Shown here in pieces: positions 1-64,000 of a stretch of 64,000 bases of DNA. The stretch comes from Cystobacter fuscus. GTDB taxonomy: Bacteria; Myxococcota; Myxococcia; Myxococcales; Myxococcaceae. Under the pieces are notes generated by a model that did not search any database, was not told the origin of the DNA, and was given only the letters and a program-made list of their open reading frames with translations. The stretch is from contig NZ_CP022098.1 in the NCBI RefSeq assembly GCF_002305875.1, forward strand, positions 7,936,001-8,000,000. Direction: 5' to 3'. Each line of letters starts with the position of its first letter. Positions within the stretch are counted from its first letter, which is position 1. The position numbers and the translations under genes are program-made.

Positions 1-1038
1 CGCGAGGACTTCGCCGCCCGCCGGGTGCAGCGCAAGCTCCTGCCGCTCGCGGAGGCACGCCGGCGCCGCGCCACGTATGACTGGGCACAGGTCGACATCC
101 CCCGGCCCGAGTTCCTGGGCACGCGGGTGTTCGACGACGTGCCGCTCGCGGAGGTGGTGCCCTTCATCGACTGGGGGCCCTTCTTCAACGCCTGGGAGCT
201 GTACGGTGCCTTCCCGCGCATCCTCGAGGACGCCGTGGTGGGCGCCGAGGCGCGCAGGCTGTACGACGACGCGCGGAGCTTGCTCAAGCGCATCGTCGAG
301 GAGAAGCGCTTCACCGCGCGGGCGGTGCTGGGCTTCTGGCCCTGCAACTCCGTGGACGATGACATCGAGCTGTACACCGACGAGACGCGCTCGAAGGTGC
401 TGGGCACGCTGCGCATGTTGCGGCAGCAGGCCGAGAAGCCGTCGGAGCAGGCCCACCTGTGCCTGGCGGACTTCGTGGCGCCGAAAGACAGCGGCCGCAT
501 CGACTACTGCGGGGGCTTCGTGGTGACGGCGGGGCTGGGCGTGGAGGCCTTCGCCGAGCGCTTCCGCCAGAAGCACGACGACTACTCGGCCATCATGGTG
601 CAGGCGCTGGGAGACCGCCTCGCCGAGGCCATGGCGGAGCTGATGCACAAGCGCGCCCGTGAGTTCTGCGGCTTCGGCAAGCACGAGGACCTGTCCAACG
701 AGCAGCTCATCCGCGAGCAGTACCGCGGCATCCGTCCGGCGCCCGGCTATCCCGCGTGTCCGGAGCACACGGAGAAGGGCACGCTCTTCGCACTGCTCGA
801 GGCCACGAAGGCGACGGGGGTGTCGTTGACGGAGAGCTACGCGATGACGCCGCCCAGCAGCGTCAGCGGCTTCTACTTCAACCACCCCGAGGCGAAGTAC
901 TTCGGGCTGGGGAAGATCGGCCGGGATCAGCTCGAGGACTACGCACGCCGCAAGGGGATGACGATCGAGGAGGCGGCGCGGTGGCTCGGTCCCCAGCTCG
1001 ACGAGGACAAGGCCCCGGCGACGAGCGTGGCGGCCTGA
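1..1038 (+). CDS. metH: Methionine synthase (cobalamin-dependent), C-terminal part
   Basis: The reading frame is open from base 1, so the gene begins outside the window and only its last 345 codons are here; the GTG at 25 is an internal codon, not a start. The segment corresponds to the reactivation domain of MetH, which binds S-adenosylmethionine and remethylates the oxidised cob(II)alamin cofactor. The family signature RPAPGYPACPEHTEK is present near residue 243, followed by the conserved Tyr-rich stretch SGFYFNHPEAKYFG. It ends with a short acidic/alanine tail. The methionine cycle function links it to metF, gcvPHT and folD further along the window. Identification is secure; the upstream homocysteine-, folate- and B12-binding domains cannot be seen. 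Confidence 0.93.
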   Translation, partial: REDFAARRVQRKLLPLAEARRRRATYDWAQVDIPRPEFLGTRVFDDVPLAEVVPFIDWGPFFNAWELYGAFPRILEDAVVGAEARRLYDDARSLLKRIVEEKRFTARAVLGFWPCNSVDDDIELYTDETRSKVLGTLRMLRQQAEKPSEQAHLCLADFVAPKDSGRIDYCGGFVVTAGLGVEAFAERFRQKHDDYSAIMVQALGDRLAEAMAELMHKRAREFCGFGKHEDLSNEQLIREQYRGIRPAPGYPACPEHTEKGTLFALLEATKATGVSLTESYAMTPPSSVSGFYFNHPEAKYFGLGKIGRDQLEDYARRKGMTIEEAARWLGPQLDEDKAPATSVAA

Positions 1039-1207
1039 GCCCCCGTGAGGAACCCCTGAGACGAGCCCGGACACCCACCACGTGTTCAGGGCCGTAACGA
1101 AGGGGACACACTCAAGGTCGACTTCCGTACAGACCCGGGAAGAGAGCGGAGCGCGCGGGGGGCCTCGCCCGGTACCGAGACACCCCGAGGGTTAGCATCC
1201 GCGCGCG

Positions 1208-2584
1208 ATGACGGCGGACTCCTCGGGTTTGAAGGCCCTGCTGCGGATGCAGCGCAGAAACTACTTCATTGGCGCGGGCTGCCTGACGCTCGGGCTCGTG
1301 TTGCACTGCGTGGTGATGCAGTCCTTTCCCAGACTGCTCGTGGGCCTTCAGGCCGCATGGACCATGCTCTTCGCGCTGATGGGTGTCTGCGTGGGCGCGG
1401 GCTGGCTGCCGATGAAGTGGGCGGGGGTGATCGCCTCGGTCGTTGGATTCGTGGCCCTCACGAGCTTCATCCTCCTGAGTGGAGGCCCGGAGAGTCCCTA
1501 CTTCTGCATGTACGCCGCCCTGCCCTTCATCCTGGCGGTGTTCACCCCCGGCAGCCGCATGCCGACGCTGCTGAGCGGAGGGGTGTCACTCGTGGCGATC
1601 GTCATCGTGAACGCCATGGCCGATGTCCCCCTGTCGCGGGTGATCCTCCAGCTGACGAGCTACACCACCTTCCTGGGACTGGCGCTCGTCGGCACGCGCA
1701 TGTACCGGCACATGCTGGATGCGCAGCTCGCGGCGCACCAGGAGCGGCTCCAGGCTCTCGAGCAACTCGCGGAGAGCGAGCGCCTGCGCGCGCGTGCCGC
1801 GCTCGAGCGCGCGGAGGTGGAGCGGCTCGTGCTGGTGGGGCAACTGGCCGCCGGGGTGGCGCACGAGGTGAACAACCCCCTGGCCTTCGTGAAGGCCAAC
1901 CTGAGCTACCTGCAGAGGGAGACCGCGGACGAGGCGTGGACGATCGAGCGCGAGGAGTTCCGGGACGTGCTCGACGAGACGAAGCAGGGGGTGATGCGCA
2001 TCCAGCAGATCGTCACGGATCTACGGGGCTTCTCGCGCGCGGACCCCCTGGGCGAGCAGGAACCGGGCGTGCTGGAGGAGGCCCTGAAGGAGGCGAAGCG
2101 GCTCGCCTCGGTGCGCCTGCGCGAGGGCGGCGAGGTCTCGTTGGCGCTCGCCCCGGAGCTGCCGGCGGTCCGGCTGGGTCAGCGGCACATGGTGCAGGTG
2201 CTGGTGAACCTGCTCATCAACGCGGCGGACGCGGCGCAGTCGGCCCGACCCCCGCGCCGGCCCCACATCAAGGTGAGCGCGCACCAGGAGGCGGGAGCCG
2301 TGTGCCTGCGGGTGGAGGACAACGGACCGGGCATCCCTCCAGACGTGCTGCCCCGGCTCTTCGAGCCCTTCTTCACCACCAAGCCCCCGGGCCAGGGGAC
2401 GGGACTGGGGCTCGCCCTGTGCCGCGACTACGTGGCGCGCGTCGGGGGCACGCTCCACGCGGAGAACCACTCCGGCGGGGCCCGCTTCGTGCTGATGCTG
2501 CCGGCGGCCTCGGATACTCCCGCCGCCTTCGAGTTCCCAAAGACGAGGGCCCCGGGTTCGATGGAACCCGGGGCCCTGGGATGA
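1208..2584 (+). CDS. Membrane sensor histidine kinase
   Basis: A 458-residue histidine kinase. The first ~170 residues contain about six hydrophobic segments and form an integral-membrane sensor with no evident periplasmic domain. A short coiled coil (rich in A, E, R, L) follows, then the phosphoacceptor box GVAHEVNNPLAF with His219. An ATPase domain follows, with N-box LVNLLINAADAA, the G1 box EDNGPGIPP and GQGTGLGLALC. The HEVNNPL form of the H-box is typical of the NtrB-like kinases common in myxobacteria. There is no receiver domain and no adjacent response regulator, so its partner is unknown. It lies between metH and the convergent gcvP. The last codons overlap a 14-bp perfect hairpin that probably terminates transcription. 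Confidence 0.88.
   Translation: MTADSSGLKALLRMQRRNYFIGAGCLTLGLVLHCVVMQSFPRLLVGLQAAWTMLFALMGVCVGAGWLPMKWAGVIASVVGFVALTSFILLSGGPESPYFCMYAALPFILAVFTPGSRMPTLLSGGVSLVAIVIVNAMADVPLSRVILQLTSYTTFLGLALVGTRMYRHMLDAQLAAHQERLQALEQLAESERLRARAALERAEVERLVLVGQLAAGVAHEVNNPLAFVKANLSYLQRETADEAWTIEREEFRDVLDETKQGVMRIQQIVTDLRGFSRADPLGEQEPGVLEEALKEAKRLASVRLREGGEVSLALAPELPAVRLGQRHMVQVLVNLLINAADAAQSARPPRRPHIKVSAHQEAGAVCLRVEDNGPGIPPDVLPRLFEPFFTTKPPGQGTGLGLALCRDYVARVGGTLHAENHSGGARFVLMLPAASDTPAAFEFPKTRAPGSMEPGALG
2546..2577. terminator. Perfect 14-bp hairpin between convergent genes
   Basis: AGGGCCCCGGGTTC at 2546-2559 is exactly complementary to 2564-2577, with a 4-nt loop. It lies inside the last codons of the histidine kinase and just beyond the stop of the convergent gcvP, so it could serve both transcripts. 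No clear U-run follows on either side, which makes intrinsic termination plausible but not certain. Confidence 0.55.
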
Positions 2585-2603
2585 ACGGCGATGCTCGCCG
2601 GAA

Positions 2604-5501
2604 CTACGCCGCCTTGGACGGCTCGGGCGGCAGGTAGTCCTCGATGGGGGGGCACGAGCACACGAGCTTGCGGTCGCCGAGCACGTTGTTGAGCCGGCCC
2701 ACCGCGGGCCAGAACTTGTGCTCCTTCACCCACGGCGCCGGGAAGGCCGCCTTCTCACGTGAGTAGGGACGGTTCCACTCGGGCGCGGTGATGACGCGGG
2801 CGGTGTGCGGCGCGTTCTTCAGCACGTTGTTGTCCCGAGGCATCCGACCGTCCTCGATCTCCCGGATCTCCTCCCGGATGGCGATGAGCGCGTCACACAG
2901 CCGATCCAACTCCGCCTTGGACTCGCTCTCGGTGGGCTCGATCATCAACGTGCCCGACACCGGGAAGGACACCGTGGGCGCGTGGAAGCCGTAGTCCATG
3001 AGCCGCTTGGCCACGTCCTCCACCTCGACGCCCGTCGTCTTCTTCAGCGGGCGCAGGTCCACGATGCACTCGTGCGCCACGCGGCCACGCTTGCCGCGGT
3101 AGAGCACCGGGTAGTGCGGCTGCAGCCGCTCGGCGATGTAGTTGGCGTTGAGGATGGCCGTCTTCGTGGCCCGGGTGAGCCCGTCCCCGCCCATCATCGC
3201 GATGTACATCCACGAGATGACGAGGATGCTCGCGCTGCCCCACGGAGCCGCGGAGATGGCGCCGATGCCATCGTTGCCGCCCGTGGCGATGACCGGGTGG
3301 CCCGGCAGGAAGCGCGTCAGGTGGCTCGCCACGCAGATGGGACCCATGCCGGGGCCGCCACCACCGTGGGGGATGCAGAACGTCTTGTGCAGGTTGATGT
3401 GGCAGACGTCCGCGCCGATCTCCGCCGGCTTCGTCAGCCCCACCTGGGCGTTGAGGTTCGCCCCGTCCATGTACACCTGGCCGCCGCGCTCGTGCACCAC
3501 GGCGCAGATCTCCTTGATGTCCTCCTCGAACACGCCGTGCGTGGACGGGTAGGTCACCATGAGGGCGGCGAGGTTGTTCTTGTGCTCGTCCGCCTTCGCG
3601 CGCAGGTCGGCCACGTCGATGTTGCCGCTCTCGTCGCACTTGACGACGACGACCTTGTAGCCCGCCATCACCGCCGAGGCCGGGTTGGTGCCGTGCGCCG
3701 ACGAGGGGATGAGGCACACGTCCCGGTGGCCCTGGCCGCGGTGCTGCTGCCAGGCGCGCACCACGAGCAGGCCCGCGAGCTCGCCCTGGCTGCCCGCGTT
3801 GGGCTGGAGCGACACGCCGGCGAAGCCCGTCACGGCCGCCAGCATCCCCTCGAGCTGCTCGAACAGGAGCCGGTAGCCGGAGGCCTGGGAGCTGGGCGCG
3901 AACGGGTGCAGCTTGCCGAACTGCGGCCACGTCACCGGCACCATCTCCGCGGTGGCGTTGAGCTTCATCGTGCACGAGCCGAGCGGAATCATCGAGTGCG
4001 TGAGCGACAGGTCGCGCGACTCGAGCCGGCGGATGTAGCGCAGCATCTCCGTCTCGGAGTGGTAGCTGTTGAAGACGGGGTGCGTGAGGTAGGCGCTCGT
4101 GCGCCGCAGGCTCGCGGGCAGCGGGCTGTCGATGCCCTGGCCCAGCTCGTCCATGGAGAAGCCCAGGGCCTTGCCCCCGGCGAACACGGAGAGGATGGAC
4201 TCCACGTCCGAGGCGCGGGTGACTTCGTCCAGGCTCAGGCCGATGGTGCGCTCGTCGATGCGGCGGAAGTTCATCCGGTTGGCCTCGGCGGCCGAGAGGA
4301 TGGCGCGCACCTGCGGGGGCGTCGCGTCCACGCGCAGCGTGTCGAAGACGTGCTCGTGGGTGGCGGTGAAGCCGAGCTTCGTCAGCCCGCGCGAGAGAAG
4401 CACCGTGAGTCCGTGCACGCGCTCGGCGATGGCCTTGAGGCCTCGGGGCCCGTGGTACACCGCGTACATGCCGGCCATGATGGCCAGCAGCACCTGCGCG
4501 GTGCAGATGTTGCTCGTGGCCTTCTCGCGGCGGATGTGCTGCTCGCGCGTCTGCAGCGCCATGCGCAGGGCGCGCTGGCCCTGGGCGTCCTCGGACACGC
4601 CGATGATGCGGCCCGGCATGATGCGGGTGAAGGCGTTCTTCGTGGCGAAGAAGGCCGCGTGCGGACCGCCGTAGCCCATGGGCACGCCGAAGCGCTGGGC
4701 GCTGCCCACCGCCACGTCCGCGCCGAACTCGCCCGGGGGCGTGAGCAGCGTGAGCGCCAGCAGATCCGTGGCGACGATGAAGAGCCCGCCCACCGCGTGC
4801 AGCTTCTCGCCGAAGGCGCGGTAGTCGTGCACGACGCCATCCGTGGCCGGGTACTGCACGAGCCCGCCCACGTACTTCTTCGCGGACAGGTCCACCGTGC
4901 GGTGGTCGCCCACGACGATCTCCACGCCCAGCGGCTGGGCGCGCGTGCGCACCACGTCGAGCGTCTGGGGGTGGCACGTCTCGGACACGAAGAAGGCGCC
5001 CTTGCCCTCGCCCTTGTACTGGGCGACGGCGAGCGCCATGGCCTCGGCGGCGGCCGTGCCCTCGTCGAGCAGCGAGGCGTTGGCGACCTCCAGGCCCGTG
5101 AGGTCCATGATCATCGTCTGGAAGTTGAGCAGCGCCTCCAGCCGGCCCTGGGCGATCTCCGCCTGGTAGGGCGTGTACTGGGTGTACCAGCCCGGGTTCT
5201 GCAGGATGTTGCGCAGGATGACGAGCGGCGTCTGGGTGTCGGAGTAGCCCATGCCGATGAACGAGCGGAAGAGCTGGTTCTTCGCCGCGATGGACTCCAG
5301 CGCCGAGAGCGCCTCGGTCTCGGACCAGCCTCCCGCCACCCACAGGGGCTCCTTCGAGCGGATGGCTGGGGGGACGGTCTGGTCGATGAGCTCGTCGAGC
5401 GAGCCCACGCCCATCGTCTTCAGCATCCCCTGCAGTTCCTTCTCATCCGGACCGATGTGCCGGTCGGCGAAAGACTCCTGGTATTTCCAGTTCAAGGACA
5501 T
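2604..5501 (-). CDS. gcvP: Glycine dehydrogenase (decarboxylating), P-protein
   Basis: A 965-residue single-chain P-protein of the glycine cleavage system, the usual length for the fused homodimeric type. It decarboxylates glycine with pyridoxal phosphate and passes the aminomethyl group to lipoyl-GcvH. The N-terminus ([12 protein letters not shown]) matches the family start. The PLP site is visible as [19 protein letters not shown], with Lys706 as the Schiff-base lysine, and SCTMKLN and SQGELAGL are further conserved blocks. It is the third gene of gcvT-gcvH-gcvP, 81 bases after gcvH. The 3' end converges on a histidine kinase with a hairpin between them. Confidence 0.97.
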
Positions 5502-5582
5502 AGGTATCGATCACTCGCGGTGCGGGTGAAGCCGGGAGGCCGTGGATAACATCCGGCCTCGCGCGCGCCAGTCCGAAAGGCG

Positions 5583-5972
5583 TCAGGAGTTCTTCACCAG
5601 GTTCCCGTACGCGGCGGCATCCAGGAGTCCCGCCAGTTGGCTGCTGTCCGAGGGCTCGAGCTCGAGGATCCACCCGGCCCCGTAGGGGTCCGTGTTGATG
5701 GCGGCGGCATCGGCGAGCAGCGCCTCGTTGACCTTCACGACCTTGCCCGACAGGGGCGAGTAGAGGTCGGAGACAGCCTTGGTGGACTCGATGACGCCGA
5801 ACTGCTTGCCAGCGGTGAGGGTGGCGCCCACCTTGGGCAGCTCCACGTAGACCACTTCACCCAGGGACGACTGGGCGTGGTCGGTGACGCCCACCACCAC
5901 CACGGAGCCCTCCTGCCGGGCCCACTCGTGCTCCTCGGTGTACTTGAGATTCGGGGGAATGTTGCCAGCCAT
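5583..5972 (-). CDS. gcvH: Glycine cleavage system H protein
   Basis: A 129-residue lipoyl carrier protein that shuttles the aminomethyl intermediate between P- and T-proteins. The start (NLKYTEEHEWAR) and the lipoylation motif ESTKAVSDL, with Lys65 as the modified residue, are diagnostic. Family length is about 125-130, so it is complete. It begins 13 bases after the gcvT stop and is certainly in the same transcript. The lipoate-protein ligase at the right edge of the window is a candidate for modifying this lysine, although the two genes are not linked. Confidence 0.97.
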   Translation of the reverse strand: MAGNIPPNLKYTEEHEWARQEGSVVVVGVTDHAQSSLGEVVYVELPKVGATLTAGKQFGVIESTKAVSDLYSPLSGKVVKVNEALLADAAAINTDPYGAGWILELEPSDSSQLAGLLDAAAYGNLVKNS

Positions 5973-5985
5973 GTGCGTCGCTCCT

Positions 5986-7074
5986 CTATTTCTTCCAGAA
6001 GGGGGTCTTCACCACCACGGCGGGCACCGCGCGGCCCCGGATTTCCACGTCGAAGGTCGAGCCCTCCGTGGACAGCTCCACGGGCACGTAGCCCATGCCG
6101 ATGGGCTTCTTCACCGAGGGTCCCTGGGTACCGCTCGTCACCTCGCCTACCCGCTGACCGTCCTTGAGCAGCGGGTAGCCATGCCGGGGGATGCCCGAGC
6201 CAGTCACCTCGAAGCCCACGAGCTTGCGCTGGAGTCCCTCGGCCTTCTGCTTCGCCAGCGCGTCGCGGCCGATGAAGCCACCCGCCTTGTCCAGCTTGCA
6301 GATCCACCCGAGCCCGGCCTCCAGCGCGGTGTGCGCGTCGTCGATGTCGTTGCCGTAGAGGGCGAACTTCATCTCCGTGCGCAGGCTGTCGCGGGCACCG
6401 AGGCCACAGGGCTTCACGCCGTCGGCCTGCCCCTCCTGGAGCAGCGCCTTCCAGAGCGCCTCCGCGTCACCGGGCGCGCAGTACAGCTCGAAGCCGTCCT
6501 CGCCCGTGTAGCCGGTGCGCGAGACGATGCAGGCGATGCCCGCCACCTTGCCTTCCGCGAAGCGGTAGGTGCCGATCTTCGTCAGGTCCACCGGGGTGAG
6601 CCGCTGCACGAGCGCCGCGGCCTTGGGGCCCTGCACGGCGATCTGCGCGTAGTCGTCGCTGCGGTCCACGGGCTTGACGCCCTCGGCGCGCGCGAGCATC
6701 CAGGCGAAGTCCTTGTCCTTGTTGGAGGCGTTGACGACGATGAGGATGCGCTCGGGCGAGAAGCGGTAGGCCACCACGTCGTCCACGAAGCCGCCCTGCT
6801 CGTCGAGCAGCCCGGCGTAGAGCGCCTGGCCATCCGCACACTTGGAGAGGTCGTTGGTGATGAGCCGGTTGGCGGTCTCCAGGGCGCCGGGGCCGGTGAA
6901 CTCGATCTCCCCCATATGGGACACGTCGAAGAGGCCCACCGCGTTGCGCACGGCCTCGTGCTCGGCGATGACGGAGCTGTACTGCACCGGCATGTCCCAG
7001 CCGGCGAAGTCCACCATCCGGGCGCCCAGCGCACGGTGGGCGTCGTTGAGCGGCGTTCGCCGGGTCATGTCCAT
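5986..7074 (-). CDS. gcvT: Aminomethyltransferase (T-protein) of glycine cleavage
   Basis: A 362-residue T-protein that transfers the methylene group from aminomethyl-lipoyl-GcvH to tetrahydrofolate, giving 5,10-methylene-THF and ammonia. The family start is TPLNDAHRALGARMVDFAGWDMPVQY-like. FDVSHMGEIEFTGP and SRTGYTGEDGFELYC are the folate-binding signatures. It is the first gene of the gcvTHP operon. ATG codons at 7074 and 7068 are both possible; AGGAG lies 2 bases before the first and 8 before the second, so the second is the better-spaced start. The methylene-THF it makes is the substrate of MetF, encoded divergently 102 bp away. Confidence 0.96.
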   Translation of the reverse strand: MDMTRRTPLNDAHRALGARMVDFAGWDMPVQYSSVIAEHEAVRNAVGLFDVSHMGEIEFTGPGALETANRLITNDLSKCADGQALYAGLLDEQGGFVDDVVAYRFSPERILIVVNASNKDKDFAWMLARAEGVKPVDRSDDYAQIAVQGPKAAALVQRLTPVDLTKIGTYRFAEGKVAGIACIVSRTGYTGEDGFELYCAPGDAEALWKALLQEGQADGVKPCGLGARDSLRTEMKFALYGNDIDDAHTALEAGLGWICKLDKAGGFIGRDALAKQKAEGLQRKLVGFEVTGSGIPRHGYPLLKDGQRVGEVTSGTQGPSVKKPIGMGYVPVELSTEGSTFDVEIRGRAVPAVVVKTPFWKK

Positions 7075-7105
7075 CTCTCCTGAAGGGGGGGTGAAAACGG
7101 CGCGG

Positions 7106-7133
7106 ACTATAACCGCGTACCTCCCTCAATCAA
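7106..7133 (-). promoter_or_regulatory. Putative sigma-70 promoter of gcvTHP
   Basis: Read on the minus strand, TTGATT (7133-7128) and TATAGT (7111-7106) are separated by 16 bases and point at gcvT, whose start lies about 30 bases further. Both boxes are close to the housekeeping consensus in otherwise GC-rich DNA. I saw no glycine-riboswitch-like structure in the short leader. Confidence 0.5.
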
Positions 7134-7176
7134 GGTTCTCGGGAAGCCACCGGGGACGTTCTAGACTGTTCGCGTC

Positions 7177-8049
7177 ATGAAGATCCGCAATCGCCTGAAC
7201 CCGTCCAGCCCCTGCTTCTCCTTCGAGTTCTTCCCGCCGAAGACGGACGCGGGAACCGCCAACCTGCTGCAGACATTGGAGGACCTGGCCCCACTCGAGC
7301 CGGGGTTCGTGTCCGTCACCTATGGCGCGGGAGGCAGCACGCGCGATCGCACGGTGGATCTCGTCACGCGCATCAAGCGCGACACGGGCATCGAGGCCAT
7401 GGCCCACCTCGCGTGCCTGGGCCACACGCGCGAGGAGCTGCGCGAGCTGTTGCGGCGGCTCGAGGAGGCGAAGATCGACAACGTGCTGGTGCTGCGCGGC
7501 GACGTGCCCCAGGGCGCCTCCCCCGACACCCTCGCGAACACGGACTTCCGTCATGCCGCGGATCTCGTGCGCTTCATCCGCGAGGAGGATTTCGACTTCA
7601 GCCTGGGCGGGGCGTGCTATCCGGAGGGCCACGTGGAAACGCGCTCGCGGGACGAGGATCTGCTGCACCTCAAGGCCAAGGTGGACGCCGGCCTGGACTT
7701 CGTCATCACCCAGCTCTTCTTCGACAACGCCTTCTACTTCGACTTCGTCGAGCGGGCGCGCCGCGTCGGCATCAACGTCCCCATCGTCCCGGGCATCATG
7801 CCCATCACCAACCACGAGCAGATCCAGCGCTTCACCCGCCTGTGCGGCGCCACCATCCCCATGCGCCTGGCACTCCAACTGGAACAACTCAAGGACCAGC
7901 CGGAGGCCCTGGTGCAGTTGGGGGTGGCGCACGCCACGGTGCAGTGCATGGAGCTGCTCTCGCGGGGTGTGCCGGGAATCCATTTCTACACGCTCAACAA
8001 ATCACCCGCCACGCGGATGATCGTGAGCGCCTTGAGGGCCCGTACATGA
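7177..8049 (+). CDS. metF: 5,10-methylenetetrahydrofolate reductase
   Basis: A 290-residue flavoprotein that reduces methylene-THF to methyl-THF, the methyl donor for MetH. Visible family blocks are FSFEFFPPKTD near residue 14, FVSVTYGAGGSTRDRT near 43, the VLRGDVPQG segment, and FVITQLFFDN plus VPIVPGIMPI in the C-terminal half of the barrel. Length matches bacterial MetF. No good Shine-Dalgarno precedes the ATG at 7177. The stop overlaps the start of the next gene (ATGA), indicating co-translation. It is divergent from gcvT, which makes its substrate. Confidence 0.95.
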   Translation: MKIRNRLNPSSPCFSFEFFPPKTDAGTANLLQTLEDLAPLEPGFVSVTYGAGGSTRDRTVDLVTRIKRDTGIEAMAHLACLGHTREELRELLRRLEEAKIDNVLVLRGDVPQGASPDTLANTDFRHAADLVRFIREEDFDFSLGGACYPEGHVETRSRDEDLLHLKAKVDAGLDFVITQLFFDNAFYFDFVERARRVGINVPIVPGIMPITNHEQIQRFTRLCGATIPMRLALQLEQLKDQPEALVQLGVAHATVQCMELLSRGVPGIHFYTLNKSPATRMIVSALRART

Positions 8050-8444
8050 GTGGTCCCGGTCTCAATGTCCCCCTGAACGATCCCCGCCTGCCCACGCTGC
8101 GCCGGGTGCGTCCTCCCGCCTTCCTCCTGCTCTGTACGGGAATCCTCGACATCCTCTTCTGGACCGTCATGGTGACGCTGCATCTTTTGCGCGTGAACCA
8201 CTTCACCGTGCCCGAGGATCAGCTGTGGCCGTTCGTCTTCAACATCGTGGGAGCGCTCGTGGCGCGGGGCATCAGCATCTGGGCCGCGCTCAACATCGTG
8301 AATTTGCGGAAATGGGGGATAGGCATGGTCGGCTCCCTGACCATCATGCTGCCGCTCGCCCCCGCGTGCTGCTTCGGCGTACCGGTGGGTGCCTGGATGC
8401 TGTTCGTGCTGAACGACGCGGACGTGCGCAAGCACTTCACCTGA
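8046..8444 (+). CDS. Small integral membrane protein, unknown function
   Basis: A 132-residue protein starting at the ATG that overlaps the metF stop in an ATGA arrangement. It begins MSGPGLNVPLNDPRLPTLRR, a short cytoplasmic tail, followed by hydrophobic segments at roughly residues 25-47, 60-85 and 92-118, so three to four membrane helices are likely. The C-terminus is NDADVRKHF, reminiscent of small DUF-type membrane proteins that end in a similar charged motif. I do not recognise a functional family. The coupling to metF looks like simple operon packing; nothing in the sequence suggests a role in folate metabolism. Confidence 0.75.
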   Translation: MSGPGLNVPLNDPRLPTLRRVRPPAFLLLCTGILDILFWTVMVTLHLLRVNHFTVPEDQLWPFVFNIVGALVARGISIWAALNIVNLRKWGIGMVGSLTIMLPLAPACCFGVPVGAWMLFVLNDADVRKHFT

Positions 8445-8547
8445 AGTGAGCTTGTCAGGTGCTCCCGGTCACCGCGAAAGCGATCTTTCTCTCCCCCGCC
8501 CCGCGCCCTATTCTCGCGGGGCCTTCACCCGATGGGGAGAGTGGTCC

Positions 8548-9447
8548 ATGGATCATCACTACGCGGACATCAACGGCATCCGTATGCATTACGTCACGCA
8601 CGGTGCGGGGGAGCCCATCCTCTTCATCCATGGCTTCCCCGAGTACTGGGGGGTCTGGAAGAAGCAGTTGAATGATCTGGGCAAGGACTACTTCGTCATC
8701 GCCCCGGACATGCGCGGCTACAACCTGACCTCCAAGCCCAAGGAGGTCGAGGCCTACCACATCCGGCATCTCGTCGAGGATCTGCGCTGCCTGCTGGAGC
8801 ACCTGGGTATCAAGAAGGCGAACATCGTCTCCCAGGATTGGGGCGCGCTGGTGGGCTGGAGCTTCGTGCTGCGCCAGCCCGACTACGTGCACCGGTTCAT
8901 CACCATCAACATCACCCACCCCGCCCTGTTCGACCGGGAGCTGCGCGAGAACCCCCGCCAGCAACTGGCGGCCCAGTACATGCTCGTCTTCCAGACGCCC
9001 CAGGCCGAGGGGCAGATCGTGGGCGATGACTACGCGTGGGCCCGGCAGGCCGTGCTCAACGACGCCCGGGCGCACGGTGCCATCCTGTCCGAGGATGACA
9101 TGACCGAGTGGGTCAACTCCTGGAAGCAGCCGGGCAGCGTCACCGGCGGGCTCAACTACTACCGGGCGGCGAAGATGGGCCCACCCGACCACCAGGGCCA
9201 CGTGGGAGGCAGCAACCTCATCGAGGGGCTGCGGCCGGACCAGCTCGTGGTGCACAAGCCCGTGCTCTTCATCCACGCCGAGCAGGACACCTACCTGCTG
9301 CCGGACGGACAGCGCGGCCTGCGGGATTTCGTGCCCAACATCTCCATCCAGCGCCTCGCGGAGGCCACCCACTGGGCCACCCTCGAGAAGCCCAAGGAAA
9401 TCAGCCAGCTCATCCGCAACTTCCTGGGCACCACCCGCACCCCCTGA
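8548..9447 (+). CDS. Alpha/beta hydrolase, epoxide-hydrolase-like
   Basis: A 299-residue alpha/beta-hydrolase. The core signature is FIHGFPEYWGVWKKQL (HGFPE oxyanion-hole motif) near residue 30, with the nucleophile elbow VSQDWGALVGW. An aspartate in the elbow (QDWG) rather than Ser is the hallmark of epoxide hydrolases and haloalkane dehalogenases. HAEQDTYL and the final THWATLEKP supply the acid and the catalytic His. The longer frame opening at 8446 looks non-coding at its front; ATG 8548 is preceded by GGGGAGAG and begins the family-like MDHHYADINGIRMHY. The substrate is unknown. It converges with the ADP-ribosylglycohydrolase gene. Confidence 0.85.
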   Translation: MDHHYADINGIRMHYVTHGAGEPILFIHGFPEYWGVWKKQLNDLGKDYFVIAPDMRGYNLTSKPKEVEAYHIRHLVEDLRCLLEHLGIKKANIVSQDWGALVGWSFVLRQPDYVHRFITINITHPALFDRELRENPRQQLAAQYMLVFQTPQAEGQIVGDDYAWARQAVLNDARAHGAILSEDDMTEWVNSWKQPGSVTGGLNYYRAAKMGPPDHQGHVGGSNLIEGLRPDQLVVHKPVLFIHAEQDTYLLPDGQRGLRDFVPNISIQRLAEATHWATLEKPKEISQLIRNFLGTTRTP

Positions 9448-9503
9448 GTCCCGGGGCGGAAGGCTCGCCACCCGCGGGGAGGCGGGCGAAGCCGGGCACT
9501 CAG
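9444..9503. terminator. Nested inverted repeat between convergent genes
   Basis: CTGAGTCCCGG at 9444-9454 pairs with CCGGGCACTCAG at 9492-9503 with one bulged base. The interior contains a second GC-rich complementary pair around CGCCACCCG/CGGGGAGGCG. It includes the stop codons of both convergent genes, which fits a bidirectional terminator without a U-run. Confidence 0.4.
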
Positions 9504-10432
9504 GCCGCGTACGCGAGGAGCTTCTCGAGCAGGGGCTTCACCAGTTCCTGGCCACGCAAGGCGTCGCGCCAGCGGCTGGGGATGGCGTCGATTCCCTCGC
9601 GCAGCCCGGCGATGCCTCCCGCCACCGTCGCCGTCGTGTCGGTGTCATGCCCGAGCGCGATCGCCGCCTTCACCACCCGCTCGAAGGAGTCCGCCTCCAG
9701 ACAATCGCGCGCGGAGAGCAGACAATCCACCACGTACCCCGTCCCCTTGCCCCGGTAGGACACGTCCGGCCGCACCGACGTCTCCAGCTCCGTGCGCTGC
9801 TCCAGGCCCTCGGGGTACAGCGCCCGGAAGGAGGCCAACGCGTCGGCCCACGCCCGCGAGGAGCCCTCCAACGTCCGCCGCGCCCAGAGGCAGTAGAGCG
9901 CGCAGCACACCTGCGAGCGCACGTGCCCGTGCGTCACCCGGGACTGGAGCATGGCGTCGCGCGCCAGCGCTTGATCATCCCCCCGGTGCCAGAGCGCCAG
10001 CGGCAGCACCCGCATCAGCGCGCCATTGCCATTGTCCCGCTCACCCGCCGGACCCGCCTTCAAGGCGGGCGCGCCCTCGCGCAGGTTCGACAGGGCCGTG
10101 CGCGTCTGGATGCCCACGTCGAACACCTCCCCGTCCACTGCCAGGTAGCCCCGCTCGAACCAGTTCACCAGCCGCCGCCCGAGGTCCTCCAGGTCCAGCA
10201 TCCTCCGGGACAGGAGCGAATCGAGCAGGCACAGCGCATGCGCGCCGTCATCCGACCACGTCCCCGGCGGCACCTGGGCATGCGCCCGGGAAAAACCCGC
10301 CGGAGGCGTGAACTCGAGCTGCGCGGGAGGGGGAATGCGCTCCGGGGAATGGAACTCGTAGGGCACGCCCAGCGCATCCCCGATGAGCAACCCATACAGC
10401 CCGCCTTCGATCCGCTCGCGCCGCGTCGGCAT
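9500..10432 (-). CDS. ADP-ribosylglycohydrolase family protein
   Basis: A 310-residue member of the ADP-ribosylglycohydrolase (DraG/ARH) fold, enzymes that hydrolyse ADP-ribose from proteins or small molecules using two Mg2+ ions. The fold begins RIEGGLYGLLIGDALGVPYE. The metal-binding aspartates appear as WSDDGAHALCLLDS near residue 67 and GHDTDTTATVAGGIAG near residue 260. NGNGALMRVLPLA is another family block. The usual TDDT is SDDG here, a conservative change at the first position. The ATG at 10432 overlaps the folD TGA by one base (TGATG), so the two are translationally coupled. The target is unknown. Confidence 0.88.
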   Translation of the reverse strand: MPTRRERIEGGLYGLLIGDALGVPYEFHSPERIPPPAQLEFTPPAGFSRAHAQVPPGTWSDDGAHALCLLDSLLSRRMLDLEDLGRRLVNWFERGYLAVDGEVFDVGIQTRTALSNLREGAPALKAGPAGERDNGNGALMRVLPLALWHRGDDQALARDAMLQSRVTHGHVRSQVCCALYCLWARRTLEGSSRAWADALASFRALYPEGLEQRTELETSVRPDVSYRGKGTGYVVDCLLSARDCLEADSFERVVKAAIALGHDTDTTATVAGGIAGLREGIDAIPSRWRDALRGQELVKPLLEKLLAYAA

Positions 10433-11277
10433 CAAGCCCCTCCCTTGGCCGCGTCCAGGGTGTTGCGCATCAACATGGCGATCGTCATCGGCCCCACGCC
10501 ACCGGGCACCGGGGTGATGAACGAGGCGCGCTCCAGGGCGGCCGCGAACTCCACGTCCCCCTTGAGCTTCCCATCCGGCATCCGGTTCATCCCCACGTCG
10601 ATGACCACCGCGCCGGGCTTGATCCACTCGCCCTTGATGAGCTCGGGCACGCCCACCGCCGCCACGACGATGTCCGCTCGAGACACCTCCTCGGCCAGGT
10701 TGCTCTTGCGGTGGCAGATGACCACCGTCGCGTCCGCCTGCAACAGCATCAACGCCATGGGCTTGCCCACGATGTTGCTGCGCCCCACCACCACGGCGCG
10801 CTTGCCCGCGGGATCGCACCCCACCTCGCGCAGCAGCCGCATGACCCCGAAGGGCGTGCATGCCCGCGGCCCCGGCTTGCCGAGCGACAGCTTGCCCGCG
10901 TTCATCGGATGGAAGCCGTCCACGTCCTTCTCCGGACGCACCGCCGAGATGATCCGCTCCGCGTCGATGTGCTTGGGCAGGGGCAGCTGCACCAGGATGC
11001 CGTGGACCGCGGGGTCCTCGTTCAGCCGCTCCACCACCGACAGCAGCTCCTCCTCGGTGATGCTCGCGTCCGGGTGCTCCTCCCACGAGTTGAAGCCCAC
11101 CTCCTCGGCCGCCTTCTTCTTGCCGGTGACGTAGATCTTCGAGGCGGGATCCTCCCCCACCCGGACCACCGTCAGCCCCGGCACCAGACCGCGCTCGGCC
11201 TTGAGCCGCTCCACTTCCTGCTTCACCTCGGCGCGCACCCTCGCCGCCACCGCTTTTCCGTCGATCAACTGGCCCAT
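10432..11277 (-). CDS. folD: Methylene-THF dehydrogenase / methenyl-THF cyclohydrolase
   Basis: A 281-residue bifunctional FolD, interconverting 5,10-methylene-, methenyl- and 10-formyl-THF with NADP(H). Clear signatures: [17 protein letters not shown] (substrate lysine region) near residue 40, [23 protein letters not shown], and the NADP site [16 protein letters not shown]. It ends with [17 protein letters not shown], the family C-terminal block. The open frame extends upstream, but [15 protein letters not shown] at 11277 is the family start. It completes the folate set with gcvT, metF and metH, and its stop is shared with the start of the ADP-ribosylglycohydrolase gene. Confidence 0.96.
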
Positions 11278-11330
11278 AGCGCGGCGGACTCTATGCGAAA
11301 CTTCCCGCCGGTCTAGGGAGTGACGCACGC

Positions 11331-12107
11331 GTGGCGCCTGGAAAAGTTCTCGGAGTGATGCTTGGGCTGGGCGTGGGGCTGCTGATCGGCGGCCTCTGGC
11401 CCGTCGTGGTGCTCGTGCTCGCCGGCGTCCTGGTGGGCCATCAGCTCGACGGGCTGCTCCAGCCCCCTCCCCGCGCACCCAGCCCCCGCGCGCCCGCGCC
11501 TCCCGAGCCCCAGGAACTGGCCGCCCAGCAACACTTCGCCCGCCATCTGTGCGCCCTCTTCATCGAGGTGGCCCGGGCCGATGGCGACCTGGTGCGCGAC
11601 GAGGTGCGCGTGGTGCGCGAGTACTTCGCCGAGCAGCTGCGCTACGGCCCCGAATCACTCGAGCTCGTGCGCCGCTACCTCAAGGAACACCTCGCCCGTC
11701 CGCCCACCCTGGAGGATTCCGCCGCCGCGTGCCGCGACGAGCTGACCATGTCGGCGCGGCTGCTGCTGCTCGATGCCCTGTACGGGCTGGCTCTCGTGGA
11801 TGGCCAGATGCACCGCGCCGAGCAGGAGACGCTGCGCCGGATCGCCCAGGGGCTCGGGTTGTCCGAGGAACAGATACGCTCCGTCACCGCGCGCCACTTC
11901 GGCGAGGCCCAGGCGCACTACACCCGGTTGGGCATCACCCCCGAGGCGACCGACGCGGACGTGAAGCGGGCCTTCCGCCAGCTCGCCGCCATCCACCACC
12001 CGGACCGCGTTGCCCATCTCGGCCCCGGGGCCGTCGAACAGGCGTCGCGCCGCTTCCAGGAGATTCGCGAGGCCTACGAGAAGATCCGCCAGCTTCGCGG
12101 AGGCTGA
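11331..12107 (+). CDS. TerB-like / DnaJ-domain co-chaperone, DjlA-like
   Basis: A 258-residue protein with a hydrophobic N-terminus (residues 5-38, one or two membrane helices), a proline-rich linker, a helical TerB-like region (about 60-180, with acidic AREADGDLV-type pattern) and a C-terminal J domain. The J domain holds the HPD motif as IHHPDRV near residue 224 within [20 protein letters not shown]. The order membrane segment, TerB, J domain is that of DjlA, a membrane-anchored DnaK co-chaperone. GTG at 11331 is used as start; no strong ribosome site is visible. It is divergent from folD. Confidence 0.85.
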
Positions 12108-12252
12108 GTCCACGGAAGAGGGAGCCGGGAGGAGGACCCTACCCAGAGGGCGGACGAGCGGGAGGCCGGGCCCGGCGCGAGGAAAACCGGGCGGCGGGGT
12201 GTTTGTCCGCGAGAGGACTCCGCTCCGGCCGGTCTGGCGAGAAAAGAGTGAC

Positions 12253-14253
12253 ATGGGTCAGTTGGCGAAGCTGCTGGAGGAGCGCGGCGAGGAAGTGCTC
12301 CACGAGTGGAGCGAGCGCGTGCGCCAGCACCTGACACCGGGAGGCATCTCGCGCTCGGAGCTGGAGGACCCTCTCCCCTCCATCCTGCGCCAACTGGGAA
12401 GGGCCCCGTGCGAAGGGGCCTCCGAGGGTCGTTCCGCTCCCGGAATGGGCATGGGTGCTGTCGGGCGCGAGCATGGCGCCCAGCGCTTCCGGCTGGGCTT
12501 CACGCCGGGCGAGCTGGTGCGAGAGTACGGCCTGCTGAGCGACCTGCTGCTGGAGCTGCTCGCCGACGAGGGCCTCCAGCTCCCGTTGGAGGAGGTGAGG
12601 CTGCTGACACACCTCGTGGCCACGGCCACCACCGAGGCGGTGGAGGAGCACGCCCGCCAGCGAGCGCGCGCCCGGGGTGGGGAGCCGAAGGAGCAAGGCA
12701 CCCACGGCTGGCGACCCACGGGGGATGGAGAGCGCGCTCGCCTCAACGCCCTCTTCCTGCAGGCGCCCGTGGCCATTGGCATCGTCCGGGGTCCCCGGGC
12801 CGTCATCGACCTGGCCAATCCACAGCTGTGCCGCCTCTGTGGGCGCCGCCCCGATCAGGTCGTGGGCAAGCCCCTGCTGGAGGCTCTGCCAGAAGTGCAA
12901 GGGCTGGGGTTGGACGAGCTGATCCGCGAGGTGATGACCACGGGCGTGGCCTTCGTGGCCAAGGAGCAGTCGGTCCGGCTCGCGCGGGGCACGGACGGAG
13001 CGTTGGAGACCGCGTACTTCAACTTCGTCTACGACGCCTTGCGCGATGAGCGGGGCCACATCGAGGGCGTCATCGTCGTCGCCACGGAGGTGACGCAGGG
13101 AGTGCTCGCCCGCCAGCAGGTGGAAGCCCTGCTCCAACGCACCCAGGAGTCCGAGCAGGCCCGCGCCGCGATGATGGATGCGCTCGCCGCGCAGACGCTC
13201 GTGGCCGTGTGCTACCTGCGCGGCCCCGACCATGTCTTCGAGACGGCCAATCCCATCTACCGCCAGCTCGTGGGCCGGGACGTGGTGGGCATGAAAGCGC
13301 TGGAGGCCCTCCCCGAGCTGGCGTCGCAAGGGTTTCCCTCCAACCTGACGCGGGTGTTCCAGACAGGGGTGCCCTACATGGTTCGGGCCGTGCCGGTCCG
13401 GATGGCCCAGGGGCGCGACGGACCGCTGGATGAGCGCCTGTTCGATCTCATCTATCAGCCCGTGCGCTCGCCCCAGGGAGGCATCGACGGCGTCCTCTCG
13501 CTGGTGTTCGAGGTGACGGAGCAGGTGCGCCTGCGACAGGAGGCCCAACGGATGGTCAAGGAGGAGCGAGGCCACCGGGACTTCGAGCAGCACCTCATCG
13601 GCATCGTCAGCCATGACTTGCGCAACCCCCTGAGCGCCATCCTCCTGGGCCTGCGGCAACTGCTGCGCCGCGAGGATCTGGACGCGCGCACCGTCAAATG
13701 TCTCGGACGCCTGCACTCGAGCACCGAGCGCGCCGTGCGCATGGTGCGCGACCTGCTGGACTTCACCCAGGCGCGCCTGGGCGGAAGACTGAAGATCGAG
13801 CGCGCGCCGATGAACGTGCACGAGGTGATACGCACGGCGGTAGAGGAGTTGCAGGCGACGCACCCCGAGCGCGCGCTGCGGCTGGAGACGCGGGGAGACG
13901 GCGTGGGGAAGTGGGACGGGGACCGGCTCGCACAGCTCGTGGGCAACCTGGTGGGCAACGCGCTCAAATACAGCCCCGCGGGCAGTGTCGTGACGGTGCG
14001 CAGCCAGGGCGGAGCCGAGGACGTCCGGCTGGAGGTGCACAACCTGGGGGAGCCCATCGCCGCCGAGGCGCTGCCCCGGCTCTTCCAGCCCCTGCAACGC
14101 GCCGTGGGGAGTCCCGACATGGCGAGCCGCAGCGTGGGCCTGGGCCTGTACATCGTGGAGCAGATCGTGCGCGCGCACGCGGGCAGCATCCAGGTGAACT
14201 CGACCCCGCTCGAGGGCACCCTCTTCGTCGTGCGCCTGCCGCGCGAGGGTTGA
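12253..14253 (+). CDS. RsbRD/PAS sensor histidine kinase
   Basis: A 666-residue soluble kinase. Residues ~5-150 are a helical region resembling the RsbRD N-terminal domain used by myxobacterial kinases (HEWSERVRQHL, then FRLGFTPGELVREYGLL). Two PAS-like domains follow: one around APVAIGIVRGPRAVIDLAN, the other around TLVAVCYLRGPDHVFETAN. The two are clearly related to each other, suggesting internal duplication. The HisKA box is GIVSHDLRNPLSAIL with His454, and the ATPase ends VGLGLYIVEQIVRAHAG. ATG 12253 is chosen over the long non-coding-looking upstream opening. There is no receiver domain and no response regulator nearby. The following YkgJ-like gene starts 4 bases after the stop. Confidence 0.88.
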   Translation: MGQLAKLLEERGEEVLHEWSERVRQHLTPGGISRSELEDPLPSILRQLGRAPCEGASEGRSAPGMGMGAVGREHGAQRFRLGFTPGELVREYGLLSDLLLELLADEGLQLPLEEVRLLTHLVATATTEAVEEHARQRARARGGEPKEQGTHGWRPTGDGERARLNALFLQAPVAIGIVRGPRAVIDLANPQLCRLCGRRPDQVVGKPLLEALPEVQGLGLDELIREVMTTGVAFVAKEQSVRLARGTDGALETAYFNFVYDALRDERGHIEGVIVVATEVTQGVLARQQVEALLQRTQESEQARAAMMDALAAQTLVAVCYLRGPDHVFETANPIYRQLVGRDVVGMKALEALPELASQGFPSNLTRVFQTGVPYMVRAVPVRMAQGRDGPLDERLFDLIYQPVRSPQGGIDGVLSLVFEVTEQVRLRQEAQRMVKEERGHRDFEQHLIGIVSHDLRNPLSAILLGLRQLLRREDLDARTVKCLGRLHSSTERAVRMVRDLLDFTQARLGGRLKIERAPMNVHEVIRTAVEELQATHPERALRLETRGDGVGKWDGDRLAQLVGNLVGNALKYSPAGSVVTVRSQGGAEDVRLEVHNLGEPIAAEALPRLFQPLQRAVGSPDMASRSVGLGLYIVEQIVRAHAGSIQVNSTPLEGTLFVVRLPREG

Positions 14254-14256
14254 CCC

Positions 14257-14799
14257 ATGCTGGGGCATGATGTGCGTGCCATGAAGCCACTCACCGAGGA
14301 ACAACGAGCCACCCTGGAGGACCTCTACCGGCGTGTCGACGCGCGGGCGGCCTCCATCTCCGAGGGCCATGACTGGTGGCCCTGCCGCAAGGGGTGTGAT
14401 CACTGCTGCCGCCACCTGGCGGAGCCATTGACCGTCTCCGAATGGGAATGGACCTACCTCTGGGAGGCCTTCCAGGCCCTGCCCCCCATCGTGCGGGAGG
14501 AGATCCGGACACGGGTGGCCGGGCTACAAGACACACAGCGGCCCTATACCTGCCCCTTCCTGGATCGTGAGTCCGGAGGGTGCCGGGTGTACACACACCG
14601 CCCCCTGGCCTGCCGCACGTATGGCTTCTACGTCAGCCGGGGCGTGGGCACCTGGTGCCACTTCATCCACGCGTTGCTCGAGCAGCACGGAGAGGGGGAC
14701 ATCCTCTGGGGCAACCACGACACCGTGGAGGCCACCCTGGAGCGGCTGAGCGGTCCCCCACTCTCGTTGTTCCAATGGTTCTCCGCCCACCCCGGCTGA
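14257..14799 (+). CDS. YkgJ-family cysteine cluster protein
   Basis: A 180-residue protein of the YkgJ (putative zinc- or iron-chelating) family. The conserved cysteines appear as CRKGCDHCC near residue 44, CPFLD near 97, and CRVYTHRPLACRTYG near 108-122, which together match the family CxxxCxxCC / CPFL / C..RP..CR layout. Function in the family is not established; metal or Fe-S binding is assumed. GAGGG eight bases before ATG 14257 supports that start; MKPLTEEQ at 14281 is an alternative. It is likely co-transcribed with the upstream kinase. Confidence 0.82.
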   Translation: MLGHDVRAMKPLTEEQRATLEDLYRRVDARAASISEGHDWWPCRKGCDHCCRHLAEPLTVSEWEWTYLWEAFQALPPIVREEIRTRVAGLQDTQRPYTCPFLDRESGGCRVYTHRPLACRTYGFYVSRGVGTWCHFIHALLEQHGEGDILWGNHDTVEATLERLSGPPLSLFQWFSAHPG

Positions 14800-14885
14800 C
14801 CGATGCCGGCGCCAGTCCCAGCTCCAATGCGAGCGGAAATCCGCTGGGACCATTCATGTGAGGTGGATGACATCTCCCGCCCTCC

Positions 14886-14950
14886 TACTCATGAGTACTA
14901 ATCTGTAAAACGTGCATAGCTTGACATGGCGGTATTTATTTCAATACCTT
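14886..14950 (+). promoter_or_regulatory. Palindrome plus putative promoter of the ACP operon
   Basis: TACTCATGAGTA (14886-14897) is a perfect 12-bp palindrome in an AT-rich pocket. Downstream, TTGACA (14921-14926) is a perfect -35 box, followed after 18 bases by a weak -10, TACCTT (14945-14950). Transcription would begin close to the ATG at 14959, giving an almost leaderless mRNA. The palindrome is a plausible operator 23 bases upstream of the -35 box. Confidence 0.35.
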
Positions 14951-14958
14951 TTCCATCC

Positions 14959-15216
14959 ATGATCCAGCCGGATATCGAAGACGCCATCAAGAAGATCGTG
15001 CGGAGCACGCTCAATCTGCCCGAAGGCGAAATCGAGTCGTCCACCAACCTCCGGGATCTGCCTGGAGTCGAGTCGATCAAGATCCTCCGCATCGTCGCCA
15101 GCCTGGAGAAGAAGTTCGACGTCCGGCTGGATGATCAGGTCGTGTTCCGGGTGAGCACCATCGAGGAGCTGGCGGGCGCGGTGTCGAAGCTGGTCGAGGA
15201 GCGGCAAGCGCCGTGA
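14959..15216 (+). CDS. Acyl carrier protein
   Basis: An 85-residue acyl carrier protein. It has the four-helix ACP pattern, with the phosphopantetheine serine at Ser39 in the sequence LPGVESIKILRIVASLEKKF. The common DSL triplet is ESI here, so the carrier is divergent from the housekeeping AcpP but should be modifiable. ATG 14959 begins the family-like MIQPDIEDAIKKIV; an upstream ATG at 14926 would add 11 residues that look non-coding and overlap the -35 box. It is the first gene of a four-gene operon (ACP, methyltransferase, desaturase, FAAL) and is probably the carrier on which the others act. Confidence 0.87.
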   Translation: MIQPDIEDAIKKIVRSTLNLPEGEIESSTNLRDLPGVESIKILRIVASLEKKFDVRLDDQVVFRVSTIEELAGAVSKLVEERQAP

Positions 15217-16088
15217 ACACCACCGGCCAGGAGGAGACGCCTCGGGCGGGGGAAGGTTGGTCTCACGGGGTCACCAACACGCACTACGATCAGGATCCAC
15301 GTCTCTTCCAGCTCTTCCTGGATCCCTCGATGAAATACAGCCCGGGCTTGTTCCCGGAGGGCAACGAGGATCTCGAGACGGCGCAGCACAAGAAGATGCA
15401 CTTCATCGCCCGGCAGCTCGGACTCCAGGGCGGAGAGCGCGTGCTCGACGTGGGGTGTGGCTGGGGCAGTCTCGTCTGCTTCCTGGCGCGGGAGTATGGC
15501 TGCGAGGTGGTGGGCGTGACGCCCGCTCCGCGCCAGGCCGACTACATCCGCACACGCGCGGCGCGGCTCGGCATCGCCGGGAAGGTGCGGATCGAGGTCG
15601 GCCACTTCCATGAGGTCTCGCTTCCCAAGGGCGCCTTCCAGGGCATGAGCTTCGTCGGCTCCATCACCCACTTCCATGACAAGCCGGGGACGCTCGTCAA
15701 GGCCTGGTCACTGCTCAAGCCCACCGGCAACGTCTATCTTTCCGAGACCTGCTTCTGCAACGCGGCGAAACGGCGGGAGTTCGAGTCCCGGCCCGGCACG
15801 AAGTTCGTGCTCCAGGACACCTTCGGCTGGGCGGAGCTGCTCCCCGTCTCGGACTACGTGCGCTACTTCGAGGACGCGGGCTTCTCGCTGCGCGGGCTGG
15901 TGGATCTCACCGCGGAGTACTCCCGGACGATTGAACTGTGGAGCGAGAACGCGCGGCGCAACAGTCAGGCGCTCGACGCCATCGAGCCGAACCTGTCCGA
16001 GCGGCTGCTCAAGTACTTCGAGATCTCGAACGCGGGTTGGGGTTACACCAGCAAGCAATACGCGCTGGTCGCATCGAAGCGCCGCTAG
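15213..16088 (+). CDS. SAM-dependent methyltransferase, cyclopropane-fatty-acid-synthase-like
   Basis: A 291-residue class I methyltransferase of the CFA/mycolic-acid type. The N-terminal YDQDPRLFQLFLDPSMKYSPGLF resembles the CFA-synthase stretch that precedes the fold. The SAM-binding motif is RVLDVGCGWGSLVCFLA near residue 76. The C-terminal half carries the motif FGWAELLPVSDYVRYFEDAGF, as in CFA synthases. It starts at GTG 15213, overlapping the ACP stop by four bases (GTGA). CFA enzymes normally act on double bonds of membrane lipids; here the genetic context suggests an acyl chain on the preceding ACP, with either cyclopropanation or C-methylation. It lacks the long N-terminal domain of E. 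coli Cfa. Confidence 0.85.
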   Translation: MNTTGQEETPRAGEGWSHGVTNTHYDQDPRLFQLFLDPSMKYSPGLFPEGNEDLETAQHKKMHFIARQLGLQGGERVLDVGCGWGSLVCFLAREYGCEVVGVTPAPRQADYIRTRAARLGIAGKVRIEVGHFHEVSLPKGAFQGMSFVGSITHFHDKPGTLVKAWSLLKPTGNVYLSETCFCNAAKRREFESRPGTKFVLQDTFGWAELLPVSDYVRYFEDAGFSLRGLVDLTAEYSRTIELWSENARRNSQALDAIEPNLSERLLKYFEISNAGWGYTSKQYALVASKRR

Positions 16089-16107
16089 TGGCGTCACGGG
16101 GGGGCCT

Positions 16108-16935
16108 ATGCACAAGACGTACATCCAGCCAGAGCGCATGCGCCGGCTCGTCACCGAATACATCGATCGGTGGGAGACGAAGCCCTGGGGAGCGGTGGAC
16201 ATCCCCTGGGAGCAGCTCCAGGCGGACCGCCTCACCGAGGCCCAGGGGTCGGCCATCCGCTTCGTCACCCTCATCGAGGATCACGTCCCGGGCTACATCC
16301 AGGACGTGCTGAAACACTTTCCAGCCGATGACTCGGTCTCTCCCAGCCAGTTCATGCACAACCGGGAGCTCTTCCGGTTCTTCATGCGCTGGGCCCAGGA
16401 GGAGGACCGGCACGCGGATGTCTTTGGCCGCTACCAGGTGCGCGCCGGCATCCAGAGCGAGGAAGCCCTTCACGCCGAGCTGTGCCGGCAGGGCCGCAAG
16501 ACGTGGCACTTCCCTCGCGAGCTTCCCGTCCAGATCTTCACGTACACCGTCATCCAGGAGAAGGCCACCCAGCTCTACTACCAGATGCTGGGCCGGTCGG
16601 TGGAAGAGCCCGTGCTCAAGGTGCTCCTCAACCGGATCCAGAAGGACGAGGCCCGGCACTTCGCCTTCTACGCGAGCATCCTCGAGGCCTACATCGAGGA
16701 GCTGGGACAGGACATCCTCCCGGCGATCCAGGAGGCGCTCCAGTCCTTCAAGATGCCGCTGGCCGAGCAGCTCGACAACTACTGGCGGTGGTCGTTGGAA
16801 GTCAGTGACACGGCGGGCGGCTATGATCACACCGTCGCCTACGCGGAGTTGCTGCGCGTCGTCCAACGGGCCGCGAACGCATCCAGTGGCTCCCAGAAGC
16901 TGGCGGAGTGGGTGCGCGCGGTCCGCGCCACCTAG
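16108..16935 (+). CDS. Acyl-ACP desaturase-like di-iron protein
   Basis: A 275-residue soluble protein of the plant-type (FA_desaturase_2) acyl-ACP desaturase family. Di-iron ligands are visible: the Glu of LIEDHVPGY near residue 54, the pair EEDRH near 95, QEKATQLYY near 151 and KDEARHFAFY near 180, giving the two ExxH motifs expected. Such enzymes abstract hydrogens from ACP-bound acyl chains using O2. It sits 19 bases after the methyltransferase gene and 9 before the FAAL, so it belongs to the same transcript. The ATG at 16108 begins MHKTYIQPERMRRLV. Other ferritin-fold oxygenases (for example AurF-type) are less likely given the ACP next door. Confidence 0.83.
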   Translation: MHKTYIQPERMRRLVTEYIDRWETKPWGAVDIPWEQLQADRLTEAQGSAIRFVTLIEDHVPGYIQDVLKHFPADDSVSPSQFMHNRELFRFFMRWAQEEDRHADVFGRYQVRAGIQSEEALHAELCRQGRKTWHFPRELPVQIFTYTVIQEKATQLYYQMLGRSVEEPVLKVLLNRIQKDEARHFAFYASILEAYIEELGQDILPAIQEALQSFKMPLAEQLDNYWRWSLEVSDTAGGYDHTVAYAELLRVVQRAANASSGSQKLAEWVRAVRAT

Positions 16936-16944
16936 GAGCGGGAC

Positions 16945-18636
16945 ATGACACCCGAGCACATCTCGACGCTGGTGGAGGCGCTGCGGTGGACCCGGAGCGC
17001 GTTTCCCACGCGGGGCTATGCGTATCCCGCGCAACACGCCTTCCTGAGCTACGAGGCGCTGGACACGCGCAGCGAGGTCGTGGCGCGGCGGCTGCGAGCG
17101 CGGGGGCTCGAGCGCGGGCAGCCCGTGGGCCTGCTGCTCAAGACGGGCCCCCAGTTCCTGCTGTCCTTCTTCGGCGTCCAGCGGGCGGGAGGCGTCCCGG
17201 TTCCCCTGGCCCTGACGGGCGGCAGGGATCTCTCGGGCTACTTCGAACACCTCGCGCCCATCCTGAGGGATGGGGACATCCAGTGGTTGTGTGTCGAGAC
17301 GTCGCTGATGGAGCTGCTCGGCGCGGGCCAGCCGCCCGAGGGGTTGCTCCTGTTGTCCAGCGAGGAGCTCGTCGCGGAAGGTGGCGCGGGCGAGGGCCCG
17401 GAGCCCCTCGAGCCGGAGCCGGAGGAGCTGGCGTTCATTCAATACACCTCCGGAAGCACCGCCGCGCCCAAGGGCGTCGCCATCACCCACGCCAATGCCC
17501 TCGCGGGGCTGCGCTCCATCGTGGCGAGTGGAGGGTTCAACTCCGAGGACGTGTTCTGTGGCTGGCTGCCCCACTTCCACGACATGGGACTGGTGGGCAT
17601 CCTGTTGACGAGCCTCTTCAATGGCTGTCAGGCGCATGTCTGGTCGCCCTATTCCTTCATCAAGGATCCCGCCGGCTGGCTGGCCTACTTCTCCAAGGTG
17701 AAGGCCACCATCTACACCGGACCGAACTTCTCCTATGCCTGGCTGTGCGACGGCGTGGAGCCCGGAGAGGTCGCGGCGCTCGACCTGTCCTCGGTGCGCC
17801 TGGCCGTCAACGGCGCGGAGGCCGTGGATGCGCGGCTGATGGAGGCCTTCGCCGACAAGTTCGCCCCCGCCGGACTGCGGCCCGAGGCGCTCTACCCCGT
17901 CTATGGGCTGGCGGAGGCGGTGCTCGCCGCGACCTTCCCCGCGGTGGGCGAGCCGGTGCACGTGGACTGGGTCGATCGCGCGGCCCTGGGCAATGACCGG
18001 GAGGTGCGCCGGGTGGAGCGCTCGACAACGGGGAGCCGGGGCGTGGTGGCCCTGGGGCGACCCGTGGAGGGCCTCCAACTGCGCATCGTGGGAGAGGACG
18101 GAGCGGTCCAGGGCGAGGACCGGGTCGGAGAGATCCAGCTCCTCGGGCCGGCCGTCATGCGGGGCTACTACCGCAACCCGAGTCTCACGGCCGGGATCTT
18201 CCAGGAGGGATGGCTGCGCACGGGAGACCTCGGCTACCAGAAGGACGGCCGCCTCTACGTCGTCGGCAGGGCGAAGGACGTGCTCAAGCAGGCGGGAGAG
18301 AGCTACTACCCCGAGGACATCGAGGCCGTGGTCCGTCCCCTGGAGGGCGTCCACCGGGGAGGCTGCGTCGCCTTCGTGGGAGGGCCCCTGGGCGAGGAGC
18401 GCATCATCTGCCTGGCCGAGACGGGGCTGCGGGAGCCCACCGCGCTCGAGGGCCTGGCCCGGGAGATCGGCAAGGTGGTGCGCCGCAAGGTGGGCCTCGC
18501 GAGCCTCGAGGTGCTGCTCGTGAAGAAGAGCTCCATCGCCCGGACGACGAGCGGCAAGTTGCAGCGCCACGTCATGAAGCGCAGGAGCCAGGAACCAGGG
18601 GATGAGGCGTCCCTGCTGTTCCAGCTCCGCCTCTGA
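16945..18636 (+). CDS. Fatty-acyl-AMP ligase (FAAL)
   Basis: A 563-residue adenylate-forming enzyme. The ATP motif is IQYTSGSTAAPKGVAITHAN near residue 165; GWLPHFHDMGLVGILL, LYPVYGLAEAVLAATFP and RTGDLGYQKDGRLYVVGR follow. The C-terminal lysine loop is RTTSGKLQRHVMKRR. The WLPHFHDMGL and YGLAEA forms and the sequence between them are those of FAALs, which load fatty acids on ACPs as acyl-AMPs, rather than of CoA ligases. It is last in the operon with ACP, methyltransferase and desaturase, and probably charges the ACP. It converges with the hydrolase gene at 18665. Confidence 0.9.
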   Translation: MTPEHISTLVEALRWTRSAFPTRGYAYPAQHAFLSYEALDTRSEVVARRLRARGLERGQPVGLLLKTGPQFLLSFFGVQRAGGVPVPLALTGGRDLSGYFEHLAPILRDGDIQWLCVETSLMELLGAGQPPEGLLLLSSEELVAEGGAGEGPEPLEPEPEELAFIQYTSGSTAAPKGVAITHANALAGLRSIVASGGFNSEDVFCGWLPHFHDMGLVGILLTSLFNGCQAHVWSPYSFIKDPAGWLAYFSKVKATIYTGPNFSYAWLCDGVEPGEVAALDLSSVRLAVNGAEAVDARLMEAFADKFAPAGLRPEALYPVYGLAEAVLAATFPAVGEPVHVDWVDRAALGNDREVRRVERSTTGSRGVVALGRPVEGLQLRIVGEDGAVQGEDRVGEIQLLGPAVMRGYYRNPSLTAGIFQEGWLRTGDLGYQKDGRLYVVGRAKDVLKQAGESYYPEDIEAVVRPLEGVHRGGCVAFVGGPLGEERIICLAETGLREPTALEGLAREIGKVVRRKVGLASLEVLLVKKSSIARTTSGKLQRHVMKRRSQEPGDEASLLFQLRL

Positions 18637-18664
18637 GGCGTGGCCGCCCCCTTCCCCACCGCGC

Positions 18665-19537
18665 TCACTCCCGGGACAGCCACTCCTGGCGGAGGAACCC
18701 GACCAGGGCCCGCGCCAGCTCCTCGGGGTGGTCGAGCGGGACGAAGTGGGTTCCGCCCGGAATGTCCACCCGGGTGGAGCGCGGGAAGCCCGCCTGGAGT
18801 TCGGCCATGCCCTGCTCGCTGGTGACGATGCTGTCCGCCGCGCGGATGAGCAGCGCCGGGATGTCCACGAGCGGCAGGAGCGGACGGAGATCCCCGGGGC
18901 TCCAGGTGGCGTAGGTCTGGGAATCGAACTTGACCGAGAAACCCTCGGGCGTCTGCTTCAGGCCCGTGGCGATGAAGTCCCACAGGGCCGCCTCGGTCAC
19001 GCCCACGCTCGTCTTCTGGATGCCACGGATGAGCTGGCGGATCGCCGTCTCCGCGTCCGCGTGGCTCCGCCGGATGCTGTCGGCCCGCGCATGGAAGAAC
19101 TCCACCTGCCAGGAGGGCACTCGTGGATCGATGTCGACCCAGGCGAGCGCCGAGGGGCGCGGACAGTCCGCCTCCCCGCGCGCGCAGCGTGCCGCGAAGG
19201 CCGTGACGGCCAGAGCGCCCGCCGAGTGCCCGATGACCGCCAGGCGTGACGGTGCGAGGTGGCGCGCGACGCGCTCCAGGTCCGTGGCGTGATCGGCCGG
19301 GTTGTAGGCGGGCGGATGAACAGGCTCGCTGTCACCGTGTCCGCGCATGTCCATGAGCACGGCGCGCACGTCCAGCTCGCGCAGGAGCAGCCGCGCGACC
19401 GGCCGCCACACGCCGCGGTGACTGCTGTTGCCATGAGCGAACAGGAGCGTCGGCGCACCCGGACCCGCCCCCAGCACCTCACAGGCGATGCGAGGGCCCG
19501 GGCCCTCGACGAACAGCGCCTGTTCGCTCGCGCTCAT
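18665..19537 (-). CDS. Alpha/beta hydrolase
   Basis: A 290-residue alpha/beta hydrolase. The HGNSSHRGVWRPVARLL segment near residue 35 is the oxyanion-hole region, DMRGHGDSEPVH follows, and the nucleophile elbow is VIGHSAGALAVTAFA with a serine. The acid and catalytic His are in IRAADSIVTSEQG and GGTHFVPLDHPEEL. Substrate cannot be told. Its start overlaps the stop of the upstream thioesterase by four bases (ATGA), so the two form a coupled pair. They run convergent to the FAAL operon, and a role in releasing or turning over its acyl product is possible but only a guess from position. Confidence 0.85.
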   Translation of the reverse strand: MSASEQALFVEGPGPRIACEVLGAGPGAPTLLFAHGNSSHRGVWRPVARLLLRELDVRAVLMDMRGHGDSEPVHPPAYNPADHATDLERVARHLAPSRLAVIGHSAGALAVTAFAARCARGEADCPRPSALAWVDIDPRVPSWQVEFFHARADSIRRSHADAETAIRQLIRGIQKTSVGVTEAALWDFIATGLKQTPEGFSVKFDSQTYATWSPGDLRPLLPLVDIPALLIRAADSIVTSEQGMAELQAGFPRSTRVDIPGGTHFVPLDHPEELARALVGFLRQEWLSRE

Positions 19538-19968
19538 GGCCGGAACTTCCGTGGCAGCAGGGTGTAGGTGCCCAGGGCGGTCGCCACGTGTCGGCCGCCC
19601 TCGGTCCGCGCATCCATCCGGGCATGGAACAGCTCACTGCCTTTCTTGAGCAGCTCGCCCGTGGTGATCACCCGCTCACGGGCGGCGACCTCCAGGAAGT
19701 TCACCTTGAACTCCGCCGTGACGAGCCAGTTTCCCTCGCTCCGGGTGGCACAGGCGAACCAGCCCACGCTGTCGAGCACGGTGGCGATGAGGCCTCCGTG
19801 GATGCAGCCCGCGCCGTTGTTGTGACGGTCATCCGGCTCGAGCGCGAGCCGCGCCCGCCCCGGTGCCAGCTCCTCGAGGGTCTGCTTCACGAAGCTCAGC
19901 GCGGGCGTGCGATCGAAGAGCCTGCGGAGTGAGGCGAAGTACAACTCGTTGGGTGACTCGGACGTCAT
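19534..19968 (-). CDS. PaaI-like hotdog thioesterase
   Basis: A 144-residue hotdog-fold thioesterase. The family motif is NNGAGCIHGGLIATVLDSVGWFA, split here as HNNGAGCIHGGLIATVLDS near residue 50, the HGG loop that holds the CoA thioester. The frame opens upstream at 20040, but MTSESPNELYF at 19968 is the plausible start, preceded by a GGGGGAGAGCC purine stretch. It is translationally coupled to the downstream hydrolase. The substrate could be an acyl-CoA or acyl-ACP; the neighbouring lipid operon makes an acyl thioester credible, though the pair is on the opposite strand. Confidence 0.84.
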   Translation of the reverse strand: MTSESPNELYFASLRRLFDRTPALSFVKQTLEELAPGRARLALEPDDRHNNGAGCIHGGLIATVLDSVGWFACATRSEGNWLVTAEFKVNFLEVAARERVITTGELLKKGSELFHARMDARTEGGRHVATALGTYTLLPRKFRP

Positions 19969-20105
19969 CGGCTCTCCCCCGGAGGCGAGGAACGTGAAGA
20001 GGACGCTCAGTATAGGTGTTTTTTTCGAGAGGCGTTGCAACCGTGCGTGGCCGCGGGCAGAAGGCGCGCGGCGGTCCTCCCGGGCCGCCGTTCGCTGGAG
20101 GAACG

Positions 20106-21467
20106 ATGTCCCGCACGTGGAGCATGTCCACGCTGTCCTGCGGCACGCTGTCGACGCCGGATGGCACGATCACCGCGTCCAGCGCGTGGCTCGTCGCCGA
20201 GGAGCTGACCCAGCACGACAGGGCCGTGGAGCTGGTGACGCACGAGGCGGGGCACAACCTCTCCCTGGGCCACGCGCGCTCGCGCGACTTCGGCGCCGAG
20301 CCGCTCGGCTACCTGGGCACCCCGGGAACCGTCGTGGAGTACGGGGACGTCTTTTCCACCATGGGCGCGTGGAACCTGGGCCATTACGCGGCGCCGCACA
20401 AGGCACGCATCGGCTGGCTGGACGCGGCCTCGGTGGCGCGGGTGGAGGGCGTGGGGGGCACCTTCACGCTCGCGCCGGTGGTGTCCTCCGGTGGGTTGAA
20501 GGCCCTCAGGCTTCGCCGTGGCTCCACGAGTGGTGGCTGGCTGTGGTTGGAATACCACCAGCCGCTGGGTGCCTATGAGGGGACGCTGGATGCCCAGGCC
20601 TTCGGCGGCGCGCTCGTGCACTACGAGGACGCGGAGACGCGGGAGCGCTCGGACCTGATCGACTTCACGCCGGAGACCGCGTCCTGGAGCGATCCCGTGC
20701 TGCGGCCGGGAAGGACGTGGAACGACCCGTACAGCGACCTCTCCGTGACGGTGGAGTCCGCGACGACCGCGGGGCTCACGGTGAGCGTGCGGTATGAGCG
20801 GAAGCCGTGCGTACGGGCACTTTCCCAGGTGAAGGCGACGCCCTTCTCGGACACGGCGTCACCCGGGGGGCGGCCGGAGTTCGAGCTGGCCCTCACCAAT
20901 CCGGACTCGGCGGGTTGCGGCCCGAGCACCTTCCAGCTCTCGCCCATCATTCCCAGCGGCTGGAGCGCCGATCCCCTGCCCTCGCAAGTCACGGTCGCCG
21001 CATCCAGCACGGCCTATCTGACCCTCCAGACGTATGTGCCCTACCGCATGGAGCTCGGCCTCTACACGGCGGGCGTGGCCGTCACCCGCGACGGCTACAC
21101 GGTGGAGGGCACGAGCACGGTGAGGCTCGTCGAGCGCTGCATCCAGACACCGCCCACGCTCGTGTTGTCTCCGGCGACGCGGACGGCGGCGGCGGGCTCG
21201 ACGGTCACCTGGACGGTGAACGTGACCAACAACGACTCCGCCTCGTGCAATTGGGTCTGGTATGACTTCGTGTCCACCCTGCCCTCGGCGTGGGAGACGA
21301 TCTGGTCCGATTGGGGAGTGAATCTGCCTCCGGGCGGGACCTTCACCTTCACGATGACGAAGACCCTTCCCACGAGCGCGCGGGGGAGCCACACGGTGGA
21401 CCTGCGGCTCCATCAGGATGACTTCGGCCTCGCGGCGAGCACCACGGCCACCGTGGTGGTGGAGTAG
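20106..21467 (+). CDS. M11-like zinc metallopeptidase lacking its N-terminal region
   Basis: A 453-residue protein with the zinc site THEAGHNLSLGH near residue 42 and a Met-turn FSTMGAWNLGHYAAPHKARIGWL, cut here as GAWNLGHYAAPHKARIG. Both match gametolysin-like (M11) peptidases of myxobacteria. Two Ig-like/NEW3-type beta domains follow, with paired cysteines (PCVRAL, AGCGPS, ERCIQT, SCNWVW). Family members normally have a signal peptide and roughly 150-250 residues before the zinc site; here there are about 40 and no signal. A GGAGG five bases before ATG 20106 allows initiation, and a TAG at 20013 closes the frame. It is most likely a 5'-truncated relic, but it may still be translated. Confidence 0.7.
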   Translation: MSRTWSMSTLSCGTLSTPDGTITASSAWLVAEELTQHDRAVELVTHEAGHNLSLGHARSRDFGAEPLGYLGTPGTVVEYGDVFSTMGAWNLGHYAAPHKARIGWLDAASVARVEGVGGTFTLAPVVSSGGLKALRLRRGSTSGGWLWLEYHQPLGAYEGTLDAQAFGGALVHYEDAETRERSDLIDFTPETASWSDPVLRPGRTWNDPYSDLSVTVESATTAGLTVSVRYERKPCVRALSQVKATPFSDTASPGGRPEFELALTNPDSAGCGPSTFQLSPIIPSGWSADPLPSQVTVAASSTAYLTLQTYVPYRMELGLYTAGVAVTRDGYTVEGTSTVRLVERCIQTPPTLVLSPATRTAAAGSTVTWTVNVTNNDSASCNWVWYDFVSTLPSAWETIWSDWGVNLPPGGTFTFTMTKTLPTSARGSHTVDLRLHQDDFGLAASTTATVVVE

Positions 21468-21680
21468 CCCCCGCGCGGGGCGGCGGAAATCGAAGCCGCT
21501 AAGGCCGGATTCGCCTCCACTCGGGACCAGAGGCACACCCCCCGTTTCCCCTCTGAAAATGGGGCGCCCAACGACACGTGCCCCCTTCCCATCATTCAGC
21601 CGGTCCGATTTCGGGCTGTTTTCCCCTATCCAGCGTGCTCGGTAACACCGGGCTGCCGTCGCGCCCCATGGCCGGGATGT

Positions 21681-21956
21681 CTACGGCTCTAGGAAGAATA
21701 CAAAGTCTTCCACGCACTCCCCTCCAACAACCTCGCACTCAAAGCCATCAATTCTGCCAGGAGGATACTCAAACACCTTCCACGTCACGACCACATCATC
21801 AAAAGAGTAGTCCGCCCAATGTTCACGCGGTGCCCCGCCGCCGCCCTCCTCCCCGGGCACTGTCTCCCAATCAAGGTAACTGAAAGGCACCTCAACAATT
21901 TCATCAGTTTCGTCAACCCGGATCTTCGCTGTGGTATTGCTCCGAACGTGCGCCAT
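21681..21956 (-). CDS. Small protein in the SitA operon, candidate second immunity factor
   Basis: A 91-residue acidic protein with no family I recognise (start MAHVRSNTTAKIRVDETDEI; aromatic and acidic C-terminus ECVEDFVFFLEP). It follows the DUF2019 gene by 21 bases on the same strand and shares the lower GC of the toxin module, so it is presumably co-transcribed. Position and size suggest an accessory or immunity protein, which is inference only. No signal peptide or membrane segment is visible. Confidence 0.6.
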   Translation of the reverse strand: MAHVRSNTTAKIRVDETDEIVEVPFSYLDWETVPGEEGGGGAPREHWADYSFDDVVVTWKVFEYPPGRIDGFECEVVGGECVEDFVFFLEP

Positions 21957-21977
21957 TGTTGCCCCTTTATGTGGTCC

Positions 21978-22331
21978 TTAATCAACATCCAACTTCCAAG
22001 TGCCCTCATCCCAATACTTCAACGCCCGGGATGCCTCAAAAGGAATCAGACCTTCACCCTTGGCGGCCTCCCTAAGAACGGGCAAGGCTTGTTCCGGCCT
22101 ATCGCTAAGCAAGAAACCCGCCGCGTAGACTCGCACATCCATACGTGAGTGCGTCAGCAGTCGTGCGAGTGCATCCCGTCCAGCCTCGCCATGGTCGCGT
22201 AGCTTCTTATAGGCGGCTATGTATCGCTTCGCTTCCTTATCCCCTCCCTTACTAGGGTCGCCACGCATGATAGCGTCTGTTTGTGCAGCCACGTTTCGGG
22301 CGAACTCCTCCACTATGCTCTCCAGGTCCAT
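21978..22331 (-). CDS. DUF2019 protein, candidate SitI-type immunity protein
   Basis: A 117-residue all-helical cytosolic protein. The first 50 residues (EEFARNVAAQTDAIMRGD, YIAAYKKLRDHG) and the HEAT-like C-terminus (MDVRVYAAGFLL, FEASRALKYWDEG) match the DUF2019 pattern, which is often found beside polymorphic toxins. Its ATG at 22331 shares a base with the TGA of the toxin gene (TGATG), so translation is coupled; a TTG six bases earlier is a less likely start. This arrangement is that of Myxococcus sitA-sitI pairs, where SitI neutralises the toxin delivered by outer-membrane exchange. Specificity for this toxin is inferred. Confidence 0.78.
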   Translation of the reverse strand: MDLESIVEEFARNVAAQTDAIMRGDPSKGGDKEAKRYIAAYKKLRDHGEAGRDALARLLTHSRMDVRVYAAGFLLSDRPEQALPVLREAAKGEGLIPFEASRALKYWDEGTWKLDVD

Positions 22332-23770
22332 CACCAAACCCCGTTCTTGATGTTCTCTATCGCAAGCAAACCGAATTCCCTCTGTGCCTCATAGGATTGA
22401 GTGCTAAGCCATTGCCGCACCGTCAGCCTTGTTGACTTGGTGATGAAAAATCGAATCCTTGAATGGAAGGCGCTCACCTTGTCGTGTAGCGCCTTGTCCA
22501 TTGCAATAGCGTTTTCAGTGTTGTGCAGGGCTTCTCCGCCAAACCGCTTCGCGTTGCCCGGAGTTTGCTCCACGATGTGATGCCATTCCTTTCCCGTGCC
22601 CGCTGGTCCCATGGCCGACTTGAAGCCACTAAACGACCCCCACGCCCTGTGCCCGCTGGGGAGGAGCTTACCCCGAGTCGGGGCAGGACGCCCAGCGCCA
22701 ACGCCCCGGGCAGCCATGGCCATGGCATGAGGCGCCAACACCACGCGGATCGTTCCCTCTGGCACAGAGACAATAAGTCGCTCGGCTCCGGTTGCCGTCT
22801 CCAGCAGGCCCAACCCGGTACGAGTCGCGACTTTCTCCGACGCTTGCGCGAATCCGGGGAGCTTCGGGGCCTTGGACGCAAGGGCCACCGTTTCACCAAT
22901 GGCCGCCGTCCCTACGATGACGAGAATCCGCACACTGTTGGGACCGATGACGCGCCCGAAACGCTCGCCAATCTCGCGCAATTCCGCAAAGGTAGAGGCC
23001 CGGGGTGCATCCTCGTAAAGCTGCGCATAGGCCCGCAGCAGATCGAAAAATTCATAACCGAGATAGCCCCACAAAGCGGCACTAAACACCAGGGCCGCGC
23101 CCTTTGTTATCGGCTCGGGCACTGGCGCCACCAGCAGCGCCATATAAACCGTGATGCTAATGCTAATCATCGCGAGCATTCGCGTAGGGTCGAGCATGGC
23201 CCGCACTTCCGCGTTTACGCCTTCCAAGGCAGGGCCCACCGCCAGGGCGAGAGCAAGGCTTCGCTTGTCGCCGTCCTGTAAGCGGGGCCCGTCTTCAAAC
23301 AGCGTCAGGCAATCCCCTGGGGTGCCGCACCGTTCGCAAAAAAGCCCATAGGACCGGGCCATGTCTGATTGCCACGCTTCGCCACTCAAGGGCGCGGAAG
23401 CCAACGCCAGCCTACGCCCGACATACAGAGGGGGGCGGGACGCGGCCACCCGAAGCGGCATGTTAAGCCAAAGGTTTGTCATGGCCGCCGAAAAGTCGGC
23501 GTCGCTCACATGCACCGGCGCGAAGTCTGTTGGCAGCTTGGTAAAGATAGCCTCTTCCTGGCCCCCGCCCTCGGCTTCCGAGTCCAGCGCCCACGGTTCG
23601 GGCGAGTCGTGCGGCGCGGGCGATCGGTAGCGGGAGGCCGTCAACCCTCCATCTATGGGGGCCCCCGTGGAGCACGCTGTCACCAGCATCAAAGCCGCCA
23701 GCGCCAGCGCACCCACGCGCAAGGGCCGCCGTGTGTCCACGGGGCGAGTATCGACAAAACGCCTAGACAT
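22331..23770 (-). CDS. SitA5-like lipoprotein polymorphic toxin
   Basis: A 479-residue toxin. Residues 1-33 form a lipoprotein signal ending LMLVTAC, with Cys33 followed by Ser, consistent with outer-membrane sorting. The next ~330 residues (LYVGRRLALASAPLSGEAW, CERCGTPGDCLTLFEDG, KRSLALALAVGPALEG, then a hydrophobic stretch at ~205-255) resemble, from memory, the shared N-terminal region of SitA5-family toxins of myxobacteria. The C-terminal ~110 residues are the variable toxin. It has KEWHHIVEQTPGNAKRF with His397/His398, then ALHNTENAIAMDKALHDKVSAFH, an HNH/LHH-like nuclease pattern. A good promoter and GGAGAGG ribosome site precede ATG 23770. No sitB-like gene is visible upstream. Confidence 0.85.
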   Translation of the reverse strand: MSRRFVDTRPVDTRRPLRVGALALAALMLVTACSTGAPIDGGLTASRYRSPAPHDSPEPWALDSEAEGGGQEEAIFTKLPTDFAPVHVSDADFSAAMTNLWLNMPLRVAASRPPLYVGRRLALASAPLSGEAWQSDMARSYGLFCERCGTPGDCLTLFEDGPRLQDGDKRSLALALAVGPALEGVNAEVRAMLDPTRMLAMISISITVYMALLVAPVPEPITKGAALVFSAALWGYLGYEFFDLLRAYAQLYEDAPRASTFAELREIGERFGRVIGPNSVRILVIVGTAAIGETVALASKAPKLPGFAQASEKVATRTGLGLLETATGAERLIVSVPEGTIRVVLAPHAMAMAARGVGAGRPAPTRGKLLPSGHRAWGSFSGFKSAMGPAGTGKEWHHIVEQTPGNAKRFGGEALHNTENAIAMDKALHDKVSAFHSRIRFFITKSTRLTVRQWLSTQSYEAQREFGLLAIENIKNGVW

Positions 23771-23820
23771 TGCCGCACCTCTCCGGGCGAGCTGCCCGAG
23801 CTGGAAGGCCAAACCCGCCG

Positions 23821-23849
23821 ATTACAGAGAGGGAAGACTGCGCGGTCAA
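23821..23849 (-). promoter_or_regulatory. Putative sigma-70 promoter of the sitA operon
   Basis: On the minus strand TTGACC (23849-23844) and TGTAAT (23826-23821) are separated by exactly 17 bases. Transcription would start near 23814, leaving a leader of about 44 bases before ATG 23770. This is one of the best consensus-like promoters in the window and suggests constitutive expression of toxin and immunity together. Confidence 0.55.
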
Positions 23850-23981
23850 GACGTCGGGTCTGGTAAGGCGCTGAGAGCCCATCAGTTAGGTTGTGTCTCC
23901 CTCGGGCCGGATGGGGCGGCGGCACTACTCACGCGCCTTTCCTTGCTCTCTCCCTTGCTCTACGGCGGGAAGGTGACGTTC

Positions 23982-24081
23982 CCTAAGGAGGCTGGAGGAA
24001 ATAACTTTGCCGATTCGGGCAGGAGGCTCGCTCGGGAGGTCAATTGCTCTCAGATAACTTATTTTCTCCAGCCTCCTAAGG
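23982..24081. repeat. Imperfect 24-bp inverted repeat beside the transposase
   Basis: The arm at 23982-24005 (core AAGGAGGCTGGAGG) and the arm at 24058-24081 (core CTCCAGCCTCCTAAGG) are inverted copies matching at about 20 of 24 positions, 52 bases apart. AAGGTGACG also recurs directly beside both arms (23970-23978 and 24078-24086). It lies in the 430-bp gene-free stretch between sitA and the transposase. It may be an IS end, a MITE-like fragment or a terminator; I cannot decide. Confidence 0.45.
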
Positions 24082-24203
24082 TGACGGTGCGGGGCCCCTG
24101 CGATTCCCACAGCTTGAGAGTGCACGGGCAGGTGAGTTGCCCCGGCTCCCTCTCGGCGCCCACCACGACAAAGCCCAGGGCACCCTCGTGAGTGGCAAGT
24201 TCA

Positions 24204-25592
24204 TCAGGCTGCCATCTTGAGCGGGTGAGGGGGAAGATAGGCCTTGGAGCGAGTGGCGAGGATTTTCGCCAGCAGCGAGCAAGGGGCGTTGGAGGCGAGA
24301 ATTCTGTCCACCTCGGACTGGAGGGTGGCTCGCACAATGTGCTCACTGGGTCCGGCCTCCTTGCGCAGAGTGCGGAACCACAGTGGCAGTCTGTCCCACA
24401 CCTGGTCAGCATACAGCAGGGAGAGCATCTGGAGCAGGCCCAAGCCAATGGCCGCGATGGCGACGAAGCGCTCATAGGCCTCCAGCTTACGAGCCACCTG
24501 TGCACGGTAGTGCTCGCCTGCGCGGTGCAGGTACTGTTCGCCATCCCCCCGCTTGCGCTTTTCCATGGCCTTCATCCAGAAGCGGTAGCAGAAAGCAAAC
24601 ACCCTTTCCACGAGGGCGCGGAAGCCCACCTCAATCTTGAATCTCCAGCCGTAGGCCACTACAATGGCCTCCGCGCTCAACGCAGTGCGAGTGGACAGGA
24701 ATATGGCTTTCCTGCCTTTGTCGTCAATCGACAGAATGAACTTGACGAGCCGCGTCTGCCAGTACAGCTCCACCTCATGCAGCAGCGCCTGCTGCCTACG
24801 TCCGTACAATTCCACTTCGACACCGCGAAACAACGCCCCGCGGGCAAGGAGTTCCTGGAGCACCACCTTCTTGCCGTACTTCTTCGGCCGCCCGCGCGTG
24901 CGCTTGCGGACTTTGGGCGCGGGCTCGAAGGCCACCGTGTTCAGTCGTACTCGGGCAATGAGGTGGAAGCCCGCACACAGCAACCCCTCAATGAAAGGTC
25001 GACAGGCATACTGGCAATCCGCAAGCACTGTTCCCGCCATGCGGGCGGTGGAAACCACCAGTTGGTGCATACGGGTGACATGGGTTACCTTTTGAGAAGG
25101 TGAGGCTTTGATTCCATCCTGAATGGAGAGTCTCACGGGAATGGCGAACAGGCGTGAGCCCGCTTGGGCCAGCAGGCTCAAGGCCCCCCAGAAGTGGCCC
25201 ATGACAAACTCCGGCTTGTTGTTGTCCTCCGAGGCCTGGTGCGGCGTCTTCACCCCCGGCATCTTCTTGCCCGCCTTGGCCGACACCAACCCGTCCACCA
25301 CGTACACCGGCTGGCCCTCCAGGTTCAGCACGGGGGCTTTGCGCCCGAGCAGTTCCACCCAGCGTGTGCACAACGCTTGCGCACTGAAGGCCGAGGAATG
25401 AAAAAAGTGCAGTAGGTTGTAGTACTCGCTGGAGGCCAGCCCGAAGTAACGGATGACGCTGGTCAGCCCTCAACCATCGAAGTGGAGCAGGAAGGCCCAG
25501 ACACTCAGGACGAACCAACCAAATGTCGCCTGGCGCCGAAACACGGCGCGCAACTCGGAGAGCCAGATGTCTACCTCGCGGACAAGTTCCAT
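24204..25592 (-). pseudogene. DDE transposase gene interrupted by an in-frame stop
   Basis: Read continuously from ATG 25592 (MELVREVDIWLSEL, then FRRQATFGWFVLSVWAF), the frame encodes a transposase of about 462 residues. A single TGA at 25472-25470, right after LLHFDG, splits it. Beyond the stop the same frame resumes GLTSVIRYFGLASSEYYNLL and continues to KMAA at 24204. The DDE-like parts are VYVVDGLVSAKAGKKMPGVK, VLADCQYACRPF and WRFKIEVGFRALVE, resembling IS4/IS701-type DDE_5 transposases. The exact IS family could not be named and no clear terminal repeats were found. Without readthrough the enzyme lacks its N-terminal 40 residues or more, so the element is probably immobile. It separates the sitA module from the SUKH gene. 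Confidence 0.8.
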
Positions 25593-25885
25593 CTCGACGC
25601 TACCTCTGAAGTCACAACTCCAGAAGTCAACCAGGAGCAAGCAGCGCGCCATTCCCCCACAGGCGCTTCAACTGCATCGACCTCGCACTCCACGCTTACA
25701 ACTTCAGATAACGGAGAACTTTTCACTCACGAGCTCTCAGCGGCTTGAGTCACTTCTCGCTGGCTGGCAGGTGATTTCCATCCAAGACGCGCACCAGGTA
25801 GCCCACCCCGTGAGGGCCACCTGGTCCGGCGTGTACCCAAAGGCTGCTCCGCCTCACCACCCGGCCCGGCGCACAGCCCGCGTGC

Positions 25886-26437
25886 CTATGCCTCGCCGTA
25901 GGTCTCGATGAACTCGTCGATGACGTTGACGATGTGGGTGGAGAAGTCCCGAAAGTGCTTCGCCTTCTTGCCGCCGAGGAGCTGGGGCAGCGCGAACGTC
26001 TCGTCGTGGTAGTAGGGCACGACCCCCAGCTCCCCCTCCGGGCTCCGGTCGCGCGGATTGAAGCACCAGAAGTTCTCCACCGAGTCGGAGTCGATGCGCT
26101 GGAAGAACAGGGCCTCCTTGATGGCCTCCTCCACGTCGGGGTCATCTCCGTCCGCGGCGTCGGAAGGATCTGGCGCCGCCGCATGCAGATAGTCCGGGCG
26201 CTCCATTCCGATGAGCTCCTCGCCGCCATACCTCACCGTGAAGGTGCCGTAGGTACGGAGGAAATGCACATAGCTGGGCGGGAGCTTCAGCTCGTATTTC
26301 GACTCCAGCGCCAACACCTCCGTGGCGGTGAGGGGCTTGGAGAACTCCAACGACATGTCTTCCTTCTCGCTCGCGAAGGCCTCGAGCCGCTTCACGGCCC
26401 CGGCCACCTCGTTCTCGCTCACCTTCGTCGACGACAT
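25886..26437 (-). CDS. SMI1/KNR4 (SUKH) family protein, orphan immunity candidate
   Basis: A 183-residue SUKH-superfamily protein. The family core is visible: LTATEVLALESKYELKLPPS followed by YVHFLRTYGTF near residue 58, then FWCFNPRDRSPEGELGVVPYY near 120, and an acidic insert (DAADGDDPDVEEA). SUKH proteins commonly act as immunity factors against polymorphic nuclease toxins. It lies on the same strand as the SitA operon but upstream of it and across the IS remnant, with no toxin of its own, so it may be an orphan immunity gene. Cytosolic; no signal peptide. Confidence 0.8.
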   Translation of the reverse strand: MSSTKVSENEVAGAVKRLEAFASEKEDMSLEFSKPLTATEVLALESKYELKLPPSYVHFLRTYGTFTVRYGGEELIGMERPDYLHAAAPDPSDAADGDDPDVEEAIKEALFFQRIDSDSVENFWCFNPRDRSPEGELGVVPYYHDETFALPQLLGGKKAKHFRDFSTHIVNVIDEFIETYGEA

Positions 26438-27019
26438 GCGAACTCCAATGGCTCAGCCAACACCTGAGGGGGCGACAAGATACTCCGGCATCCAGGAAAA
26501 GAGGAAGCCGATTGAAGGCGCACCCCACGGCGTGCCAAGGATGGAAGACCGACTTGAGCCGCCTGTCGAGAGGGGTGGGGCCAGACTCCCCAGCAGGCGT
26601 CATGCCGGGGCAACCCATCAGACGAGCCCCTGGAACATCGGGCGCTCCCTATCATGGGCGAGGTGAATCTCCACGCTGGCCCCGCTCGCGAGGGAACACC
26701 CCCAGGGAACTGGAAGGACCAGAAGGCGCTGGGAGGAATGGTCCTTGGGGACGCGCATGTTGCGCCTGTGAGGATCAGTTGGCCGCAGCGCACGCCAGGC
26801 TCCTCCACCAGGAGAAAGGAATGACGCTCCAGTTGCAGGATCGACCCGTGCCGACCTTCCGGCCCATTCCGTGGAAGCCTGTTTCCGACCCGAGACATGA
26901 ACCCGGGCTCTCCCCTGTCGCTCGTGGATCCGGTCAAACAGCACATGGCCGGGGAGGCGGGCATCCGAGCGTACCGAGACCACGAAGCCCGCCTTCGCGG
27001 CGCATGGGGGGCGAGGAAG
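26438..27019. other. Gene-poor stretch upstream of the hybrid kinase
   Basis: No convincing gene. A 73-codon frame at 26821-27042 on the plus strand has a good AGGAGAAAGGA ribosome-site-like sequence. Its translation is proline/arginine-rich without family features, and it runs into the kinase start, so I do not call it. The stretch probably holds the kinase promoter and the SUKH promoter, neither of which I can point to. Confidence 0.4.
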
Positions 27020-29212
27020 ATGAGCGGCACCACCACGCCTGACGGCTGTCCCTCCACCATCCTGATCGTGGATGACACGCCTGCCAACCTGGGCGTGGCG
27101 GTGGAGCATCTGGAGCTCATGGGCTATCGGGTGTTGGTCGCCCAGGATGGTGAAGAGGCATTGGAGCGGGCCGAGCACATGAGGCCCGACATCATCCTGC
27201 TGGATGTGGTGATGCCAGGGCTGGACGGCTTCGAGACCTGCCGGCGCCTGAAGGTGGCTGAAAGTACCCGCGAGATCCCGGTCATCTTCATGACCTGCCT
27301 TTCGGATACGACCGACAAGCTCGCGGGGTTCGAGGCGGGGGGGGTCGATTTCGTCACCAAGCCGTTCCAGATCGAGGAACTGATCGCCCGAACCCGGGTG
27401 CACCTGGCCCTGAGTGAGGCGCAGAAACAGCTCGAAGCCAAGAACGCGCAACTGGAGCGGGAGATCGCGTCGCGCCGCGAGAAAGAGGCGGCACTGCGGC
27501 GCATCCAGGATGAGCTGGAGCAACGGGTGCAGGTGCGCACGACCGATCTGGCCTGCGCGAACACCACCTTGAAGGCGGAGATCGCCGATCGCCAGCGGGT
27601 GGAAGAGGCTTTGCGTGAGAGCCAGTGCCTGCTTCAAGCCATCATCGACAACTCGACAGCGGTGATCTCCGTCAAGGACGTCGAGGGCCGCTACTTGTTG
27701 ACCAACCGCCGCTTCCTGACGCTCTTTCACCTCACCCGGGAGTCGGTCCTCGGCAAGACCGACTACGATTTGTTCCCCAAGGCGAACGCCGACGCATTTC
27801 GCGCTCTCGACCAGCGGGTGGCGGCAACCCGGACGGCACTGGAAGCAGAGGAACTCATGCCACAGGACGACGGGCTCCACACCTACATCTCGATCAAATG
27901 CCCACTCCAGGATGGGTCGGGGTGGCCCTATGCGATCTGTGGGATCTCGACGGACATCACCGAGCGCAAGCGGATAGAGGAAGAGCGGGAGGTGCTCCTG
28001 GCCAGTGAGCGGGCGGCACGGGGGGAGATCGAACGCGCCAGCCGGCTGAAGGACGAGTTCCTGACGACGCTGAGCCACGAGCTGCGGACGCCCCTGACCT
28101 CGATCCTCGGGTGGGCGCAGTTGCTCCTCTCCCGCCACCCCCTGACCCAGGACCTGCGTCGCGGGCTCGAGACGATCGCGCGAAACGCGCGGGCGCAGGC
28201 CCAGCTCATCGACGACCTCCTGGACATGTCACGCATCGTCTCCGGCCGGATGCGTCTGGACGTGCGGGTGGTCGATCCGGCGGCGGTGCTCGAAGCGGTG
28301 GTGGAGTCGCTGAAACCGGCGGCGGAGGCGAAGGCCATCCAGTTGGAACAGGCGCTCGACCCACTGGTCGGGCAGCTCATGGTGGATCCAAATCGTCTGC
28401 AGCAGATCGTCTGGAATCTGGTGAACAACGCAATCAAGTTCACGCCGCAGGGCGGGCGGGTGAAGGTGGCGCTGAGTCAACAGGGCCCGCACGTGCAGCT
28501 CACAGTGAGCGACACGGGGATTGGCATCGAACCCGAATTCCTGCCGCACGTGTTCGAGCCGTTCCGGCAAGCGGACGCGTCGAGCACGCGACAGCACGGT
28601 GGGCTGGGGATGGGTCTGGCGATCGTGCTGAGCCTGGTGGAGCTGCACGGGGGCACGGTGGAAGTGGCCAGCGCGGGGAAGGGCCTGGGTGCGAGCTTCA
28701 CGGTGAAGTTGCCCAGGGAGGCCATCCATATCGGGGCCAGGGCTGGAAGAGCAACCATGGCTCCCCGGCGTCAAGCCTCCTCGAACCTCAGCAACAGGCT
28801 CGTGGATCTGGAAGGGGTGCGGGTACTGGTGGTGGACGACGAGCCCGACACGCGCCAGTTGATTGAGTCGCTTCTGGCGGAGCACCATGCGGAGGTGCGG
28901 ACGGTGTGTTCGGCGGCGGAGGCACTCGTGGAGTTCGCCCGCTTCCATCCGATGGTGCTGGTGAGCGACATCGGCATGCCGGAGGAGGACGGGTACTCGT
29001 TGATCCAGAAAGTACGGCGGTTACCGCAGGAGCAAGGGGGGGCCGTGCCGGCACTGGCGCTGACGGCGTTCGCTCGCCCCGAGGATCGGACACGAGCGCT
29101 CCTGGCGGGATACCAGATGCACCTGGCCAAGCCGGTGGAGCCCCTGGAGCTGATGACCTATGTGGCGAGTCTGGTCGGCCGTACCTATCGCGAAGCGATG
29201 CCGAGTGCATGA
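27020..29212 (+). CDS. Hybrid histidine kinase, REC-PAS-HisKA-HATPase-REC
   Basis: A 730-residue soluble hybrid kinase. Receiver 1 (residues ~10-130) has ILIVDDTPANLGV and the phosphoaspartate Asp62 in IILLDVVMPG, with Lys in DFVTKPFQ. A coiled coil (EKEAALRRIQDELEQRV) leads to a PAS domain (IIDNSTAVISVKDVEGRY). The H-box is TTLSHELRTPLTSILGWAQ with His353; the ATPase has NNAIKFTPQGG and GGLGMGLAIVLSLVELHGG. A second receiver carries Asp650 in LVSDIGMPEEDGYS. ATG 27020 follows GCGAGGAAG directly; the frame extends to ATG 26897 without clear coding character. It may work with the downstream binding-protein/kinase block, but the 87-bp gap could hold a separate promoter. Confidence 0.88.
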   Translation: MSGTTTPDGCPSTILIVDDTPANLGVAVEHLELMGYRVLVAQDGEEALERAEHMRPDIILLDVVMPGLDGFETCRRLKVAESTREIPVIFMTCLSDTTDKLAGFEAGGVDFVTKPFQIEELIARTRVHLALSEAQKQLEAKNAQLEREIASRREKEAALRRIQDELEQRVQVRTTDLACANTTLKAEIADRQRVEEALRESQCLLQAIIDNSTAVISVKDVEGRYLLTNRRFLTLFHLTRESVLGKTDYDLFPKANADAFRALDQRVAATRTALEAEELMPQDDGLHTYISIKCPLQDGSGWPYAICGISTDITERKRIEEEREVLLASERAARGEIERASRLKDEFLTTLSHELRTPLTSILGWAQLLLSRHPLTQDLRRGLETIARNARAQAQLIDDLLDMSRIVSGRMRLDVRVVDPAAVLEAVVESLKPAAEAKAIQLEQALDPLVGQLMVDPNRLQQIVWNLVNNAIKFTPQGGRVKVALSQQGPHVQLTVSDTGIGIEPEFLPHVFEPFRQADASSTRQHGGLGMGLAIVLSLVELHGGTVEVASAGKGLGASFTVKLPREAIHIGARAGRATMAPRRQASSNLSNRLVDLEGVRVLVVDDEPDTRQLIESLLAEHHAEVRTVCSAAEALVEFARFHPMVLVSDIGMPEEDGYSLIQKVRRLPQEQGGAVPALALTAFARPEDRTRALLAGYQMHLAKPVEPLELMTYVASLVGRTYREAMPSA

Positions 29213-29299
29213 ACAGGGAGAAGGGGTAGACCGGCGAGCGGATTCTCGGACCGCGTGCGCTCAGCCTCCCGCTCGCCCATCCTCGGGAGGAGACGTGAT

Positions 29300-30883
29300 A
29301 TGAGCCGCAAGATGATGTGGCTGGGAGGACTGCTCCCATTGCTCGTGTTGCCCGCGTGGGGCGCGAACCAGGAACAATCGCAGCCGACCGCTCCCGCGGA
29401 CGCATCCGTGGTCAAGATGGGCGATATCGTTCCACCCCGGGTGGCGCAACCGTGCAAGCCCGGCAATTGCCCATTCGCTGGCCAGAGCGTGACGGTGCTG
29501 GTGGTCAACAGCCGCCTGCTCGGGAGGCCGGTACTGGAATTGAAGGATGAATTCGAAGCGGCCACCGGTGCCAGGCTCAACATCGTCTACCTGCCGCACG
29601 AGGAACTGTTCGCCAATTTGATTTCCGATATGACCAATCGCACCGGCAAATACGACGCGGCAATCGCCGGTGCCTGGTGGCTGGGCGAGCTGGTGGCACA
29701 AGACTACATCATCACCTACGACAAGTATTACAACGACGCGCGCTTTCCGAAATGGGACATCGACGAGGTGCTGCCGGGCCCGCGCAGCCTGCTCTCCTAC
29801 GGTGGCAAGAAATACATGGTCGCCAACGACCACGACGGGCAGGTCATGTACTACCGCCGCGACCTGCTCGAGGACCCACGGCACCAGGCCGCCTTCATGC
29901 AGAAGTTCGGCTATGCGCTGGCCGTACCGAAGACCTGGGAACAGTTCCGGGATGTGGCTGAATACTTCAATGGCCGCGATCTCAACGGCGACGGTGTGCC
30001 TGACAACGGCCTGGGGATAGCACTGAAGCCCGGTGCGCAGGGCATGTTCAACTTCATGTCGTTGTCGGCGCCGTTCGTGATCGGACCAGACAATCCCAGG
30101 CTGTACTGGTTCGATCCGAAGACCATGAAGCCGCTGATCGATGGCCCCGGCCATGTGCGGGCGCTCGAGGTATTGGTCGATCTGGTCCGGTTCGGGCCCA
30201 GGGAGATGTTGACCTGGGATTTGGGAAAGAGCTGGGACTACTTCCTGGCGGGGCGCTCCGCGCTCACCTTCACCTGGGGCGATCTGAGCGCGCTGGCGCA
30301 GCAGGAAGGGAGCAAGGTGAAGGGCAAGGTCGGCTCCGCCCCCATTCCGGGCACCCACGGCTACTACAGCATCGCGCAACACAAGTGGGTCAAGACCGGA
30401 CAGCCGAACCTGGTGGGCAATACCACCGGTGGCTCGTGGGCCGGCGTGATTTCGAAGTACTCGAAGGCGCCGGAGGCGGCCTACTACCTGCTGGCGCTGA
30501 TGGCGAGCAAGGAGAAGTCCCAGGTGTATGCGGCGCGCGGCTGGGATGGCATCGACCCGGGCCGCCGCTTCCACTTCCTGCCACCCAACGGCAGCGGGCG
30601 GCTGGACACGTACCTGAAGGCGGGCTGGGATGAGGCGGACATCCGCGACTACCTGCGAGCCTATTCCGACAATTTCGGCAACCGGCTGCAGTTGCCCTAT
30701 CTGCGCGTTCCCGGTGCCTATAGCTATTGGCAGGCACTCGACGTTCACCTGGCAGAAGCCGAGAGCGGCCAGTTGAGCCCGGAAGCGGCCTTGAAGGCAG
30801 CCGCCGTCGACTTCGAGGAAATCACCCTCCGACTTGGACGCGAGCGGCAGCGGCGCGCCTACCGGACATCGATGGGGCTTTAG
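29300..30883 (+). CDS. Periplasmic solute-binding protein, copy 1
   Basis: A 527-residue extracellular solute-binding protein of the ABC carbohydrate/polyol type. ATG 29300 has GGAGGAGAC before it and starts a signal peptide [21 protein letters not shown], cleaved near AWGA. The mature part has [29 protein letters not shown] near residue 85 (the usual EFEKATGIKV motif), [21 protein letters not shown] and [15 protein letters not shown], and is longer than typical family 1 proteins (~420). No permease or ATPase genes are near, and a hybrid kinase lies two genes on, so it is probably a sensory ligand-binding partner. Its last 1.2 kb is nearly identical to copy 2. Confidence 0.88.
29661..30877 (+). 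repeat. 1.2-kb duplicated segment, first copy
   Basis: This segment recurs at 31358-32574 in direct orientation (constant offset 1697). I see roughly 15-20 base differences overall, clustered in the first half. From about 30300 to 30830 the two copies look identical. It covers the C-terminal three quarters of each binding protein; the N-terminal parts are clearly more divergent. This pattern points to recent gene conversion rather than an old duplication. Confidence 0.9.
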
Positions 30884-30891
30884 TGAGAAAT

Positions 30892-32580
30892 ATGTTCATG
30901 AAACCATCGAATGCAGACGAGTCCGGTATCCGAGCGTCGAGCCCTCCCGCGGACAGGGGGGCGAAGAGCTGGTGGCTCGGCATCCTGCTGGCGCTCCTCG
31001 TTGCTCCGGCATCGCTGGCCGGCGGGCCGCCAAAATCCAAGGAAGCGCAACCGGCTCCCGCGCGCATCCTGCCTGGGAGCTTGAATCCCGAGGGCGCCGG
31101 GGTCACGGTGGTCAAGACAGGCGACCTCATCCCTCCTCGGGTGGCACCCGCGTGCAACCCCGGCAGTTGCCCGTTCGCCGGCCAGCACGTGACAGTGAGC
31201 GTGACCAACGGTTCGATCTCCTGGGCCGTTCCGGAGTTGAAGGACGAGTTCGAGGCCGCCACGGGCGCCACCCTCACGATTGTCCTGGTTCCGTTCGGCG
31301 AGCATTTCGATAGCTTCTATTCCGACGTGCTCAATGGAGTTGGCAAGTACGACGTGACAATCGCCGGTGCCTGGTGGCTGGGCGAGCTGGTGGCACAAGA
31401 CTACATCATCACCTACGACAAGTATTACAACGACGCGCGCTTTCCGAAGTGGGACATCGACGAAGTGCTGCCGGGCCCGCGCAGCCTGCTCTCCTACGGT
31501 GGCAAGAAATACATGGTCGCCAACGACCACGACGGGCAGGTCATGTACTACCGCCGCGACCTGCTCGAGGACCCACGACACCAGGCCGCCTTCATGCAGA
31601 AGTTCGGCTATGCGCTGGCCGTACCGAAGACCTGGGAACAGTTCCGGGATGTGGCTGAATACTTCAATGGCCGCGATCTCAACGGCGACGGTGTGCCTGA
31701 CAACGGCCTGGGGATAGCGCTGAAGCCCGGTGCGCAGAGCATGTTCAACTACATATCGTTGTCGGCGCCGTTCGTGATCGGACCGGACAATCCCAGGCTG
31801 TACTGGTTCGATCCAAAGACCATGAAGCCGCTGATCGATGGCCCCGGCCATGTGCGGGCGCTCGAGGTATTGGTCGATCTGGTCCGGTTCGGGCCCAGGG
31901 AGATGTTGTCCTGGGATATGGGAAAGAGCTGGGACTACTTCCTGGCGGGGCGCTCCGCGCTCACCTTCACCTGGGGCGACCTGGGCGCGCTGGCGCAGCA
32001 GGAAGGGAGCAAGGTGAAGGGCAAGGTCGGCTCCGCCCCCATTCCGGGCACCCACGGCTACTACAGCATCGCGCAACACAAGTGGGTCAAGACCGGACAG
32101 CCGAACCTGGTGGGCAATACCACCGGTGGCTCGTGGGCCGGCGTGATTTCGAAGTACTCGAAGGCGCCGGAGGCGGCCTACTACCTGCTGGCGCTGATGG
32201 CGAGCAAGGAGAAGTCCCAGGTGTATGCGGCGCGCGGCTGGGATGGCATCGACCCGGGCCGCCGCTTCCACTTCCTGCCACCCAACGGCAGCGGGCGGCT
32301 GGACACGTACCTGAAGGCGGGCTGGGATGAGGCGGACATCCGCGACTACCTGCGAGCCTATTCCGACAATTTCGGCAACCGGCTGCAGTTGCCCTATCTG
32401 CGCGTTCCCGGTGCCTATAGCTATTGGCAGGCACTCGACGTTCACCTGGCAGAAGCCGAGAGCGGCCAGTTGAGCCCGGAAGCGGCCTTGAAGGCAGCCG
32501 CCGTCGACTTCGAGGAAATCACCCTCCGGCTTGGACGCGAGCGGCAGCGGCGCGCCTACCGGGCATCGATGGGGTTCTGA
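30892..32580 (+). CDS. Periplasmic solute-binding protein, copy 2
   Basis: A 562-residue paralogue of the preceding protein, starting 8 bases after it at ATG 30892 (MFMKPSN); ATG 30898 is an alternative, and neither has a good ribosome site, so translation may be coupled. A ~30-residue N-terminal extension precedes the signal segment [19 protein letters not shown]. The N-terminal lobe is divergent from copy 1: for example [19 protein letters not shown] instead of [19 protein letters not shown], and [11 protein letters not shown] instead of [11 protein letters not shown]. From [19 protein letters not shown] onward the two are almost identical. Divergence confined to one lobe suggests different ligands, or different contacts with the kinase, on a common scaffold. 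Confidence 0.88.
31358..32574 (+). repeat. 1.2-kb duplicated segment, second copy
   Basis: Partner of the segment at 29661-30877. The boundary is sharp on the left: the sequence just before CAATCGCCGGTGCC differs markedly between copies. On the right the similarity runs to the stop codons (TAG in copy 1, TGA in copy 2). Confidence 0.9.
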
Positions 32581-32584
32581 CCGC

Positions 32585-35209
32585 TTGAAGCCCCTGGGCA
32601 TCGGACGCAAGCTCACGCTCGGATTCGGCACGCTGGCCGCGGTCACGCTGCTGGTCGTGGCGCTGGGCTTCGTTGCAGGGCGCAACGCCACCAAAGACAT
32701 CAACCGCACCGAGGGCGTGCGCGGACCAGCGACGCTGGCATCCGCGCAGGCTCAGGCCAGCCTGTTGCGGATGCAACTGCACGTGCGCGGCTACCTGGTG
32801 TTGTCCGATCCGCTGGACATCGAGCAATACCACATGGCGAGAAAGTCCTTCGAGGACAGTCTGGCTTCGCTGCAGGCGATGTCCGTCAACTGGCCCGACG
32901 AAGAAGCCAGGTGGGTGGCCGAACTGACCGAGACCTATGCGCGCTGGGCCAAGCTGCCACAGCACTTGTTCGAGCTGCATGACAACCCGCTCCAGAACCG
33001 GCCCGCGCTACGGCTCGCCCGGGTCGACATTCAAGCGCTGAGGATCCAGATCCTGGAGAAGATCGATACGATGATCGACCTTCAGAAGACACGTGGTACC
33101 TCGCCTCAGAACCGCGAGCTACTGGCCAACATGCTGAGCTTCCAGACCTCGTTCGATGCGATGGCGACCAACCTGATGGCCTACGGCGCCTCGGGGGAGC
33201 TCAATTTCAAGCTGGCCTACGGGCCACAGCTCGCGACCAACGCGACGATCTGGAACGAGCTGTCCGGCAAGCGCCACCTGCTGTCCGCTGAGCAGCGGGC
33301 CATGCTCGATGGCATCGCGCGGGATCGGGCCGGATTCGCGGAGCTGGCGCTGGAGATCGTCAGCATCCTCGGCGGCGAACACGCGTACGAGGACCTGTAC
33401 TTGTACCGCACCCAGGTCACACCGCAGGCGAATACCCTGCTCGGCCTGCTGGGAAAGGTGACCGAACGGCAACAGGCCCAGTTGCAGACCGATCTGGCGC
33501 GGGCGCGCAGCAGCCTCTCCAAGGCGCGCCTGCAATCCGTGGCGGGCGGACTGGTGGCCGTCATCTTCAGCTTCGCCATGGCATTCCTGTTCCAGCGCAA
33601 CATCGTCGGTCCGGTGCACCGTCTGACCGGCGTGGCGGAACAGGTGGCGGCCGGCAACCTGTCCGCGCGCGCCGCGGTCGAATCGAGCGACGAGATCGGC
33701 GTGCTCGCCCTCAGCATCAACATCATGACGCAGCGTCTGGCCGAGACCATCGGCCACCTGGAAACGGTATTCGCCGAGGCACGGCGAGCGAAGGACGCGG
33801 CCGAAACGGCCAACCTCGCCAAGAGCACGTTCCTGGCCCACATGAGCCACGAATTGCGTACCCCGCTGAACGGCATTTTGGGCTACGCGCAGATACTGCG
33901 CCGGGACAAGAAGCTGGGTGAACGGGAAATCGCGGGTGTGAACGTGATTCAACAAAGCGGCGAGCATCTGCTGACGCTGATCAACGACATCCTGGATTTC
34001 GCCAAGATTGAAGCGGGCAAGTTGGAGCTCTACGTCACGGACCTCCAACTCGCCCGCCTCCTGCGCACCATCACCGAGATGATCAGCCTCAGGGCGGCGC
34101 AGAAGGGATTGGACTTCAGCTGCGACACGACACCGGACCTGCCCGCCTGGGTGCGAGCCGACGAGAAGCGCTTGCGCCAGGTGCTGCTCAACCTGTTATC
34201 CAATGCGGTCAAATTCACCGATAGCGGCCAGGTACGGCTGAGAGTGCGCTTCACGCCTCCCGACCGGCTACGCTTCGAGGTGCAGGATACCGGCATCGGC
34301 ATCAGCGAGGACCAACTGGGCATCCTGTTCCAGCCGTTCGAGCAGGTGGGCGAGGCGCGGCGCCGGCAGGGGGGAACCGGCCTGGGGTTGGCCATCAGCC
34401 GGCAGTTCGTGCGATTGATGGGCGCGGATATCCAGGTCGAGAGCCGGGTCGGCCAGGGCAGCACCTTCTGGTTCGAGCTGGAGTTGCCGGTGGTGAAGGT
34501 CGAGACGGTGGCGCCACCGCCGGACGGCGTCGTGACGGGCTACCAGGGGCCGCGCAAGAAGGTCCTGGTGGTGGACGATGTGGCCGAGAACCGGGCGATG
34601 GTGGTCGAGCTGCTCGGCCGGCTCGGCTTCGAGATGACCGAGGCGGAGAACGGCCTCGAGGGAGTGGACAAGGCTCGAATCCTCCAGCCGGACCTGATCC
34701 TGATGGACACCATGATGCCAGTGATGGACGGCCTGGAGGCCACGCACCGGATTCGCCAGTTGCCGCATGGACGGGAAGTGCCGATTCTCGCCGTCTCCGC
34801 CAGCGCCACACAGGAGGATCAGGACAGGAGTCTGGCGGCCGGCGCCAACGCATTCATCGCCAAGCCCATCGATCACGGAGTGCTGTTGAAGGAAATGAGC
34901 GCCTGCGTGGGATTGCGCTGGACCTACGAGCCCCCTCGGGAACAACCCGCCTCGAGGGAAGACAACGCCCAACAGCTGACTCCCCCACCCCAGGAGCAGC
35001 TGGCGGTGCTTCACCAACTCGCGCTGGCCGGCAGCATGCGGGACATCCTCCACTGGGCGACGCAACTCACGGACCTCGGCGAACAGTATGGTCCGTTCGC
35101 CACCAAGGTCATCCAACTGGCACGAGGGTATCAGTCCAGAGCCATCGTCGGGCTCGTGGAGAGTCACCTGGCGGACGGCCGTCGCCAGCCTGGCGTGAAG
35201 CGGGTGTAG
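32585..35209 (+). CDS. TorS-like hybrid sensor histidine kinase
   Basis: An 874-residue membrane kinase. One helix (residues ~10-32, FGTLAAVTLLVVALGFVAG) and a second (~315-335, GGLVAVIFSFAMAFLF) flank a ~280-residue helical periplasmic domain of the TorS/MCP type. A HAMP linker follows (GPVHRLTGVAEQVAAGNLS), then HisKA AHMSHELRTPLNGILGYAQ with His422. An ATPase with GGTGLGLAISRQFVRLMG and a receiver with Asp708 in LILMDTMMP come next, then a short helical tail lacking an obvious phosphorylatable His. TTG 32585 follows the binding-protein stop by 4 bases; ATG 32531 would overlap that gene. TorS pairs with the binding protein TorT, so the two upstream proteins are likely its ligand sensors. 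Confidence 0.86.
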   Translation: MKPLGIGRKLTLGFGTLAAVTLLVVALGFVAGRNATKDINRTEGVRGPATLASAQAQASLLRMQLHVRGYLVLSDPLDIEQYHMARKSFEDSLASLQAMSVNWPDEEARWVAELTETYARWAKLPQHLFELHDNPLQNRPALRLARVDIQALRIQILEKIDTMIDLQKTRGTSPQNRELLANMLSFQTSFDAMATNLMAYGASGELNFKLAYGPQLATNATIWNELSGKRHLLSAEQRAMLDGIARDRAGFAELALEIVSILGGEHAYEDLYLYRTQVTPQANTLLGLLGKVTERQQAQLQTDLARARSSLSKARLQSVAGGLVAVIFSFAMAFLFQRNIVGPVHRLTGVAEQVAAGNLSARAAVESSDEIGVLALSINIMTQRLAETIGHLETVFAEARRAKDAAETANLAKSTFLAHMSHELRTPLNGILGYAQILRRDKKLGEREIAGVNVIQQSGEHLLTLINDILDFAKIEAGKLELYVTDLQLARLLRTITEMISLRAAQKGLDFSCDTTPDLPAWVRADEKRLRQVLLNLLSNAVKFTDSGQVRLRVRFTPPDRLRFEVQDTGIGISEDQLGILFQPFEQVGEARRRQGGTGLGLAISRQFVRLMGADIQVESRVGQGSTFWFELELPVVKVETVAPPPDGVVTGYQGPRKKVLVVDDVAENRAMVVELLGRLGFEMTEAENGLEGVDKARILQPDLILMDTMMPVMDGLEATHRIRQLPHGREVPILAVSASATQEDQDRSLAAGANAFIAKPIDHGVLLKEMSACVGLRWTYEPPREQPASREDNAQQLTPPPQEQLAVLHQLALAGSMRDILHWATQLTDLGEQYGPFATKVIQLARGYQSRAIVGLVESHLADGRRQPGVKRV

Positions 35210-35246
35210 GGCTGGAAGCTGCCAGAGGGCGCGCATCGCCTCCCGC

Positions 35247-36266
35247 CTACCGTGCGACACCTTGGTGCATGACCTGCTCGTCCCTGCCATACGAGCGGTT
35301 GCGCAGCAGCACCGCCTTGGCGCCTCCCTTGCGCACCACCGTGCACTGGTCCCCCTCGCCGAGATCCTTCTGGGCCATCTCGAAGCGGCCCGGACACTGC
35401 GCCATCAGCGTCTCCACTTCCTGCCCGTCTCGCGTGCGCGACAGGCACGTGGCTCCCTCGGCGCTCCACGCCGCCTCGAAGGATGCCCGCTTCACATCCC
35501 AGGCCTCCGAGGACTCCGTGGTCCGCGTGAGCACACTCAGCCCATCGTACACATCGATGAGGTTGTCCTCTCGCGTGTGGCTGCGCCCGTCGCCACAGTA
35601 GTCCGCCCGTGCCATGCGCGTGCACGCCTGGTGCAACTCCGCCAGCGAGCCTCCCCCCTTCTTCGCCCACGGCCTGTAGCCCCAGTTCACGCACTTGGCG
35701 ATGGCGCCGTTCTCACACGCGAAGGTGAACTTCCCCCCCTTGTCGCTGCGCGCGCCGCTCTCGTCCCACACGCCGGGCACCGCCAGCGCCCGCGGAGAGG
35801 GCACGCGGCCCGTCGCGACGCACGGGTCCTCCCAGGACGCGCTCACCCCGTTCCACACCTGAATCCGGTACCACACCAGGGAGGAGTCCTTGGCCAACAC
35901 CTCGGCACCACATACCGCCACCTCCACGGGCGTGCCGTCACTGGCCGCTCCCTGGAGCACCGCGCCCACCAACTCCTGGGACGCGGAAGGGGCCACCAGT
36001 CGCCCGCCCTTCAGGCGCAGGCCCGACAATGTCTTGTCTCCGAGTCGCGCACGGCCCATTTCCACCGAGGCCAGCACACTGCTCATCTCCCGCTCGGCCA
36101 CCTGGCGTCCAGTGCCCCACAGGGACGTCCCCTGCGGCCAGATGGAGCGCTCGATCGTCTGGTCCTGGCAGGGCGGCGGCCGAGCCTCTTTCGACGCCGG
36201 AGGGGCGGCCAGGGCCGGTGCGCTGACCACGAGGCAGGCAACAACGAGGAGATGGCTCTTCATCAC
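35247..36266 (-). CDS. Secreted ADYC-domain protein
   Basis: A 339-residue secreted protein with a signal peptide (MMKSHLLVVACLVVSAPALA) cleaved near ALAAP. The characteristic motif MARADYCGDGRSHTRED lies near residue 215, and several conserved cysteines (FACENGAIAKCVNWGYRPW; ATCLSRTRDG; QCTVVRKGG) suggest disulfides. The ADYC family is defined in myxobacteria and has no known function. It converges with the kinase gene to the left. About 300 bp separate it from the end of the large kinase gene on its other side, and I see no gene there. Confidence 0.8.
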   Translation of the reverse strand: MMKSHLLVVACLVVSAPALAAPPASKEARPPPCQDQTIERSIWPQGTSLWGTGRQVAEREMSSVLASVEMGRARLGDKTLSGLRLKGGRLVAPSASQELVGAVLQGAASDGTPVEVAVCGAEVLAKDSSLVWYRIQVWNGVSASWEDPCVATGRVPSPRALAVPGVWDESGARSDKGGKFTFACENGAIAKCVNWGYRPWAKKGGGSLAELHQACTRMARADYCGDGRSHTREDNLIDVYDGLSVLTRTTESSEAWDVKRASFEAAWSAEGATCLSRTRDGQEVETLMAQCPGRFEMAQKDLGEGDQCTVVRKGGAKAVLLRNRSYGRDEQVMHQGVAR

Positions 36267-36563
36267 GATCCTCTCTTCTGGAAGACGCTTCGTCGCGGCT
36301 TCGCAGGAGAGAGTCCAGGTGCAGGCAGGTTATGCATGCACTCTTCCCATCGCATGAAGAATCCAACCCAGGCGGATCCTTCTTGCGTCAATCGAACCAC
36401 GGTGAGCGCACTCCAGCCTGGCGATAACGCCGAGGCGCACCAGACTGGAGATGGTGCGACACATCCGACAAGACGTGCCCACGTCGGTCCCCCCCGACCG
36501 ACCCGGTGCCCGCGTTGGATTCAAGCACCCCGCTCAGTCAAAGAGAGTCCGGCCGCGGGAAGG

Positions 36564-39500
36564 CTATTCAGCACTTTCTTTTTTTTCGCGTCGGCCGCGG
36601 ATTTCAGCGGTGGTGCTCACGGCGGGGGGCCAGTCGGCACAGAGGCGCACACCCACCGTGGAGTCAGAGGCCGCGGAGGTGAACGCTTGACGATTGCTGA
36701 CGAACGTCCCGATGCGCTCGTAATACCAGGCACCACCCAGGATGACGAAGCCCCCGAGGTCCGGTACGGCCGCCTGGGTGATTTCGAAGGCATTGCCCGC
36801 CATGTCCTGGAGCCCGAAGGGACTGACCGACTCGGGATGGGTCCCCACCTCATCGGGTCCGAAATCATTGGGCTGCCGGTCATAGGTGATGTCGATATTG
36901 GCATCGTCCTTCTGGAGCCGGTTGCCGTGGGGATGCCGCCGGTCATCCGCGCCGCGGGCTGCGCGGAGCCACTCGGTCTCGTTGCACAGGCGCGCTCCCG
37001 GAAGTTTTCCGGTGCGATCGAGCCAGGTGAGGAAGCCCTTGAGAGTCTTGACGGAGACCCCGGTCAGGGGAAAGCGGCGCCAGTCCTGTTCCTGGCGAAG
37101 GCGCCGGCCGGGATAGCGAAGAGGCTCGCCGGAGCGCGCTGTGAGGACGGTGCCATTGGGTTGGATGAGAGAGTAGCGCCATCTTTTGTCGGGCAGACGC
37201 AGCAGCGTGAGCGCACCGGTCGTGCCGAGGCGCGGGGTTTCCAGGAGGCGCCGCTCCTCCTCCGTCGCGTCCCCGGACTCGAGGTACGTCATCCAGTCGC
37301 GCAGAGTCACCTCGGTCCTGCCAATGAGGTAGCCTCTGTCGTAGTACACCGAGTGCAGGGGGGAGCTGTGCATGAAATCCCGCACGTCCTCCGGATCCCC
37401 GCTGCCCAGGAGAAAGCGTCCGGGGGGAATGTAGATGTAGCCCTCGGGCACGGTGGAGGGCAGTTTGAGGTCGATTGACTCCGACTGTCCGCGCTCGAGC
37501 AAGAGGGGCAGGTCGACCGGCTCCGAGCCCTCGCGCTGGAAGCGGAGGCGATAGCTGCCCGCCGGGAGATGCACGTCAGCCACCGGAGTCTTCCCGAGTG
37601 GTCCGAGGCCTGGCACGGACTTGAGCCGTCGCCCCCCAGACTCATCGTCCACATATCGTTTGATCTCGACGCTCACGTCCGGCGGCGTGGTCTTGATGTC
37701 GAGTACGGCCGGAGTCTCGAGTCGCTTCAGCCATTCCGGGTTGTGAGCCGCCTGGCGCCTGAAGTCTCGCAGGAGCCGGTCGCGCTCCTTCCGGTCATAG
37801 AACGTCTCGGCGAGCAGGATGCGCTTGTAGGTGAGTTCGATGCGGAGCTCTCGCGCCTGGGCGTTCTGGGCAACACGCTCGAGGATGTCGTCGAGGGCGC
37901 TCGCCGCTTCGGCATGGGCGGCGTCTGCCCGGTCGAGCTCCTTGAGGGTCTGGGCCCACGTGGCTTCCGCCCGTGGCCAGAAATTCTGGGGGGCCCGCTC
38001 CTCGCGGGAATCCTCGGGGTCCCGTCCTTCGAACAGTTGGAGTGCGTCCTCTCGGCTTTTCTTGACGCGCTGGCTCAAGTCATTCCCCGTGGCGAGCGCG
38101 GCCTGGGCGGTGGCCATCCGCTCGCCAACGAAGCGCTGGGTGCCCAGGTACTCGCGCAGGAGCAGCCCACCGGAGAGGAGCCCCCCTCCGAGCACCACGA
38201 GACCGACGGCGAGTCCGATGCGCAGGCGACGGCGACGCACCGCGTGATGGGAAGCCCGGAGGAAGTCCCGTTCGCGCGTGCCCAGGAGAGAGCCCTCGAG
38301 TGTCCGCGCCTCGTCGAGCTGACGCTTGCGCCAGAGGAGATCCTCGGCGTTTCCCAGGCGCACCCACTCGGCTCCCGCCGCCTCCAGGCGCTGCCGGAGC
38401 GCGCGCTGCCCCGCGTCCTCGTCCAACCAGTGACGCAGCGTCGTCCAGCTCGCGATGAGCGCCTCATGGGCGATCTCGTAGCTGGCCCGCTTCTCCACGG
38501 TGCGCGCATGCACCAGGCGCCCTTCGGCGAGGACTCGCAGGGCGGTGCGGGCATCCGGGGAGGAGGAGAGTTCCTCCTCGCTCCGCGCGCCCCGGGTACC
38601 CTCGGCGGTGATGAGGCGGCCGAGCAGCCGGCGCGCGGCGAGCTGCTCGGCCGCGCTGAGCCGCGAGAGCAAGGCATCCGCGTGTCTCGACAACGCGCCG
38701 GCCACGCCGCCCATGGCCTCCAGCGCCTCCTGGGTGATGCGGCCCTGGATGGGGTCTCGGCGCTCCCACAGCTCGGCCAGCGCGAACTGGAGGAGCGGCA
38801 GGCTGCCCGCGCCGCGCGTCGCGGCCTCGACGAGCGTCTGGAGGAGGGCCTCGGACTCGAAGCTCACACCGCGGCTTCGCGCGGGACCAACGATGGCCTC
38901 GCGCACCCCCTTGGGACTGAGCGGTTGGAGCAGGTAGAGCGACCGCTCGACCGCGCCGTCCAGGCCAGGCAGGGCTCCCACTCGGGTGAGGAAGTCGCCC
39001 CGCACGGTGAGGAGCACGCGCACGCCGGACACGGAAACGTTGAGCGCGCCCAGCTCGCCCAGGAGTCGGGCGAAGTGCTCCGCCTGGACGGGCTCGCCGA
39101 GGGTGATGAGCTCCTCGAGCTGATCGACGAAGAGGAGCAGGCCCCGCCGCTCCAGGTACGCCGCCCGGAGCGCGGGCCCCAGCCGTCCGGGCTCTCCGGT
39201 CAGCCAGTCACTCAGTTCGGCTTCCGTCTTCTTGAGGATGGGCGCGAGCGCGGCGGCGAGGGCCGTGAGTGGATGGCGGCCGGGCTCCAGCGTGAGGCAG
39301 GTGAAGTCGCGGTACTCATCGAGCGCGCCCTGGGAGATGCGGGGAAGGATTCCGGCGCGGCACAGCGAGGACTTGCCGACTCCCGAGTCTCCGGCGACGA
39401 GGACGAGGGTGCCGCGACGCAGGCGCTCCACCACCTGGCGGATGTCCTCGTCGCGCCCGAAGAAGAGCGCGCGGTGCTCGGCCTCGAAGGGGGCCAGGCC

Positions 39501-40577
39501 CCGGTAGGGATTGCCCTCGGAGAGGACCTCCGGCACCTGGAGCTTCTCGAGCGCGGCACACAAGGCCCTGGACGAGGCATAGCGCTTCTCGGGATCGGGG
39601 TGGAGACAGCGCTCGATGAGCGCGGCGAAGTCGGGATCGATACCGGGGACGAGTTCGGTGAGTGGCGGGAGGACATCCGTCCTGGTGGGCGGCGGGGGCG
39701 ACGCGCCTGGAGAAGGGAGTGGATCGCCGGAGCGTGGCGGCAGCGTGCCGGTGCACAGCTCGTAGAGGACCAGACCGAGCGCGTAGAGGTCGCTGCGAGG
39801 AGCGGCTGACGTGCCGCGAAAAAGCTCGGGCGCCATGTACCGGGGCGTGCCCGCGATCTGGCGCGCACCACTCGCTTCGGGAGTCGCCTCGGTCCCTGCG
39901 AACTGGGCCAGGCCGAAGTCCAGCAGCTTCACCTCGCCTCCCTGGGTGAGCAGGACGTTGGAGGGCTTGATATCGCGGTGGAGCACCTGCTGCTCATGGG
40001 CCTCCGCGAGCCCGCGAGCCAGCCCGATGCCCAGCCCCAGGACGCGCCTCCAGGGCAGAGGCAGGGAGAGCTGGGACAGCGTCTGTCCCTCGATGTATTC
40101 GGAGACGATGAAGGGATGGCCACCGACCTCGCCGGTGCGGAAGACGGTGACGACGTTGGGGTGCTGGAGCTTCGCGATGGCACGCGCCTCGTTCTGGAAG
40201 CGCTCGAGCACTCGGATCCCTGGCTGGTGCGCGGCGATGAACTTCACCGCGACCTGCCGGCCCAACCGGGTGTCCTCCGCGAGGTAGACGATGCCCATGG
40301 CGCCCTTGCCGAGCGGGCGCACCAGACGGAACTCATCGAACGCGGCGGGTGGTCTCCAACCGGGCACGGGGAGCGAGGTCCGCGAGAAGCTCTCCGTGCT
40401 CGCGGGAGGCGACAGGCCGGGGTCTCCTCTGGAGGAGCCATTGTGGACGACCGCGGCGACGAGTGCATGGCACGGGGCGCACTCATCGATGTGCCGATGT
40501 ACGCGTGACCGCTCTTCCACCGTCAGCTGGTCGTCGAGCAACCTGGCGAGGAGTTCATCGGTCAGACATTTAGACAT
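36564..40577 (-). CDS. Zinc-finger / Ser-Thr kinase / STAND-like ATPase / SUMF1 fusion protein
   Basis: A 1337-residue multidomain protein. Residues ~20-40 hold an anti-sigma-type zinc finger (HRHIDECAPC: His29, Cys33, Cys36). The kinase domain (~75-340) has VAVKFIA, HRDIKPSNVLL with catalytic Asp202, and LDFGLAQF. Next is an ATPase with P-loop GDSGVGKSSLCRAG (Lys402) and Walker B LLLFVDQLEELI, resembling nSTAND1. A single transmembrane helix near 780 (GLAVGLVVLGGGLLSGGLLL) precedes a helical region. The C-terminus (~1120-1335) is a SUMF1/FGE-like domain (GRFLLGSGDPEDVRDF; RLCNETEWLRAARGADDRR; GNAFEITQAAV). ATG 40577 is chosen because it starts the zinc-finger region. A sigma factor is transcribed divergently 56 bp away. 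Confidence 0.9.
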   Translation of the reverse strand: MSKCLTDELLARLLDDQLTVEERSRVHRHIDECAPCHALVAAVVHNGSSRGDPGLSPPASTESFSRTSLPVPGWRPPAAFDEFRLVRPLGKGAMGIVYLAEDTRLGRQVAVKFIAAHQPGIRVLERFQNEARAIAKLQHPNVVTVFRTGEVGGHPFIVSEYIEGQTLSQLSLPLPWRRVLGLGIGLARGLAEAHEQQVLHRDIKPSNVLLTQGGEVKLLDFGLAQFAGTEATPEASGARQIAGTPRYMAPELFRGTSAAPRSDLYALGLVLYELCTGTLPPRSGDPLPSPGASPPPPTRTDVLPPLTELVPGIDPDFAALIERCLHPDPEKRYASSRALCAALEKLQVPEVLSEGNPYRGLAPFEAEHRALFFGRDEDIRQVVERLRRGTLVLVAGDSGVGKSSLCRAGILPRISQGALDEYRDFTCLTLEPGRHPLTALAAALAPILKKTEAELSDWLTGEPGRLGPALRAAYLERRGLLLFVDQLEELITLGEPVQAEHFARLLGELGALNVSVSGVRVLLTVRGDFLTRVGALPGLDGAVERSLYLLQPLSPKGVREAIVGPARSRGVSFESEALLQTLVEAATRGAGSLPLLQFALAELWERRDPIQGRITQEALEAMGGVAGALSRHADALLSRLSAAEQLAARRLLGRLITAEGTRGARSEEELSSSPDARTALRVLAEGRLVHARTVEKRASYEIAHEALIASWTTLRHWLDEDAGQRALRQRLEAAGAEWVRLGNAEDLLWRKRQLDEARTLEGSLLGTRERDFLRASHHAVRRRRLRIGLAVGLVVLGGGLLSGGLLLREYLGTQRFVGERMATAQAALATGNDLSQRVKKSREDALQLFEGRDPEDSREERAPQNFWPRAEATWAQTLKELDRADAAHAEAASALDDILERVAQNAQARELRIELTYKRILLAETFYDRKERDRLLRDFRRQAAHNPEWLKRLETPAVLDIKTTPPDVSVEIKRYVDDESGGRRLKSVPGLGPLGKTPVADVHLPAGSYRLRFQREGSEPVDLPLLLERGQSESIDLKLPSTVPEGYIYIPPGRFLLGSGDPEDVRDFMHSSPLHSVYYDRGYLIGRTEVTLRDWMTYLESGDATEEERRLLETPRLGTTGALTLLRLPDKRWRYSLIQPNGTVLTARSGEPLRYPGRRLRQEQDWRRFPLTGVSVKTLKGFLTWLDRTGKLPGARLCNETEWLRAARGADDRRHPHGNRLQKDDANIDITYDRQPNDFGPDEVGTHPESVSPFGLQDMAGNAFEITQAAVPDLGGFVILGGAWYYERIGTFVSNRQAFTSAASDSTVGVRLCADWPPAVSTTAEIRGRREKKESAE

Positions 40578-40583
40578 GGGATT

Positions 40584-40593
40584 CTTCCGGAAG
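40584..40593. promoter_or_regulatory. Palindrome between kinase and sigma-factor genes
   Basis: CTTCCGGAAG is a perfect 10-bp palindrome in the 56-bp divergent intergenic space. It is 7 bases from the kinase ATG, so binding there could block kinase translation or transcription. Short palindromes occur by chance in GC-rich DNA, so this is only a candidate operator. Confidence 0.25.
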
Positions 40594-40633
40594 CACGGTA
40601 CCCTGGACATCTTAGGGAGGTAGGCTGGCGAAG

Positions 40634-41557
40634 ATGAAGAGGCAACTGGACTCGGACGTGTCTTTCCTTGAATCCGCAACGAGGCGCATCGACATGTCGG
40701 ATGATCCTTTCTTTCCCGAGAACCTCCTTCGTGGTGCCTACGAGTTGGGGCGGAGCCGCTGGCCACGACTGGACCTGTCCTATCAGGTCTTCGCGGCCTA
40801 TCTATTACAGCGACTGAATCCAGCCGATCCAGAGATTCCGCTCGCGCAGGTGCTCGACAAACTCCATATCGCCGACCTCTACCTCGCGTGCGCCTGCGTG
40901 TACAACGTGCCCGAGGCCATTCCAACACTGGAGCAGCACTGCTTGACGCGGCTGCGAGACTCACTCCATCCGCCTTCGTCGTCGCTGGACGATGTCTTGC
41001 AGATGGTCCGTGTGCATCTGCTGCTCGGCACGAGCACGACCGAGCCGAAACTTCCCACCTACCGAGGAAAGTCCAAGCTGTCGAGCTGGATTCGCGTCAT
41101 CGCCGTGCGCATGCTCCTGCATCAGAATCAGAAGGCACCCGTCGACGAAGGGCCCGAGGAGAACGTGCTCAAGGCGCTCGCGGCCCTGCCCACGCCCGGG
41201 CCCGACGCGGAACTGGGCCTCATCAAGAGCAGATTCAAGCGCGATTTCAACCAGGCCTTGCGAGAGTCCTTCGCCGCGTTGTCATACGAGCAGCGGAACC
41301 TGCTCCGGTTCTACTATATCGATGAGCTGACGACGACCGAGCTGGGCAAACTGCTCGGAGTGGCACAGCCGACGGCGTCGCGCAGGCTCTCGGATGCACG
41401 GGCCGCCGTCTACGAAGAGACACGGAGGCGCCTCCAGGAGCGCCTCCGTCTGTCTTCGCAAGAGTTCGAGAGCATGCTGAACGTCGTCAGGAGCCAGCTC
41501 GACCTGAGCCTCAGCCAGCTCTTGAAGGAGGAAGAGGAGGACCCGGAGAAGGATTGA
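40634..41557 (+). CDS. Sigma-70-family RNA polymerase sigma factor (ECF-like)
   Basis: A 307-residue regulator of the type annotated in myxobacteria as a sigma-70 family factor. The middle has a region-2-like helical segment (YRGKSKLSSWIRVIAVRML near residue 138). The C-terminal region 4 helix-turn-helix is LLRFYYIDELTTTELGKLL followed by GVAQPTASRRLSDARAAVYEE near residue 245. The N-terminal 100 residues are atypical, and an acidic tail (KEEEEDPEKD) closes the protein. Its divergent partner is a kinase that begins with an anti-sigma-like zinc finger, so the pair may form a sigma/regulator switch. An internal ATG at 40694 (MSDDPFFPEN) is an alternative start. Confidence 0.8.
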   Translation: MKRQLDSDVSFLESATRRIDMSDDPFFPENLLRGAYELGRSRWPRLDLSYQVFAAYLLQRLNPADPEIPLAQVLDKLHIADLYLACACVYNVPEAIPTLEQHCLTRLRDSLHPPSSSLDDVLQMVRVHLLLGTSTTEPKLPTYRGKSKLSSWIRVIAVRMLLHQNQKAPVDEGPEENVLKALAALPTPGPDAELGLIKSRFKRDFNQALRESFAALSYEQRNLLRFYYIDELTTTELGKLLGVAQPTASRRLSDARAAVYEETRRRLQERLRLSSQEFESMLNVVRSQLDLSLSQLLKEEEEDPEKD

Positions 41558-41638
41558 GCCATCACCCTGAAACGCAGCAGCCACATCCTCCAAAACCAAT
41601 GAGCACGGTGAGTGGCTGTCCGTGTCTCCGCGAAGCCC

Positions 41639-42304
41639 TCACCATGAAGGGAGGATGCGGATGTCCTCCGGGAATACGGGGTCCACTTCGTACTCGCCGA
41701 GGAACTCTCCGCTGAAGCCCTGGATGACGACGCGCTGCCCCTCCTCGAGCTCGCTCACGTCGATGCCCGTGCCGGCATTGACGAACACGAAGGTGGGACC
41801 GGTGCCGTCATCCACCGCGAACTTGTATCCGAAGGGAAGGTCATCCTCGATGTCGCTGACGATGGTGCCCATGATGCGGACGAGGCGGCCCTCGGTCTCC
41901 TCACTCACGTCGCCGGTCGTCACGGGATGGGGTCGGGGCGCGTGCGCATCCCCCAGCACCTCGATGGACGTCGGTGCCACGCTGAGCACCTGCCCGAAGG
42001 AGTTGGTCAGCGTACCCGTCACACGGACCACCTGGCCGACCTCGATGTTCGCCTCGAGCGAGTCGAGGATGTAGATGCCGACCTTCTTCTCCTGGAGGGC
42101 GAAGCCATTGTCATTGGGAAAGAAGGCTCCCGTGAATGACGTCGCCACCCCCACCACCGTCACGGTGGTGCCCAGGGGTTGCTGGCGAGCGGCGGCGATG
42201 GAGCCGTCCGGGGGCTTCGCCACGACCGGGCCAGGAGCGGCAATGGCCACCACCGCGAGCAGCACAGCCAGTCCGGCCATCCACTGCATCCTCATTGCAA
42301 CCAT
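41639..42304 (-). CDS. Secreted OB-fold-like protein
   Basis: A 221-residue secreted protein. ATG 42304 has AGGAG upstream and starts a signal peptide (MVAMRMQWMAGLAVLLAVVA) cleaved near VVAKP. The mature part has two beta-rich halves, each with an OB-fold-like pattern: VTVVGVATSFTGAFFPND, VGQVVRVTGTLTNSFGQV, then GRLVRIMGTIVSDIEDDLP and LEEGQRVVIQGFSGEFLGEY. Such repeats resemble nucleic-acid or oligosaccharide-binding OB domains of secreted proteins (DUF5689 or YhcR-like). No catalytic residues are evident. Function unknown. Confidence 0.72.
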   Translation of the reverse strand: MVAMRMQWMAGLAVLLAVVAIAAPGPVVAKPPDGSIAAARQQPLGTTVTVVGVATSFTGAFFPNDNGFALQEKKVGIYILDSLEANIEVGQVVRVTGTLTNSFGQVLSVAPTSIEVLGDAHAPRPHPVTTGDVSEETEGRLVRIMGTIVSDIEDDLPFGYKFAVDDGTGPTFVFVNAGTGIDVSELEEGQRVVIQGFSGEFLGEYEVDPVFPEDIRILPSW

Positions 42305-42626
42305 GACGTGCTCCTGTTTCTGCGTCCCGGAGGAAGCGTTGAGCGCCAGCGTTACATGGCGCGTCTGAGCTTCTAGTCGGAAATCCACGGGGTGACAGTC
42401 GTACCCGGGTCGCACGACGCATGCCCATCCCACCCTGGTATATGAAGTGTGAGGAAATCGACTCCGGCGAGGGCAAGCAGTTTCAGGACCGGAGCGCTCG
42501 AGCACTGTGTACGAAATGGATCATGACATCGCCATCACCCACGCACGACCCTCCTGTCTCGGTGGACGCATCAGAGTTAGAGCCGAGGCCTTTCTACGTG
42601 GATCCGCAGTAGGCGCCGGGCCCCCG

Positions 42627-43355
42627 ATGCGCACCTTCTTTCTCTGCGCGCTGCTCGCCGCGGCGCCCTCGCCGCCCGTGAGCTTGAAAGCAGGCGCGGC
42701 CGAGTCCGGTGAGGAAGTCTCCCTGACCATCAACGGTGTCGGGGTGCCCGCGCGCGTCGAAGCGGGCATCTACCTCTTCGGCAAGCTCAGCGTGCCCTCA
42801 CATCCGCTCCGAGCGCTCCTGCTTCGCAGTACCGATGGCGGAGCCCACTGGACCGAGGTGCTCCCAGCCGAGGAGCACAGCGAGGTGCTCTTCGTGCGCT
42901 TCGTGGGCTGCCAGGGTCGCGCCCTCGTGGGTTGGAGCACGGAAGGTCCCGGGCAGCTCACGCTGTTCGCGACCTCTGACTGTGGGGCGACGTGGAAGCG
43001 TCGAGGCCGACTCCCCAAGGCCGTCTGGTCCGAGTGGCCGGAGCAGATGGACTGGAAGGACGGTCAGCGGGGGACGGTGTGGTTGACGGACGCGAACGAG
43101 GAGAACGCCCCCGCTCGCGCGATCGCCACGAGCGATGGAGGCCGGACCTGGAGCAACCTCGAGCAACCGCCCCGGGTTCCTCCCCCGGAGCCACCCTTGG
43201 AGGCACGGGGCCCCACGGGAGTTCTCTGGAAGGTGACACCGGAGGAGCGGACGATCCGCGTGGAGCGCCAGGAGAACGGCGCCCCCCCGGAGGTCCGCGT
43301 CCTGCTGCCCGTGTCCTGGCGGCGCGAGGGGAAGAAGCTCGTCCCCGCCGGCTGA
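42627..43355 (+). CDS. Secreted BNR/sialidase-like beta-propeller protein
   Basis: A 242-residue protein with a short signal peptide (MRTFFLCALLAAAPSPP). It contains BNR-type Asp-box repeats, LLRSTDGGAHWTEVLP near residue 68, FATSDCGATWKRRG near 112 and IATSDGGRTWSNLEQP near 165, separated by about 45-55 residues as in sialidase or YCF48-like propellers. Only three repeats are present, so it cannot form a full propeller alone and may be partial or oligomeric. The earlier ATG at 42507 adds residues without a signal sequence. Function unknown; no catalytic sialidase residues are evident. Confidence 0.68.
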   Translation: MRTFFLCALLAAAPSPPVSLKAGAAESGEEVSLTINGVGVPARVEAGIYLFGKLSVPSHPLRALLLRSTDGGAHWTEVLPAEEHSEVLFVRFVGCQGRALVGWSTEGPGQLTLFATSDCGATWKRRGRLPKAVWSEWPEQMDWKDGQRGTVWLTDANEENAPARAIATSDGGRTWSNLEQPPRVPPPEPPLEARGPTGVLWKVTPEERTIRVERQENGAPPEVRVLLPVSWRREGKKLVPAG

Positions 43356-43497
43356 CAGAAGCGTCCGCTCACCATGAGTCGTCGGGCACGGTCCAGCCAC
43401 GGCGTGGGGCAGCAGCCAATCCTTGTAAAACTTGACTTCACCGAAATAACTGGAGAAGCATCCGAGCCCCACGTCCTACCCCACGAAGGAGTGCCCG

Positions 43498-46400
43498 ATG
43501 CCCTCCCCCCGGTCGCGCCCCCGTCGTCCCTCCCGGCGAGGCGTCCGCGTCGCCACCACCCTCCTCATCGCCGCGACCGCCGGAGTGACGGCGGGCACCG
43601 CCTGGGCGATCAACGCGCCCACCGTCTACGCTCGCAACCCGACGGCCGGCACGTCCTTCCTCAACCACACCGCGCTGCTCGGCGGCATCAACGACAAGCC
43701 GTGGTTCGAGGCGAACATTCCCTTCCTCGAGGTGCCGGACGCGCAGATCCAGGCCGTCTATTACTACCGCTGGCAGACCTACAAGGAGCACCTGGTCTAC
43801 ACCGGGGCGGAGTATGGCTACCTGTCCAACGAGTTCCTCACCCCGGTGTTCTACGGAGCGCCTTACGGCGGCATCGTCGCGGCGGCCGGCCACCACATCA
43901 ACGAGGGCCGCTGGCTGCGTGATCAGCAGTACGTGAAGGACGTCATCAACTACTGGCTCGCGGGGCCCGGACAGTTCCCCAAGCCCATGATCGAGTCGGT
44001 GAACCCCAACACGTCCGACTGGGCCCACGAGTACAGCTTCTGGGCCGCCAGCTCCGTGTGGCAGCACTACCTGGTCACCGGGGACAAGGCGTTCGCCATC
44101 GGCCAGCTACCCAACCTCATCAAGCAGTACCGGGGCTGGGACAACCAATTCAACTCCGCGCTCGGCCTTTATTGGCAGGTGCCCGTCTGGGACGCCACCG
44201 AGCTGACCCCCGCGTCCTACGAGTCCCCGGACCCGTACCACGGCGGACCGGGCTACCGGCCCACCATCAATGCCTACCAGTATGGGGATGCCCGCGCCAT
44301 CGCCCAGCTCGCCACCCTGGCGGGCGACTCCACCACCGCCACGGAATACAACAACCGGGCGAGCGCGCTGAAGACCGCGACCCGGGCCCGGTTGTGGGAC
44401 CCGAACCGCTCCTTCTTCTTCCACATGCATCGCGACAACAACCCGGGCAACACCCTGCTCGGCACTCGCGAGGAGCACGGCTTCGTGCCCTGGATGTTCC
44501 ACCTGCCGCAGGCCTCGGACTCCGCCGCGTTCGCGCAGCTGCTGGATCCCCAGGGGTTCGCCTCGCCCTACGGGCCCACCACGGTCGAGCGGCGCAGCAA
44601 GTGGTTCAACCACGAGGCCTCCAAGGGCTGCTGCCGCTGGATCGGACCGTCCTGGCCCTACGAGACCTCGCAGACCCTCACGGGCCTGGCCAACCTGCTC
44701 ATCGACTACCCCGCGCAGACGACCATCACCCCGGCCCACTACGTGAGCCTGCTGCGCGGCTACGCGTTGACGCAGTACAAGAATGGCGTCCCCTACGTCG
44801 CCGAGGCCCATGACGCCGATACCGACAAGTGGATCTACGACGGGGGCGGCCACAGCGAGGACTACAACCACTCCACCTACAACGACAACGTCATCTCCGG
44901 ACTCATCGGCGTGCGCGGCCAGGCCGACAACACGCTGACGATCCGGCCGCTCGCCCCGGCGTCGTGGGACTACTTCGCGCTGGAGAACCTCCCGTACCAC
45001 GGCCACAACGTCACCGTGCTGTGGGACCGGCTCGGCACCCGGTACGACCAGGGCGTGGGTCTGCACCTCTACGTCGACGGGGTGAAGGTCGCCAGCCAGA
45101 CGGGCCTGGGTGCCGTCACGATCAACGTGGGCGCCCCGCTCATGCAGTCCAACGGCGGGGGCAAGGTCAACTTCGCCGCCAATGGCCAGCGCATCGCGAA
45201 CAAGGCACAACCCTTCGCGTCGTACACGTTCGGCGGCGCCGGGGACAACGCCTGGAACGCGATCGACGGCCTCATCTTCCGCAATGGCATTCCCCAGAAC
45301 ACCCGCTGGACCACGTACGCGACCACCCAGGCGAGTGACTTCTTCGGCGTGAAGTTCCAGCACCCCGTCACGACCTCGGACGTGCGGCTGTATTTCTATG
45401 ACGACGGCGGGGGCGTGCGCACGCCCAGGAGCTATGACCTGCAGTACTGGACGGGCAGTGCCTGGGCGAGCGTGCCCAACCAGACGCGGACGCCCGCGGA
45501 GCCCACGGCCACCACGGTCAACCAGATCACCTTCCCCCCCCTGACCACGACCCAGTTGCGCGTGGTCGCGCCCAACGCCGGTGGTGGCACTGGCTGGGGT
45601 CTCAGCGAGTTCGAGGCCTGGTCGGCCCCGGTCTTCCTCCTGCAGAACGTCAACAGCGACAAGCTGCTGGCCGTGTCCTCCGCCTCGCAGGACCCGAGCG
45701 CCAACGTGCAGCAGTACGCCGACAACGGGACGCTGGACCACCAGTGGGAGCTGGTGGACGCGGGCGGCGGCTGGTTCAAGGTCGTCAACCTCAACAGCGG
45801 CCTCGTGCTGGCCGTGCGCAACGCCTCCAAGGCCCTGAGCGCGCAGATCCAGCAGTCTCCGGACAGCGGCACGAGCGAGCAGCACTGGCGGTTCGTCGAC
45901 GCGGGCAGCGGCCAGTTCAAGATCGTCAACCGCAACAGCGGGCTCGTCCTCGGCGTCGACGGCATGTCCAAGTCGGACAGCGCCAACGTGGTGCAGTTCA
46001 GCGACAACGGGACGCAGGATCACCTCTGGCGGATGGAGCCGGCCTGGCAGCCCCAGCTCTTCACCGACGACTTCGAGGGCAATACGGCCAGCCAGTGGTC
46101 GCCGCAGCAGGGCACCTGGTCGCTCTGCCGCCCCGTGTCCTACGAGTACTGCGCGACCGGGACGGGAGAGAACCTCGCGCTGGCTGGCAACGCCGGCTGG
46201 CGGGCGTACACGATGGACGCCTCGGTGCTCGCCAACGGCGCACCGCTCAACGCCGGCATCGCACTGGTGGCCCGCGCCCAGGACGCGAGCCACTACTACC
46301 AGGCGGAGTTCAAGCGCACGAGTGCCGGCTACGAGTGGACGGTGTCGAAGAACGACGGGGGCACGTGGACGGTCCTGGCCAGCGGCCCCTACACCTGGCC

Positions 46401-46599
46401 ATCTGGCGCGGGCAAGTACATGAACATCCGCTTCTCGGTGCAGGGCGACACGCTGACCCTGGGGGTCTGGCAGCCCGGCGGCACGTGGCAGACGCTGGGC
46501 ACGGGCCGCGATGCGCAGTACACCTCCGGCCGCATGGGCCTGCGCACCTGGGGTGGGCTCACGGGCAGCTTCGACATCGTGCACGTCCACGCCGGGTAG
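43498..46599 (+). CDS. Large secreted glycoside hydrolase with ricin-type repeats
   Basis: A 1033-residue secreted enzyme. The N-terminus is an arginine-rich signal (RRPSRRGVRVATTLLIAATAG), possibly Tat-type. Residues ~40-500 resemble the MGH1-like (alpha,alpha-toroid) glycosidase fold: NTSDWAHEYSFWAASSVWQ, YWQVPVWDATEL, GPSWPYETSQTLTGLANL. Next is a discoidin-like beta domain (~575-700), then three ricin-B-type repeats (LLQNVNSDKLLAVSS, VVNLNSGLVLAVRN, IVNRNSGLVLGVDG, each followed by an HxW element). A LamG-like C-terminal domain (DDFEGNTASQWSPQQGTW onward) closes it. Domain style and start resemble actinobacterial secreted enzymes, so transfer is possible. Substrate not determined; polysaccharide or glycoconjugate likely. 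Confidence 0.8.
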   Translation: MPSPRSRPRRPSRRGVRVATTLLIAATAGVTAGTAWAINAPTVYARNPTAGTSFLNHTALLGGINDKPWFEANIPFLEVPDAQIQAVYYYRWQTYKEHLVYTGAEYGYLSNEFLTPVFYGAPYGGIVAAAGHHINEGRWLRDQQYVKDVINYWLAGPGQFPKPMIESVNPNTSDWAHEYSFWAASSVWQHYLVTGDKAFAIGQLPNLIKQYRGWDNQFNSALGLYWQVPVWDATELTPASYESPDPYHGGPGYRPTINAYQYGDARAIAQLATLAGDSTTATEYNNRASALKTATRARLWDPNRSFFFHMHRDNNPGNTLLGTREEHGFVPWMFHLPQASDSAAFAQLLDPQGFASPYGPTTVERRSKWFNHEASKGCCRWIGPSWPYETSQTLTGLANLLIDYPAQTTITPAHYVSLLRGYALTQYKNGVPYVAEAHDADTDKWIYDGGGHSEDYNHSTYNDNVISGLIGVRGQADNTLTIRPLAPASWDYFALENLPYHGHNVTVLWDRLGTRYDQGVGLHLYVDGVKVASQTGLGAVTINVGAPLMQSNGGGKVNFAANGQRIANKAQPFASYTFGGAGDNAWNAIDGLIFRNGIPQNTRWTTYATTQASDFFGVKFQHPVTTSDVRLYFYDDGGGVRTPRSYDLQYWTGSAWASVPNQTRTPAEPTATTVNQITFPPLTTTQLRVVAPNAGGGTGWGLSEFEAWSAPVFLLQNVNSDKLLAVSSASQDPSANVQQYADNGTLDHQWELVDAGGGWFKVVNLNSGLVLAVRNASKALSAQIQQSPDSGTSEQHWRFVDAGSGQFKIVNRNSGLVLGVDGMSKSDSANVVQFSDNGTQDHLWRMEPAWQPQLFTDDFEGNTASQWSPQQGTWSLCRPVSYEYCATGTGENLALAGNAGWRAYTMDASVLANGAPLNAGIALVARAQDASHYYQAEFKRTSAGYEWTVSKNDGGTWTVLASGPYTWPSGAGKYMNIRFSVQGDTLTLGVWQPGGTWQTLGTGRDAQYTSGRMGLRTWGGLTGSFDIVHVHAG

Positions 46600-46639
46600 C
46601 GCCGTGGGCTTGAGAGCCAGCCTGATACCTGGGCTCGAC

Positions 46640-46886
46640 ACCTATGGCGCGGGGCCCATGGTCGGTGGGCGCATCGCGCTGCCAGCCGGCCTCGTGGGCG
46701 TGATGTCAGAAGCTGGCACCGTGCAACGGGCCTGCGTCCGGTCCCTGACGCGGGGCGACGTGCTGTTGGTGCTCGAGGCGATGAAGATGGAATCGTCGCG
46801 TCACGGCGGTGAACGTCACGATCGGGGCGCGGGTGTCGGCACGCCACGTCGTCGCGGTCGTCTCACCCGAAGGAAATGGGGGCAGC
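46640..46886 (+). pseudogene. Decayed biotin carboxyl carrier domain
   Basis: One frame encodes RGDVLLVLEAMKMES at 46755-46795, the biotinylation motif with its target Lys at 46784-46786. A +1 frame change near 46792-46801 then brings in VTAVNVTIGARVSARHVVAV at 46800-46859, which matches the second half of a biotinyl domain. No complete biotin-carrier gene or carboxylase is present around it, and the first half is poorly preserved. It looks like the remnant of the C-terminal biotinyl domain of an acyl-CoA carboxylase alpha subunit. The downstream acyl-CoA-synthetase-like gene starts immediately after it. Confidence 0.6.
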
Positions 46887-48503
46887 ATGAGTGAAGCATT
46901 GATGTCAGCGACCCAGGAAGCGCAGTACAAGCGCATCAGCCAGATCTCGCTGGGAGGCATCATCCACCGGTCGGCGCTGCGCTGGCCGGAGAAGACGGCG
47001 CTCGTCGAGGGGAAGCTCGAGCTCTCCTATGCGGAGCTCGACCGGCGTTCGAACGCGTTCGCGCACTACCTGCTCGCGCAGGGCCTTCCCCGGGGCGCAC
47101 GCATCGCCATGCTCTGCGGCAACTCGGCGCAGATGATCACCGCGTTCATCGGCATCTACAAGGCGGGCCTCGTCTGGGTGCCGATCAACACCGGCCTCGC
47201 CGTGGATGCCATCCGCTACATCCTCGAGCATTCCGAGGCGACGCACATCGTCATCGACACCGAGTTCCTCGTGGAGCCGGAGCCGCGGGCGATGCTCGAC
47301 GCGCTCGGCACCCACATCATCGTCTGCGTCCCCGAGGGGCAGGCCTCGCCGGGCGGTAACACGGCCGCCTTCCTCGACACGCTGAAGGGCCAGCACCTCA
47401 CCCCGCCGGAGGTGGACATCGAGAGCGGCCAGCTCTCCCAGATCATGTACACGAGTGGCACCACCGGCCAACAGAAGGGGGTCATGCACTCGCACGAGTC
47501 GGTGCACGCGGCGCTCAGTGGAAACCTGTTCGAGCTCGGGCTGCGGCCGAGCGACTCCACCCTCTGCGTGCTTCCGATGTTCCACTGCGCGCAGCACGCC
47601 GTCTCGATGTCGTTCCTGCTCGCCGGCGGGACTGTCGTCGTGAGGCGCGCCTTCGAGCCGGGTGCGATGCTCGCGACCATCGAGCAGCGCGGCATCACGA
47701 TCCTGCTGGGCCTGCCGATCATGTACGGCGCGATGCTCGCCCACCCGACGCGTCTGGCGACGAAGCTGTCCAGCCTGCGCCTGTGCCTCTACGTCATGGC
47801 GCCGATGGCGCGCACGCTGCTCTTGGAGCTCATCGAGAAGTTCTGCCCGGGAGGCTTCGCGCTCGCGTCGGGGCAGACGGAGATGTACCCGGCGACGACC
47901 ATCTTCAAGCCGGAGCAGCAGCTCAAGCGGTTCGGTTCGTACTGGGGTGAAACGGTCGTGACGAACGAGACGGCCATCATGAACGACGAAGGCCGACTGC
48001 TCGGGCGCGGCGAGGTGGGAGAAATCGTCCATCGCGGGCCGAACGTGATGCTCGGCTACTACAAGGACCCGGAGGCGACCGCGCGGGCGTTCGCGTTCGG
48101 CTGGCACCACACCGGTGACCTCGGCGTATTCGACTCCGACGGCCAGCTCCTGTTCGTGGACCGCAAGAAGGACATGATCAAGACCGGTGGCGAGAACGTC
48201 CCGTCCATCAAGGTGGAGGAGGTCCTCCTGCGTCACCCCGCGGTCCTGCAGGTCGCGGTCGTGGGCCTACCGCACCCACGCTGGTCCGAGGCGGTCACCG
48301 GCTTCGTCGTGCTCAAGCCCGGCGCCTCCGCGACCGTGGCCGACATCATCGACCACTGCCGCCAGAACCTCGGTGGGTTCGAGGTGCCCAAGTCCATCGT
48401 CCTGCTCCCGACGATGCCGCAGACGACCACCGGCAAGGCACAGAAGTTCGTACTGCGGCAACAGTACAAGCGGCACTACGGAGACGTGAACGGGGCCACA
48501 TAG
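46887..48503 (+). CDS. AMP-dependent acyl-CoA synthetase-like ligase
   Basis: A 538-residue class I adenylate-forming enzyme. The P-loop motif is YTSGTTGQQKGVMHSHES near residue 188, followed by LPMFHCAQHAVSM, the adenine-contact region SGQTEMYPATT and HHTGDLGVFDSDGQLLFVDR near residue 408. RKKDMIKTGGENVPSIKVEE and the C-terminal lysine loop TTTGKAQKFVLR complete the set. The motifs are those of fatty-acid/short-chain CoA ligases rather than FAALs. ATG 46887 begins MSEALMSATQEA; the frame extends upstream into the decayed biotin-carrier remnant and should not be taken as N-terminal sequence. Substrate unknown; a short-chain or aryl acid is plausible. Confidence 0.86.
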   Translation: MSEALMSATQEAQYKRISQISLGGIIHRSALRWPEKTALVEGKLELSYAELDRRSNAFAHYLLAQGLPRGARIAMLCGNSAQMITAFIGIYKAGLVWVPINTGLAVDAIRYILEHSEATHIVIDTEFLVEPEPRAMLDALGTHIIVCVPEGQASPGGNTAAFLDTLKGQHLTPPEVDIESGQLSQIMYTSGTTGQQKGVMHSHESVHAALSGNLFELGLRPSDSTLCVLPMFHCAQHAVSMSFLLAGGTVVVRRAFEPGAMLATIEQRGITILLGLPIMYGAMLAHPTRLATKLSSLRLCLYVMAPMARTLLLELIEKFCPGGFALASGQTEMYPATTIFKPEQQLKRFGSYWGETVVTNETAIMNDEGRLLGRGEVGEIVHRGPNVMLGYYKDPEATARAFAFGWHHTGDLGVFDSDGQLLFVDRKKDMIKTGGENVPSIKVEEVLLRHPAVLQVAVVGLPHPRWSEAVTGFVVLKPGASATVADIIDHCRQNLGGFEVPKSIVLLPTMPQTTTGKAQKFVLRQQYKRHYGDVNGAT

Positions 48504-48615
48504 CGCCACGGGGCCCCCTTCCCTCCCCCTCTCTACTGGCCTCCCACTCGCCCCATGGGGGCATGCGTTTTGCCCAGTCATGGTCATCTTCCATCGCTAT
48601 CAACGGAGAGGTCCC

Positions 48616-49863
48616 ATGAGACAGACGCGCACCCTTGCCACCCCCGAGCAGGGCTTCGCCAGGTCCCGGCGGTCCTCGCTGCTGGCGGCCATTTTCTTGA
48701 TGGCGACCTCCGCCATCGGGCCCGGATTCATCACGCAGACCGCCACGTTCACCGCCACGACGGGAGCCGCCTTTGCGTTCGGCATCCTCGCATCGGTCCT
48801 GATCGACTTCGTCGTGCAGGTGAACATCTGGCGCATGATCACGGTGACCCGCATGCGGGCGTCCGACCTGGCCAACGCCGCCATCCCTGGCAGCGGGCAT
48901 GTGCTGGCAGTGCTGGTGATCTTTGGGGGCCTCGTGTTCAACGTGGGAAACATCGCGGGCTCGGGGCTCGGGCTGAACGCCATGCTGGGTCTCGATGTGA
49001 AGTGGGGCGGCCTGCTGAGCGCGCTGCTGGCCATTGGCATCTTTTCGTCCAAGCGCGCTGGCGTGGCGGTGGACCGCCTGATCATCGTGCTGGGTGTCGT
49101 GATGGTCGTGCTGACGGCATTTGTGGCTTTCGTGTCGAATCCGCCGCTGGGCGAGGCGCTGAGACAGACCGTGTGGCCCGACACCATCAACTTCGCGACC
49201 ATCACCACCATCGTGGGCGGCACGGTGGGCGGCTACATCACCTATTCCGGGGCGCATCGCCTGCTTGACAAGGGCACGGTGGGTATCGAGAACCTGGAGG
49301 CGGTGACACAAGGCGCGCTGAAGGGGATCGCGGTCACCGGACTGATGCGCTACGTGCTGTTCCTGGCCGTGCTGGGCGTGGTCGCCAGCGGCGTCGCCAT
49401 CGATGTGTCCGGCAAGAATGCCAATCCGGCGGCCCAGGCGTTTCAGGCAGCAGGCGGCCAGATCGGCCTGCGCGTGTTCGGCCTCATCCTCTGGGCCGCC
49501 GCCATCACGAGCGTGATCGGCGCCGCCTACACGTCGATGTCGTTCATCAACACGTTCAAGAAGGATGTGACCGAGACCGGCCGCAACCGCGCGACCGTGG
49601 TCTTCATCCTGATCTCGCTCGCGGTGTTCATGGCACTGGGCATGGCGCCCGCAGCGCTGCTCGTCTTTGCTGGCGGCTTCAACGGCCTCGTCCTGCCGCT
49701 GGGCCTCTCTATCTTCATGTCCGTGGGCTGGAAACGCGCCGATCTGATGGGCGGCTACCGCTACCCTCGCTGGCTGCTGGTGCTGGGCACCCTGACGTGC
49801 GCGCTGACCTGGTGGATGGGGTACAAATCTATCGGACCCATTTTTGCTTTCCTGTCGATGTAA
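48616..49863 (+). CDS. NRAMP-superfamily transporter lacking the metal-binding motifs
   Basis: A 415-residue membrane protein with 11 or so hydrophobic segments, preceded by GGAGAGG. It is recognisable as NRAMP-fold, but of the divergent clade usually found beside 5-oxoprolinase (pxpABC) genes. The canonical TM1 DPGN is replaced by IGPGFITQTA near residue 34, and the TM6 MPH motif by ITYSGAHRL near residue 210. The metal-coordinating Asp, Asn and Met are therefore absent, and a divalent-metal role is doubtful; a small organic substrate is more likely. No pxp genes are in the window. It follows the acyl-CoA-synthetase-like gene by 112 bp. Confidence 0.82.
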   Translation: MRQTRTLATPEQGFARSRRSSLLAAIFLMATSAIGPGFITQTATFTATTGAAFAFGILASVLIDFVVQVNIWRMITVTRMRASDLANAAIPGSGHVLAVLVIFGGLVFNVGNIAGSGLGLNAMLGLDVKWGGLLSALLAIGIFSSKRAGVAVDRLIIVLGVVMVVLTAFVAFVSNPPLGEALRQTVWPDTINFATITTIVGGTVGGYITYSGAHRLLDKGTVGIENLEAVTQGALKGIAVTGLMRYVLFLAVLGVVASGVAIDVSGKNANPAAQAFQAAGGQIGLRVFGLILWAAAITSVIGAAYTSMSFINTFKKDVTETGRNRATVVFILISLAVFMALGMAPAALLVFAGGFNGLVLPLGLSIFMSVGWKRADLMGGYRYPRWLLVLGTLTCALTWWMGYKSIGPIFAFLSM

Positions 49864-49962
49864 AACAGGCTTTTGAAGATACTCCAAGGCCATGGTGCCG
49901 CCTGGGCTGGGCGCCAAGGCGGCGGACGGAGTGCGAGCGATACCGAGGCGTGGCGCGGGCCG

Positions 49963-51048
49963 TCAGTAGGGCTTGTCGCCCTTCTCGATTCCGAAGGCGG
50001 ACGGGGGCGCGTAGGTGCCGTTCACCGTCGTGCCGCCGTTGTGGATGGCGGGGAAGATTGGCTGCATGTTCTGCGGGAACCCGAACACGGGCTTCGTGAG
50101 CGAATCGAGGCGGCCCAGCTCCTCGGCCGTGAGCTTCACGTCCACCCCCTTCACGTTGTCCTCGAGCTGCGCGAGCCGCCGCGCGCCAATGATGGTGGAC
50201 GTCACGCCCGGCTGCGCCTGCACCCACGCCAGCGCCACGCGCGCCACGGTGCTCTCGTGCGCCCGGGCAATGGCCTCCAGCGCGTCCACGACGGCGTAGG
50301 TCCGCTCGTTCAGGAACGGGTCCAGGAACGCCCCCCGATCACCCTTCTGTTGCCCCGCGTTCGCGCGCGTGTACTTGCCACTGAGCGCTCCGCTCTTGAG
50401 CGGCGACCAGGGAGTGATGCCCAGGCCGAACTCGCGCGCCATCGGCACGAGCTCCTGCTCCACGGTGCGCTCCAACAGCGAGTACTCAATCTGGAGTCCG
50501 ATGAACGCCGACCAGCCGCGGAAGCGCGCCAGCATGTTGGCTTCGACGATCTTCCACGCCGGCGTGTCGGAGACGCCCAGGTAGCGCACCTTGCCCGCGC
50601 GGACGAGGTCCTCGAGCGCGGCCATCGTCTCCTCGATGGGCGTGTGCACGTCCCAGTTATGCAGCCAGTACAGATCGATGTAGTCCGTCTGCAGGCGGCG
50701 CAGCGAGTTCTCGCACGCCGAGATGATGGACTTGCGGCCGGAGCCGCCGCCGTTCGGGTCTCCCGGGTAGAGGTTTCCGCTGAACTTGGTCGCGATGACC
50801 AGGCGGTCGCGCCGGGCGGGGTGGCGTCCGACGTGGTCACCGATGATCTTCTCGGAGTGGCTCTTCGTATAGAGGTTCGCCGTATCGATGAAGTTGCCGC
50901 CGAGCTCGATGTACCGGTCGATGATCCGCTGGGACTCCTCGACGCTGGACCCCCAGCCGAGGGCTTCACCGAATGTCATCGCACCGAGGCACAGCGGGCT
51001 GACGCGAAGGCCCGAGCGGCCGAGCGTCACATAATGATCAAGAGGCAT
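49963..51048 (-). CDS. Aldo/keto reductase
   Basis: A 361-residue NADPH-dependent aldo/keto reductase of the AKR11/YhdN-like group. It starts YVTLGRSGLRVSPLCLGAM and has FIDTANLYTKSHSEKIIG (Asp, Tyr of the catalytic tetrad) near residue 55. VIATKFSGNL carries the Lys, and YIDLYWLHNWD the His. NADPH contact GVTSTIIGARRLAQLEDN lies near residue 285. The substrate is unknown. It is divergent from a MarR-family gene with a 92-bp spacer containing a near-palindrome, so it is probably repressed by that regulator. Confidence 0.9.
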   Translation of the reverse strand: MPLDHYVTLGRSGLRVSPLCLGAMTFGEALGWGSSVEESQRIIDRYIELGGNFIDTANLYTKSHSEKIIGDHVGRHPARRDRLVIATKFSGNLYPGDPNGGGSGRKSIISACENSLRRLQTDYIDLYWLHNWDVHTPIEETMAALEDLVRAGKVRYLGVSDTPAWKIVEANMLARFRGWSAFIGLQIEYSLLERTVEQELVPMAREFGLGITPWSPLKSGALSGKYTRANAGQQKGDRGAFLDPFLNERTYAVVDALEAIARAHESTVARVALAWVQAQPGVTSTIIGARRLAQLEDNVKGVDVKLTAEELGRLDSLTKPVFGFPQNMQPIFPAIHNGGTTVNGTYAPPSAFGIEKGDKPY

Positions 51049-51103
51049 GGAGGGCTCCAGGGGACGTGCTACCGTGGGGAGGCCAGAATGATTCAGCCTT
51101 AAA

Positions 51104-51117
51104 CCAATTTAATTTGG
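51104..51117. promoter_or_regulatory. Candidate MarR operator
   Basis: CCAATTTAATTTGG is an imperfect palindrome (12 of 14 positions symmetric) in an AT-rich pocket between the divergent aldo/keto reductase and MarR genes. AACCAATTT and AACCATTTT flank it as near-direct repeats. Such sites are typical targets of MarR repressors, and this one would control both genes. Confidence 0.4.
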
Positions 51118-51140
51118 AACCATTTTCCGCGCAACGAACC

Positions 51141-51548
51141 ATGTCGAAAATCGACCCGGCGAAGATCTGGTCGCTGAGCTACCGCCTGCTGATGTCGGTG
51201 ATCTCCCACGTCACCCCGGACGTCGTCACATTGGGGGTGGAGACCAAGGAGTTGTTCGTGCTCGCGGCGCTGGAGGAGCACCCCTACCCCGCGGAGCTGG
51301 CGGCGACCCTGAGCATGCCCAAGCCGACGGTGACGGTGTACGTGAAGCGGCTCGAGGCCGCGGGCCTGGTGAGCCGGGAGATCGACGCCGCGGACATGCG
51401 GCGCCACCGCCTGCGGCTCACGCCCGCCGGGCGCAAGGTGATGCAACAGGGCATGAAGCTGTTGTCGGACGCGTTCGGCGAGCGGCTCGGCCGCCTGAGC
51501 GCCTCGCAGCAGGAGGAGCTGCGGATGTTGCTGGAGAAGATGGGCTGA
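51141..51548 (+). CDS. MarR-family transcriptional regulator
   Basis: A 135-residue winged-helix regulator. The recognition helix region is YPAELAATLSMPKPTVTVYVKRLEAAGL near residue 50, split here as LAATLSMPKPTVTVYVKRL. The wing is DMRRHRLRLTPAGRKVMQQG. Family length is typical. It is divergent from the aldo/keto reductase and probably represses it and itself through the palindrome between them. No ligand can be inferred; such pairs often respond to aldehydes or quinones. Confidence 0.87.
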   Translation: MSKIDPAKIWSLSYRLLMSVISHVTPDVVTLGVETKELFVLAALEEHPYPAELAATLSMPKPTVTVYVKRLEAAGLVSREIDAADMRRHRLRLTPAGRKVMQQGMKLLSDAFGERLGRLSASQQEELRMLLEKMG

Positions 51549-51575
51549 GGTTGCCTGCCTCCCCGGAGGAAGCCC

Positions 51576-52043
51576 CTATTTCCAGAAGCCCTCGTGCACC
51601 TCATGGGCCTCCGGCAGCGCCACCGGACCCACCACCTCGGTGGGCGCGGAGCCGCGGGCGAAGACGTCGCGGCAGGACATGCGAAGGGTGGGCGCGGAGG
51701 AGTCGAGGAACTGGCTCAGCTCCTCGGAGGAGAGCGCGAAGACGACCCGCCGCACACCGCCCCAGAAGATGGCACCCGCGCACATGGCGCAGGGCTCGGT
51801 ACTGGCGTAGAGGGTGGAGCCAGCGAGTTCCTCGGGACGATATCGCCGGGTCGCCTCGCCCATGAGGTTGGACTCCGCGTGGCCGGTGCAGTCCCCCGTC
51901 GTTCCCTGGGTGTTCTCTCCCTCCAGCAGGACGCGTCCCCTCGCGTCCACCAGCACCGAGCCGAAGGGGTGGTTTCCCCGAGCCCGGGCCCGTCTTGCGA
52001 GGTCGATGGCGTGCACCAGGTGCTGCTTGTCATCCGGTCGCAT
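51576..52043 (-). CDS. Nucleoside/guanine deaminase (CDA fold)
   Basis: A 155-residue zinc deaminase. The zinc motifs are TGHAESNLMGEATRRY (HAE) near residue 54 and STEPCAMCAGAIFWGGV (PCxxC) near residue 82. NHPFGSVLVDARGRVLLEGENT is the substrate-loop region, close to guanine deaminases (GuaD) and the TadA-like family. ATG 52043 (MRPDDKQHLVHAIDLA) has GAGGGACAC before it; ATG 52061 and 52067 are alternatives. The frame running to 52313 reads into non-coding-looking sequence. It converges with the MarR gene and is divergent from the oxygenase-like gene. Confidence 0.86.
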   Translation of the reverse strand: MRPDDKQHLVHAIDLARRARARGNHPFGSVLVDARGRVLLEGENTQGTTGDCTGHAESNLMGEATRRYRPEELAGSTLYASTEPCAMCAGAIFWGGVRRVVFALSSEELSQFLDSSAPTLRMSCRDVFARGSAPTEVVGPVALPEAHEVHEGFWK

Positions 52044-52283
52044 GTGTCCCTCGTTGTCCATGTGCATGAGCAGGGTAGCGCGGCGGGGAGCCGGTCGACA
52101 TCGGCAGATGTGGCGTAGTGCGTCGTGCAACAGAGGGCCGCTGGCGGGTGCCGCCGAGCCGTGCCCCAGGCCAGTGGACTGGCCGTGCGGCTCCCGTTGG
52201 GGCCCACGCCTGCAAGCGGTTGCTGTCCTGCATCGGAGCGTGTACCGTGAATGACCTTGGGTTTCACTGACCAGAGAGTTGCA

Positions 52284-53387
52284 ATGTCGATAGCCGATGA
52301 CCTTGTCGACCATGTGATCGAGTCACACCAAAGCACGGACGAGACAAACAAGAGGTTGCGGGATCTGACGGCTGGGATGGGGATGTTCTTTGCGTCCGGG
52401 ACCGCCAAACGGCTCCTGAAAAGCTCAGAGACAGAGGCGGTATGGAAAAACTACGTCACCGACAAAGGCGAGCCCATCGCCAACGTGCGCATCGCGACGA
52501 TCGACCTGAACTCGATCTTCGAGCGGCAGGTGCTCTTTCTGAAGCAGACCAGCTCCGACCCACGTGCGCAGGACGGCTCGTCCGGCAATAGAGCTGGTTC
52601 AGAGAGCCCTCCCATCCTGAGATTCTACCCCCATCTCATCGGTTGGGTGGTCCAGTACCTGGAACGGCTCCTGACGACGGAATTGGCTCCATTGGCGGCA
52701 ATCGCCAAAGCCGCGGCTGATTCGAGCAATGACGCTGGCAGTCGCAGAGCCATCATCAGCCTCGACTATTACTCGGACCGGTCGACGACCACGAGCGTGC
52801 TGCACAAGGACACGACTGGAATCACGCTGTTCGTCGCACTTCACTACATCAATCCGGAACCGATGTTGGGTCCCGAGTACATCTTCGACAAGTGGCCCAT
52901 CGGCTCGACCGAAGGTGCCAAACACAACTTCAGCCCCTACGACAAGGGCAGTAACGGGGGAGAGGACGTGCGATTCCACGCCCCGTGGACGAAATCCAGG
53001 GGACACTACTACTGGCCGAGAAAACTCCTGGAAGAACTCGAGGAGGCGAGAGCCCAACTCCCGGACGACTCGACTCTTCACCACGTGGATCTCAGCCCGT
53101 ATGGGCTTGTTTCATTCGTCGACGAGCTGATCTACCACGCCACCCCACTCAACCGGACCCGGCTCGAATCAGACAAGGACAAGCTCTTCCGGGACGTTAC
53201 ATTCTCCAGCCGGAAATACAAAGTCCTCCCACAGGGGCTCACCAGAACCGTCAGTATGAAGCTCAAACAGGGAGAAACGCTTACCAGCCTCACCGGAGGC
53301 TCGACCAAGCGCTGCTTCATCAGACTCTGGATCTCAGTCTGCGACGCATCCTGGTACAATCCGGTGTATACATATACTCGCGGTTAG
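52284..53387 (+). CDS. 2OG-Fe(II)-dioxygenase-like protein of unknown substrate
   Basis: A 367-residue protein I assign by motif to the double-stranded beta-helix dioxygenases. The iron-binding pattern HxD...H appears as SVLHKDTTGITLFVALHYIN (His174, Asp176) and ELIYHATPLNRTRLES (His285), and RCFIRLWISVCD supplies a candidate 2OG-binding Arg. This resembles the 2OG-Fe dioxygenase family typified by isoleucine-4-hydroxylase (LHYINPEPMLGPEYIFD matches its LxNxxGGxxxxxD layout). About 100 N-terminal residues are unlike that family and of unknown role. AGAGAG precedes ATG 52284. GC is lower than in its neighbours. No partner gene indicates the substrate. Confidence 0.6.
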   Translation: MSIADDLVDHVIESHQSTDETNKRLRDLTAGMGMFFASGTAKRLLKSSETEAVWKNYVTDKGEPIANVRIATIDLNSIFERQVLFLKQTSSDPRAQDGSSGNRAGSESPPILRFYPHLIGWVVQYLERLLTTELAPLAAIAKAAADSSNDAGSRRAIISLDYYSDRSTTTSVLHKDTTGITLFVALHYINPEPMLGPEYIFDKWPIGSTEGAKHNFSPYDKGSNGGEDVRFHAPWTKSRGHYYWPRKLLEELEEARAQLPDDSTLHHVDLSPYGLVSFVDELIYHATPLNRTRLESDKDKLFRDVTFSSRKYKVLPQGLTRTVSMKLKQGETLTSLTGGSTKRCFIRLWISVCDASWYNPVYTYTRG

Positions 53388-53437
53388 TACCAGGTGTGTG
53401 TCATCGAGCTGTTCTCGCGGGGCACTGATGCAACCCT

Positions 53438-54292
53438 TCAGTCGCCCTCTCCGGCGGTCAGGGGAAGGGACCCGGATGAGAGAGAGAGGGAGCGGTAGGT
53501 ATCCAGGAAGCCGTGACAGATATCACCCTGCCCCGGGAACAGGGCCTCGGTCGCTTTCGGAAGCAGGTACCAGGGAATCGTTGGGTAGTGGTGGTGGGTA
53601 TAGTGAAAACCGTTATTGTGATGCAGGAAGTTGGTGATCGGGCTGAGGTTGGAGCGGATCCCGGTGCGGGTCCGGTAGTGGTCGGTGATCTCCGACCAAT
53701 ATAGATAACTTTGACACGACCAGAAGAAGGGGATCAGCCAGTAAAGCACCAGCAGGTGGAGTACCCCGAGCGCGGCGCAGATCAGCAAGACCACGGCCCA
53801 GAAGGCGACGATCTTGCGCCCCTCCTTCCAGGGCCGCAGGGACAACACGCCGCAGTAGTACGCCCCGGCGAAACCAAGTACGGGACGGACGAACCAGATC
53901 CAAAACATGTTGACGCCGGGCCTGTCGAGGCCGAGCGCCCGGTAGTCCGCCACCAGCTGGTCCTCCGGCATTCCGAGGCGGCGGTGGTGCACCAGGTGCT
54001 CCGCGCGCATCTGCGCGACGGTACAGAAGAACGGGAGGCCGTAAAGGAACTCCAGCCGGTCGTTCCAACTGCGCTTCCGGAAGAGGTTGTAGTGCGACGC
54101 CTCGTGGAGCAGGGCCTCGCTGAGGGCGAATTGGAAGGCGCCGATCAACCAGGCCGCCACCGGGTAGAGGTACCAACGATCCAACCAGAGGGCGACCGTG
54201 ATGACAGCGGCGATAGCGGCCCAGTCTCGGCCGATGGCCAGGAAGCCACGGAGGTTGCTGCGCTGGACGAACTGCTGGGGTGTGCTGGACAC
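53438..54292 (-). CDS. Membrane fatty-acid desaturase
   Basis: A 284-residue integral-membrane di-iron desaturase. The three histidine boxes are HEASHYN near residue 63, HLVHHRRLG near 97 and HYTHHHYPTIPWYLL near 231, with hydrophobic pairs between them (AAIAAVITVALWLD, IVAFWAVVLLICAALG). The start is GTG 54292. Family members desaturate acyl lipids or hydroxylate related chains. It is unrelated to the soluble desaturase at 16 kb. Its neighbours are a 2OG-oxygenase-like gene (convergent) and a ceramidase (divergent), so a role in lipid modification is plausible but not proved. Confidence 0.87.
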   Translation of the reverse strand: MSSTPQQFVQRSNLRGFLAIGRDWAAIAAVITVALWLDRWYLYPVAAWLIGAFQFALSEALLHEASHYNLFRKRSWNDRLEFLYGLPFFCTVAQMRAEHLVHHRRLGMPEDQLVADYRALGLDRPGVNMFWIWFVRPVLGFAGAYYCGVLSLRPWKEGRKIVAFWAVVLLICAALGVLHLLVLYWLIPFFWSCQSYLYWSEITDHYRTRTGIRSNLSPITNFLHHNNGFHYTHHHYPTIPWYLLPKATEALFPGQGDICHGFLDTYRSLSLSSGSLPLTAGEGD

Positions 54293-54518
54293 GAACGGAC
54301 CTCTCGAAAATGACCCGCCTTCGGCAATCCTTCAGGGGACTCTAGCACCAAGTGGCCCACGCGGCGCCTGAACGCAGTGGGCCCGCCCCGTCCGACCTCG
54401 AGCCCGGACTGTTCAGCATCGGGCACGATGTTGAATTGTAGGCATTCCCGGGAACCACATGACTGGTACATTGCCTGCCGCTTTTGTTTGTTTTTCAGGA
54501 ACAGATGGGAGGATATTC

Positions 54519-56675
54519 ATGCGAACGATCATGACCAGAATCCATCGGATTCTTTCCTTGCTGCTCTGGGGAAGCATCCTCTGTGTCCCCGGGTGTCTGG
54601 ACAGCGCCCGGGACAACGGCGCGTCGCCGGAAGGGACGGTACAGCTCCGGAGCGAGCAGGGCATGAGCGGTGTGACCGCTCAAGCCGGTGGCAACGTCTT
54701 CCTCATCGGAAGCGGCATCTATGACATCACCGGCCCGGCCGGAGAGATCACGATGATGGGCTTCGCCGTATCGGAACAGAAGACCGCCGGCATCCACATG
54801 AGGCTGCGGTCACGGGCGTTCGTCATCGGAGACGGTGCCAGGCGGGTCGTCTTCGTCAGCGCCGATCTGGGCCAGCTCTTCCAGATGGTCAAACTCAAAG
54901 TGAGTGAGAAGATCGCGGCCAATGCCGAGCTCGCGCCGTATTACAACACGAAGAACGTCCTCCTGTCGGCGACGCATACCCACAGCGGCCCCGGGGGTTA
55001 CTCAGGGTATTTCCTGTATGACGCGACCGTCAACGGCTTCGTGAAACAGAATTTCGACGCCATCGTGGACGGCATCTACCAGTCCATCCTGCGTGCCCAT
55101 CACAACGTGAAGCCCGGCAGGATCCTCGTCAACGAAGGAACGATCGAGGGCGTCGGCGGGAACCGCGCGGTGGAAGCCTACAACAACAACCCCGCGGCGG
55201 AGCGGGCCCGGTATGACGGCCTCACGGACAAGACCATGACGCTCCTGAAGCTCGTCGGCCTCGATGGCGAGGAGATCGGCATGGTGAACTGGTACGCGGT
55301 GCATCCGGACAGCATCGGCCCCGAAAACAAGTTGATCAGCGGCGACAACAAGGGCTGGGCGTCGTACCTCTTCGAGAAGGACAAGGGGGCGGATTACCTG
55401 GCCTCCAAGACGTTCGTGGCCGCGTTCGCCCAGGCCAACGCTGGCGACGTGACGCCGAACATCGGGTTCGGCCAGGCGCCCCCCGATTTGACGTTCGAAA
55501 AGAACAAGAGCCTGGAGAACGCCACCCTCAAGCAATACAACAAGGCGAAAGAGCTTTACGACGGCGCGACGAGGGAGCTGACCGGCTCGGTGGATTTCCG
55601 TCACGAGTGGGTGGACATGCGGACGCTCTACGTCGCTTCCGCGGGAACCACGACTTGCGCGGCCGGCATGGGGGCTTCCTTCTCGGCCGGCAGCCCATAT
55701 GACAATCCGAGCCCCTCGCCACTCTTCCCGAACGGGACCACGGTGGACAGCGTGCAGTGGAGCGAGGGCTCCGGCAAGGCGGCGCTCTTCCAACTGCTGG
55801 GCGGCGTCTTCGCCTTCGCCTGGCCGGCGACCACCGACGCGGCGTACAAGCAGTGCCATGCGGAAAAACCGGTGCTGATACCGACCGGCGTGGCGGGCCT
55901 CAACATCAACGGTCCGACCATGACCCCGCAGATCATGCCCCTCCAGGTCTTGAAAATCGGAAACCTGGCCATCGTCGCCGTCCCCACCGAGGTAACCACC
56001 ATGTCGGGCCGCCGCCTGGAGAACACGGTGAAGACGGAGCTCGCGAGCGTCGGCGTCGATACGGCGGTCATCGCCGGGCTCTCCAACTCGTACGCGTCCT
56101 ACCTGGCCACCCGGGAGGAGTACGCCCTGCAGTGGTATGAGGGAGCCTGCACGCAGTTCGGCCCGAACGAGCTGGCCGCCTTCCAGCAGGAGTATGCCAG
56201 GCTCAGCAAGGCCATCGTCAACGGCACCGACGTCGCGGCCGGCCCCACGCCCGAGGACGTGACGGGCCAGACGGTCGATCTGACCCCGAAGGTGGTGCTG
56301 GACGACAAGCCGCTCGACAAGGACTTCGGGAGCGTGATCACCCAGCCGGCCGCGAGCTATGCGAGGGGAAGCCTGGTGACCGTGCAGTACTGGGGCGGAC
56401 ATCCGAACAACAATCTCCAGACACAGGGCTCGTTCCTGGCGGTCGAGAAACGGGTGAACGACACCTGGGTCGCGATCGCGTGGGACTGGGATCCGGAAAC
56501 GACCTACCGATGGGAACGCAACGGCATCTCCTACTCCAAGATCACCATCACCTGGGACACGAAGAACGCCGCGGCCGGCACCTACCGCATCCGCCACAAG
56601 GGCCACTGGAAGTCTGGATGGACCGGGCAGATCAGCCCCTATGAAGGGGTTTCAGCGCCATTCACGGTGTTGTAA
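54519..56675 (+). CDS. Neutral/alkaline ceramidase, lipoprotein
   Basis: A 718-residue secreted ceramidase that hydrolyses N-acyl-sphingosine to sphingosine and fatty acid. GGGAGGA precedes ATG 54519. The signal ends SLLLWGSILCVPGC with a lipobox Cys followed by Leu, so membrane anchoring is likely. The catalytic zinc domain has SGIYDITGPAGEITMMGFA near residue 68 and the hallmark SATHTHSGPGGYSGYFLYD near 152. Later come NWYAVHPDSIGPENKLISGD and GLSNSYASYLATREEY. The C-terminal ~110 residues form a beta-sandwich. It is divergent from the fatty-acid desaturase. Predatory use against eukaryotic or bacterial sphingolipids is possible. Confidence 0.92.
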   Translation: MRTIMTRIHRILSLLLWGSILCVPGCLDSARDNGASPEGTVQLRSEQGMSGVTAQAGGNVFLIGSGIYDITGPAGEITMMGFAVSEQKTAGIHMRLRSRAFVIGDGARRVVFVSADLGQLFQMVKLKVSEKIAANAELAPYYNTKNVLLSATHTHSGPGGYSGYFLYDATVNGFVKQNFDAIVDGIYQSILRAHHNVKPGRILVNEGTIEGVGGNRAVEAYNNNPAAERARYDGLTDKTMTLLKLVGLDGEEIGMVNWYAVHPDSIGPENKLISGDNKGWASYLFEKDKGADYLASKTFVAAFAQANAGDVTPNIGFGQAPPDLTFEKNKSLENATLKQYNKAKELYDGATRELTGSVDFRHEWVDMRTLYVASAGTTTCAAGMGASFSAGSPYDNPSPSPLFPNGTTVDSVQWSEGSGKAALFQLLGGVFAFAWPATTDAAYKQCHAEKPVLIPTGVAGLNINGPTMTPQIMPLQVLKIGNLAIVAVPTEVTTMSGRRLENTVKTELASVGVDTAVIAGLSNSYASYLATREEYALQWYEGACTQFGPNELAAFQQEYARLSKAIVNGTDVAAGPTPEDVTGQTVDLTPKVVLDDKPLDKDFGSVITQPAASYARGSLVTVQYWGGHPNNNLQTQGSFLAVEKRVNDTWVAIAWDWDPETTYRWERNGISYSKITITWDTKNAAAGTYRIRHKGHWKSGWTGQISPYEGVSAPFTVL

Positions 56676-56904
56676 GCGCCGATCACGCCTGCCTGGGGAT
56701 TCCAGCCGGGGACGTGCCCCTCCGACGACAGCGGCCCTCCCCGGCTCCTCCCCAAGCCAGGCCAGGTGTATGCAGGAATGCATAGTGAACATGCGAATCT
56801 GAATTACTTCGCTTACAAGAAGTGCTTGTTTTCCTGGCTTGCCGATCGGTAAAAGGAAAATGAGCAGCGCCGATGCATTCCATTGGAGTTGAGGAGAAAA
56901 TGAA

Positions 56905-59142
56905 ATGAAGACCCGCGCCTCATCCGCTGGGAGAGAGAGACATCTCGCGCAGCCATCTCCGGCCGCCGCCCTGCCCGCGTTGTTCGCGGCCATGCTGTCC
57001 CTCACCGCGTGCGGCGGCGCCGCGGACTCGAAGACCAGCGACGCCCCGTCGCCGGCGTCCGAGGCCGCGCCGGAGGCCACTCCCGTGCCCGTGCCCATCC
57101 CCGGGCTGGGCGCCACGGACTATGTCCCGCTCTACGCCGTCGGCACGCCGGTGACCGAGCAGATCCAGTACACCGAAGCCGACGGAACCCTGGTCACCCT
57201 GGCGGGCTTCCGTCCGACCAACCGGCATGCCCGCGAGCGAGGTGAACCCTGGTTCGATCCCGTCGATGTCGGCCCGGGCAGATACTTCGACTTCCCGACG
57301 TGGTACTTCCAGAACCGGACCTTCGGTCTCATGATCCGTGATCAGGTCCCCGCCGGGCGTTCGCGCATCGAGATCTCCCTGCGCGTGAACGATGGGACCT
57401 TCATCAACACGGGCCTCAGTGCGTTCCGCCGCGATGATCCCAACGTCGGGGAGTACGGCTGGAAGATGAACGTCGGCTTCCAGAATCCCAAGGAGGGAAA
57501 CACGAACACCTGCCACGCGACCTCGGCGCGGGAAGACTGCATGGTCGTGATCACCGACAACTGGCGCGCCCCCAAGCCCGGCACCCCATTCAAGCCAGGT
57601 GACGTGATCGAGCTGGCCCCCGCGCCGTTCCTCCCGCATACGGCCGACAACAAGGCCATCATCGATGGCGGAGGCAGCCGCTACTATTCCTTCGAGAACC
57701 TGTACCAGGTGGGCGTGGGCATCCGCGCGTGGTATGGCGTTGCCCCCCTCCTCGACTCCGTCCCCCTGCCCGACAGCACCCTGTTGGGTGGCGAGGCCAG
57801 CGTCTCCTACAACTATTCCGAGGAGCCGCATCGGGCGTTCCAGCAGATGGCCAACAACATCGGCATCGCCGATACTAGGCGCTTCGTCGAGGGGCGGCGG
57901 CTGTTCCACACCTCGTTCGTCGACGGGAAGCACTCCGAGAGCCCGGACATCAACCCCGCGTTCACCCAGCACGCCAATCAGTTGGGGCCTCGTTACAACA
58001 ACACCCGGTGCATCGAGTGCCACACGCTCAACGGGCGCGGCAAGGTTCCCACGCCAGGCAGCACGCTGGACACCATGACCATCGAGACCGCCGCGGCGAG
58101 CTCCACCTCGGGGATCACTCCGGATCCCACCTACGGCATCAACGTGCAGCAGCGGGCCCAGGCCGTGGGCGCGCCCGACTACTCGGTCTCCGTGAAGTCG
58201 TACGAGAAGACCACGCGCACCCTGCCCGATGGCGAGACGGTCGAATTGCAGAAGCCCGTCTACGCCTTCAAGGGGCCCGTGCCCGCGCAATACTCCATCC
58301 GGCAGGCGCCCCAGGTCGTTGGCCTGGGCCTGCTCGAGGCCGTGGATGAATCGACGATTCTGGCCCTGGCCGACCCGAATGATGCGAACGGCGATGGCGT
58401 GAAGGGTGTGCCCAACTGGGCCATCAACCCGGAGAACGGCAAGCGGCACCTCGGCCGGTTTGGTTGGAAGGCGGGCAAGGCCAGCCTGCGCCATCAGTCG
58501 GGCTCCGCGCTCCTCAAGGACCTGGGAGTCACCTCCCCCGTCTACAAGTCACTCGACTGCCAGAAGGGCGTGGCCAATTGCAATGCGTCGACCGCGGCGA
58601 CGTCCATCTCCGAGACGGAGATCGATCGGCTCGCCTCCTACCTCTCGTTGCTCGGGGTCCCGGCCCAGCGCAGCCTGCGCAGCGGCTACCCCGACGGGAT
58701 GCGCGTCGCGCCCGAGCATGACGTGGACCCCACGCAGATCAGCCGCGGCGCCACCTTGTTCGCCCAGGCGCAGTGTGGGACCTGCCACACCCCGCAGCTG
58801 AAGACCGGCGCGAACCATCCGTTCGCCGAGCTGCGCAACCAGACCATTCATCCGTACACCAACCTGATGCTCCACGACATGGGGCCGGAGATGGCCGATA
58901 CGCTGACCGAAGGTCAGGCCGGACCGGGCATGTGGCGCACCGCCCCGCTCTGGGGGATTGGTTCGCTCAAGTACGTCCAGGGGGGCGCGCAGAACGTGCG
59001 CTACCTGCATGATGGGCGTGCGCGCACGCTGCTGGAGGCCATCGCCTGGCACGGTGGCGAGGCAACCAACAGCCGCAACAAGTTCGAGGCGCTGAGCAAG
59101 GCCGATCGGACCGCGGTGCTGGCGTTCCTGGAGTCGCTCTGA
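56905..59142 (+). CDS. Di-heme oxidoreductase (DUF1111) lipoprotein
   Basis: A 745-residue lipoprotein. The signal ends LFAAMLSLTAC with the lipobox Cys. Two heme c-binding sites are present: NTRCIECHTLNGRGKVP (Cys369) and AQCGTCHTPQLKTGA (Cys624). Between them LLEAVDESTILALADPNDANGDGV and the domain order match the di-heme oxidoreductase/putative thiol oxidoreductase family. A GAGGAG is 8 bases before ATG 56905. It is likely periplasmic, handling electrons from a substrate not known. It follows the ceramidase by 229 bp in the same direction and could be independently transcribed. Confidence 0.88.
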   Translation: MKTRASSAGRERHLAQPSPAAALPALFAAMLSLTACGGAADSKTSDAPSPASEAAPEATPVPVPIPGLGATDYVPLYAVGTPVTEQIQYTEADGTLVTLAGFRPTNRHARERGEPWFDPVDVGPGRYFDFPTWYFQNRTFGLMIRDQVPAGRSRIEISLRVNDGTFINTGLSAFRRDDPNVGEYGWKMNVGFQNPKEGNTNTCHATSAREDCMVVITDNWRAPKPGTPFKPGDVIELAPAPFLPHTADNKAIIDGGGSRYYSFENLYQVGVGIRAWYGVAPLLDSVPLPDSTLLGGEASVSYNYSEEPHRAFQQMANNIGIADTRRFVEGRRLFHTSFVDGKHSESPDINPAFTQHANQLGPRYNNTRCIECHTLNGRGKVPTPGSTLDTMTIETAAASSTSGITPDPTYGINVQQRAQAVGAPDYSVSVKSYEKTTRTLPDGETVELQKPVYAFKGPVPAQYSIRQAPQVVGLGLLEAVDESTILALADPNDANGDGVKGVPNWAINPENGKRHLGRFGWKAGKASLRHQSGSALLKDLGVTSPVYKSLDCQKGVANCNASTAATSISETEIDRLASYLSLLGVPAQRSLRSGYPDGMRVAPEHDVDPTQISRGATLFAQAQCGTCHTPQLKTGANHPFAELRNQTIHPYTNLMLHDMGPEMADTLTEGQAGPGMWRTAPLWGIGSLKYVQGGAQNVRYLHDGRARTLLEAIAWHGGEATNSRNKFEALSKADRTAVLAFLESL

Positions 59143-59169
59143 GCCAGGCTCACGGCTCGCGGTGCTGAT

Positions 59170-59583
59170 TCAAACCGCCGGGGGCTCTGGTGCGCCCCCA
59201 GTGGGACCCGTCCCTGGCGGAAGGGTGTTGTCTGGACTCGTTTCGAGAAGGACTCGCAGGTCCTCGGGAATCGGCATGGGGGTGAGAATGCCCACGTTGG
59301 AGCCCCCCGTGTTGCCGAGCGGTGCCCGACCGAGCCACGAGCCCGGCCCCGCCACCAGGATTCTCGCGAGCTGTCCGAGCAGCTCGCGCACATCTCCGCG
59401 CCGCCACCCGAAGGCGAACATGCGGCCATGCACCCGGACATGGGGCCCGGCATACGCCTGACTCAAGATGTGGGCCCGCTCCAGGTGACGCCAGGCGCGC
59501 GCCAATCCACCGTCCCGCTCCGCCTCGGCCGCCTGGCGCAACTCGGCCTCGAACGCGGCACGCAGCTTCGACTCCATCGGCAT
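59170..59583 (-). CDS. DUF3703 family protein
   Basis: A 137-residue cytoplasmic protein of the DUF3703 family: LARAWRHLERAHILSQAYAG near residue 27, HVRVHGRMFAFGWRRGDVREL near 47, and APLGNTGGSNVGILTPMPIP near 86. All three blocks are family signatures. Function in the family is unknown. It converges with the di-heme gene, starting at 59583 and ending 28 bases from that stop. The 3' tail is proline-rich and may not be structured. Confidence 0.78.
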   Translation of the reverse strand: MPMESKLRAAFEAELRQAAEAERDGGLARAWRHLERAHILSQAYAGPHVRVHGRMFAFGWRRGDVRELLGQLARILVAGPGSWLGRAPLGNTGGSNVGILTPMPIPEDLRVLLETSPDNTLPPGTGPTGGAPEPPAV

Positions 59584-59807
59584 GACTTCCCTCCTCCGCG
59601 ACCACGCTACCCGCTGGCGAGGGAAGGGTCAGTACGCGCTGACACCTTCCTGAAGCCTTCCCGAGAGATGTTTGACACCTTCTCGACCCGGACACCTTTC
59701 ATGTTTTTCCGGGAGGACGGGAATGGATGGCGAGATCCGCTTCCACTTCCGTGAAAGCGCATCCGCTACACTCCGCGCGGAACTGTTCGTCATCGGGGCC
59801 GCACGTC

Positions 59808-62800
59808 ATGAGTCTTCGCTCGCCCAGTGCCCAAAAAGACCCCCTGCCCGGAGAGTTCTCTGAGGACAAGGACATCACGTGCACGGTTCCCAGTGGCCAC
59901 GCCTCTTCCTCACGGCGGCTCGCCGAGGGTGAGCTGATCGCGGGCCGCTACCGGATCCTTCGCTTCGTGGACGAAGGGGGCATGGGCGCGGTCTACGCGG
60001 TGGAAGACCTGTCGTTGCAGGAGCGTGTGGCCCTCAAGGTCATCCACGCCAGGGGGGCCTCCGCTCCGCAGATGATCAAGCGCTTCAAGCGCGAGCTGCG
60101 TCTGGCACGCCGCGTGACGCACCCCAACGTGTGCAGGGTGTTCGACCTGGGCGAGCACACCCTGGGCACGGAGCCCGAGGCCGCCGCGTCCGCGTTCACG
60201 TTCCTCACCATGGAGTTCCTGGAAGGTGAAACCCTCAAGGAGTGCCTGACACATCACGGGCGGCTGACTCCCGAGAAGCTGCTGCCCCTGGCCGAGCAGA
60301 TGGCGGCGGCACTCGATGCCGCGCATGCCGCGCAGGTCATCCACCGCGACTTCAAGAGCAGCAACGTGATGCTGGTGCCCACCGCCTGCGGAGGCTCGCG
60401 CGCGGTGGTGACGGACTTCGGCCTGGCGTGCGGCGAGGGGCTCGACGACGACATCGCGACGCAGGAGGGCACCGTGATGGGGACCCTCTGCTACATGTCC
60501 CCCGAACAGGTCGAAGGCCGGAGCCTGACACCCGCCTCCGATCTCTACTCCTTCGGGGTGGTGCTCTTCGAAATGGCGACGGGCCAGCTTCCCTTCCAGG
60601 GGAACACGCCCATGATCGTCGCCGTCAAGCGCCTCTTCGAGCCACCTCCCTCGCCCCGCCACCTCGTTCCCGGGCTGTCCGCCGCCTGGGAGGCGGCCCT
60701 GCTGCGCGGACTGGCCCGTCAGCCCCAGGAGCGCTTCACCACGGCGGGTGAGTTCGTCGAGGCCCTCCGGGGCGCCACCCCCTCCCGCGCCCTCGAGCAC
60801 CCGCTGGCCCTCCCCCACCCGGAGAAGCTCCCGGCCGTCGAGCCCGCCCCGGTGATGACCTTCCCGGGGAGCTCCACGGCGGCGCGGCGCGTGGTGGCCG
60901 TGCTCGCCCCGCGCAACCTCTCCGGCCAGGCCTCCTCGGCGTGGCTCTCCACGGCCCTGGCGGAGATGCTGTCGGCGGAGCTGACCGCGGGCAGCCAGGT
61001 GCGCCTGCTGTCGGGAGAGAGCGTGGACCGGATGTGCCGGGAGCTCTCCCTGCCCGTGGTGGACAACCTGGCCCCGGACACGCTCCAGCGCATCCGCGCC
61101 CACTCGGGCGTGGAGCTGGTGCTCACGGGCTCCTACCTCGTGTTGGGGGCGGCGGACTCCGCGGGGATCCGGCTCAACCTGCGCCTGCAGGAGACCGCCA
61201 CGGGGGAGACGGCGGTGCTGCTGACCCAGACCGGGATGGAGCGCGAGCTGCTGTCCATCGTCCTGGGACTGGGGGCCCGGCTGCGCGAGCGGCTGGGCAT
61301 CGGACCCCTGACGGACGAGCAGGTGCGCCGGGTGCGCGGCGCCATGCCCGCCCATCCCGACGCCGCGCGCCTCTACGCCGAGGGGCTGCTCGCGCTGCGC
61401 AACCATGAAGCCCCACTGGCCGTGGAGCGGCTCGAGCGCGTGGTGGCGCTGGAGCCGAACTTCGCCCCCGGCCACTCCGCGCTCGCCACCGCCTTCAAGC
61501 ACTTCTTCCTCGAGACACGCGCCCGGGCCTCCGCGCGCCGGGCCTTCGAGCTGTCCGAGGGCCTGCCGCGCGAGGAGCGGCTGCTGGTGGTGGCACGCCA
61601 CCACGAGATGCATGCCGAGTGGACGCTCGCCATCGAGGCCTACCGCACGCTCTTCGAGTTCTTCCCCGACAACGTGGAGTACGGCACGGCGCTCGTCGGA
61701 GCACAGGCCTCCGCGGGCCTGACGCGCGAGGCGCTGAGCACCCTCGAGGCGTTGCAGCGGCCGCCGGTGGGAGAGGATGCGCGCATCGATCTGGTGGCGG
61801 CGACGGCCACGGCCCAGGCAGGTGACTTCCAGGCCTCGAGGCGGCACGCCGAGCGGGCGGTGGCCCGGGCTCGCCGGGCCGGCCAGGAACTCCTCGTCGC
61901 CTCCGCGCTGCTCGCCCAGGCCTTCGCCATGCGCAACCTCGGCGAGCATGTGCAGGCCCTCGCGCACCTGGAGGAATCCGTGCGGCTGTCGCTCGCCAAG
62001 GGGGATCGGGGCGGGGCGGCCCGGGGCATCATCGCGCGCTCCATCGTGCTCTGCGATCTGGGGCGGATGCACGATGCCCGGAGCTCCTTCGCCACCGCGC
62101 TGCGCGTGGCCCGGGAGCTGCAGAATCGGGTCCTCGAGGCCGAGGCCCTGGGCAATGCCGCGTGGCTGAGCTGCAACCTGGGAGACCTGAAGGTGGCGCT
62201 CAAGCACACGCGCCGGGTGAAGGAGATGTTCCGCCGGCTGGAGATGCGCGCCGAGGAGGCCGCCTACGACGTGCAGCTGGGCATGGTGCTGCGGCGGCAC
62301 GGCGACCTGGACGAGGCCCAGCGGCTGCTCGAGCAGGCGAGGCAGGTGCAGAACATCGTCTTCGGCGACGAGTACACGGAGGCGTGGGCGAGCTACGAGC
62401 TGGGCCTGCTCTACCTGGACCGGGGCGAGCTGACCCTGGCCCGGCGGTGGTTGGAACGAGCCCTGGTGCTGCGCCAGGCCCAGGGCATGCGGCTCTTCAT
62501 CGCCGAGACGGTGCTGGCCCTCGCGGGGCTGGAACTGGACTCGAGGCGGCCCCTGGTGGCCCTGGCGCAGGCCGAGCGCGCTTGCGCGCTCTACGCGGAG
62601 CAGCGGCATCTGACCATGCAGGGACGGGCCCAGGCGGTGCGGGCCCAGGCCCTGCTGGCGGGTGGCGAGCCCCAGCGGGCCCGCGAGGCGCTCGCCCGGG
62701 CCCGGGAGCTGACGGCGCACAACGAGCACGTGCTCATCACCTCGGAGGTGGTGCTCACCGAGGCGCGGGTGGCGCTGCGCACGGGGACGCCCGAGGAACG

Positions 62801-63014
62801 ACAGGCCGCGGCCCGGGAGCTTCACGCGCTCGGCCTCCAGGCGGCCCGGGGAGAGATGCTGGGCGTGCGGTTGGAGGTGCGGCTGCTCCAGGCGGAGCTG
62901 GCGCTCGTGGGCGGAGAGACCAGGGCCACCGCCGAGCTGAGAAGCCTCGAGGCGGAGGCGGGCCGGCTTGGCTACCGCGCCCTGGCCCTCAAGGCGGGAG
63001 CGGCCCTCGAGTGA
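59808..63014 (+). CDS. Ser/Thr protein kinase with TPR region
   Basis: A 1068-residue kinase. The domain (~45-320) has a GAVYAVEDLSLQERVALKVIH glycine loop and lysine, HRDFKSSNVMLV with catalytic Asp181, and VVTDFGLACGEG. A TolB/FlgO-like beta domain follows (~365-510, VVAVLAPRNLSGQASSAWLS). The C-terminal half (~520-1060) is helical tetratricopeptide-like repeats: ARLYAEGLLALRNHEAPLAVE, EAYRTLFEFFPDNVEYGTAL, EAQRLLEQARQVQNIVF. There is no transmembrane helix, so it is cytosolic. Architecture is typical of myxobacterial kinases that act in signalling scaffolds. ATG 59808 (MSLRSPSAQKD) is preferred over the open frame from 59727. Confidence 0.88.
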   Translation: MSLRSPSAQKDPLPGEFSEDKDITCTVPSGHASSSRRLAEGELIAGRYRILRFVDEGGMGAVYAVEDLSLQERVALKVIHARGASAPQMIKRFKRELRLARRVTHPNVCRVFDLGEHTLGTEPEAAASAFTFLTMEFLEGETLKECLTHHGRLTPEKLLPLAEQMAAALDAAHAAQVIHRDFKSSNVMLVPTACGGSRAVVTDFGLACGEGLDDDIATQEGTVMGTLCYMSPEQVEGRSLTPASDLYSFGVVLFEMATGQLPFQGNTPMIVAVKRLFEPPPSPRHLVPGLSAAWEAALLRGLARQPQERFTTAGEFVEALRGATPSRALEHPLALPHPEKLPAVEPAPVMTFPGSSTAARRVVAVLAPRNLSGQASSAWLSTALAEMLSAELTAGSQVRLLSGESVDRMCRELSLPVVDNLAPDTLQRIRAHSGVELVLTGSYLVLGAADSAGIRLNLRLQETATGETAVLLTQTGMERELLSIVLGLGARLRERLGIGPLTDEQVRRVRGAMPAHPDAARLYAEGLLALRNHEAPLAVERLERVVALEPNFAPGHSALATAFKHFFLETRARASARRAFELSEGLPREERLLVVARHHEMHAEWTLAIEAYRTLFEFFPDNVEYGTALVGAQASAGLTREALSTLEALQRPPVGEDARIDLVAATATAQAGDFQASRRHAERAVARARRAGQELLVASALLAQAFAMRNLGEHVQALAHLEESVRLSLAKGDRGGAARGIIARSIVLCDLGRMHDARSSFATALRVARELQNRVLEAEALGNAAWLSCNLGDLKVALKHTRRVKEMFRRLEMRAEEAAYDVQLGMVLRRHGDLDEAQRLLEQARQVQNIVFGDEYTEAWASYELGLLYLDRGELTLARRWLERALVLRQAQGMRLFIAETVLALAGLELDSRRPLVALAQAERACALYAEQRHLTMQGRAQAVRAQALLAGGEPQRAREALARARELTAHNEHVLITSEVVLTEARVALRTGTPEERQAAARELHALGLQAARGEMLGVRLEVRLLQAELALVGGETRATAELRSLEAEAGRLGYRALALKAGAALE

Positions 63015-63020
63015 CGGCCC

Positions 63021-64000
63021 TCACACCTCCACCTGGGTCATGAGCCACGCCTCGAACTCGCCCAGCTCCCGCTCCAGGGCCGGGTAGCGGGCCTTGACCC
63101 CGGCCACGGCACGCACCACCCCGGCCCGGCTGTAGGGCGTGCCCACCAGTGCGTCCTGGAGCTCCTGCACCGGCTCGGAGTGGAGCGCGTCCGAGAACAC
63201 CTGGGCGCGGCGGACATGGCCGTTCTCGGCGTCCAGGTGCACATGGAAGAATCCCCAGGAGAGGTACTCGGCCATCTGGTGGTGGAACTGAGGAGCGTTG
63301 CCAAAGCGCCAGTCCCAGGAGGAGAAGCGCTCGAACGTCTCCGCGAGCGAGGGCTGGCTCTCCAGGAAGGCCTGGTCCAACAGCTCGGGCTCGGCCGTGG
63401 CGCCGTGGTGCTCCTGGAAGGCGGAAATCAGCGCCTGCACGAGGGACTCGTGGGTCACCTCCGGCTGGTGGTCGGTGATGTTCATCACCCGGGCACGCAC
63501 GGACGCGTGGCCCTTGGACTCGAGCTTCTTGGGGTGGGGCGTGAGGTAGTTGGACAGACGCGAGAGGTTCGTGGAGATGAGGAAGGTGCCGTGGTGGAAG
63601 GCCCGCTCGCGCGTCTCCCGGTACGCGCTGCCGCTGATCTTCCGCGGCCCGTCCGGCAGGGGAATCACCAGATCGTTGCGCCCCGCGGACTCCGCCACCA
63701 CGCCGAGCCGCTTCAACGCCTCCAGGAGGATGGTCACGTTCGTGGCCTTGTCGTAGCCCTCCCGGGAGGACAAGAAGGTGAAGCACGTGTTGCCCAGATC
63801 GTGAAACACCGCGCCTCCGCCACTGGTCCTCCGCGCCAGGAAGACCTGGTCCTCCTCCATGCGCGTCAGGTTGCACTCGGACCAGGGGTTCTGGTTGCGG
63901 CCGATGACGACCGTCTCGGCGTTGCGCCAGAGAAAGAGCGTGCGCGTGCGAGTGTCCATCTCACGGAAGATCCAGTCCTCCGTGGCGAGGTTGAACCAGG
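63021..64000 (-). CDS. lplA: Lipoate-protein ligase, truncated by the window edge
   Basis: The visible 326 codons encode most of a lipoate-protein ligase, which attaches lipoate to lipoyl domains such as GcvH and 2-oxoacid dehydrogenase E2. Family motifs are WRNAETVVIGRNQNPWSE, RRTSGGGAVFHDLGNTCFTFL and RKISGSAYRETRERAFHHGT, and SNYLTPHPKKLESKGHASVR follows. The frame is open upstream of the ATG at 63959, with WFNLATEDWIFREM continuing the family N-terminus, so the start is beyond base 64000. The C-terminal accessory domain (DWRFGNAPQFHHQMAEYLSWG) is present. It converges with the kinase gene at 63014. Confidence 0.93.
   Translation of the reverse strand, partial: WFNLATEDWIFREMDTRTRTLFLWRNAETVVIGRNQNPWSECNLTRMEEDQVFLARRTSGGGAVFHDLGNTCFTFLSSREGYDKATNVTILLEALKRLGVVAESAGRNDLVIPLPDGPRKISGSAYRETRERAFHHGTFLISTNLSRLSNYLTPHPKKLESKGHASVRARVMNITDHQPEVTHESLVQALISAFQEHHGATAEPELLDQAFLESQPSLAETFERFSSWDWRFGNAPQFHHQMAEYLSWGFFHVHLDAENGHVRRAQVFSDALHSEPVQELQDALVGTPYSRAGVVRAVAGVKARYPALERELGEFEAWLMTQVEV

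Follow-up and report, generated by a model that had tools for sequence, protein, structure and literature searches.

JamABC, which we take to be the fatty acyl-AMP ligase (FAAL), desaturase and acyl carrier protein (ACP) of the terminal-alkyne module, includes a membrane-bound desaturase. In modules of this jamaicamide type, the FAAL loads a fatty acid on a dedicated ACP, and the desaturase works on this chain while it is bound to the carrier (PMC11837247). CFA/CMA synthases use a bicarbonate bound by Glu140, His167 and Tyr232 (CmaA1 numbering), residues that ring closure requires (PMC9821293; PMC11387697). Two further systems use a CFA-like methyltransferase, i.e., the furan fatty acid pathway UfaM/UfaD/UfaO of Rhodobacter, which acts on phospholipid acyl chains with neither FAAL nor ACP (PMC7380195), and AmxMT1 of anammox bacteria, which binds ACP and is missing the bicarbonate site (PMC9821293). 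The imidacin cyclopropane pathway of Stigmatella was set aside as a comparison, as it is polyketide synthase (PKS)-based.

A four-gene locus in Cystobacter fuscus

Cystobacter fuscus is a predatory soil bacterium. In the window, i.e., the whole 64,000-nucleotide stretch of its genome analysed here, genes for an ACP, a CMAS-family methyltransferase (MT), a soluble diiron acyl-ACP desaturase (DES) and a FAAL are organized in that order on the + strand at 14926-18636, and two convergent genes lie downstream:

14926..15216, + strand: acyl carrier protein, 96 aa (PF00550, PP-binding, 50 bits)
15213..16088, + strand: CMAS-family SAM methyltransferase, 291 aa, GTG start (PF02353, 140 bits)
16108..16935, + strand: soluble diiron acyl-ACP desaturase-like protein, 275 aa (PF03405, FA_desaturase_2, 68 bits)
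16945..18636, + strand: fatty acyl-AMP ligase, 563 aa (PF00501, AMP-binding, 208 bits)
18665..19537, - strand: alpha/beta hydrolase, convergent, directly downstream of the operon (PF00561, 77 bits)
19534..20040, - strand: hotdog (4HBT/PaaI-like) thioesterase, convergent (PF03061)

The ACP and MT genes overlap by 4 nt, and gaps of 19 nt and 9 nt separate MT from DES and DES from FAAL, respectively. These ORF coordinates, together with Pfam matches that exceed the cut-off for all four proteins, bear out the gene order and tight packing described in the first-pass annotation, which was also right that no PKS or NRPS lies beside the operon. An alternative ACP start at 14959 has a better codon-usage score than that at 14926, and the ORF listed for DES from 15676 is over-extended, the DES start being 16108. 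The composition of the four genes is not foreign (GC3 0.86-0.91), and neither a sigma-70-like promoter nor a terminator was found on the + strand.

Among the 195 Myxococcota genomes searched, the four genes occur together in the same order only in this genome and its congeners G091 and G092, i.e., in three of the four genomes of the genus; in the fourth, G093, none of DES, MT and ACP passes the thresholds applied. Across all four genes, dN/dS values of 0.11-0.27 in pairwise comparisons (dS 0.08-0.17) show that they are under purifying selection, and, with the G091 and G092 orthologues collinear and 93-98% identical to the window proteins, argue that the operon is not a product of chance.

The ACP bears the carrier motif GVESIKIL, in which the modifiable Ser is kept and follows a Glu where Asp would be usual, identically in all three orthologues. 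All six diiron ligands are present in DES (E57, E99, H102, E151, E181 and H184, in the pattern E, ExxH, E, ExxH), and the best solved relatives of its profile are DesA2 and plant acyl-ACP desaturases; with the PF03405 match, these features substantiate the earlier assignment of a soluble plant-type desaturase. The AlphaFold model of DES, computed from a two-sequence alignment, has a pLDDT of 48. The ligase was likewise correctly called a FAAL, as it contains the FAAL-specific insertion, which aligns with 3kxw and which two acyl-CoA ligases encoded in this genome do not have. In addition, its C-terminal TSGK lysine is present and its best PDB matches are FAALs; against the NCBIfam fatty acyl-AMP ligase model NF006624 it scores 360 bits, below the curated cut-off.

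By these assignments, the window operon resembles the Jam terminal-alkyne module in predicted ACP loading by a FAAL and in a desaturase expected to act on the ACP-bound chain. It differs in that DES belongs to the soluble, ferritin-like diiron proteins (PF03405) rather than being a membrane-bound desaturase/acetylenase of the Jam type, in that an MT is present, and in that no PKS/NRPS follows; nothing in the operon gives evidence of an alkyne.

Active site of the methyltransferase

The description of the MT as "CFA-type" in the first-pass annotation holds for fold and family (PF02353) but not for the catalytic site, where two of the three bicarbonate ligands are replaced. The SAM-binding GxGxG motif is intact, with G72, G74 and G76 kept, and, as in CmaA1, there is no N-terminal lipid-binding domain. 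In comparison with CmaA1, the window MT shares the PF02353 fold and Tyr232, yet carries the substitutions C35P, E140T, H167S and I169C; at positions 140, 167 and 232, the window MT and both orthologues have Thr, Ser and Tyr. The AlphaFold model of the MT, computed from a single sequence, has a pLDDT of 39; the quality of this model and of that of DES is too low for the pocket to be read.

In a FastTree phylogeny, the window MTs, an MT of Streptomyces clavuligerus and the MTs of myxobacterial ACP-MT-FAAL operons form one clade with a local support of 0.999. Throughout this FAAL-linked clade, His and Ile are replaced by Ser and Cys, while position 140 is occupied by Thr in the window MTs, Glu in S. 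clavuligerus and Val in the ACP-MT-FAAL MTs. The clade is not uniform, since the S. clavuligerus MT has lost only His and Ile and retains Cys35 and Glu140. Because the ligands are replaced in the window MT and Ser/Cys are found clade-wide, the MT reaction, judging from sequence, likely proceeds without a bicarbonate site, and cyclopropanation by the window MT is unlikely. In our incomplete literature search, no published MmaA3 active-site data were found.

The cyclopropane fatty acid suggested by the first-pass annotation would require that DES introduce a cis double bond into the ACP-bound chain and that the MT, despite its altered site, add a methylene across this bond. CMAS is the best-matching family, and the best solved relatives of the MT are CFA synthases (26-29% identity to solved members), even when the clade profile is used; the operon does include a desaturase, Tyr232 is kept, and the S. 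clavuligerus relative preserves two of the residues lost here. However, all four substitutions are found in each of the three Cystobacter orthologues, the Glu and His ligands are reported to be essential for ring closure (PMC9821293; PMC11387697), and a CMAS-type protein (locus L068; Glu kept, His changed to Gln) is encoded elsewhere, which would make a second cyclopropane synthase for the membrane superfluous. With only Tyr232 left of the residues compared, a cyclopropane product is unsupported, and we regard it as rather improbable. CMAS-type proteins of loci L068 and L029 (this genome; genus g7) both have Gln for His167 and keep Glu140.

The clade profile also gives good matches to O- and N-methyltransferases, as would be expected if the product were a methoxy fatty acid. 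In that case, the chain would be hydroxylated by the diiron protein, or carry a hydroxyl group before the FAAL activates it, and the MT would O-methylate this group. Methylation of a heteroatom would be consistent with loss of the carbocation-quenching base, and the desaturase-free ACP-MT-FAAL operons need a methyl acceptor other than a double bond made by a linked DES. Yet the diiron protein falls among acyl-ACP desaturases rather than hydroxylases, and there is no independent sign of a hydroxyl, such that a methoxy acid appears unlikely, although we place it ahead of the cyclopropane. The order of preference favoured here is a methyl-branched alkene, then a methoxy acid, then a cyclopropane.

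Among described enzymes, AmxMT1 is comparable in being a CFA-like MT without an intact bicarbonate site, and the window MT is ACP-linked by gene context. AmxMT1 differs in its FASII-cluster context and its proposed beta-keto alpha-C-methylation, and is only a distant profile match to the window MT.

Related operons in Streptomyces and Myxococcota

Protein searches of plasmids revealed a FAAL-MT-DES operon on a megaplasmid of Streptomyces clavuligerus (locus L123), in which FAAL (17327-19015), MT (19012-19926) and DES (19923-20807) each overlap their neighbour by 4 nt and no ACP gene adjoins. Its proteins are 38% (FAAL), 43% (MT) and 42% (DES) identical to those of the window; for MT and DES, no myxobacterial homologue from outside the genus comes as close (34% and 28%, respectively). 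This recurrence across phyla is, at the level of sequence, the strongest evidence that the gene set would be a functional unit. Joint conservation in relatives, set as a check by the first-pass annotation, is therefore seen both in the order kept in three Cystobacter genomes and in the S. clavuligerus operon. No published description of the latter was found in the literature searched, which was incomplete. A flavin amine-oxidase-like gene lies directly upstream of the S. clavuligerus operon (15815-17080). Plasmid MT matches from Deinococcus and Mycolicibacterium were rejected as relatives of the system, as their C, E, H, I and Y residues are the canonical ones and neither a FAAL nor a desaturase lies in the vicinity. 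For DES, the sole match in a search of genome contigs is a Ca. Lindowbacteria protein (39%) encoded beside alaS; an ACP-like and a ketosynthase-like ORF are situated about 4-5 kb from it.

The six next-best MTs of the phylum (G098, G099, G100, G101, G112 and G138; about 30-34% identity to the window MT) are all encoded in desaturase-free operons of three genes, ACP-MT-FAAL, a gene content confirmed by Pfam for G098. The MT was thus not simply "added" to a ligase/desaturase/ACP trio, as previously proposed, and, because MTs of the same clade lack a linked desaturase, desaturation need not precede methylation. In all five loci with enough flank read, an acyltransferase gene is located within about 6 kb of the ACP-MT-FAAL operon (PlsC-type by Pfam in L082 and L128; recognised by a similar N-terminal sequence in the other three), which points, indirectly, to a lipid fate of the product. 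At locus L092, a terpene synthase gene (Pfam) adjoins the FAAL of an ACP-MT-FAAL operon, and at L127 the gene beside the FAAL of such an operon looks homologous to it.

A trio of FAAL, ACP and soluble desaturase is not special to the window locus, as a FAAL adjoins 11 of the 13 desaturase sites found in the phylum. The combination of ligase, carrier and soluble desaturase is a recurrent and largely undescribed kit in Myxococcota, within which the window DES forms a separate lineage. The clusters at L078, L084, L085 and L088 have the same three activities side by side as the window operon, yet their desaturases are 44-55% alike and, as at the other myxobacterial trio loci, only 24-28% identical to the window DES; some of these clusters run on into a PKS that ends in an aminotransferase domain, and into a CMAS MT keeping Asp/Glu at position 140. 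L078 (G000:C1:9900000-9916000), a second FAAL-ACP-soluble desaturase locus of the same genome, also encodes an AMP-binding/PlsC fusion, an alpha/beta hydrolase and an acyl-CoA oxidase, and its FAAL and desaturase recur at about 90-98% identity in G063, G066, G091 and G092. L084, L088 and L085 are FAAL-ACP-desaturase-PKS clusters, possibly making sphingoid-like or amino-ketone lipids; in L084, the PKS has the domains KS, AT, KR and DH and, at its C terminus, an aminotransferase domain of class I/II, and a CMAS MT and a PPTase come after it. G108 and G146 share a FAAL-ACP-DES-PKS-CMAS MT arrangement, and a PPTase gene was also noted in G108, whereas G138 and G115 have a FAAL-ACP-thioesterase-desaturase-like arrangement. 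At loci L080 and L081, the operon order is FAAL-ACP-hotdog thioesterase-desaturase-like, and few ACPs and FAALs of the phylum are closer to those of the window.

Such arrangements raise the question of whether the window operon supplies, in trans, a starter unit to a PKS/NRPS elsewhere in the genome. FAAL/ACP pairs usually prime PKS/NRPS (PMC11837247), many long adenylation-domain ORFs exist in this genome, and homologous FAAL-ACP-DES modules directly precede a PKS in G108, G146 and G016. However, neither the three orthologous operons, nor the S. clavuligerus operon, nor the six operons of the ACP-MT-FAAL type have an adjoining PKS/NRPS; L082 and L083 depart from this in part, as a large NRPS-like ORF lies at a distance of 2-5 kb. 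We consider a starter-unit role the least probable of the alternatives.

Proposed route and convergent neighbours

The reading that we prefer, at a probability of roughly 0.5, is that the locus encodes a self-contained, PKS/NRPS-independent cassette for tailoring an acyl chain on ACP, likely yielding a non-cyclopropane product that is methylated and either unsaturated or oxygenated. In this cassette, the FAAL would activate a free fatty acid with ATP and load it onto the dedicated ACP; soluble DES would then oxidise the ACP-bound chain, most likely introducing a cis double bond; and the CMAS-like MT would subsequently methylate the chain without using the bicarbonate base of cyclopropane synthases. 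A methyl-branched unsaturated acyl chain is what we would expect, a methoxy acid being a less likely outcome and a cyclopropane disfavoured, and the modified chain may leave through an acyltransferase into lipid or through a thioesterase, not via a neighbouring PKS/NRPS. The earlier logic of "load, desaturate, methylate" is plausible in this light; that four proteins act in series on one ACP, in this order, as well as the product and its fate, is what we infer from the gene set. By its described activities, UfaM/UfaD/UfaO is similar in pairing a CFA-like MT with a desaturase to give a methylated unsaturated fatty acid (PMC7380195), but it works on phospholipid chains without FAAL or ACP, both of which are present in the window operon.

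More broadly, and only tentatively, at odds clearly short of even, the FAAL-linked CMAS-like clade of myxobacteria and Streptomyces, with Ser/Cys for His/Ile, might carry out bicarbonate-independent methylation of ACP-bound fatty acids. The enzyme families are known, and their combination and the MT active site were not found described; no published account of the window operon emerged from the literature searched, which was incomplete. If the reading of the clade is true, methyl-branched or methoxy lipids would be made by a route that is so far undescribed and does not depend on a PKS. The clade itself is a natural test of how the reaction of the CFA/CMA fold changes upon loss of the bicarbonate base. 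The compact four-gene system should be reconstitutable in vitro, and S. clavuligerus, an industrial strain with a related operon, puts the product within reach in a second host.

Of the two convergent neighbours, the alpha/beta hydrolase gene is present in two of the three otherwise collinear orthologous loci and missing in G091. Its candidacy as a component of the system is weakened by this absence, and, because one of three loci lacks it, it is probably not an obligatory part of the operon. For the CxxCxxCC neighbour, synteny in other genera revealed no conserved empty site. The hotdog thioesterase gene (19534-20040) is kept in all three orthologous loci and its product is a possible candidate for the release enzyme; a 4HBT protein is also found within the FAAL-ACP-desaturase operon of G138.

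Follow-up and report, generated by a model that had tools for sequence, protein, structure and literature searches.

A probable SitA5–SitI toxin–immunity cassette in Cystobacter fuscus and the variable segment behind its immunity gene

A lipoprotein gene of the social soil bacterium Cystobacter fuscus and the small gene that directly follows it very probably form a SitA5–SitI toxin–immunity cassette of the outer-membrane-exchange system. The pair lies in a window of 64,000 nucleotides (contig NZ_CP022098.1, positions 7,936,001 to 8,000,000), in which the coordinates below are counted unless a locus or a genome position in Mb is named. Family membership, operon layout, cognate pairing of the two genes and the presence of traA and traB in the genome are read from the sequence, while delivery, entry, nuclease action and protection would follow by analogy with the published family. 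The features of the locus, including a third reading frame behind the pair, are collected in Table 1.

Table 1. Features of the cassette, with the evidence on which each assignment is based
Feature	Position	Strand	Basis
sitA5, lipoprotein toxin, 479 aa, lipobox VTAC with Cys33	22331..23770	minus	ORF translation, curated profile, alignment
Escort domain of SitA5 (residues 70-295); mainly helices predicted, with mixed confidence	22886..23563	minus	profile span, model
C-terminal HNH-like toxin domain, residues 366-479	22334..22675	minus	27- and 50-sequence alignments, AlphaFold model
sitI, 117 aa, immunity gene cognate to the toxin; divergent protein of the DUF2019/HEAT type	21978..22331	minus	pairing, alignment, profiles
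Third ORF, 91 aa, possible extra immunity gene or decaying ORF	21681..21956	minus	ORF; found solely in the window genome

Toxin gene and family membership

On the evidence of its sequence, the window lipoprotein is a member of the SitA5 toxin family. The NCBIfam model SitA5_escort (NF050093.1) aligns with residues 70-295 at 183.5 bits, above the curated cut-off of 160 (E 5.4e-54), and confirms the Sit-type N-terminal region that a first-pass annotation of this DNA had recognized. The VTAC lipobox, a lipoprotein signal predicted by reading the sequence, ends at Cys33 and is followed by Ser34, again as that annotation had described. In an alignment of 50 sequences, made up of 49 chosen loci and the window, Cys33 is invariant, and 41 of the sequences, the window's own among them, match the escort model at E <= 0.01.

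The genome is a single contig of 12.35 Mb with 47 places related to the window toxin. The SitA5 model matches it at 52 places, and the 41 of these that lie above cut-off are in line with the 25-80 sitAI loci per genome, all families together, that are given in PMC8546572. Two nearly full-length paralogs of the toxin share 88% and 84% identity with it; in a third, identity is 52% across residues 128-479. A toxin relative in a same-genus genome, G073 (locus L183, 3451-4290), has lost 217 escort codons in frame; the deletion joins the N-terminal part to the nuclease domain, and the immunity gene of that locus is 91% identical to the window's.

C-terminal toxin domain

Both motifs that had been cited for an HNH/LHH-like nuclease, KEWHHIVEQ and ALHNTENAI, are situated within the C-terminal domain. 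The residues invariant in the 50 sequences include, among others, H397, H398, N417, N420, H429, R452 and W454. In the AlphaFold model of the full-length toxin (mean pLDDT 67, pTM 0.42), the toxin domain reaches a pLDDT of about 92-98 (10-residue means) from residue 371 on, and contains two strands (394-398 and 421-425) followed by a helix (426-436). We take this strand-strand-helix arrangement, with its invariant H/N/H residues, to fit an HNH site.

HNH_2 is the commonest Pfam match among relatives of the domain, found weakly in 9 of the 50 (best E 0.0023). When ten relatives were scanned singly, it stayed below cut-off in all three in which it was seen (best 13.8 against 21), and in the window toxin it is absent at E <= 1, with no Pfam family above cut-off for the C-terminal domain. 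DUF2380, which PMC12077181 names as the SitA6 lipoprotein toxin family, is weakly matched by 3 of the 50; the Tox-LHH, AHH and WHH profiles are matched by none of them (E <= 0.1). Comparison of the toxin-domain profile with solved chains gave no nuclease, the matches being weak and of no evident relation. Foldseek and VIA-align, each with the full-length model, gave no HNH chains; the matches are mostly helical, chiefly cover residues 163-303 and barely probe the nuclease part. The invariant HH-N-N-H residues and the confident model suggest that the domain is likely, though not proven, to be a nuclease of the HNH kind. The HNH half of the initial assignment is thereby supported in part, with HNH_2 below threshold, and the LHH-like half finds no support in the Tox-LHH, AHH and WHH results.

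Within the order, 56 of 145 genomes contain the domain. Across 84,980 species, each represented by one genome, 119 relatives were obtained, and the best 80 of these were used for the species-wide locus counts below. Myxobacteria (Archangium, Myxococcus, Corallococcus, Pyxidicoccus, Citreicoccus, Hyalangium, Myxococcaceae) account, by record title, for 78 of the 80, and the other two are a record labelled Comamonas and a Thermoanaerobaculia MAG.

Immunity gene

The 117-residue gene behind the toxin is, by gene pairing and co-divergence, the cognate immunity gene, the role proposed for it in the first-pass annotation. The shared base noted there is also found: base 22331 belongs both to the toxin stop codon (TGA) and to the ATG of sitI. 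Relatives of sitI occur in 61 of the 145 genomes. A sitI relative adjoins the toxin domain in every one of 30 loci examined from the toxin search of these genomes, the window's included. Conversely, each of 30 immunity loci examined has a whole or fragmentary toxin domain upstream of the sitI relative; one of them, L072, has three copies, of which the second is the one matched. Species-wide, a sitI relative stands directly behind the toxin in 69 of the best 80 of 119 loci, with a one-base overlap in 39, a four-base overlap in 17 and gaps of 2-20 bases in 13, the sitI starts being extrapolated from alignments. In 11 of the 80 loci (among L094-L173), the first 1.4 kb or so behind the toxin contains two or three sitI-type genes.

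No sitI-type gene occupies the expected position in 11 of the 80 loci (L152, L155, L162-L167, L169, L171 and L173). The toxin-domain match stops at residue 103-109 of 114 in all of them, which suggests that this group may have exchanged the toxin end together with the immunity partner; the 11 loci are possibly a subtype with another immunity partner. Where the pair is kept, its two members appear to diverge together. Toxin-domain and immunity distances are correlated with r = 0.60, and the partial r given escort distance is 0.46, a value equalled in 0 of 2000 permutations. The test covered 47 sequences with all three parts, namely the window and the 46 loci, out of 80, that passed coverage filters.

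Profiles and alignment identify the 117-residue protein as a divergent DUF2019/HEAT-type protein. Among 45 aligned immunity proteins, 44 match DUF2019 (best E 2.9e-10) and 41 match HEAT_2, at E <= 0.1, and a profile of the 45 finds the solved structure 2i9c at E 1.6e-10. The sole member that does not match DUF2019 is the window's own, which scores 12.9 bits against PF09450, where the cut-off is 23.3 (E 0.11). The DUF2019 label of the first-pass annotation is thus correct for the family but is not reached by the window protein itself. At about 6.59 Mb of the same genome (L024, 3608-5149), a solitary sitI-type gene, 59% identical, is accompanied by a 21-residue toxin-end remnant and adjoins a TsiV-type immunity gene (Pfam PF11876, 142 bits).

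Third reading frame and the variable slot behind sitI

The third ORF starts 21 bases past the sitI stop, at the spacing annotated at the outset, and the sequence AAGGGG ends 5 bases before its ATG. Its GC by codon position (0.65/0.39/0.59) is close to that of sitI (0.66/0.43/0.58). Its own genome contains the gene at a single place; the 194 other phylum genomes that were searched gave no relative at E <= 0.001, and three weak matches appear at E <= 0.01 among the 145 genomes of the order. It was found neither in 50,697 phages nor in 72,556 plasmids, nor by pattern scans of genome contigs and viral contigs, which reach close relatives alone. At the toxin loci it was detected in 0 of 80 (best 80 of 119; tblastn, E <= 1e-3), and it was not detected in the paralogous cassette L022 either. 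The protein matches no Pfam family at E <= 1 and no immunity profile of Pfam or NCBIfam. Five single-sequence models have mean pLDDT values of 46 to 69; the best is all beta, with some block means above 80, and comparison with solved folds gave no match at E <= 0.001.

The one NCBIfam match of the third protein is to the DHCW_cupin model (NF038084), at 12.7 bits against a cut-off of 70 (E 0.1). Descent from a DHCW cupin was considered on account of this match and of two tblastn matches at E about 0.005, one of them to a protein that is a clear DHCW cupin. However, an equal score is reached by a low-complexity match that lies antisense to another gene (L026), DHCW cupins occur in 1 of 20 relatives searched and nowhere in the own genome, and the fold comparison did not support it. 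The resemblance is probably due to chance and such an origin is unproven.

Alignment of the window with the paralogous cassette L021 (8.73 Mb) continues beyond the sitI stop and reaches the third gene, whose initial ~17 codons agree in frame and without indels (MTRIRSRTTAKILVEST in the window, MAHVRSNTTAKIRVDET in L021), and the start and spacing of the gene are kept next to upstream DNA in which the two copies differ by indels. The L021 frame has a stop behind residue 27, and the two sequences diverge as far as a common 92-bp stretch, while the toxin and sitI ORFs of L021 are intact despite the shortened third ORF. An in-frame start followed by a stop suggests that the third gene probably predates the duplication, was lost in one copy and is dispensable. 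Alternatively, a later extension of the window copy, or gene conversion, may explain the difference.

The 92-bp element, at 21479-21570 of the window, recurs behind sitI-type genes with 86-93% identity among the loci that had already been fetched. It is situated about 265-430 bases behind sitI in L021, L030, L036 and L095, as in the window, and about 875 bases behind it in L063. L030, L036, L063 and L095 are cassettes of other genomes, and the DNA between sitI and the element differs (aligned for L030 and L021). Different DNA in front of a shared element makes this slot look exchangeable, and the element is possibly the 3' boundary of the cassette. When 63 next-ORFs behind sitI were scanned (the longest candidate per locus from 97 candidates, many of them probably spurious), nine matched DUF2019, partly as the extra sitI copies, and one matched Imm52. 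In a minority of loci the slot is occupied by additional genes of immunity type.

Neighbourhood of the cassette

The GC content in 1-kb windows is 0.56-0.64 over the cassette, lower than the 0.69-0.71 of the flank on the sitI side. At the level of ORFs, the position of sitB holds no such gene; the upstream side is taken up by the end of a remnant gene, into which 110 bp of palindromic DNA are inserted, and by a transposase, which agrees with the first-pass annotation, where no sitB had been seen. The absence of sitB is ordinary, as it is reported for many sitA loci in PMC5562445 and PMC8546572. The palindromic element (23977-24086) lies inside the remnant gene end, has 31-nt arms that are 84% complementary and looks like a miniature insertion element; it is absent from L021, and four more partial (arm) matches are found in the genome. 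Past the remnant gene, a DDE transposase at 24204-25373 matches Pfam DDE_5 above cut-off and an IS701-type NCBIfam model below cut-off. Homology between the window and L021 ends at 24178.

On the same strand, at 25886-26437, a SUKH-1 (SMI1_KNR4) protein is encoded (34.9 bits, cut-off 25.4), and its gene is possibly an orphan immunity gene. Rfam gave no match at E <= 0.5 over 21300-26600, and the signals from promoter and terminator scans were no better than those of shuffles.

Alternative readings

A broken or silent cassette, in which the lipoprotein would be no active toxin, is very improbable. Mobile DNA and a gene remnant do lie nearby, and the same-genus relative L183 has been shortened by its in-frame deletion; however, the window retains an intact lipobox, escort domain and sitI together with the conserved HH-N-N-H residues, and the toxin/sitI overlap is the layout of most relatives.

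From its position one may guess that the third ORF is an extra immunity gene; at least equally probable is that it is decaying. We consider it unlikely that the gene is a second determinant of the same toxin's system, such as a co-immunity protein or a chaperone, needed for full protection or secretion. Its strand, its place close behind sitI, the ribosome-binding-like AAGGGG, the sitI-like codon-position GC and the in-frame initial codons behind the 88%-identical paralogous cassette would all suit this role, but the failure to detect it in the best 80 of 119 loci and in L022, and the stop in L021 next to an intact toxin and sitI, argue that cassettes of this kind can generally do without it. 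Slightly better placed, though doubtful, is the proposal that the protein represents a new all-beta immunity family against a different toxin, hitch-hiking between sitI and the 92-bp element. If this were true, extra self-identity would travel with sitAI cassettes in exchangeable pieces. A non-functional frame, decaying or arisen by chance in the variable segment behind sitI, is a distinctly stronger candidate, which we rate at somewhat below even chance. It is favoured by the lack of relatives in the searched phylum genomes (E <= 0.001), phages, plasmids and scanned viral and genome contigs, by the truncation in L021 and by the different DNA in other cassettes. Against it stand the start, spacing and ~17 codons common to the paralog in spite of indels upstream, the codon-position GC and the block means above 80 in places in the best single-sequence model.

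Proposed mode of action

TraA (NF033759, 1062 bits, cut-off 750) and TraB (NF033763, 960 bits, cut-off 700), both required by the Sit system, are encoded by overlapping ORFs at about 11.79 Mb of the own genome; the traA and traB genes that the first-pass annotation had suggested looking for are therefore both present, above curated cut-offs. TraA was reached by a search with TIGR04201, a model named in PMC3325183. A PA14 route to TraA gave five places, and the three that were scanned are fibro-slime proteins.

In a SitA5–SitI cassette modelled on the published family, the lipoprotein would be made and sorted to the outer membrane, and would pass to a TraA-matched neighbour by TraAB-mediated exchange. 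With the help of the escort domain, the HNH-like C-terminal nuclease would then enter the cytoplasm and kill recipients that lack the cognate 117-residue DUF2019/HEAT-type immunity protein. This reading can do without the third gene, which would be either an additional, dispensable gene of immunity type in a variable slot behind sitI or a decaying ORF.

Comparison with known systems

With this locus the SitA5 repertoire gains a well-supported member. The locus ties a putative nuclease-type toxin domain of myxobacteria to a DUF2019/HEAT-type protein by gene pairing and co-divergence, and it offers a testable function for DUF2019, a family still named 'unknown function'; a limited literature search found no paper that links DUF2019 with immunity. 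The resemblance to DUF2019 (PF09450), whose solved relative 2i9c is RPA1889, lies in the profile of the 45 immunity proteins, which finds 2i9c, whereas the window protein alone falls below the Pfam cut-off.

The locus resembles SitA5–SitI as described in PMC5562445 (eLife 2017) and PMC8546572 (mBio 2021) in its escort profile, lipobox, putative nuclease-type C-terminus and directly downstream sitI, in the presence of traA and traB in the genome, and in having no sitB, as in many loci. SitA5-Mf1 has the HNH nuclease PF13391 according to PMC8546572, and PF13391 also weakly matches relatives of the window domain, a likeness at the level of the Pfam family. In contrast to these SitA5–SitI systems as described there, the immunity protein of the window is of a divergent DUF2019/HEAT type and is followed by a genome-specific small gene.

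Additional immunity genes behind one toxin, for example Imm11 in M. xanthus, are described in the commentary PMC12077181. The sitI copies found downstream in 11 of the 80 loci are comparable, as extra immunity genes behind a cognate one; the 91-residue protein differs from the Imm11 case as given there, being no sitI copy and matching no immunity family. The variable slot behind sitI bears on a question raised in PMC12077181, namely why several immunity genes are present at some toxin loci.
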